This document shows positions 1 through 20,918 of a stretch of 20,918 nucleotides of DNA, in pieces. This DNA comes from a virus. The stretch is taken from the IMG/VR virus record IMGVR_UViG_3300021964_005956, positions 1 through 20,918 of that record. One strand, written 5' to 3'. Made by a program: the position numbers and the translations under genes. The notes below the pieces were generated by a model that searched no databases, was not told where the DNA came from, and saw nothing but the letters and a program-made list of their open reading frames with translations. How positions within the stretch are numbered: the first letter of the stretch is position 1; every line of letters starts with the position of its first letter.

Positions 1-638
1 TCTGCATATCCCATTAGGCTGACTGTTCCTGTTGCATAACCCACGTTACCATCATTGTCGTAACCAAGTGCTACACCCCACGGCTGTTCTCTGTTCAGTC
101 TGTATGAATCAAAATCAAATTCGTTATCATACTCCCAGCCACCAAATGTTAATACAGTTTTTTCTCTGTGATCGATTCTGTAGTTTGTTTCCGTAAAGAT
201 AAGTGGTGCACTAATCTTAGGAGTCTTTGCAAATCCCATTCTCTGTGCATCTGTTTCACCAATGTAAAGTCTTGCTGAGTCATTACCAAAACCCAATTGC
301 TTCTCTACCATTTTATCGTTCAGGGTAGTATCAAGTGCGTAGTGTGAGTCATATTTAAATGATCCACCTGCCCAATTAATGTTCAAACCGTTATCAGGTA
401 ATTCTGTTTCTAATCCCAGTTGCACTTCACCACGTGAGTCCCAACCTGAGTCATAAGTCTTGTCATCATAGAAACCTTCAATATTTCCGTTAATAAAAAA
501 TCCCTCTGGGATATTTGGCATATTGTTTTCCAAAGCCTCTACTCTGCTTTCAAGAGTCTTGTTTTGATCTGTTCCGTCTGCTAATACCATGCTAGATAAT
601 AAGCCAAACAGAATAGTCAATATTGCTATTTGTTTCAT
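1..638 (-). CDS. Porin-like outer-membrane protein, N-terminal part (runs off the left edge)
   Basis: The open frame starts at ATG 636-638 and runs without a stop off the left edge, giving about 212 residues of the N-terminal part. An AAGGAA ribosome site lies just upstream. The first 20 residues form a clear Sec signal peptide: MKQIAIL, a hydrophobic core, then VLA before the predicted cut. A short heptad-like segment (TLESRVEALENN) follows. After it come alternating hydrophobic and polar stretches rich in Gly, Asp, Tyr and Trp, ending in aromatic residues, as expected for strands of an outer-membrane beta-barrel. The coiled-coil start plus barrel resembles trimeric porins and carbohydrate-selective porins, but I cannot name the family. 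It would act in the host outer membrane. Its neighbour is katG, separated by a terminator and inverted repeats. A porin-like gene is unusual phage cargo. The alternative is that the window is a phage-like island in a bacterial chromosome. Confidence 0.7.
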   Translation of the reverse strand, partial: MKQIAILTILFGLLSSMVLADGTDQNKTLESRVEALENNMPNIPEGFFINGNIEGFYDDKTYDSGWDSRGEVQLGLETELPDNGLNINWAGGSFKYDSHYALDTTLNDKMVEKQLGFGNDSARLYIGETDAQRMGFAKTPKISAPLIFTETNYRIDHREKTVLTFGGWEYDNEFDFDSYRLNREQPWGVALGYDNDGNVGYATGTVSLMGYA

Positions 639-656
639 TTTATTTTATTTTCCTTA

Positions 657-725
657 TTTTATTCGAATAAAAAAGACACGCCACGCAGCAATGTCTTCTC
701 TATTAATTATGCACTCTTTGAGTGC
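657..725. repeat. Inverted repeats upstream of the porin-like gene
   Basis: Three inverted repeats lie between katG and the porin-like start. They are a 16-bp palindrome TTTTATTCGAATAAAA (657-672), the arms AGACA/TGTCT (674-678 and 692-696), and GCACTC-TTT-GAGTGC (711-725), a perfect 6-bp hairpin. They could be operators or RNA hairpins for the porin-like gene. I see no strong -35/-10 pair here. Confidence 0.5.
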
Positions 726-744
726 GAAGTTTTAAAAGTGAATA

Positions 745-770
745 AAAAAGGCGACCGAAGCCGCCTTTTT
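745..770 (-). terminator. Intrinsic terminator after katG
   Basis: A 9-bp stem AAAAAGGCG/CGCCTTTTT closes an 8-nt loop 18 bases past the katG stop. The flanking A and T runs make it usable on both strands. Confidence 0.8.
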
Positions 771-787
771 GGTTACTTTAATTTTGA

Positions 788-2983
<2,196 letters not shown>

Positions 2984-3009
2984 CTATTATTTGTGGTTTG
3001 GTTACTTTT

Positions 3010-3032
3010 GAAAAGTGCAACTTTTCTGTTGC
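3010..3032 (-). terminator. Hairpin after the tmRNA coding piece
   Basis: On the minus strand GCAAC-AGAAAA-GTTGC forms a 5-bp hairpin followed by ACTTTTC. It probably ends the tmRNA transcript before the katG promoter. The U-run is short and interrupted, so it may also be a processing stem. Confidence 0.5.
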
Positions 3033-3177
3033 CAGGTAAGTTGCCAACCCCGTCACCTAGTTAACTAGGCAGCAAGAGCAAAGTTTTCGTTTGCGTCTAT
3101 AGTTTTGCTGATTTACGGTCTCGCCTACCGGTAATCTCTTTCATCCTTAACAAGCCAGTCGATCCTATTTCGCCCCC
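3033..3177 (-). ncRNA. ssrA: Two-piece tmRNA: coding (tag) piece
   Basis: This is the mRNA-like half of a permuted tmRNA, which rescues stalled ribosomes and tags their products for proteolysis. Its 5' end GGGGGCG (3171-3177) pairs over 7 bp with CGCCTCC of the acceptor piece, including a G3-U70 wobble, the main alanine-charging signal. The D-like segment GGATCGACTGG matches the tmRNA consensus. CTTGT near 3151-3155 can pair with ACAAG of the acceptor piece as helix P2. A PK1-like stem lies around 3113-3139. ATAGAC precedes the resume codon GCA (3092-3094). The tag frame reads ANENFALAA and stops at TAG (3065-3067), inside the palindrome CCTAGTTAACTAGG. The 3' end is uncertain; I placed it before the hairpin at 3017-3032. 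Confidence 0.92.
3065..3094 (-). other. tmRNA proteolysis-tag reading frame (ANENFALAA)
   Basis: The codons GCA AAC GAA AAC TTT GCT CTT GCT GCC TAG encode ANENFALAA and a stop. Together with the alanine carried by the tmRNA, the added tag would be AANENFALAA. The ALAA end is the classical ClpXP/ClpAP degron, and the start resembles the E. coli tag ANDENYALAA with one residue missing and Tyr changed to Phe. Confidence 0.92.
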
Positions 3178-3178
3178 A

Positions 3179-3367
3179 TCATAAAGACACTGAACCTACG
3201 GGTTTACAGATATATTCAACTGTATCCCAAGATCCATCTGCTGGCACTTCTAAGTATTCTACAAGCATAGTTTCACACTTTGCTTTAGTTTCAAACCATT
3301 GCACATCTTGTTCTAAGCAGGTCGAGCCCGAACAAACTGTTAATAGTATATGCCAAATAACTTCCAT
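3179..3367 (-). CDS. 62-aa Cys-containing protein inside the tmRNA intervening segment
   Basis: This ORF lies wholly inside the segment (3178-3382) that must be cut out of the permuted pre-tmRNA. It starts 15 bases after the acceptor CCA end and its stop falls one base before the first G of the coding piece. An AAGGA site ten bases before the ATG supports translation. The product has a hydrophobic start (MEVIWHILLTVCSG), which could be a short signal or membrane segment. It has five cysteines and a body of the type CxxxVQWFETKAKCETM...DTVEYICKP, resembling small secreted or periplasmic proteins. I do not recognise the family. Translation would compete with, or follow, excision of the spacer. 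It could instead be a chance frame, but the ribosome site and the near-exact fit to the spacer argue against that. Confidence 0.7.
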   Translation of the reverse strand: MEVIWHILLTVCSGSTCLEQDVQWFETKAKCETMLVEYLEVPADGSWDTVEYICKPVGSVSL

Positions 3368-3382
3368 TCTTCAGTGTCCTTA

Positions 3383-3449
3383 TGGTGGAGGCGCCGGGTA
3401 TCGCACCCGGGTCCTGTTCTTGTGACATACGATGCTGTCAACAATTACA
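3383..3449 (-). ncRNA. ssrA: Two-piece tmRNA: acceptor piece
   Basis: This is the tRNA-like 3' half of the tmRNA, encoded upstream of the coding half as in circularly permuted genes. It carries a T-arm CCGGG-TGCGATA-CCCGG, the 3' acceptor strand CGCCTCC, discriminator A, and an encoded CCA (3383-3385). The acceptor strand pairs with the coding piece 200 bases downstream. ACAAG and CATC can pair with CTTGT and GATG of the coding piece as P2. A TGACA/TGTCA hairpin is an alternative fold near the 5' end. The 5' end is placed from the expected start site of the promoter at 3456-3484 and is approximate. Confidence 0.88.
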
Positions 3450-3453
3450 CTTA

Positions 3454-3484
3454 TATTTATAGCACCTTTTATAGATGCTGTCAA
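3454..3484 (-). promoter_or_regulatory. tmRNA promoter (sigma70 with embedded T4-type late box)
   Basis: TTGACA (3479-3484), 17 bases, then TATAAA (3456-3461) form a strong host-type promoter. The same -10 region reads TATAAATA (3454-3461), a perfect T4-type late promoter, so the tmRNA could be made both early and late. A second copy of GTTGACAGCATC (3431-3442) lies 43 bases downstream, inside the acceptor piece. Confidence 0.75.
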
Positions 3485-3492
3485 CCATAAAA

Positions 3493-3583
3493 TGGTAGCA
3501 GGACCGGGATTCGAACCCGGATCAGCCAATTATCTGTTGCTACGGAGTATAAACCCGCTGGTTTACCATTAACCTACCCTGCT
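3493..3583 (-). tRNA. tRNA with long variable arm, predicted anticodon UAU (AUA)
   Basis: The acceptor strands AGCAGGG and TCCTGCT pair over 7 bp with discriminator A and an encoded CCA. The D-arm is GGTT-AATGGTA-AACC. The anticodon arm is GCGGG-TTTATAC-TCCGT, giving anticodon UAU at 3549-3551, with two G-U pairs in the stem. The T-arm CCGGG-TTCGAAT-CCCGG is perfect. The variable region is about 21 bases and can form an AGCAA/TTGGCT stem, a class II feature normally limited to Leu, Ser and Tyr tRNAs. The anticodon would read isoleucine AUA, but the charged amino acid cannot be settled from the body. Confidence 0.8.
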
Positions 3584-3586
3584 ATT

Positions 3587-3661
3587 TGGTGCGCCCGGAG
3601 AGATTCGAACTCCCGACTAGACCGTTATGAGCGGCCGGTTCTACCACTGAACTACAAGCGC
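3587..3661 (-). tRNA. tRNA with CAU anticodon (Met, or Ile2 if lysidine-modified)
   Basis: All arms fold: acceptor GCGCTTG/CGGGCGC with two T-G pairs, D-arm GTTC/GAAC, anticodon stem GGCCG/CGGTC with loop CTCATAA, and T-arm GGGAG-TTCGAAT-CTCTC. CCA is encoded. The anticodon CAU lies at 3627-3629. Only three bases separate it from the tRNA at 3493. Elongator Met and AUA-reading Ile2 share the loop CTCATAA, so the isotype is open; the lack of a C1-A72 mismatch argues against initiator Met. Confidence 0.92.
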
Positions 3662-3670
3662 ATTATTAAA

Positions 3671-3746
3671 TGGTGGGCCCACTAGGATTTGAACCTAGGA
3701 CCAATGGATTATGAGTCCACTGCTCTTACCACTGAGCTATAGGCCC
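3671..3746 (-). tRNA. tRNA with CAU anticodon (second; Met or Ile2)
   Basis: The acceptor GGGCCTA/TGGGCCC, D-arm GCTC/GAGC, anticodon stem GTGGA/TCCAT with loop CTCATAA, and T-arm CTAGG-TTCAAAT-CCTAG all fold, with encoded CCA. The anticodon CAU lies at 3711-3713. The GGGCC acceptor start resembles bacterial Ile2 genes, so this one may be the AUA reader and its neighbour the Met tRNA. That is a guess. Confidence 0.92.
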
Positions 3747-3753
3747 ATGTCTA

Positions 3754-3930
3754 TTAGTGTATTGTGTCTACGCCCGGTATGGGATTAAGGTGTTCTGCTA
3801 TAGAACGTATATCTGTTATTCGTATCTCGGGATGATTTTCTTCTAGGGTGAGACAGGCATCACGGAAGTTCATAGCGATAACTTCATAGATGTCTTCGTT
3901 GTCCAGTTCGAAGTGATATACTTTAGGCAT
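3754..3930 (-). CDS. 58-aa hypothetical protein at the head of the tRNA/tmRNA block
   Basis: A complete small ORF starts at ATG 3930 with a strong AAGGAAGG ribosome site, directly behind a near-consensus sigma70 promoter. The product MPKVYHFELDNEDIYEV... is acidic and soluble. It mixes beta-type and helical segments (MNFRDACLTLEENHPE) and has one cysteine. It ends seven bases before the first tRNA, so the tRNAs are probably co-transcribed with it. I recognise no family. It is probably an early-expressed accessory protein. Confidence 0.8.
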   Translation of the reverse strand: MPKVYHFELDNEDIYEVIAMNFRDACLTLEENHPEIRITDIRSIAEHLNPIPGVDTIH

Positions 3931-3960
3931 TGTTACCTTCCTTTTCTATAGTGTCTATGT

Positions 3961-3989
3961 ATAATAGCAGAGGTTGTGTTAGATGTCAA
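3961..3989 (-). promoter_or_regulatory. Sigma70 promoter of the 58-aa gene and tRNA array
   Basis: TTGACA (3984-3989), a 17-base spacer and TATTAT (3961-3966) precede the 58-aa gene by about 30 bases. The -35 lies in ATAGATTGACAT, identical to the katG promoter over 12 bases. Confidence 0.85.
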
Positions 3990-3990
3990 T

Positions 3991-4176
3991 CTATTTCTGT
4001 AACCAAGGATACCAAAATGCTGTAACCAAGTTAAGCATTCCGTATGTTGCCTTCCAGGAGCATTCTAACCATTCCGTTTCGTATGCATATTCCTGAAAAT
4101 TTCCTGCGTTGTATGTGTCTGTCATAGTGTGATATTTATCACAGCCCTGGCTGTTAAAACCAGGGTGTGAATTCAT
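3991..4176 (-). CDS. 61-aa Trp/Tyr-rich hypothetical protein
   Basis: The frame downstream of the cold-shock gene is best started at ATG 4176, seven bases past the cold-shock stop, rather than at 4239 inside that gene. The product ends in an aromatic, hydrophobic stretch (MLNLVTAFWYPWLQK) after CSWKATYG, which could associate with a membrane. A 6-bp hairpin CCCTGG/CCAGGG (4144-4164) and a GATAAATA late box (4133-4140) lie inside its first third. An alternative start is therefore the Met of MTDTYNAGN at about 4125, giving 44 residues expressed late. No strong ribosome site marks either start. Confidence 0.55.
   Translation of the reverse strand: MNSHPGFNSQGCDKYHTMTDTYNAGNFQEYAYETEWLECSWKATYGMLNLVTAFWYPWLQK
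4133..4140 (-). promoter_or_regulatory. T4-type late promoter box GATAAATA
   Basis: GATAAATA on the minus strand sits in a GTGAT/ATCAC inverted repeat, a few bases before the internal ATG of the 61-aa frame and just after a stable hairpin that could terminate the cold-shock transcript. Confidence 0.45.
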
Positions 4177-4183
4177 GCAATCT

Positions 4184-4387
4184 CTATTGAGGTTGTATGT
4201 TTGATGCCTGTAAGCCTTTTGGTCCTTCTTCAACTTCATAACTTACGGACTGATTCTCTTTTAAAGATTTGAATCCACTGTTTTGAATTTGCGAATAGTG
4301 AGCAAATACGTCTTTACTGCCATCGTCAGGAGTAATAAAACCAAAACCTTTGGTGTCATTAAACCATTTTACTTTTCCTGTTGTCAT
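4184..4387 (-). CDS. Cold-shock protein (CspA family)
   Basis: This 67-aa single cold-shock domain matches E. coli CspA in length and pattern. [18 protein letters not shown] carries the RNP1 motif KGFGFI, and DVFAHY is RNP2. [10 protein letters not shown] is close to the E. coli text. Such proteins bind single-stranded RNA and DNA, melt mRNA structure and can antagonise termination. AAGGAAAC eight bases before the ATG is a good ribosome site. In a phage it could help translation of structured messages or alter termination for phage transcription; that role is inferred. Confidence 0.95.
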
Positions 4388-4431
4388 TATGTTTCCTTGT
4401 TATTTTATTCTTTTCTGTGTGTGTGAGAATT

Positions 4432-4743
4432 CTATGCTGCCACGTCTATTTCCTGTGGCTTAGTTTCCTTTGATTTCATCTTTTCCGCATCAGGGCGCAG
4501 TGGTTCCAGCCATGAGTCAGCAATGTATGCTTTCTCCGTGTCGCCGAACATGTTACTCAATCCCTGTCCACTGATCCACCAATAGTGATCGGTAACTGGA
4601 CACATACAAGCAACACCACGAAATTCAAATCGTTCGCCCTGTTTGTATTTGCCTATATATTTTTCGACCAAGACGATCTTGCCGATGTTCTCCTGTCTAA
4701 CGGAAAATATAATCTTTGCTAAATCGCCTTGTTCGCACTTCAT
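4432..4743 (-). CDS. 103-aa hypothetical protein
   Basis: The product begins MKCEQGDLAKIIFSVRQENIGKIV, followed by beta-rich segments, a CMCPVTDHYWWISGQG stretch with two close cysteines, and a charged tail (PDAEKMKSKETKPQEID). The GDLAKI...NIGKIVLVEKY pattern suggests a small SH3-like barrel as in KOW-type or hypervirulence-associated domains, but this is only a resemblance. It starts one base after the stop of the DUF454 gene and lacks an obvious ribosome site, which implies coupled translation with that gene. Confidence 0.8.
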   Translation of the reverse strand: MKCEQGDLAKIIFSVRQENIGKIVLVEKYIGKYKQGERFEFRGVACMCPVTDHYWWISGQGLSNMFGDTEKAYIADSWLEPLRPDAEKMKSKETKPQEIDVAA

Positions 4744-4744
4744 G

Positions 4745-5164
4745 TTATTTTAACCACGCTACTCTTTCACCCGCTTTTACTCTGCGAGTGTGTTCTTCAA
4801 CTGAGCCAGGATATCTCCATGCCCATATCGCAACAGCGACCATGAATGCTCCGCTCCATAGAATTGCATTTAGATTGCCCGTTACGTGATAGGTAATGGC
4901 CAGTGTTGATGCCATCACGATTACCATTGCGTATTTTCCCTTTGTGGGGAATACTCGTTTCTTGTTCCAGTTGGTCAAGAACTTTCCAAACCACGGATGG
5001 TTATACAACCACTTTTCCATCTTTGGAGAACTCTTTGCGAACGCCCATGCCGCGATAACCAAAAAGATTGAAAATGGAATACCTGGCGTGATAATGCCAA
5101 TGTATGCCATGCCCACACAGAAAAATCCAATTCCCATGTAGAAGTATCTTTTAATTTGGTTCAT
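4745..5164 (-). CDS. DUF454 (YbaN-like) inner-membrane protein
   Basis: This 139-aa protein has the DUF454 signature: a first membrane hairpin (MGIGFFCVGMAYIGIITPGIPFS), then WAFAKSSPKMEKWLYNHPWFGKFLTNW and RVFPTKGK, then a second hydrophobic hairpin (about residues 78-112). The family is a small inner-membrane protein of unknown function, common in proteobacteria. AAAGGATT before the ATG is a good ribosome site, and AT-rich -10-like boxes lie 20-45 bases upstream with no clear -35. Why a phage would carry it is unknown; changing the envelope or helping lysis are possibilities. Confidence 0.85.
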   Translation of the reverse strand: MNQIKRYFYMGIGFFCVGMAYIGIITPGIPFSIFLVIAAWAFAKSSPKMEKWLYNHPWFGKFLTNWNKKRVFPTKGKYAMVIVMASTLAITYHVTGNLNAILWSGAFMVAVAIWAWRYPGSVEEHTRRVKAGERVAWLK

Positions 5165-5257
5165 TGTGAATCCTTTCGTTATTATAGTATTAGTTATCAG
5201 GAAGGATTATAAAGTTTTTGTGATTTGGCGTGCATAGATTGCAGATTGGTGAATAAT

Positions 5258-5548
5258 TTATCCACCTGCAAATACATTTGGTGAGCCTGCTGCAACACTT
5301 GTGCATCCTGAAATGGCATCACCTACCCTACCTGTTCCTACACTGTTGGTGAACACCGAAGTTGATCCCACAGCAATTGGTGCTGAGTGTGGAGGACATG
5401 GTGCTCCTGGCAATAGATGAGTGGTATTGACATCTCCCTGTCTGCTTACAGGAATGTTGTTTGCAAACACATTAGGTGATCCCACAGCACGGGTCATTCC
5501 CGAACAGTGTGCTACGTCTGCATCACCTATTCTAGTTACTGCTGGCAT
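5258..5548 (-). CDS. PAAR-repeat spike-tip protein
   Basis: This 96-aa protein is a PAAR-motif protein, the sharp cone that caps the cell-puncturing spike of contractile tails (T4 gp5.4) and type VI systems. It begins MPAVTRIGD, contains repeated units of the type GSPNVFANNIPVSRQGD and GSTSVFTNSVGTGRVGD, and ends GSPNVFAGG. His and Cys residues (AHCSG, PPHSAP, SGCTS) fit the metal site at the tip. The length is normal for a stand-alone PAAR domain. A GGGAGAG ribosome site precedes it, and it overlaps the upstream 69-aa gene by 17 bases. It is good evidence for a contractile-tailed phage. Confidence 0.93.
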   Translation of the reverse strand: MPAVTRIGDADVAHCSGMTRAVGSPNVFANNIPVSRQGDVNTTHLLPGAPCPPHSAPIAVGSTSVFTNSVGTGRVGDAISGCTSVAAGSPNVFAGG

Positions 5549-5741
5549 TTTTTCTCTCCCTACTCATTAACTCTTTTAATTTATCATTTAATGTTTCCAA
5601 CCACTCATGCTGTTCTTCAGTGTGTGGTGGTTCAGGATATTCTGGAGCAAATTCTATTAGGTGATCAAACTCTTGTGGAATATCATTGTAATTATAATAT
5701 GTATGAAGTTTACTGTCCATCATAATTACATATCTATCCAT
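5532..5741 (-). CDS. 69-aa acidic hypothetical protein
   Basis: The product begins MDRYVIMMDSKLHTYYNYNDIPQEFDHLIEF, continues with a Pro/Glu stretch (APEYPEPPHTEEQHEW) and ends in a charged helix (LETLNDKLKELMSRERK). It starts directly after the stop of the 95-aa gene and overlaps the PAAR start by 17 bases, so it belongs to the same translation-coupled string. I recognise no domain. Confidence 0.75.
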   Translation of the reverse strand: MDRYVIMMDSKLHTYYNYNDIPQEFDHLIEFAPEYPEPPHTEEQHEWLETLNDKLKELMSRERKNASSN

Positions 5742-6029
5742 TTAGGTTTGAATCCCAGTAGTGCTCTTGATGTATTGTTTGCTCATTTCATCTAGTGTTT
5801 TTACAATACAAACAACCTTGCCTTGACCTATGTTAACTTTTGCGTCAGGACCAATTGTAAACATAAATGGTGCTAGTCCTAGTCCCTGCTGTGTGGCAGT
5901 AACCATTAATGGTTTGTGTAAAATAAAACTATCAGCCTTTTCTTCTTCCAGACGTGCAACTACTTCCTCACCTGATGTAAGTTTAAGTGATACTGTGTCG
6001 CCGTTCTTGTATGGTGTTTCGATTATCAT
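5742..6029 (-). CDS. 95-aa small Sm-like phage protein
   Basis: The product begins MIIETPYKNGDTVSLKLTSGEEVVARLEEEKADSFILHKPLMV, the strand pattern of an Sm/Lsm barrel (VxLxLxxGxxVxGxLxxxxxxxxxL), and it continues with short strands to about residue 75. Sm-like proteins bind RNA, so a role in RNA handling is possible, but the sequence alone does not prove it. The start overlaps the glutaredoxin stop as TAATG, a coupled arrangement. Similar small proteins occur in T4-like marine phages as far as I remember; the function is unknown. Confidence 0.75.
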   Translation of the reverse strand: MIIETPYKNGDTVSLKLTSGEEVVARLEEEKADSFILHKPLMVTATQQGLGLAPFMFTIGPDAKVNIGQGKVVCIVKTLDEMSKQYIKSTTGIQT

Positions 6030-6280
6030 TATAATGTGTGTCCTGTTCCGTTATACCCTGTGTCATCTACGTATTTTGTAAAAGCGTCATACCCACCAAT
6101 TTTCTTTCCGTTGATTACAATTTGTGGAACGGTTCTTGCGTTTGGAAACTGTTCCAATAACTCTTCTCTTGTGTAATCTGTGCCTAGTGATTTGTATGTG
6201 TAATTAAATCCTCGAGTTTCGCAAAAATTCTTTGCCTTATCACAAAACGGGCATTGTGGTTTTCCATAAATTTCAATCAT
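6029..6280 (-). CDS. Glutaredoxin
   Basis: This 83-aa glutaredoxin begins MIEIYGKPQCPFC, with the dithiol active site CPFC at residues 10-13, the cis-proline loop TVPQI, and the glutathione-binding GGYDAF. It reduces disulfides and would recycle the ribonucleotide reductase encoded just upstream, as T4 NrdC does. I chose ATG 6280 over a GTG at 6346: it aligns with the family start and overlaps the stop of the preceding 52-aa ORF. Its last codon overlaps the next gene as TAATG. The tail after GGYDAFTKYVDD is slightly long (TGYNGTGHTL). Confidence 0.95.
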   Translation of the reverse strand: MIEIYGKPQCPFCDKAKNFCETRGFNYTYKSLGTDYTREELLEQFPNARTVPQIVINGKKIGGYDAFTKYVDDTGYNGTGHTL

Positions 6281-6431
6281 TTTGTTTTTTCCATTCTTTG
6301 TGTTTATTAATCCATTTAGTATCCGATACAACATATTTGTATTCACCGGATATTACCATTCTAAATTTTTTTAGTAATGATATTTTCCAATCAATTAACC
6401 TCAGCAAACCGTATCTAATTTGATCAATCAT
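6273..6431 (-). CDS. 52-aa basic hypothetical protein between nrdB and glutaredoxin
   Basis: A complete short frame starts at ATG 6431, overlapping the stop of the 55-aa gene as ATGA, and ends overlapping the glutaredoxin start by 8 bases. The product MIDQIRYGLLRLIDWKISLL... is basic, with an amphipathic N-terminal helix and a lysine/tryptophan-rich end (WINKHKEWKKQND). The double overlap is the main support. I know no family. Confidence 0.7.
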   Translation of the reverse strand: MIDQIRYGLLRLIDWKISLLKKFRMVISGEYKYVVSDTKWINKHKEWKKQND

Positions 6432-6595
6432 CCTGAATAAACTGTTGAACCTTTTTTATCAATAACACGAACCATGATTACACCAGCACGTTTTTTAGAA
6501 AGTGCTGCAGAAATAGCCTGTGCTTCTGAAGCATAAGTTCCTGTGGTTGTCCAGGCCTCGTAGGGTGAATGTCTCTTAAACTGTGCTTTATACAT
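6428..6595 (-). CDS. 55-aa hypothetical protein after nrdB
   Basis: The frame starts at ATG 6595, 15 bases after the nrdB stop, and ends in the ATGA overlap with the next ORF. The product MYKAQFKRHSPYEAWTTTGTYASEAQAISAALSKKRAG... VRVIDKKGSTVYSG has a beta-alpha-beta look, with a repeated-strand start and end around one helix, resembling small phage proteins of unknown function. The ribosome site (GGATAAG) is weak, so coupling to nrdB is likely. Confidence 0.75.
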   Translation of the reverse strand: MYKAQFKRHSPYEAWTTTGTYASEAQAISAALSKKRAGVIMVRVIDKKGSTVYSG

Positions 6596-6610
6596 AACAA
6601 TACTTATCCG

Positions 6611-7741
6611 TTATAGTGTAAAGCCCTTGAACGTGTCCTTTTCAACATCCTGTTTAACACCACCCACAATATAACTTTCTACTTCTGTTTCTTGCGGTGC
6701 AACCTGAAGTCCACTACTGCTTAACCAGTGCTGTGTCCATGGTAGGGGATTCTGTGTTAGAGGACGATCATAAATTGTTTTCAGTCCAAGTGCTTTTAAT
6801 CTCTTGTTGGCAATGAATTCAACGTAGGCATGTAATAGATTAGCGTTTAGTCCCACAATGCTGCCTTTCTCAAAAAGATAGTCTGCCCAACGCTTTTCTT
6901 CTTCCACACACTCACGCCACATGTCGTAAACTTCATCTTCACACTCTTTTGCAATCTTAACAAAGTCTGGGTCATCATCGCCCTTCATCCAATGCTTGAG
7001 AATGTGTGTTGACAAGTTTAAGTGTGTTGCTTCATCACGTGCAATTAATGAAATAATCTTTGCAGATCCTTCCATTAGTTTAAGTTCGCCAAATGCAAAT
7101 GTGCAGGCAAAAGAAACATAAAAGCGAAGTCCTTCAAGAATGTTTACAGTCATCATCGCCTTGTATAACTGCTTCTTGACTTCATACATATTGCCCTTAT
7201 TCTTATTAAAGTATTCATTAGCAATATTATAAAACTTGTCGTATTCTCTTGTTACACTTTCTGCCCGAGCAATAATTTCCTTGTCATCAAGAATAGTGTC
7301 AAACACTTCACTCGGATCTGGATAAACATTTTTTACAATGTGTGTATAAGAACGACTGTGAATAGTTTCTTGGAAGTCCCAACAAACAATACAAGATTCA
7401 AGTTCTGGATTAGAACAGTAAGGCAGAAATGCCAAACATGGACCACGACCCTGGACTGAATCTAATAGTGTTTGATACTTTAGGTTACTAGTGAAGATGT
7501 GTTTTTGTTCCTCACGAAACTCCTGATAGTCTGCCCTGTCTTTCTGTAAACTTACTTCTTCTGGTCTCCAGAAGTAACCAAGCATTGTTTGGTTAAGTTT
7601 ATCATATTCCGGATAGCGAAACACATCATATCTCTGCGTGTTTTGGTCTTCTCCGAAGAACATAAACTGTTTAGTAAAGTCCACTTTGTTCTTGTTGAAT
7701 ACTGTCTTTGCCAATTTATTTTTCTCTCTCTTTTTCGTCAT
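6611..7741 (-). CDS. nrdB: Class Ia ribonucleotide reductase, beta subunit
   Basis: This 376-aa protein is the diiron-tyrosyl radical subunit that works with NrdA to make deoxyribonucleotides. The metal ligands and radical tyrosine are visible: LLDSVQG (Asp), DFQETIHSRSYTHI (Glu, His and the radical Tyr), NILEGLRFYVSF (Glu), and IARDEATHLN (Glu and His). The C-terminus TFKGFTL is the short tail that docks on NrdA. The length matches E. coli and T4 NrdB. It starts five bases after nrdA and is surely in the same operon. All key residues are kept, so the enzyme should be active. Confidence 0.98.
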   Translation of the reverse strand: MTKKREKNKLAKTVFNKNKVDFTKQFMFFGEDQNTQRYDVFRYPEYDKLNQTMLGYFWRPEEVSLQKDRADYQEFREEQKHIFTSNLKYQTLLDSVQGRGPCLAFLPYCSNPELESCIVCWDFQETIHSRSYTHIVKNVYPDPSEVFDTILDDKEIIARAESVTREYDKFYNIANEYFNKNKGNMYEVKKQLYKAMMTVNILEGLRFYVSFACTFAFGELKLMEGSAKIISLIARDEATHLNLSTHILKHWMKGDDDPDFVKIAKECEDEVYDMWRECVEEEKRWADYLFEKGSIVGLNANLLHAYVEFIANKRLKALGLKTIYDRPLTQNPLPWTQHWLSSSGLQVAPQETEVESYIVGGVKQDVEKDTFKGFTL

Positions 7742-7746
7742 ACATC

Positions 7747-10143
7747 TTAAATGTTACAAGCCTCACACTCTTCGCCTTCAATATCGTCAGACGGAACAGA
7801 CTCAACACCATTGCTGTGTCCATTCATGTGACCGTTAACATGACCATTCATAGTGCCATTCATTGTAGCACCATTTTGCTGCGTGTCAACCACAGTTTCT
7901 TCCAAACCTGCTGGTTGAACATTATCTTCCTCTCCCTTGAAGTCGTATGTGTTTTGATAATAACTTGTTTTCCACCCCATCTTGTAGGTTGTTAACATGT
8001 CCTTCATCATTACACTTAGTGGAACTTCGTTGTTCTCATACTGTAAGGGATTGTAACTCCAGTTGCCTGAAATACTTTGATCAAAGAACTTTTGCATCGC
8101 AGCCACAATATTAATGTAGCCTTCGTTACCCTGCATGTCCCACAATAGTGTGTAAAAATTCTTTAGTTGACTATACTGCGGAACAACCTGTTTAAGAGGC
8201 CCTTTCTTGCTTTTCTTAATGGACAGGAATGCTCTAGGTGGTTCAATTCCGTTCGTTGCATTCGACACAACGGAACTGCTCTCCGATGGCATCTGTGCGG
8301 ACAATGTTGAGTGCCTAAGTCCGTGTTCCTTAATGTCCTTCCTAAGATCATTCCAATCATACTGAAGTTTCGCCTTGATCACATCATCGACATCTTTCTT
8401 GTATGTGTCAATAGGAAGAATGCCGTCCGCATATTTAGTGCGGTTAAAGTATTCACACGCTCCACGCTCCTTGGCAAGTTCATTACTTGCAACGAGCAGA
8501 TAGTATTGGAATGCTTCAGAAAGTTCGTGAACTAACTTCCATGCTTCCTTGTCGCTATACTTAACTTTATTCTTGGCTAGATAGTGTGCAAGACCAATGT
8601 ATCCAACACCAAGTGAACGTCTAGCCTTTGTGCTAATTTCTGCTGCCTTGACTGGATAACCCTGATAGTCAATAATTTCTTCCAATGCCCTAACTGCTAG
8701 GTCGCATAGGTTTTCTAATTCTTCTACATGATTGATCAGACCAACATTAATTGCACTGAGAATACAGAGAGCAATTTCTCCTTCTTCATCATCGATATGA
8801 CTGATAGGTTTAGTTGGAAGTGTAATCTCTTGACATAGGTTACTCATGTAAACAGAATCCTTAAACGAACTGTGCGAATTAACATGATCCACATTCATAA
8901 TATAGATCCTTCCTGTTTCAGCACGTTCCTTTAATAGGTCACCGAATAAGTCCATTGCCTTGATCTTTTTCTTGCGAACAGAAGTCTTTCTTTCTGCTGC
9001 TTCGTATAGTTCCTTGAACTTGTCATTGTCGCCTGAATAAAATGCTTCGTAGACTTCTGGAACTTCGTGTGGCGAGAAAAGACTAACTTCTTCGCCAGCC
9101 AACAAGCGTTCATAGAATAACTTGTTAATCTGAATTGAATAGTCTAGTTTACGCACACGATTATCTTCTGTTCCTTTGTTATTCTTAAGAACTAGAATGT
9201 CTTCAATTTCGTAGTGCCATATAGGAAAGTGTGTAGTAGCACTGCCGCCACGCACTCCATTTTGTGTGCATGAACGCACTGTTGATTCGTAAACTTTCAA
9301 GAAGGGGACAACGCCTGTGTGTGCTACTTCTCCACCTCTAATTTTTGAATTGATTGCACGGATTCTTCCGCTGTTGATTCCAATTCCTGCCCTTTGAGCA
9401 ATGTAGTAACCGATCGCGCTATTACTGCTAAAGATACTAGGAAGAGTGTCAGCCACATCAACAAGAACACAACTGGCAAACTGACGAATAGGAGTCCTAA
9501 CTCCAGCCATGACAGGTGTTGGGATGTTGATCTTAAAAAGTGAGGTCGCGTCATAATATTTTTTCACGTAGGTTAAACGTGTCTCCTTTGGATAGTCAGC
9601 GAAGAGAGTGGCTGCAATCATTATATACATAATCTGTGGTGTTTCAAAAATGTCACCATTTGATCTATCCTGACAGAGATACTTGTCTACTACCTGACGA
9701 AGTCCTGCGTATGTAAAGTCCTCGTTACGATCATGCTTGATCCATGTATTCATCTTTTTCAATTCCGTCTGTGTATATTTTTCCTTGATTGCAGGATCAT
9801 ATACTCCACGGTCGATATTCATATCAATGATATCGCCTAGTGAAAGATGTTCATAACGACCGTAAACTTTTTTGTGTAAACTGTAAAGTAAAAGTCTTGC
9901 AGCCGCGTATTGGTAATTAGGATTTTCTAACGAAATCAAATCGTTAGCACTTCTAATCAAGATGTTTTGAATCTCGTCAGTTGTCATTCCGTCGTAGAAT
10001 TGTAAGTCCGCATTCATTTCAATTTGTGAAGAACTAACACCTGCTAACCCTTTGCAGGCTTCTTCAACTACGAAATGCATTTTATCTAGATCTAATTTTT
10101 CCTTGGAACCGGAACGTTTGTTGATGTATATTTCTTTTGTCAT
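7747..10143 (-). CDS. nrdA: Class Ia ribonucleotide reductase, alpha subunit
   Basis: This 798-aa protein is the catalytic subunit and aligns almost without gaps to E. coli NrdA over most of its length. It has an N-terminal ATP-cone (residues about 4-93), so it keeps the dATP activity switch. The active-site cysteines lie in QFASCVLVD (about residue 225), NLCQEI and ALCILSA. The radical-transfer tyrosines are in TSYYQNTY, and the redox pair is in the C-terminal ECEACNI. Between the core and that pair lies an extra linker with MNGH-type repeats. AGAAGG before the ATG is the ribosome site, and a GATAAATA late box and a leader of about 130 bases precede the gene. Together with glutaredoxin it supplies dNTPs for phage DNA. 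Confidence 0.98.
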   Translation of the reverse strand: MTKEIYINKRSGSKEKLDLDKMHFVVEEACKGLAGVSSSQIEMNADLQFYDGMTTDEIQNILIRSANDLISLENPNYQYAAARLLLYSLHKKVYGRYEHLSLGDIIDMNIDRGVYDPAIKEKYTQTELKKMNTWIKHDRNEDFTYAGLRQVVDKYLCQDRSNGDIFETPQIMYIMIAATLFADYPKETRLTYVKKYYDATSLFKINIPTPVMAGVRTPIRQFASCVLVDVADTLPSIFSSNSAIGYYIAQRAGIGINSGRIRAINSKIRGGEVAHTGVVPFLKVYESTVRSCTQNGVRGGSATTHFPIWHYEIEDILVLKNNKGTEDNRVRKLDYSIQINKLFYERLLAGEEVSLFSPHEVPEVYEAFYSGDNDKFKELYEAAERKTSVRKKKIKAMDLFGDLLKERAETGRIYIMNVDHVNSHSSFKDSVYMSNLCQEITLPTKPISHIDDEEGEIALCILSAINVGLINHVEELENLCDLAVRALEEIIDYQGYPVKAAEISTKARRSLGVGYIGLAHYLAKNKVKYSDKEAWKLVHELSEAFQYYLLVASNELAKERGACEYFNRTKYADGILPIDTYKKDVDDVIKAKLQYDWNDLRKDIKEHGLRHSTLSAQMPSESSSVVSNATNGIEPPRAFLSIKKSKKGPLKQVVPQYSQLKNFYTLLWDMQGNEGYINIVAAMQKFFDQSISGNWSYNPLQYENNEVPLSVMMKDMLTTYKMGWKTSYYQNTYDFKGEEDNVQPAGLEETVVDTQQNGATMNGTMNGHVNGHMNGHSNGVESVPSDDIEGEECEACNI
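7809..7868 (-). repeat. 12-bp tandem repeat in the nrdA tail (MNGH units)
   Basis: About five imperfect 12-bp units (for example cattcatgtgac, cgttaacatgac, cattcatagtgc) encode the run MNGTMNGHVNGHMNGHSNG. It lengthens the flexible arm that carries the C-terminal redox cysteines. Confidence 0.85.
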
Positions 10144-10278
10144 TATCGCCTTCTCTTCTCTATTATATGTAGTAAGGGTATTTATCAGATGATATTTTTC
10201 AGCCTGGGTTTGATGGCTAAAATAGATACCTGCGAACGCCCTTTAATTGCATTTTAAACAGTCTTATAGTTTAACAAA
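10144..10278 (-). promoter_or_regulatory. nrdA leader with late box and hairpin
   Basis: No gene lies here. The minus strand has a GATAAATA box at 10179-10186, about 35 bases before the nrdA start. An AGCC/GGCT hairpin lies at about 10200-10218, and a TATAAT-like box sits close to the start without a good -35. The upstream part (TTTAAAATGCAATTAAAGGGCG) is AT-rich and unexplained. Confidence 0.5.
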
Positions 10279-10317
10279 TAAAAAAGGATTGAACAAGAGT
10301 AAAAATGCTCAATCCTT
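10279..10317 (-). terminator. Intrinsic terminator after the tail-fibre gene
   Basis: AAGGATTGA/TCAATCCTT form a 9-bp stem (10284-10292 and 10309-10317) followed on the minus strand by a T run. It separates the late tail gene from nrdA. Confidence 0.8.
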
Positions 10318-10347
10318 GCAGTTTATCCACAATTTTTTGTAAAATCA

Positions 10348-11928
10348 TTACACACCATATGACACATCAAAGGATATGTTGCCGGTTTGTCCTGTGGAAG
10401 TTGGATTCTTGTAGTAAAGAACTATTGTTTCAATACCACTATCTGTATCGTTATCTCTTAGTTCAGCATCAAATTGAAAGTTGGTCATAATTTTTCCACC
10501 TTCTGATGTTGCTGCTGTTTCATCCGAATACTGATACGAATCAGTGAATGCTATTTTAGATAAATCATCACCTACGGTAAATGTAATCTTTCCGTATCTA
10601 ACATGAACACCCAACCGAAGAATATAGTTTACAGAAATAAAATTATTCAAAGCAGAAAATGTTGTTACTGGTCTAAAACTATTTGAAAGATAAATTTCAG
10701 AAGAATTTTTGTTAATAAATTCTACCCTATCGCTATTGAATACTTCAGTAACGTTAGGTATAGTTTCTGAAGTTACTATTCCTGCTTGCTGTTGTCTATC
10801 ATTAGTTGATGCCATGACTAAGTTATCAGTGCTTTCGCCGAATGATATCATTGACCATACTGGGTTGACTGCGGTGTTTGTTTCGTTACCACAGTTTTTA
10901 AAATCGCATCTGTAAAACCTAGTGCTTTTACCAGCGTTTGAAAACCAAACATATCGGCTTATTTCTTCAAAATCGCAATGTTCGATATTCCATCTGTTTG
11001 TTTGTCCAGAAACACCATTGACATATATTCCTGTGTCGTTAGCATAAAACTTACTGTCCATGAAATCAACTCTTGTTTCAGTTGATATTGTTTGACTACA
11101 TTTAACAGCAATTGCATTAAATTCAAAAATACAATTGTTAAACTTAATCCCGTCAACTTTAATACCTGCTATACTATTATTCCAAAAGACAGCCGCAGGC
11201 TGTGTTGATAGTGTTATAGAACCAGTAGGAGTTCCTAGACTGTATTCTCCTCTCCATTTAACGTCCTTAAACAATGTATTGCTTAATCCAGTTAAAACTG
11301 TCTGTCCGTTACTTCTATCTATTGTAAGATTTTCTATTCTAATATTTTCTGGTCTATCACTACTTGAAAACGAAGCAAGTTGGCTTCCTGCCGCAGAAAT
11401 AAATCTAATATTTCTATCTCCTAATTTAATAACTGCACCAGTTTGTGTTTCGCCTCTTAGAATAGCGTTACTTGGTATTTCAAGATCGCTAGTAAATAGA
11501 TATTCTCCATTTGGTATCTTAAGCACTTTTTTATAAGTGTCGTCTGTATTTCTAAATAATTCTGTGAATGCATTAGTAAACGCTGTCGAGCAATCAGTCG
11601 ACCCGTCCGGAACGGCTCCGAAGTCAATTACTGAAACTTCAATTTCATCTATCTTTCCTAACAGTGTTCTTGGCTGTGAAAGTGTAATACTTAGATCATC
11701 GGATGCAAATTTATAACTAGAAGCAAGTTCTAATATATTATCATGTTCGGTAAGTATTTTTGTGTTGCCTACATACGGAGCCCCTTCTTGAACTGAGCCG
11801 TTACCTATAAAAAGTTCTTGCGAATCAACTGCCCATGCAAGTTCAGCAGAACTTAACTGTGGAACACCACTATTTGAATTTTTTTGTCCTCTACGGATCT
11901 GTATCTTGCTTATTTGAACGACAGCCAC
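10348..11928 (-). CDS. Tail fibre/tailspike-like protein with pectate-lyase-type beta-helix
   Basis: This 526-aa protein begins with a virion-anchoring segment (residues about 5-60: QIRRG...LSSAELAWAVDSQELFIGNG) typical of phage fibres with an MTD-type N-terminal domain. VIDFGAVPDGSTDCSTAF (about residues 100-117) is the opening motif of the pectate-lyase superfamily beta-helix. A long run of short strands follows (IRIENLTID, GIKVDGIKFNNCIFEFNAIAV, WNIEHCDFEEI, TRFYRCDF). The C-terminal 130 residues are another beta-rich domain, perhaps for trimerisation or receptor binding. It probably binds or cleaves host surface glycans; catalytic residues cannot be assigned. A GGATAAATA late box lies 26 bases upstream and a terminator follows. 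Confidence 0.88.
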   Translation of the reverse strand: MAVVQISKIQIRRGQKNSNSGVPQLSSAELAWAVDSQELFIGNGSVQEGAPYVGNTKILTEHDNILELASSYKFASDDLSITLSQPRTLLGKIDEIEVSVIDFGAVPDGSTDCSTAFTNAFTELFRNTDDTYKKVLKIPNGEYLFTSDLEIPSNAILRGETQTGAVIKLGDRNIRFISAAGSQLASFSSSDRPENIRIENLTIDRSNGQTVLTGLSNTLFKDVKWRGEYSLGTPTGSITLSTQPAAVFWNNSIAGIKVDGIKFNNCIFEFNAIAVKCSQTISTETRVDFMDSKFYANDTGIYVNGVSGQTNRWNIEHCDFEEISRYVWFSNAGKSTRFYRCDFKNCGNETNTAVNPVWSMISFGESTDNLVMASTNDRQQQAGIVTSETIPNVTEVFNSDRVEFINKNSSEIYLSNSFRPVTTFSALNNFISVNYILRLGVHVRYGKITFTVGDDLSKIAFTDSYQYSDETAATSEGGKIMTNFQFDAELRDNDTDSGIETIVLYYKNPTSTGQTGNISFDVSYGV

Positions 11929-11953
11929 TTATAAACTCCTGAATTCTTTGTAG

Positions 11954-11961
11954 TATTTATC
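11954..11961 (-). promoter_or_regulatory. T4-type late promoter of the tail-fibre gene
   Basis: GATAAATA on the minus strand, 26 bases before the ATG, is placed as in T4 late genes. Confidence 0.7.
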
Positions 11962-11997
11962 CACGCTGTCGAATAATAATCATATCGTAATAAACTG

Positions 11998-13092
11998 CTA
12001 CTTTAATAGTGCGAATATTCTTTGATTAAGAACTGCTAGTTCGTTCTGTGCAAATTTAATAAGAATTTTATAATTGTGGTCAACAATTTCCTGTATCCTA
12101 TCAGGACTCTTTAAAAGCTCATCTAAGAGTTTTTCTGCATTTTTCACAAGACTGTCAATGTGTTCCTTTGATGTATCGTGTGTATCATCGTAACTTTCGT
12201 CAACAAACTCGTTAAATGTTTGAAATCCTATTGCTTTCAAATAATCTAGTAAAGGAAAACTAGCTCTAACTATGAAAGGATGCCTATTTAATATTGGCCT
12301 ATATGTTTTTTCTGTTACGAAAAGACTATCATTAGTTTCGTGAGTTTCGCATATAAAACTAACTGATGTTTCGTCATATACTTGGCAGTTGTCAGGCCAG
12401 CCTTGGCTGCTTATACCTTCATTGGTATCTATTATTTCTACACCGTCTACTGGACCTTGATTGTTCTTGAGAAACTCTAAAAACTTTTTGTCTTCTTGTT
12501 TTTCCGTTGGCATTCCTAGTATGCTGAATAGCGTTTTTTCTCTCGCTGTCGAATTGTAAAACGATTTTAAAACCTGCATTCTTGATGGTTTGTTAATTTT
12601 TCCTAGCAAGAGATTAATCTTCTTGGGCCTGTTCTTCACTGTTGTTTGGCTTGCTGGTAACTTGTATATCGCATGCCTGATTGCTGCCGACACTGCAAAT
12701 AAATCTATGAATGTTATTTGATTAATGTGCTTGTCCATCCAGTCGTGATAAGCACTTCTGTTAAACACATATAACACCTTGCTTGGGTCTATGCCTAATT
12801 TTGCTATCTGCGTTATCTTATTGTTAAAGTCATTTTCAGCACAACCAGTTTCATAAGAATAGTCTACTAGAAGTAGTGTTTGTTTATTTTTTTCTTCCCT
12901 AAAATCAAATATTTCTTTTGATATATTTTTAGAAGTAAAAAGGTTGCTATCGATGTGTATAAGAGCGCCTTTATAATCGTATGCTTCTCTAATATCCTTG
13001 ATTAATCTATCCTGAGGTAATATACTAGAAAGTAAATTTATATTTTGAGGTGGATGAGATTGGTCTGTTGAATAAAACTTGTAGTCTATCAT
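11998..13092 (-). CDS. Glycosyltransferase-like protein
   Basis: This 364-aa protein has no signal peptide or membrane segment. Its C-terminal half holds the most telling text: SVSFICETHETNDSLFVTEKTYRPILNRHPFIV, then LLDYLKAIGFQTFNEFVDESYDD. An ExxxxxxxxxxTEKTxxPIxxxxPFI block of this kind occurs in fucosyltransferase-like and related phage enzymes, where it contacts the nucleotide sugar. The N-terminal half (ALIHIDSN, LLLVDYSYETG) has Rossmann-like strands. It overlaps the nuclease gene upstream as ATGA and precedes the tail-fibre gene, so it may modify virion proteins, DNA or host glycans. Activity is unproved. Confidence 0.65.
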   Translation of the reverse strand: MIDYKFYSTDQSHPPQNINLLSSILPQDRLIKDIREAYDYKGALIHIDSNLFTSKNISKEIFDFREEKNKQTLLLVDYSYETGCAENDFNNKITQIAKLGIDPSKVLYVFNRSAYHDWMDKHINQITFIDLFAVSAAIRHAIYKLPASQTTVKNRPKKINLLLGKINKPSRMQVLKSFYNSTAREKTLFSILGMPTEKQEDKKFLEFLKNNQGPVDGVEIIDTNEGISSQGWPDNCQVYDETSVSFICETHETNDSLFVTEKTYRPILNRHPFIVRASFPLLDYLKAIGFQTFNEFVDESYDDTHDTSKEHIDSLVKNAEKLLDELLKSPDRIQEIVDHNYKILIKFAQNELAVLNQRIFALLK

Positions 13093-13796
13093 AGATTGTT
13101 ATAATATTCCTCTACTTTAGTGAGCCACATATCCTGATACTTGTTCCATGTATCTGGGGTTACTTCAAACTGCTGATACTGTAAATCTCTCGAACACATA
13201 AAGATAACACCGTGTTTAATGTCTGTTCCATAAACTTCATTGTGCGCCATAGCATAGGCCACTAATTGTAGATAGTAATCCTCAACCCATTCTGGCTTCT
13301 TGGGCTTGTTAGTTTGCTTGTGATCCATGATAGCAGGCTTGCCTTTGAATACTCCGCACAAATCTGTTGTGCCTGAGTAGAGTCCTGGATAGTATAGACT
13401 TTGTTCCATGGCCCAAACTTCATCAACATGCTTCAACCCGTTTTCAATAATTATGTCTGCCATTTTATTTGCCTGAACGTGAACAACATTATTGCCAGGT
13501 TGTCTTTCCATACCGCAAATAAATCTTTCAAGATTAGCATGCATGGCTGTTCCGATGCCTGCGGCTTCGGTAGTAATGCGTCTTGCATTTTCTTCACCGA
13601 CACGCTTCTTCCATTCATTCAGGTGCGTCATATCCTTTGTGCTACTTAGAATGGTTGTAACACTAGGGAGTTTTTCTCCGTCCGGAGTAAGATACACACG
13701 TTTGCGTGTAACTGAATCATTTATTTGTTTTAGTTCGTTATATTTAAACTTTTCAACGAACGGCGGTGGGGTCATAATTGTAGTTTCATCAGTCAT
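13089..13796 (-). CDS. PD-(D/E)XK exonuclease (RecB/Cas4-like fold)
   Basis: This 235-aa protein has the pieces of a PD-(D/E)XK nuclease in order: SVTTILS near residue 45, GIGTAMHANLERF (motif GxxxH), YSGTTDLCGVFKGKPAIMDHKQT with the metal Asp and the D-x-K core, and DYYLQLVAYAMAHNEVYG (the Q-xxx-Y motif). Such single-domain exonucleases act on DNA ends in phage recombination or genome processing. It has no Shine-Dalgarno site: TATACT lies nine bases before the ATG, with TTGACT 15 bases further, so its transcript may be nearly leaderless. Its stop overlaps the start of the glycosyltransferase-like gene as ATGA. Confidence 0.88.
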   Translation of the reverse strand: MTDETTIMTPPPFVEKFKYNELKQINDSVTRKRVYLTPDGEKLPSVTTILSSTKDMTHLNEWKKRVGEENARRITTEAAGIGTAMHANLERFICGMERQPGNNVVHVQANKMADIIIENGLKHVDEVWAMEQSLYYPGLYSGTTDLCGVFKGKPAIMDHKQTNKPKKPEWVEDYYLQLVAYAMAHNEVYGTDIKHGVIFMCSRDLQYQQFEVTPDTWNKYQDMWLTKVEEYYNNL

Positions 13797-13804
13797 ACTG
13801 TATA

Positions 13805-13832
13805 TAGTATACTCAATTTACTAAAAAGTCAA
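13805..13832 (-). promoter_or_regulatory. Candidate sigma70 promoter of the nuclease gene
   Basis: TTGACT, a 15-base spacer and TATACT on the minus strand lie between the stop of the 121-aa gene and the nuclease ATG. The spacing is short, or 18 if ACTATA is the -10. The start site would be only about three bases before the ATG. Confidence 0.5.
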
Positions 13833-13838
13833 GAGTGA

Positions 13839-14204
13839 TTATGCTGTTTGTTGTGCCAATTGCTGAGGTGCTGCACTTGCCGCTGTCTGATCCACTGCTG
13901 CTTGTGCATCTGTTGTTCCGTCTGTGGGAGTTTCATCATCTGCTGCTCCAGGAACATTTAGTTCTAGTCCGTCAGCATTGAAGTTTTTGACTAGATTTTG
14001 AAGTGCTGGTGAACTATCATACATTGCTTTAAATGTTTCGTAGTCTGCTGCAAGTGATGCATCGTTTGATTTTAGAATTTTATTGAGGCCTGCCCAATTT
14101 AATTTTGCTGGAACTTTCTTGGCTGATGCACGACCAATTAAATTTTTTAATACAATAACATATCTATCAATCATTTGATCTGGTGCAAATTCTACAAATC
14201 TCAT
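13839..14204 (-). CDS. 121-aa virion-type hypothetical protein
   Basis: The product begins MRFVEFAPDQMIDRYVIVLKNLIGRASAKK, with helical segments to about residue 75, and ends in a low-complexity Ala/Gln/Asp/Thr tail. The ATG overlaps the stop of the 84-aa gene (shared base 14204). The short MR-x-x-EF start recurs in other genes of this window. It shares style and operon with the two genes upstream, so a head or core role is plausible. I do not recognise a named family. Confidence 0.75.
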   Translation of the reverse strand: MRFVEFAPDQMIDRYVIVLKNLIGRASAKKVPAKLNWAGLNKILKSNDASLAADYETFKAMYDSSPALQNLVKNFNADGLELNVPGAADDETPTDGTTDAQAAVDQTAASAAPQQLAQQTA

Positions 14205-14458
14205 TATTTGATGCTCGCGAGTTGTTTTTGTAGATCCATCAGTTCTTTCTGCTTTAGTTTGATTTGATCCTGTATTGATTTTTTTCTGTTTTGTTTGTCA
14301 ACAGCCATCTGTGCCATCATCTTGGCTTGTGCCTGTGGATCGGTTGCTGCGGGTTGAGTCTGTCCAGGAACTGCTGGAGGTGGTGTTGTTGCACCTGCTC
14401 CTGGAGGAGGAAGTGCATCAGTTAATTCTCTGTCTAGATAAAACTCAGACAGTTTCAT
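14204..14458 (-). CDS. 84-aa Pro/Ala/Gln-rich protein with coiled-coil end
   Basis: The product begins MKLSEFYLDRELTD, continues with a Pro/Ala/Thr linker (PPPGAGATTPPPAVPG), and ends in a charged helix of coiled-coil type (KSIQDQIKLKQKELMDLQKQL). It starts immediately after the 270-aa gene and runs into the 121-aa gene. No enzymatic motif is seen; it is probably a small structural or scaffold-type protein. Confidence 0.75.
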   Translation of the reverse strand: MKLSEFYLDRELTDALPPPGAGATTPPPAVPGQTQPAATDPQAQAKMMAQMAVDKQNRKKSIQDQIKLKQKELMDLQKQLASIK

Positions 14459-14459
14459 A

Positions 14460-15272
14460 TTAACCTGCTAACGTTTTTAGTAGACGTGATTCGTAATTAA
14501 TTGATTCACGCTGTTCACGACCTGCTGTTTCAATGCCGCCTGCTGCTGGCTCTGCTGTTGCAAAGTCATCTGCTGGTGCTTCTGCTGGTGCTTCTGCTCC
14601 TGCATCTGCTGCTGGTTCAGCCATATCGGCCGCTCCGCCTTCTTCTGGCTCTGCACCAAGCATGTCGCCTGCTGTCTCTTCGCCTGCTAGAACGCCAACT
14701 GCACTTGATAGTGCTTCACGTGTTGATTTTAAGTTTTCCAATGCTGTTTGGATTGCTGGTGCACTTGATTCAATAAACTGTTTAGACTCAGCCTGTCCAA
14801 TTTCGTCTCTAATTGAATCGCCTAGTTGTAATAGTGTTTCATTCTCCATTGAAGAAATCTCTTCAATGAAACGGCTAATTCTATCAACCATGGTCTTTGC
14901 TGTTACGATAGCACTGGCCTGTTGAATTTCACCTTCTGTGACTTTTGTTTCCATTTCTTCTCCGGATGTTTGTTCTTGTGTTTCTGGGGATTCGTCAAGT
15001 TCAAGACCTTTAATTGCAACTTCTTCTCTTTCAGATAGTTCAGCATTAATAGCATCCAGCATCCACTGTGCTTGATGGTATGCATCATTTTCTAAGTTTT
15101 CATTAAATCCTGATTCGCTACGAACTTGATGTAACTGTGTGCGTAACTTATTACGTGCATCTTCTAGTTTAGCGGCATCAAATGTAGAAAAGTCAATTTT
15201 TTTGCCGAAAGCCTTGTGAATACTTTCATTCATCTTTGCTGCTTTTGCTTTAAATAGGTCCTGTGTTTTCAT
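14460..15272 (-). CDS. 270-aa acidic, Ala/Glu-rich virion or scaffold-type protein
   Basis: I start this at ATG 15272 (MKTQDLFKAKAAKMN) because AGAAGGAT lies just upstream; the frame extends 30 codons further but lacks support. The body is helical and charged, with a long helix around ISRFIEEISSMENETLLQLGDSIRDEI. The last 80 residues are low-complexity Glu/Ala/Pro (AEPAADAGAEAPAEAP), followed by a short basic end. The acidic, helical, repeat-rich make-up fits prohead core or scaffold proteins of T4-like phages, but no specific family is certain. An AATAAATA late box lies 26 bases upstream, inside the preceding gene. Confidence 0.78.
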   Translation of the reverse strand: MKTQDLFKAKAAKMNESIHKAFGKKIDFSTFDAAKLEDARNKLRTQLHQVRSESGFNENLENDAYHQAQWMLDAINAELSEREEVAIKGLELDESPETQEQTSGEEMETKVTEGEIQQASAIVTAKTMVDRISRFIEEISSMENETLLQLGDSIRDEIGQAESKQFIESSAPAIQTALENLKSTREALSSAVGVLAGEETAGDMLGAEPEEGGAADMAEPAADAGAEAPAEAPADDFATAEPAAGGIETAGREQRESINYESRLLKTLAG

Positions 15273-15297
15273 ATCCTTCTTCCCAGATTGTGTAATA

Positions 15298-15305
15298 TAT
15301 TTATT
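15298..15305 (-). promoter_or_regulatory. T4-type late promoter box AATAAATA
   Basis: The box overlaps the stop of the 147-aa gene and lies 26 bases before the 270-aa start, the same spacing as in front of the tail-fibre gene. Confidence 0.6.
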
Positions 15306-15744
15306 CAAAACTTGCCAAATCTTCTGCTCGTTCCTTTGCTGATATAGCCTTTTCTTTAGCAAATTGATATCGTGTCCATAAAATATCAGCTCTTATGCTA
15401 TTTCCTGCATTCACTGCCCTATGATAATTATCTATAAAGATCTTGCTATCAACGAAGTGTTTGCTGTATTCAACATCTAAACTATATAGCTCGTCGCATA
15501 GTTTCTTTGTGTCATTCCAGGCTAGTAAGTTTGCCAGGCGTATGGCCACTGCGTTTAGGCTAATTTCCTTGTATAATATTTTGCCATTCTTTATTATGTT
15601 TTTAAGAGGTCCGGAACTTTCTATCAGCACGCTACCCACTTGTATTCCCTTGTCTGTTTTTACAGGCAAGATGGTTCCCTGTTCCGCAAACTTCTTGTAT
15701 GTGGATTTTACTAACTGTTCAAAACGTTTCGAAACGTCACTCAT
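15301..15744 (-). CDS. 147-aa helical hypothetical phage protein
   Basis: I start at ATG 15744 (MSDVSKRFEQLVKSTYKKF) because the longer frame to 15777 runs through a terminator hairpin. The protein has a beta-type middle (GTILPVKTDKGIQVGSVLI) and long helices (LCDELYSLDVEYSKHF, ADILWTRYQFAKEKAISAKERAEDL). I do not recognise the family. The ATG directly abuts the U-run of a hairpin terminator, so its only possible ribosome site (AAGGGG) is inside the hairpin, which could control translation. A TTAAATA late box lies about 23 bases upstream. Confidence 0.72.
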   Translation of the reverse strand: MSDVSKRFEQLVKSTYKKFAEQGTILPVKTDKGIQVGSVLIESSGPLKNIIKNGKILYKEISLNAVAIRLANLLAWNDTKKLCDELYSLDVEYSKHFVDSKIFIDNYHRAVNAGNSIRADILWTRYQFAKEKAISAKERAEDLASFE

Positions 15745-15773
15745 AAAAAAAGGCCCCTTAGGCCTATATTTAA
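15744..15773 (-). terminator. Hairpin terminator abutting a start codon, with late box
   Basis: AGGCC/GGCCT (15751-15765) plus a seven-base T run form an intrinsic terminator for the genes upstream. The run ends at the ATG of the next gene, and TTAAATA (15767-15773) lies on its other side. Confidence 0.7.
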
Positions 15774-15793
15774 ACAATTAATAATGTATGTGC

Positions 15794-16033
15794 TTACATC
15801 TTGAGCATAATAGTAACAACTACCGAAAGAACTGCTGCAATTACTGTGCCTGTAGTGCCAATGATAACTTTGGTTAAACCCTTTTGGCCCTGTGTGATAT
15901 CCTTGTGGATGTTATCTACCTTTGTTTCAAGGTTAGTCATGCGTGTGTCTAGTTGCTCGTAGCGAAGGGCGCACAGATCAACGTGTGCTTCTAAACTTTC
16001 TTTTTCTAAACTTGTTGTTTGGCTCTTTGCCAT
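15794..16033 (-). CDS. 79-aa membrane-anchored, holin/XhlA-like protein
   Basis: An N-terminal soluble coiled-coil part (LDTRMTNLETKVDNIHKDI) is followed by one C-terminal membrane span (VIIGTTGTVIAAVLSVVVTIML) and a single final lysine-methionine. This order and length match XhlA-type and related small phage lysis proteins, and the gene sits next to another small membrane protein. The ribosome site is GGAG. Transcription probably starts from GATAAATA at 16137-16144. A lysis role is inferred from topology only. Confidence 0.72.
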   Translation of the reverse strand: MAKSQTTSLEKESLEAHVDLCALRYEQLDTRMTNLETKVDNIHKDITQGQKGLTKVIIGTTGTVIAAVLSVVVTIMLKM

Positions 16034-16144
16034 CTAGTTTTCTCCAAAAACTCCCCAACTCCTGGGGCAATTAGTAAACTCGTTAGTTGGCCTAATGCGT
16101 TTTTATAGATAGCCTGTATTGTTTTGCCTATATGTTTATTTATC
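16034..16144 (-). promoter_or_regulatory. Leader of the holin-like gene: late box and hairpin
   Basis: GATAAATA (16137-16144) overlaps the end of the 96-aa gene. The leader of about 100 bases contains CCCC-AGGAGTT-GGGG (16053-16067) followed by AGTTTTTGG, a terminator-like hairpin placed just before the ribosome site. It may attenuate expression of the membrane protein. Confidence 0.5.
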
Positions 16145-16426
16145 TTTTTCGCGTTCAAACAGTTTGGCAATAAGTCCTCTTATACCGCCTAGTTCTTCTT
16201 TTACCTCTGTCATCTTGTCCGCTGCCTTTTCTACCCTATTAAACATATCCTTAATCACAAACATAACCCAAAACCACCACACAGCACACACACCACTCAT
16301 TATGCTCACGCCAACATATACTATGTTGTGGGCATCAATGTGTAGTCCATACAGTGACAGTAGGAAGCCAAACACCATAAAGAATATGGTGCTCATCATA
16401 ATTGTGTTGTAATACATCCTGTTCAT
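16136..16426 (-). CDS. 96-aa two-span membrane protein
   Basis: Two membrane segments are clear (about residues 7-28 and 35-58, the second rich in Trp: VCAVWWFWVMFVI). A charged cytoplasmic helix follows (DMFNRVEKAADKMTEVKEELGGIRGLIAKLFEREKDK). It may be a holin-type or other inner-membrane phage protein. There is no Shine-Dalgarno site; TTAAATA ends five bases before the ATG, which predicts a leaderless late transcript. It is next to the holin-like gene. Confidence 0.78.
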   Translation of the reverse strand: MNRMYYNTIMMSTIFFMVFGFLLSLYGLHIDAHNIVYVGVSIMSGVCAVWWFWVMFVIKDMFNRVEKAADKMTEVKEELGGIRGLIAKLFEREKDK

Positions 16427-16431
16427 ACTAA

Positions 16432-16438
16432 TATTTAA
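16432..16438 (-). promoter_or_regulatory. Late box TTAAATA five bases before an ATG
   Basis: With T4 geometry (last A near -6) the transcript of the 96-aa gene would start on the A of its AUG. Confidence 0.5.
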
Positions 16439-16471
16439 TCTATAGTAGGAAATGATAAAACTATCGGTGAA

Positions 16472-16843
16472 TTATTCTGCACTAATCCAAATATTCTGAT
16501 CGCCATTTATGGTCATGAATACAGGCTTATCGAATCTAACAGTTTCAGTTAGATTCTTGATGATAGGTATTCCGTGTAGGTCCTTTTTAAGAAGTCCAAC
16601 AGGATCGTCGCCCTCCAAGAAAACATCGTCACGCTCTGCATCAAATGTCCAAACCCATATTGCAACACCAGCCTCGTCAGTTCTTTCTGGATCATGATCC
16701 CAATCAACATTTGATCTCATACCAATTCCTTGTAGCAGTGTGTTAAAGTTTGACTGCTGTGCCTGTTTGATCTGATCAATCTCTGCCCTGTCTGGGTTGG
16801 ATCGAGTAATGTCAACTGTAGTTTTAATATTATAGCGTGCCAT
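16472..16843 (-). CDS. 123-aa conserved phage-type protein
   Basis: The product begins MARYNIKTTVDITRSN, continues with a helix (EIDQIKQAQQSNFNTLLQGIGMRSNV), and then has a beta-rich half (GVAIWVWTFDAERDDVF ... VFMTINGDQNIWISAE). I recall similar small proteins in T4-like cyanophages, where they are unnamed. No catalytic motif is seen. There is no ribosome site; a CTAAATA box lies six bases before the ATG, so the mRNA is predicted to be leaderless or almost so. Confidence 0.8.
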   Translation of the reverse strand: MARYNIKTTVDITRSNPDRAEIDQIKQAQQSNFNTLLQGIGMRSNVDWDHDPERTDEAGVAIWVWTFDAERDDVFLEGDDPVGLLKKDLHGIPIIKNLTETVRFDKPVFMTINGDQNIWISAE

Positions 16844-16849
16844 GCAGAG

Positions 16850-16856
16850 TATTTAG
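16850..16856 (-). promoter_or_regulatory. Late box CTAAATA six bases before an ATG
   Basis: The heptamer CTAAATA is the late-promoter form reported for marine T4-like phages. Its last A lies six bases before the ATG of the 123-aa gene. Confidence 0.6.
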
Positions 16857-16863
16857 CGGCCAT

Positions 16864-16895
16864 AAAAAAAGGGCGGAAATTTCTCTCCGCCCTTT
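16864..16895 (-). terminator. Strong intrinsic terminator after the MADLY genes
   Basis: AAAGGGCGG/CCGCCCTTT form a 9-bp GC-rich stem followed by a T run on the minus strand, 17 bases after the stop of the 132-aa gene. It isolates the two MADLY paralogues from the next promoter. Confidence 0.9.
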
Positions 16896-16912
16896 AGTTA
16901 CTGTGGATTCAA

Positions 16913-17311
16913 TTAAGCAGTAATGTCGCCTGTGAATCCTGTGTGGATAGTAATTGTTGTGTTATCGTTAATTGCTGATCCAACCGAAGCAATCAATGAT
17001 GTTTCAATAATTGCTGCTGTTGTTAAAGTGTTGGTATTAGCAATCACTTTTAGATCATATGGGCTAGATGAATCAACTTCACCGAATCCATAAACTTCAA
17101 CACCTACATTGTTTAGACCAGCAAGAATAAGTGCTCTATTCGCTGCTGAACCTAAGTCTACTGCTGAACCATCTGATGGTGCAATAGTAATAAATGATAG
17201 TGATGGAGTTCCAATGTTGAAAGCATCTTCAGTTACACCTTTAGCATTTGCACCAAATGTGTAATCTGTTGAGCTATCACCTCTAACTACCTGTGCGTAT
17301 AAGTCTGCCAT
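16913..17311 (-). CDS. 132-aa MADLY protein, probable virion component (paralogue 2)
   Basis: The product begins MADLYAQVVRGDSSTDYTFGANAKGVTEDAF and is rich in Gly, Ala, Ser and Thr with short strands, like a small decoration or fibre-type virion protein. It shares the first five residues, a G-A-N-A-(K/R) motif near residue 21 and overall style with its neighbour, so the two look like diverged duplicates. The ribosome site is AGGAG. It is co-transcribed with the 147-aa paralogue and closed by a strong terminator. Function is inferred from composition, late promoter and position. Confidence 0.8.
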   Translation of the reverse strand: MADLYAQVVRGDSSTDYTFGANAKGVTEDAFNIGTPSLSFITIAPSDGSAVDLGSAANRALILAGLNNVGVEVYGFGEVDSSSPYDLKVIANTNTLTTAAIIETSLIASVGSAINDNTTITIHTGFTGDITA

Positions 17312-17337
17312 TGTCTTAATCTCCTATAAGTTATAAA

Positions 17338-17781
17338 TTAAGCAAGAGCTGACGCTGCTACGGTAAACGTTGCTGCACCTGTAACTGCATTTGCTAATGC
17401 TGTTTCCATTACTGAGTAATCAGCATTAGAGTTATCATTGTCATCCCATTTGTTATGAGTGTCAACAGACATAATGAAACCAATTACAGTATCGCTGATG
17501 CGCTGAACCATATAAATTTCACCTACAGTTTGTAGACCGCTGATTGCTTCGTGGAATGCACTGTTTGCATCAGCAAGGTCTGCTGTTGCAAAAGGTGTGC
17601 CTGTAGAAGCAGTTGCTTTAAGTGTAACAAGCTCACGTGTTCCTAATTGTGAGTAAGGATTTGCTGCTGTTTCTGCTGCATTTGGGTAGTAAACAACTGT
17701 CTTACGAGCGTTTGCTCCCATTGTAACGCCTGCTGCGCCTGCGTTAGTATACGTTTGTGTAAACGAGTATAAGTCTGCCAT
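17338..17781 (-). CDS. 147-aa MADLY protein, probable virion component (paralogue 1)
   Basis: The product begins MADLYSFTQTYTNAGAAGVTMGANARKTVVYYPN, has an Ala/Thr-rich body and ends FTVAASALA. There is no cysteine, signal peptide or membrane span. The gene has its own late promoter, a leader with a hairpin, and a strong AGGAG site, features of an abundant late protein. Its partner lies 26 bases downstream. I do not recognise a named family. Confidence 0.8.
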   Translation of the reverse strand: MADLYSFTQTYTNAGAAGVTMGANARKTVVYYPNAAETAANPYSQLGTRELVTLKATASTGTPFATADLADANSAFHEAISGLQTVGEIYMVQRISDTVIGFIMSVDTHNKWDDNDNSNADYSVMETALANAVTGAATFTVAASALA

Positions 17782-17852
17782 GATTTAGTTCTCCTATATT
17801 ATCATATGATCCCGCTCAGGGACCGGCTTTTTTCTAAGCACATGTATTTATC
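17782..17852 (-). promoter_or_regulatory. Late promoter and hairpin leader of the MADLY operon
   Basis: GATAAATA (17845-17852) starts a leader that carries a T/A-rich run and a GGTCCC-TGAGC-GGGATC hairpin, then an ATCATATGAT palindrome and AGGAG. The hairpin may protect the message or mark the terminator of earlier transcripts. Confidence 0.65.
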
Positions 17853-17904
17853 CAAAATAGGTATAATTAGGAGTTATGGTGTGTTTTTTGGGGATTTTGG
17901 CGGA

Positions 17905-19008
17905 TTAATCGCTTCTAAATGGTGTCCAACGGTCCCTAGGCACTAGTTTTACCTTGTCCTTGGTCTTGACATAGCCTTCTCCGCCTGGCTTGCCACCCGT
18001 TGTAGCAACTACATCACCTTCTGCTTTATCAAGTTCGTCGATGACTTCGTTCTTGGCCTTCATGAGCTCAGTAACAAGATAGAAGATGTCCTTCATTACC
18101 TGTTCCTGCGTCTTAGCAATATTTAGTATCTTCTCCTGTTTGTTGGCAGATACCTTTGAATTTTGAAGCCAATTGAGGAAACTGTTTAAATTTAAATCCT
18201 CTAACTTCTTGGCACGGCTCATTTGATTGATGTAGGTGTAGAATATGTCTGCTAGGTCGCTTAACCCCTTCTGTGGTGTAAAGAAGTTCTTGATGTCACC
18301 CTGTGCCTTGTTCGCTACCTTTTCGATGTTGCCCAAGTTGTCCGCATTCACAGCAGGAGCCTTTGAAACATACTGCTGTCCAAGAACAATAAGGTCGCTT
18401 GTTCCGTTAAATTGTTTCACATTATCAATAGGTGTTCCACTCTTGTCACCAAAGTATTCATAGGTGTTGTGTGCCGCTACAGCAATCTTGCTTTTGCCTA
18501 TGCGTCTTCCTATATCGCTATCTGCTCTTACATTATAAGTTGTTTGATTGGGTGTAAAACTTATGGAGCCATCACTTCCACTATATGGCTTGCCTGGGTG
18601 ATATAGGAGGTCGCCATACACATAACCTCTGTAGTCTGACGGTGTTGCCTTTTCAAAGATGGGCCACAGGTCTGCCATGTCCTTAGCAAACTTCGCACGC
18701 CAGTCCTCATCCTTGCCTCTGCTTAGAATAAACTTTTCTAGTTCTTCAGGACTTGAAGACTTTCCTTCTTCTCTGCCCCAATTGTTCTTGCCCACCATGC
18801 GGAACGTTCCATCCTCATCACGTCCCCAATACACTGTAGGGTTACCGTCCCACTTGATCGCAACGTCAGAAGCATCCTGTTCCATATCCTTAATGATTTG
18901 CACGGCACGCTTGGCACCATCATCTGGATTGGTGAACACGAGATCTTCCAGGTGATTAAACTCTCTACCAACCTTCTTTGCTTCCGTTAAAAATTCAAAT
19001 GCTCTCAT
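17905..19008 (-). CDS. Ligase-like (KxDG motif) conserved phage protein
   Basis: This 367-aa protein has KWDGNP at residues 52-57, resembling motif I (KxDGxR) of covalent nucleotidyltransferases such as DNA and RNA ligases and capping enzymes. A possible glycine/acid motif follows at 129-136 (YVYGDLLY, compare xxDGEL), and a possible later lysine motif near GKSKIAVAAH (171-180). These spacings fit a ligase adenylation domain, but the assignment needs a profile search. I recall close relatives in T4-like marine phages as an uncharacterised family. The C-terminal half is helical and lysine-rich. The start MRAFEFLTEAKK resembles T4 capsid-targeting peptides. Its ATG overlaps the 52-aa gene stop as ATGA. 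Confidence 0.72.
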   Translation of the reverse strand: MRAFEFLTEAKKVGREFNHLEDLVFTNPDDGAKRAVQIIKDMEQDASDVAIKWDGNPTVYWGRDEDGTFRMVGKNNWGREEGKSSSPEELEKFILSRGKDEDWRAKFAKDMADLWPIFEKATPSDYRGYVYGDLLYHPGKPYSGSDGSISFTPNQTTYNVRADSDIGRRIGKSKIAVAAHNTYEYFGDKSGTPIDNVKQFNGTSDLIVLGQQYVSKAPAVNADNLGNIEKVANKAQGDIKNFFTPQKGLSDLADIFYTYINQMSRAKKLEDLNLNSFLNWLQNSKVSANKQEKILNIAKTQEQVMKDIFYLVTELMKAKNEVIDELDKAEGDVVATTGGKPGGEGYVKTKDKVKLVPRDRWTPFRSD

Positions 19009-19163
19009 TTCTTTAATAGTTTCTTCTGTCTGTTTGTCTTATCCACATACTTTGCATGCGGAACTTTTAAATTCTTCTTACCATACACATCGCCTATGGT
19101 ATGCATCTTTCCTGGACGCTCAAATGCACTGTATCTTATGTCTAACACTTCACTAATACGCAT
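19005..19163 (-). CDS. 52-aa basic protein between the nucleotidyltransferase and ligase-like genes
   Basis: A complete frame starts at ATG 19163, overlapping the end of the nucleotidyltransferase gene by 11 bases, and stops in an ATGA overlap with the next gene. The product MRISEVLDIRYSAFERPGKM... is basic (NLKVPHAKYVDKTNRQKKLLKK). The double overlap strongly suggests a real gene of a coupled set. It has no recognisable domain; a small nucleic-acid-binding partner is one possibility. Confidence 0.78.
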   Translation of the reverse strand: MRISEVLDIRYSAFERPGKMHTIGDVYGKKNLKVPHAKYVDKTNRQKKLLKK

Positions 19164-19938
19164 CGACGATATCTATCATTTGTCTCATCCAACCTATAGA
19201 GTTTGGTTGGAAACTTTCTACTTGTCCTGCCTTGGGCAGTTCAAGTCCATCCTTCTCGAATGTTTCTCTTGCATCCGCTACCAGTTCCTCGTAGTTGGGC
19301 AACTTCTTGATGTAGCCTATGATACCTTCCACGCTATCAATGGTGGATGGCGTTGCGGTTTGACCCAGCAGAGTTTTTGCAATCTGGTTGGGATCCTTTG
19401 TAATTAATTCGTTTGTTTCTCTGTCTATTAAACCATTGTTTGCTGACCACTTCATATCCTTGGTTTTTGCTATGCTGGCAAGCAGGATGTGTCTATGAAC
19501 ACCTTTGAAGGAACTGCCTTCACCGCTTCCCTGTAGGCTAAACTTCATCCATTCAGGATCACCAAACATCAGATCAGTTTGCACGAAACCATTTGCGGGG
19601 TCACCCTTGATTGGAGTTTTAAAGTGGACTGAAATGCCTGACTTTCTGATCCACTGCTTGGTGTCTTCACCTTCGTGATTCTTATTAACATAGTCTGCTA
19701 GTTTGCTTTCCAGTTCTCCCTTGGTTATCTTAGTGCTGTCAACTGCAACGTCTAGGTCGCCGCTGTCTGCTTTCTTGCCCGTTGTTCCGAGCATGTTGTC
19801 AGTTAGTTCTAGGTCAACGATTCCTTCCAACCATTGCAGTGTTGGAACCACGTCAGCCTGCTGAATTCTCTGTGTGGCAGATTCGCCCTCGGGCGTCTTA
19901 AAAATATTGCCGCCTTCTTTAAGTAATGTTCGTGTCAT
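19153..19938 (-). CDS. Pol-beta-type nucleotidyltransferase
   Basis: This 261-aa protein holds the pol-beta superfamily signature: LGTTGKKADSGDLDVAVD (residues 50-67), with the metal-binding pair Asp61 and Asp63, and a third acidic residue, Asp122, in VQTDLMFG. The N-terminal helix (ESATQRIQQADVVPTLQWLEGI) and C-terminal helices fit the family. Members add nucleotides to tRNA, proteins or small molecules; the substrate is unknown here. It overlaps the 93-aa gene upstream by 20 bases and the 52-aa gene downstream by 11, so it is one translation unit with the ligase-like gene. Confidence 0.82.
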   Translation of the reverse strand: MTRTLLKEGGNIFKTPEGESATQRIQQADVVPTLQWLEGIVDLELTDNMLGTTGKKADSGDLDVAVDSTKITKGELESKLADYVNKNHEGEDTKQWIRKSGISVHFKTPIKGDPANGFVQTDLMFGDPEWMKFSLQGSGEGSSFKGVHRHILLASIAKTKDMKWSANNGLIDRETNELITKDPNQIAKTLLGQTATPSTIDSVEGIIGYIKKLPNYEELVADARETFEKDGLELPKAGQVESFQPNSIGWMRQMIDIVDAY

Positions 19939-20200
19939 CGCTCTTCTTCGTTCTCTTGGATTCTGTTATCTTGCGGATACCGCGATTAAATTTAGAAACA
20001 TCAGCACCCTTAATGCTGTTTATGAAACGTCTTTCCAATTCTAGTGCCGTATCTTCATCATAGGTCTTATGAATAAGTTCCATGAGGTTAATTGCACTAT
20101 CAATAATGTTAGCAGCTCGCGATTCGATAATGGATTCTGAATCCTTGCGATCGGCAATTGCATTTAATTCTTGTAGTATGGACCTAGTTTTTATTTTCAT
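19919..20200 (-). CDS. 93-aa helical hypothetical protein heading the nucleotidyltransferase operon
   Basis: I start at ATG 20200 (MKIKTRSILQELNAIADR) with AGGAAA upstream. The longer frame begins with GTG at the expected transcription start and cannot be the main start. The product is all-helical and charged (IIESRAANIIDSAINLMELIHKTYDEDTALELERRF), ending in a basic tail. No family is recognised. It is first in a four-gene coupled operon behind a perfect sigma70 promoter. Confidence 0.8.
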   Translation of the reverse strand: MKIKTRSILQELNAIADRKDSESIIESRAANIIDSAINLMELIHKTYDEDTALELERRFINSIKGADVSKFNRGIRKITESKRTKKSDDTNIT

Positions 20201-20219
20201 CGCGTTTCCTGTTATCTTG

Positions 20220-20226
20220 TATTTAA
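20220..20226 (-). promoter_or_regulatory. Possible late box TTAAATA
   Basis: TTAAATA lies 20 bases before the 93-aa start and could add late transcription to the operon. It is weaker than the consensus. Confidence 0.3.
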
Positions 20227-20241
20227 CCTTTTTCTTCACAA

Positions 20242-20282
20242 ATTATATACGGCCTGATTTAGGTTGTCAACCTTTAGTTGAC
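20242..20282 (-). promoter_or_regulatory. Perfect sigma70 promoter with inverted repeat
   Basis: TTGACA (20265-20270), exactly 17 bases, then TATAAT (20242-20247) is the full consensus. GTCAAC-CTTTA-GTTGAC (20266-20282) is an inverted repeat overlapping the -35 and may be an operator. Confidence 0.92.
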
Positions 20283-20325
20283 GGACTCATGCAAAAAAAG
20301 CACTACAGCCATGCTATATTTATGG

Positions 20326-20364
20326 TTGATTTTTTTGCTGCGATGCATTATATTAGTATAAATA
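20326..20364 (+). promoter_or_regulatory. Plus-strand promoters: sigma70-like and T4-type late
   Basis: TTGATT (20326-20331), 17 bases and TATATT (20349-20354) form a moderate sigma70 promoter. TATAAATA (20357-20364) is a perfect late box. Either would start the structured leader that follows. Together with the minus-strand promoter this is a divergent control region. Confidence 0.65.
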
Positions 20365-20519
20365 AAGGTGAATAGGGCAGTGATCCTGCACTATTTCTCA
20401 CACAGACACTGGGAAAGACCAGCGCATTATCCATGCGTTACAAGCGATTGACGACAGGAAAAGACCTGTTGCACCGCCGGGGAAGTTCCGGGGTATTGCT
20501 TTCCTCAAGCATCCATACA
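20365..20519 (+). ncRNA. Structured leader RNA of unknown class
   Basis: About 155 bases without a gene contain consecutive hairpins: GTGA/TCAC with ATAG/CTAT and GCAG/CTGC (20369-20402), CTGG-GAAAGA-CCAG (20409-20422), CGCAT-tatcc-ATGCG (20423-20437), ACAGG-AAAAGA-CCTGT (20455-20470), and CCGG-ggaagtt-CCGG (20478-20492). Two hairpins share an AAAGA loop between CNGG and CCNG arms. It ends near the ribosome site of the 65-aa gene. It may be a riboswitch, a protein-binding leader or a separate small RNA; I recognise no known family. Confidence 0.5.
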
Positions 20520-20535
20520 TCAAAGGAGATAAAAC

Positions 20536-20733
20536 ATGGCACACTTACTAAGTGGTCTGATGTCTTGGATGAATAGCGGCTCAACCGGCCGTAACGATCT
20601 ATTGACTTGGGCCAAAACTGAATACGGACCTGATTGGAAATTTGCATACGAGTTCATGCTAAAACACAACGGCCGATCACCAAATCTATCCGAACTAAAC
20701 GGACCTAGATACTTACGCAAGGAGGTGGCTTAA
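20536..20733 (+). CDS. 65-aa hypothetical protein
   Basis: This is the first clear plus-strand gene, with an AAAGGAGA ribosome site seven bases before the ATG and a long structured leader. The product MAHLLSGLMSWMNSG... has a hydrophobic start and then a soluble region (DLLTWAKTEYGPDWKFAYEFMLKHNGRSPNLSELNGPRYLRKEVA), the helical look of a small regulator or adaptor. The next gene starts directly after its stop. Family unknown. Confidence 0.82.
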   Translation: MAHLLSGLMSWMNSGSTGRNDLLTWAKTEYGPDWKFAYEFMLKHNGRSPNLSELNGPRYLRKEVA

Positions 20734-20907
20734 ATGCGAACCTTGCTTAAATTCTTCAAACAATTGTTCTGGAACGACAAAGACTGGGCAAATGACTACC
20801 TTAGCCGTTCTACTGATCACGCTGATCTTGAACGCAGGATCAGGCAACTGGATAGGGGCGAGGTCAAGGTTGGGCCTTTTGGATCCTATACACAATACAA
20901 ATATTAA
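20734..20907 (+). CDS. 57-aa DUF3563-like protein
   Basis: The start codon directly follows the stop of the 65-aa gene, with AAGGAGG upstream, so the two are coupled. The product MRTLLKFFKQLFWNDKDWANDYLSRSTDHADLERRIRQLDRG has the DUF3563 pattern (DxYLxxxxDxxDLExRxRxLDR), a small protein common in proteobacteria and of unknown role. The N-terminal helix is amphipathic and basic and could touch the membrane. The gene ends 11 bases before the window edge. Confidence 0.8.
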   Translation: MRTLLKFFKQLFWNDKDWANDYLSRSTDHADLERRIRQLDRGEVKVGPFGSYTQYKY

Positions 20908-20918
20908 CACATACACAC

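Follow-up and report, generated by a model that had tools for sequence, protein, structure and literature searches.

The spacer between the two halves of a permuted tmRNA is normally discarded. At the locus described here that spacer is 205 nt long and almost all of it is an open reading frame, which raises the question of what a protein gene is doing inside a tmRNA gene. The locus lies on a virus contig record of 20,918 bases, analyzed over its whole length and referred to as the window. A sequence-only reading of this DNA had proposed a phage-borne, permuted two-piece tmRNA with the tag ANENFALAA and had treated the spacer as inert. The tmRNA was borne out by cmscan, by ARAGORN, and by the virus-record source. 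The spacer, however, is a 62-codon protein gene, here called F1. The features of the locus are listed below in the direction of transcription.

3493-3746, minus strand: three tRNA genes just upstream, Ile-tat (3493-3583), Met (3587-3661), and Met (3671-3746), from Rfam and ARAGORN.
3454-3484, minus strand: promoter-like TTGACA-N17-TATAAATA, combining a -35 box of sigma-70 type and a -10 box of T4-late type, immediately before piece 1, from the sequence pattern.
3383-3448, minus strand: tmRNA piece 1, with the acceptor 3' strand, the T-arm, and an encoded CCA ending at 3383, from the RF04321 and RF01849 alignments and ARAGORN.
3178-3382, minus strand: intervening segment (IVS, the spacer), 205 nt, with removal expected at maturation, from the CCA-to-G1 distance.
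3371-3382, minus strand: 5' arm of the IVS terminal stem, UAAGGACACUGA, holding the Shine-Dalgarno (SD) sequence AAGGA (3381-3377), from pairing, pairing probabilities, and covariation.
3179-3367, minus strand: nested protein gene F1, 62 codons plus TGA (MEVIWHILLTVCSGSTCLEQ...GSVSL), from the ORF, viral relatives, and dN/dS.
3182-3193, minus strand: 3' arm of the IVS stem, UCAGUGUCUUUA, which is also the last four codons, S-V-S-L, from pairing, pairing probabilities, and covariation.
3178-3181, minus strand: processing loop UGAU opposite ACCA, its UGA being the F1 stop, from the junction tally.
3014-3177, minus strand: tmRNA piece 2, with the acceptor 5' strand (3177-3171), the D-like GGATCGAC, the tag reading frame, and the downstream region, from the RF01849 match to 3014.
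3065-3094, minus strand: tag reading frame, ANENFALAA plus TAG, with resume codon GCA at 3094-3092, from ARAGORN and the sequence.

The tmRNA was called by two routes. In cmscan the permuted two-piece tmRNA spans 3014-3488 on the minus strand, with an alpha_tmRNA (RF01849) match at 3488-3014 (114.7 bits, E 4.9e-31) and a tmRNA_permuted (RF04321) match at 3448-3065 (113.9 bits). The Rfam gathering scores are 50 and 47, and the locus lies far above both; a covariance-model search was the check that the sequence-only reading had named, and both models match above their cut-offs. ARAGORN independently called a permuted tmRNA with the tag ANENFALAA, together with the three adjoining tRNAs. The acceptor helix joins GGGGGCG (3177-3171) to CGCCTCC (3393-3387) in 7 of 7 pairs, including G3-U70. 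A discriminator A precedes the encoded CCA (ending at 3383), and the T-arm, GGATCGAC, and the GCA resume codon are all present as predicted. In the modeled window precursor, every acceptor and spacer-stem pair has a probability of 0.86-1.0.

A phage-borne permuted tmRNA is in itself already known. A two-piece tmRNA has been published for Melnitz, which infects OM43 bacteria, and the same study counted 53 two-piece phage tmRNAs, 50 of them in marine or aquatic phages (PMC9004378). One exact 24-base tmRNA string is shared by 87 viral contigs. Phage tmRNAs had been described in the earlier reading as known but rare; with 53 published and 87 contigs carrying the string, known is correct and the rarity is weaker than stated. 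The suggestion that the virus runs its own ribosome rescue is partly upheld. A look through 12 related phage records, possibly fragments, turned up no SmpB, so host SmpB would be needed. With the permuted tmRNAs of alphaproteobacteria and phages (RF01849/RF04321) the window tmRNA shares the gene order, acceptor helix, G3-U70, T-arm, resume codon, and ALAA tag end. In alphaproteobacteria most spacers are short (the ordinary ones read measure 2-56 nt), whereas the window spacer is 205 nt.

The class I ribonucleotide reductase small subunit of the window is closest to those of T4-like phages of Synechococcus, Pelagibacter, and Prochlorococcus (63-65% identity), and nrdA, nrdB, PAAR, and cold-shock neighbors recur in related contigs. 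The tRNA called Ile(tat), at 3493-3583 on the minus strand, has a long variable arm, with some 18 nt more than expected, which is unusual in a tRNA-Ile. Near the F1 copy of another locus (L104) there is an Ile(tat) call as well, of 94 nt. After the tmRNA come a full-length katG for a catalase-peroxidase (Pfam peroxidase; 788-2914, minus strand) and a porin-like ORF (3-638, minus strand). A near-perfect sigma-70 promoter (TTGACA-N17-TATACT, 2982-2954) serves as a separate one for katG, which is absent from all tmRNA-sister loci compared. Its relatives occur in at least 144 IMG/VR contigs, the closest among the matches listed being at 72% (L210).

F1 fills nearly the whole spacer. Its ATG stands 15 nt after the CCA, and the 189-nt gene ends in UGA, one U ahead of the mature G1. 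A family search found 134 viral loci encoding F1 relatives. The nested form accounts for 41 locus entries, or 35 distinct viral contigs once double fetches are removed, with 25 distinct coding sequences; contigs of one virus population are not independent. These sequences are 60-100% identical and always 189 nt long, and their geometry is fixed: CCA, 12-15 nt starting TAAGGA, ATG, 189 nt, TGA, one T, G1. Median dN/dS over the 25 is 0.18-0.20. Around the nested gene the acceptor helix keeps 7 of 7 pairs plus G3-U70 in all 41 entries, in six types (GGGGGCG/CGCCTCC, GGGGTCG/CGACTCC, GGGCCTG/CAGGTCC, GGGGCTG/CAGCTCC, GGGGATG/CATCTCC, and GGGGCCG/CGGCTCC). Because pairs and G3-U70 are kept through six helix types, the flanks still look like working tmRNA, and 10 of 10 nested-spacer sister loci rescanned with Rfam scored above both tmRNA cut-offs. 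On these comparisons the gene-within-gene arrangement is well supported: both genes show the marks of selection, and the RNA pieces keep their pairing, with compensatory changes, around the ORF.

The ends of the spacer also pair with each other. In the window UAAGGACACUGA, directly after the CCA, pairs 12 of 12 with UCAGUGUCUUUA, followed by UGAU and G1. Of 83 distinct junctions tallied, 71 have TGAT directly before G1, whether the spacer holds an ORF or not. Across 67 distinct phage composites a mean of 10.5 of 12 stem positions pair, versus 7.9 with shuffled partners (maximum 8.4 in 500). Covariation was scored in 33 sequences hand-picked for diversity, with which the full 67 agree on pairing: 96% of cells are paired, both sides change in 12 of 12 pairs, and the score is 0.50 versus 0.14 for shuffles, none of which reaches any measure. 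When the register is slid by one to three columns, pairing falls to 45-60%. The covarying spacer stem extends the acceptor helix. The stem and UGAU loop also occur in short (20-60-nt) spacers without an ORF, so their first role was probably RNA maturation. A stem common to bacteria was considered and rejected, most alphaproteobacterial spacers read being too short or unpaired, with one exception (L296).

Nested F1 genes are fitted to this stem, with the SD in the 5' arm, the S-[VM]-S-L codons as the 3' arm, and the UGA in the loop. Every nested F1 protein has SVSL or SMSL at its end, which nearly all non-nested F1 proteins lack. Accessibility was calculated with a nearest-neighbor model (RNAfold) that ignores pseudoknots, proteins, and kinetics. 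In this model the mean probability that the SD is unpaired is 0.0008 across 26 nested genes, 0.65 with the last 40 nt missing (that is, before the 3' arm exists), and 0.45 in 22 non-nested homologs. The SD is never free in the modeled window precursor, and the stem holds in the excised spacer too. A known phage gene, the I-TevI ORF in the T4 td intron (PMC2988022), is likewise nested in a processed RNA, and on the longer transcript a stem sequesters its ribosome-binding site. I-TevI is freed by its own late promoter inside the intron, whereas the window locus has neither intron nor nuclease; no intron family, group I included, is among the window Rfam matches. The 5' arm is present on every transcript with the F1 SD, so that only timing could free the SD.

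We therefore favor, with moderate confidence, a gene within a tmRNA gene that is translated on the nascent transcript before the RNA folds and is processed to tmRNA; of this, it is the switch that we infer. RNA polymerase would start at the TTGACA/TATAAATA promoter (step 1). The SD would stay open until the 3' arm is made, and ribosomes would translate F1 on the nascent transcript (step 2). A ribosome at the stop would hold the 3' arm unfolded (step 3). Its departure would let the stem and acceptor helix close, shutting off new initiation (step 4). RNase P, cutting before G1, and 3' processing after the CCA would free the two tmRNA pieces (step 5), which would work with host SmpB (step 6). A single RNA would in this way serve a few rounds as messenger and then as tmRNA. 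The promoter pattern recurs: of 25 distinct regions upstream of a nested ATG, 19 contain [TG]ATAAATA at a distance of 82-94 nt, and TTGACA usually stands about 17 nt farther upstream. With a -35 box of the sigma-70 kind and a -10 box of the T4 late kind combined, early and late expression would both be possible; for the Melnitz tmRNA, early expression has been postulated (PMC9004378).

Other genes use the same place. In other marine phages the tmRNA spacer is taken up by roughly a dozen further families of small ORFs, as found with census patterns built around an alpha-type acceptor.

38-49-aa membrane-type protein: 10 coding sequences, dN/dS 0.17.
64-68 aa: 12 coding sequences including shorter calls, dN/dS 0.40.
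26-29-aa basic peptide: 6 coding sequences, dN/dS 0.14.
82-aa and 120-aa families, plus several singletons.
70-73-aa and 43-aa families, from a further pattern scan.

Among loci drawn solely by the 24-base string (L002-L088, with both pieces in 83 of 87), the spacer exceeds 100 nt in 28 of 48 distinct loci, and a good number of these long spacers hold ORFs other than F1. Three loci (L005, L022, and L038) have a 499-nt spacer with a 120-aa ORF, without the UGAU loop or terminal stem that almost every other spacer shows. Melnitz (L089) has, at about 4279-4463, a 142-nt tmRNA spacer with an unannotated SD-led ORF (MFKWLSKTRLVVITRDYF...) that extends into the tag piece by 42 nt. For the tmRNAs of L148 and L156 the tag predicted by ARAGORN has 29 residues (ANDNASNVFSFVDFSNARKYVNEDFALAA), roughly three times as many as usual. 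No cultured phage with the 40-aa or 67-aa spacer family was found. Among about 150 RF04321 matches listed from a draw of 190 alphaproteobacterial genomes, three spacers exceed 300 nt, and a pattern search found 190-220-nt spacers in six genome contigs. Among the long bacterial spacers read, none contains an ORF like those of the phages, save for one long, chance-looking frame in a MAG (L190).

The SD-in-stem arrangement is limited to the F1 family and a few others. In the 40-aa family the start lies about 50 nt into the spacer behind its own SD, so the switch is not general. As a tentative generalization, to which we lend somewhat less than even weight, the spacer in marine T4-like phages may be a standard accessory-gene slot with a dual-role stem, for maturation and for coding and SD, and the pre-tmRNA a switch that turns messenger into rescue RNA in one direction only.

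The alternative that survives best accepts F1 as a real gene and places it in the spacer merely through tight genome packing, the stem serving maturation alone and the burial of the SD being a by-product. The ORF-less spacers that keep stem and loop fit this account, as does the use of the slot by different ORF families, and the non-nested copies of F1 bear on it directly. The first of these was Melnitz gp85, an F1 relative 3 nt upstream of the annotated tmRNA, which first showed the spacer ORF to be a gene. F1 thus lies outside the Melnitz ssrA (PMC9004378), whereas in the window it lies inside the spacer. A tblastn search for F1 in 50,697 phage records matched only four Melnitz genomes. Non-nested F1 often sits beside stable RNAs, directly upstream of the tmRNA or between tRNA-Thr and tRNA-Leu (the latter in L161, L163, L166, L168, and L170, and also in L104 and L142), as mobile cargo might. 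A tree built from 56 distinct F1 coding sequences does not unite the nested copies in one clade, and a single origin of the nested state is rejected (AU p 0.00036). At least 7 changes between nested and non-nested states are counted, 2 of them forced by well-supported branches, a count that 177 columns and recombination make rough. In one locus (L133) an F1 ending in SVSL lies directly 5' of the tmRNA, whose 28-nt spacer TAAGGACATTAATTCATGTCTTTTTGAT keeps F1-type arms, as if F1 had moved out of the spacer. F1 has thus probably entered or left the spacer on repeated occasions, in many cases settling against an RNase P site. Tight packing does not account so readily for the SD being buried in 26 of 26 nested F1 genes tested when non-nested copies are mostly open, or for a start immediately beyond the stem in every nested F1. 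We regard packing alone as a genuine possibility, though on balance an unlikely one.

A second alternative invokes feedback through non-stop messages. Here the RNase P cut would leave a spacer message nearly without a stop, and the phage's own tmRNA, when plentiful, would rescue the ribosomes on it, tagging the small protein for removal. Many spacer ORFs do stop exactly 1 nt before G1, in F1 and several other families. In others the frame continues past G1 and is closed by the TAG within GGGGGCGAAATAG, a conserved sequence of the mature tmRNA (stop end at +13), so that maturation by RNase P would sever it a few codons short of that stop. This cut, about 4 codons short, applies to 12 of 15 loci of the 64-68-aa family and to two singletons; loci with this ending include L171, L174, L178, L189, L172, and L062. 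In five contigs with tRNA-flanked homologs the G of the F1 TAG stop is the first base of tRNA-Leu, and RNase P would cut inside the stop codon. The stop position is, however, explained by the conserved UGAU loop, which is present without ORFs too, and little initiation is expected on an excised spacer that, as modeled, keeps its SD buried. We consider such feedback improbable.

A third account makes F1 part of a selfish insertion element that spreads into tmRNA spacers, like 23S rRNA IVSs or intron-borne homing genes. The 23S rRNA IVS of Coxiella with its S23p ORF (PMC4990558) likewise interrupts a stable RNA, has complementary ends, contains an ORF, and is removed, and the patchy distribution of F1 would suit an element of this kind. 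The Coxiella IVS is cut by RNase III and holds one protein family, its ORF decaying and apparently not expressed. tmRNA spacers, unlike it, hold many families under purifying selection and have RNase P and CCA ends. The window ORF is not an S23p-like protein in an rRNA spacer, having no Pfam family and a tmRNA as its host RNA. No nuclease or group I intron was recognized, the arms are part of the tmRNA gene and occur in ORF-less spacers too, and unrelated ORFs use such arms. We give the selfish element very little credence. Weakest of all, and hardly credible, is a plain phage permuted tmRNA with an accidental open frame: the tmRNA is certain, and a random IVS is open in the F1 frame in 0.8% of trials, but a dN/dS of about 0.2 over 25 distinct coding sequences indicates purifying selection and contradicts an accident, as do the exact length kept down to 60% identity and the 134 relatives, non-nested ones in other contexts included.

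The protein itself has four invariant cysteines (positions 12, 17, 31, and 54) and a predicted beta-beta-alpha-beta fold (AlphaFold2, pLDDT 86). It has no Pfam match, and its PHROGs matches are at chance level alone. A fold match to PDB 8g9s chain A (E 0.38, TM 0.63) was not significant and was set aside, as were viral fold matches to uncharacterized proteins (E of at least 0.027). From its type, our guess is a small host-takeover protein.

Spacers with other contents have been described. In the part of the tmRNA database account consulted (PMC11915505), one spacer holds a tRNA-Ala gene and one a repeat element, so other sequence is found there likewise, and that part mentions no protein gene. 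In the open-access papers searched we found no mention of a protein gene in a permuted-tmRNA spacer, and older papers on permuted tmRNAs may remark on it. The nested, structure-fitted protein gene is what is new here.

To our knowledge, annotation handles tmRNA genes as non-coding RNA genes, and no one searches them for proteins in the process. The spacer genes described here point to a whole class of conserved small phage proteins hidden inside tmRNA genes. A loop that doubles as a stop codon, and an arm that is both helix and four codons, make an unusual case of overlaid codes with clear covariation, in which the conflict between translating and folding one RNA becomes directly testable. If the generalization to marine T4-like phages is true, circular permutation of tmRNA would be useful to phages as a removable slot for a second gene; the arrangement suggests a selective use for an otherwise puzzling permutation.

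Follow-up and report, generated by a model that had tools for sequence, protein, structure and literature searches.

Four overlapping minus-strand genes in a marine phage sequence may encode a head-packaged, injected two-enzyme set for nucleic-acid end repair, a reading that sequences and predicted models place a little short of even probability. The locus may be most telling in its capsid-targeting-like N-termini: the 261-aa and the 367-aa protein both start with short LxE-ending tags resembling those that target T4 proteins to the capsid, a new observation. The window, by which we mean the whole 20,918-nucleotide stretch analyzed (a 20.9-kb fragment), encodes a tmRNA and three tRNAs, in agreement with a preliminary description of a phage carrying its own tRNAs and tmRNA. 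The four-gene operon has the following features.

20242..20270, minus strand: sigma70-type promoter TTGACA-17-TATAAT, 12/12 matches in the promoter scan
19919..20200, minus strand: 93-aa gene, matching phrog_11854 (head and packaging, virion structural protein; E 2.3e-17)
19153..19938, minus strand: 261-aa PolX-like (Pol-beta superfamily) nucleotidyltransferase, assigned from motifs, model and fold matches
19915..19938, minus strand: N-terminal extension MTRTLLKE of the 261-aa protein, with LxE end and then GGNIFK; predicted capsid-targeting/cleavage tag
19750..19791, minus strand: catalytic motif LGTTG..SGD61xD63, from alignment of relatives
19573..19575, minus strand: codon of the third catalytic Asp, D122, invariant in 64/64
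19005..19163, minus strand: 52-aa small basic protein with MRISEVLD-type N-terminus, in 100/294 loci
17905..19008, minus strand: 367-aa DUF6267 protein, putative ligase-type covalent nucleotidyltransferase, from family match, motifs and model
18982..19008, minus strand: N-terminal tag MRAFEFLTE of the 367-aa protein, predicted cut before A10
18844..18855, minus strand: motif I, K52-W-D-G55, in 82/82
18604..18627, minus strand: motif III-like GYVYGDLL (G128, D133, L135), from alignment
18025..18336, minus strand: helical insert that separates motif III from motif IV in the predicted model, about residues 225-328
17968..17979, minus strand: motif IV, E344-G-Y-V347, from alignment
17935..17949, minus strand: motif V-like K354-L-V-P-R358, from alignment, with V356 at the usual second lysine of KxK

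Gene order and promoter

Successive genes overlap by exactly 20, 11 and 4 bases behind a sigma70-type site matching at 12/12 positions, and the exact coordinates bear out the preliminary description on both counts. The promoter scan was unenriched overall (9 sites versus 12.2 expected in shuffles), with the perfect site as its sole outlier. Because the -10 box ends 3 bases ahead of the GTG at 20239, the ATG (93 aa) is a likelier start than this GTG (106 aa). The 93-aa protein has a MKIKTRSILQEL-type N-terminus, and the pattern M[KR] + 1-3 residues + TR[ST][IL]L[QED]EL fits 134/147 distinct relatives.

The neighborhood, whose conservation had been proposed as a check, is kept across viral contigs: the 261-aa and 367-aa families are both present in 275/294 loci (one contig can supply several loci), nearly always in the order 93 aa, 261 aa, (52 aa), 367 aa. 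On a possible cellular origin, genome contigs supplied 4 relatives, every one in MAG records. Relatives keep the gene order, which shows all three of the overlapping frames to be genuine genes. Family and profile searches gave no function for the 52-aa protein or the downstream tagged families.

Two enzyme classes, their coupling and candidate substrates

The pol-beta active site noted earlier is intact throughout the family, with S59, G60, D61, D63 and D122 unchanged in 64/64 aligned relatives of the 261-aa protein. Its predicted structure is confident (pLDDT 91.5) and matches PolX polymerases in both Foldseek (E 3.6e-5, probability 1.0) and VIA (Z 9.5, rmsd 3.4, 182 residues); in the latter, residues 14-204 correspond to Pol beta 142-335, comprising the palm and C-terminal subdomain with no 8-kDa domain. 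Profile comparison of the family with full PolX proteins gave P 0.017, which is not significant, and comparison with the palm plus C-terminal part gave P 0.084, with 2/60 column shuffles scoring above. Judged from sequence and model, the protein has the turn, DxD, third Asp and fold of the Pol-beta superfamily, and the model supports its placement in the Pol-beta/PolX fold class. RlaP (PF10127) was rejected as its identity: the window protein has no family match with E of 1 or lower, PF10127 is absent among the best 25 of 37 families in a scan of 64 relatives, and hhalign gave P 0.3 with the catalytic motifs out of register.

The 367-aa protein matches DUF6267 (PF19782) at 94.2 bits (E 1.4e-26; curated cut-off 27 bits), and 82/82 of its relatives also match. 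K52, D54, G55, E344, G345 and K354 are invariant in all 82 aligned relatives; the KxDG motif of covalent ligases reported previously is conserved, and Lys52 (82/82) is as constant as Asp61 and Asp63 of its partner (64/64). Motifs IV (E344-G345) and V (K354), close to the C-terminus, add to what the preliminary description had listed. Motif V of covalent nucleotidyltransferases contains two lysines, KxK, a pattern from which this protein departs (K354-L-V356): V356 is invariant where the second lysine is expected, and R358, two residues on, is also invariant. DNA ligases have an OB domain after motif V; none was found in the 367-aa protein, whose C-terminus lies 9 residues past R358 and whose model elements leave no space for one.

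Structure prediction, to which the preliminary description had looked for a nucleotidyltransferase fold in this protein, gave a confident model (pLDDT 91.2) with ligase-dominated matches of weak statistical support. Neither outcome that the preliminary description had named as refuting was seen, although for the fold the statistics are weak. The best Foldseek match to solved structures has E 0.27, not significant, and the best VIA match is Naegleria RNA ligase (Z 6.6, rmsd 4.8, 179 aligned), where Z < 8 may reflect a common arrangement. The best 50 VIA rows are all RNA or DNA ligases, with RNA ligases at the top and DNA ligases within about 1 Z. A BFVD search placed the Atu_ph07 RNA ligase at rank 12 (E 0.01) and included entries named cytidyltransferase-like; phrog_455 covers DUF6267 plus a cytidylyltransferase-like part. 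The model weakly resembles ligases among solved structures, and motifs and model, with weak fold matches, support assignment to the ligase-type covalent nucleotidyltransferase class. DUF6267 occurs in 467/50,697 phage records (query, the P-TIM40 protein), and the term is absent from the literature searched, in which few subscription journals are covered.

A nucleotidyltransferase lies in the same locus for 173/177 distinct full DUF6267 proteins: 162 have a PolX-like partner, 10 a HIGH-type, 1 both and 4 neither, two of these four being at contig ends. In the jumbo phages Atu_ph07 and Phosso, a relative of the 261-aa enzyme accompanies an overlapping upstream gene with LDGS and EGVV motifs. Polymerase-like/ligase-like coupling is supported at the sequence level, because synteny is conserved and pairing with a different ligase-like gene recurs in these jumbo phages. 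Neither the ligase-like proteins from Atu_ph07 and Phosso nor a PA5oct neighbor was accepted as DUF6267, profile comparison with the 367-aa family giving no significant match. Searches against PDB sequences with two jumbo-phage proteins (up to E 10) and with two profiles, A3 and A4 (up to E 5), returned nothing relevant. In 8 loci, which we read as 4 contigs, the 261-aa and 367-aa genes flank a tagged CCA-type tRNA nucleotidyltransferase, a point in favor of RNA.

The preliminary description had read the locus as RNA repair; its enzyme classes and coupling are supported by motifs, folds and synteny, and RNA repair as such is a candidate function. The account of RlaP and an RNA ligase in jumbo phages and bacteria predicts replacement of lost nucleotides ahead of sealing (PMC7824862). 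That system likewise couples a Pol-beta-superfamily enzyme with a phage ligase; unlike it, the 261-aa family resembles PolX, with no PF10127 among the families listed and motifs not in register, the ligase is DUF6267, and both enzymes have LxE tags. Because the nucleotidyltransferase resembles PolX and not the RNA-ligase-associated RlaP, DNA gap-filling is a serious rival. RNA, probably cleaved tRNA, has about an even chance of being the substrate; DNA gaps or ends are appreciably less probable, and another AMP/NMP transfer would be an unlikely reaction.

As a DNA repair pair, acting within the head or immediately after injection, the minimal PolX would fill gaps in the phage genome and the ligase would seal its nicks or ends, as the PolX and ligase of African swine fever virus do; this is a minority possibility of some weight. 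PolX, in its palm and C-terminal subdomain, is the fold closest to that of the 261-aa enzyme, and relatives adjoin genes for DNA replication: primase/helicase (Phosso and Atu_ph07), primase with exonuclease (Flavobacterium immuto) and gp41/MazG (cyanophages). This reading is countered by the 9 residues past motif V, where a DNA ligase would be expected to have its OB domain, by RNA ligases in the top structural rows, though about 1 Z from DNA ligases, and by the tagged CCA-type enzyme in some relatives' operon. African swine fever virus (PMC5330486, PMC6344480) similarly combines a minimal PolX lacking the 8-kDa domain with a ligase in one virus, a likeness in domain and gene content; unlike there, the ligase here is without extra domains and its substrate may be RNA.

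N-terminal tags and the phage head

Both enzymes show, as a sequence pattern, an N-terminal tag of about 10 residues with predicted cleavage after Glu (MRAFEFLTE-A and MTRTLLKE-G). Among 177 DUF6267 ligase-like proteins, the tag is found in 84 by a strict pattern and 161 by a loose one, and [LIVFM]xE precedes GGN in 140/156 distinct nucleotidyltransferases. Tag-like N-termini also occur on the DUF6267 proteins of HTVC008M and Melnitz. The strict pattern, defined after examples had been seen, occurs in 14/601 families, unrelated to one another, versus 0.19 expected; a looser pattern applied to two genomes marked 15/328 N-termini versus 28/974 control windows. Genes inserted between the 261-aa and 367-aa genes bear the tag repeatedly, and the first 42 residues of a relative's tagged protein match a PHROG named internal head protein (E 5e-4).

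As with the T4 internal proteins and Alt (PMC9026906, PMC5694885), a predicted N-terminal propeptide of about 10 residues ends in Glu, non-homologous cargo lies behind a common tag, and a prohead protease is present in relatives; unlike there, the cargo is a repair-type enzyme pair and its packaging is predicted from sequence. A gp21-type (T4-type) prohead protease, PF03420, was found in 2/8 related records, and a protein search for prohead protease gave 0/10 in other records. An HK97-type S78 protease was rejected as the maturation enzyme, none occurring in 11 records.

In cyanophages the nucleotidyltransferase next to DUF6267 is T4-GC190, which is also tagged. This virion cytidylyltransferase/NMNAT adjoins DUF6267 (T4-GC71 in S-PM2), and the cyanophage literature reports mass-spectrometric detection of the tagged S-SM1 protein in virions (PMC3037559, PMC10665884, PMC9602691), with the proteomics authors' caution that such virion proteins are possibly contaminants. 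Unlike T4-GC190, which has a HIGH fold and is missing in most members of the clade to which the window belongs, the 261-aa partner is Pol-beta. A PA5oct relative is annotated as structural by ESI-MS/MS; this homologue has no tag. Among the matches listed, from a literature covering subscription journals little, no paper linked capsid targeting with cyanophage, ligase or nucleotidyltransferase.

The two proteins might instead be ordinary cytoplasmic repair or replication enzymes, with a motif at their N-termini that reflects local sequence habit or serves as an interaction tag and is not capsid-targeting, a minority possibility that we rate close to the DNA repair pair. Most cyanophage DUF6267 proteins lack the tag, and the cyanophage genes belong to a replication module, most relatives gave no prohead protease, loose-pattern enrichment is weak in the two genomes, and the strict pattern was drawn up post hoc; on the other side stand the excess of tagged families, the adjoining head genes and the virion detection reported for tagged T4-GC190.

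A predicted course of infection

Under head packaging and injection, the enzyme genes would be transcribed from the sigma70 site together with the head-protein gene. The LxE-ending tags, as far as sequence suggests, would then send both enzymes to the prohead core, where the prohead protease would remove the tags as for T4 internal proteins; the cut 261-aa enzyme would start at GGNIFK, near the N-terminus of untagged relatives. Both enzymes would enter the cell along with phage DNA. To judge from folds and active sites, nucleotides missing at a broken end would be restored by the PolX-like enzyme; the DUF6267 enzyme would accept AMP on Lys52 and seal that end.

That the Lys52 enzyme and the nucleotidyltransferase instead form a non-ligating pair, which by NMP or NAD-related transfer would modify or cap RNA or protein as infection starts, is improbable: exchange of the PolX fold for a HIGH (NMNAT/cytidylyltransferase-like) partner would fit a shared nucleotide product over shared end chemistry, and phrog_455, the BFVD names and V356 point the same way, but the best 50 structural rows are all ligases and the same setting includes ligase-like genes of distinct kinds as well as a tRNA nucleotidyltransferase.

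More broadly, and with considerable doubt, DUF6267 might be a new covalent nucleotidyltransferase family with a helical domain replacing the OB domain, working with a PolX-type or HIGH-type partner and carried as head cargo by marine T4-like phages, a pre-made repair or modification kit for the first minutes of infection, before phage gene expression. DUF6267, so far a protein of unknown function, gains a candidate enzymatic role open to testing, and a candidate working partner is suggested for the virion-carried nucleotidyltransferases of cyanophages. The LxE tags offer a sequence-only route to listing the head cargo of marine phages; should they function as their T4 counterparts do, the injected end-repair pair could counter host nucleases before the phage expresses its own genes.

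Setting and conservation of the four-gene locus

The four minus-strand genes at 17905–20200 (93, 261, 52 and 367 aa) overlap one another by 20, 11 and 4 bases and lie behind a sigma70-type site. For the 93-aa gene, the ATG at 20200 is a likelier start codon than the GTG at 20239, because the latter is only three bases past the end of the −10 box. Its product matches a family of the head and packaging class, phrog_11854 (E 2.3e-17), and a second virion structural family match occurs on the same strand; the locus is therefore situated among head genes.

Features of the window outside the four genes
20270–20242, minus: sigma70-type site, 12/12 matches
14463–15362, minus: virion structural family match (phrog_14154, E 6.5e-8)
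10348–11928, minus: pectate-lyase-like tail spike, N-terminus Mtd-like (below cut-off)
5258–5548, minus: PAAR-motif spike-tip protein
3014–3746, minus: permuted, alphaproteobacterial-type tmRNA (RF01849, 114.7 bits) with three tRNAs (Ile tat, two cat)
788–2914, minus: peroxidase-family protein, 708 aa (PF00141, E 5.3e-68, two stretches)

The tmRNA type and the tRNAs suggest an alphaproteobacterial host. The 708-aa protein looks like a KatG catalase-peroxidase, an unusual phage cargo.

Relatives in viral contigs were collected by two scans with window proteins and two with alignments. Both large genes occur together in 275 of 294 loci (contigs sometimes contribute several), with the 93-aa gene upstream in nearly all of them; gene order is conserved.

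The two enzymes and their partners

The 261-aa protein is very probably a PolX-like nucleotidyltransferase of the Pol-beta superfamily. S59, G60, D61, D63, Q120 and D122 are unchanged in 64/64 aligned relatives, and the predicted structure is confident (mean pLDDT 91.5; disorder at residues 1–7). Foldseek matches listed among solved structures are all PolX polymerases (best E 3.6e-5), and VIA-align (Z 9.5, rmsd 3.4, 182 residues) places residues 14–204 on Pol beta 142–335, its palm plus C-terminal subdomain. Profile comparison with PolX was in register and not significant (P 0.017 and 0.084), with 2/60 column-shuffled controls beating the true score. Identity with RlaP was not supported.

With equal confidence, the 367-aa protein is assigned as ligase-like. 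It belongs to DUF6267 (94.2 bits versus a cut-off of 27), a family without known function, and K52, W53, D54, G55, D133, E344, G345, K354, V356 and R358 are unchanged in 82/82 aligned relatives. These residues fit motifs I, III and IV and the first motif-V lysine of covalent nucleotidyltransferases, the second motif-V lysine being replaced. DUF6267 is distinguished by a helical insert (about 225–328) and by the absence of an OB domain. The predicted structure is confident (pLDDT 91.2; disorder at residues 1–11). Foldseek against solved structures gave nothing significant (best E 0.27), DNA and RNA ligases nonetheless ranking first. All 50 VIA-align matches listed are ligases. The best, to an RNA ligase of Naegleria, aligns 179 residues at Z 6.6 and rmsd 4.8; a Z under 8 can reflect a common arrangement. 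In a viral structure library, none of ranks 1–11 (E up to 2.6e-6) is named a ligase; all are phage proteins, two of them called cytidyltransferase-like, and we take them for DUF6267 relatives. Rank 12, a 324-aa RNA ligase of Agrobacterium phage Atu_ph07, is probably the product of the gene overlapping that phage's 261-aa-enzyme relative, since this gene's product has the same length and contains LDGS and EGVV.

The DUF6267 partner exchanges between PolX-like and HIGH-type (NMNAT/cytidylyltransferase-like) folds. Counted per distinct full-length DUF6267 protein (n = 177), the locus holds a PolX-like gene in 162, a HIGH-type gene in 10, neither in four (two of these loci, L007 and L196, at contig ends) and both in one, L179 (G006), where they flank either side. 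In the seven loci with a HIGH-type partner that were inspected by eye, this gene lies directly 3′ of the DUF6267 gene.

N-terminal tags and possible head packaging

Packaging of the pair into the head is somewhat favoured. T4 loads internal proteins via a 10-residue propeptide cleaved after Glu, as PMC9026906 and PMC5694885 describe, and both window enzymes begin with similar LxE-ending tags predicted from sequence (MRAFEFLTE-A, 367 aa; MTRTLLKE-GGNIFK, 261 aa). Cleavage after Glu in the latter would leave a start like those of untagged jumbo-phage relatives (M-GGAAFK, M-GGRAFD, M-SGNAFG), and [LIVFM]xE precedes GGN in 140 of 156 distinct relatives. A strict pattern, M[KR]x2-3[EDNQ][FILVY][ILVFMY]xE, was tested on a single randomly chosen member of each family and stood at the N-terminus in 14/601 families; internal positions predict 0.19, or 0.38 given Lys/Arg at position 2. 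The exact ratio of this enrichment is unreliable, because the pattern was devised after examples had been seen and relatives may be divided among several BLAST families. One or more tagged members occur in 24 families; a looser pattern applied to two genomes matched just 15/328 N-termini versus 28/974 control windows.

In relatives, the tag recurs on genes that sit between those of the two enzymes. Their products include PG-binding proteins and a tRNA nucleotidyltransferase with a PolyA_pol head (E 2.1e-36; for example L031:4862-5998, with a capsid-targeting-like N-terminus). Another such tagged gene, L255:5756-6769 (MRAFEFILEGGWDTTVTQ...), has no Pfam match and perhaps encodes another nucleotidyltransferase. 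At L074, L081 and L166, the peptide SINCSxPKGFSQKAHCAGxxK separates tag from enzyme domain in some DUF6267 proteins and is present also in unrelated tagged proteins.

A gp21-type protease is encoded in 2/8 related records; a protein query found none in 10 records searched. Among cyanophages it is the cytidylyltransferase partner that bears the tag; most cyanophage DUF6267 proteins inspected begin right at the conserved HLEHLED. S-PM2 encodes T4-GC71 (DUF6267), then T4-GC190, a HIGH-type cluster. By eye, 7/8 cyanophage HIGH proteins inspected have a tag-type start, the exception being S-PM2 as annotated. The S-SM1 T4-GC190 protein (start MKKFSAFLNEA) is reported from the virion in PMC3037559, and PMC10665884 and PMC9602691 report similar proteins in virions of S-CREM2, S-CBWM1, S-SZBM1 and S-SCSM1; PMC10665884 notes possible contamination. 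In PA5oct, the untagged relative of the 261-aa enzyme bears the annotation structural protein, ESI-MS/MS.

Substrate and relation to known systems

From this anatomy, the 261-aa enzyme would add nucleotides and the DUF6267 enzyme would then adenylate and seal. Chances that the substrate is RNA are about even. Four features speak for RNA: the lack of an OB domain, the RNA ligases topping the VIA-align matches of the 367-aa model, the tagged tRNA nucleotidyltransferase in relatives' loci and the window's tRNAs and tmRNA. The PolX fold and the replication genes adjoining relatives favour DNA instead. Cooperation of a Pol-beta enzyme with a phage RNA ligase is a published concept, RlaP, as outlined in PMC7824862. 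The literature searched on DUF6267 and capsid targeting yielded no description of the family as a ligase-type enzyme, of its two alternative partners or of capsid-targeting tags on a polymerase/ligase pair.
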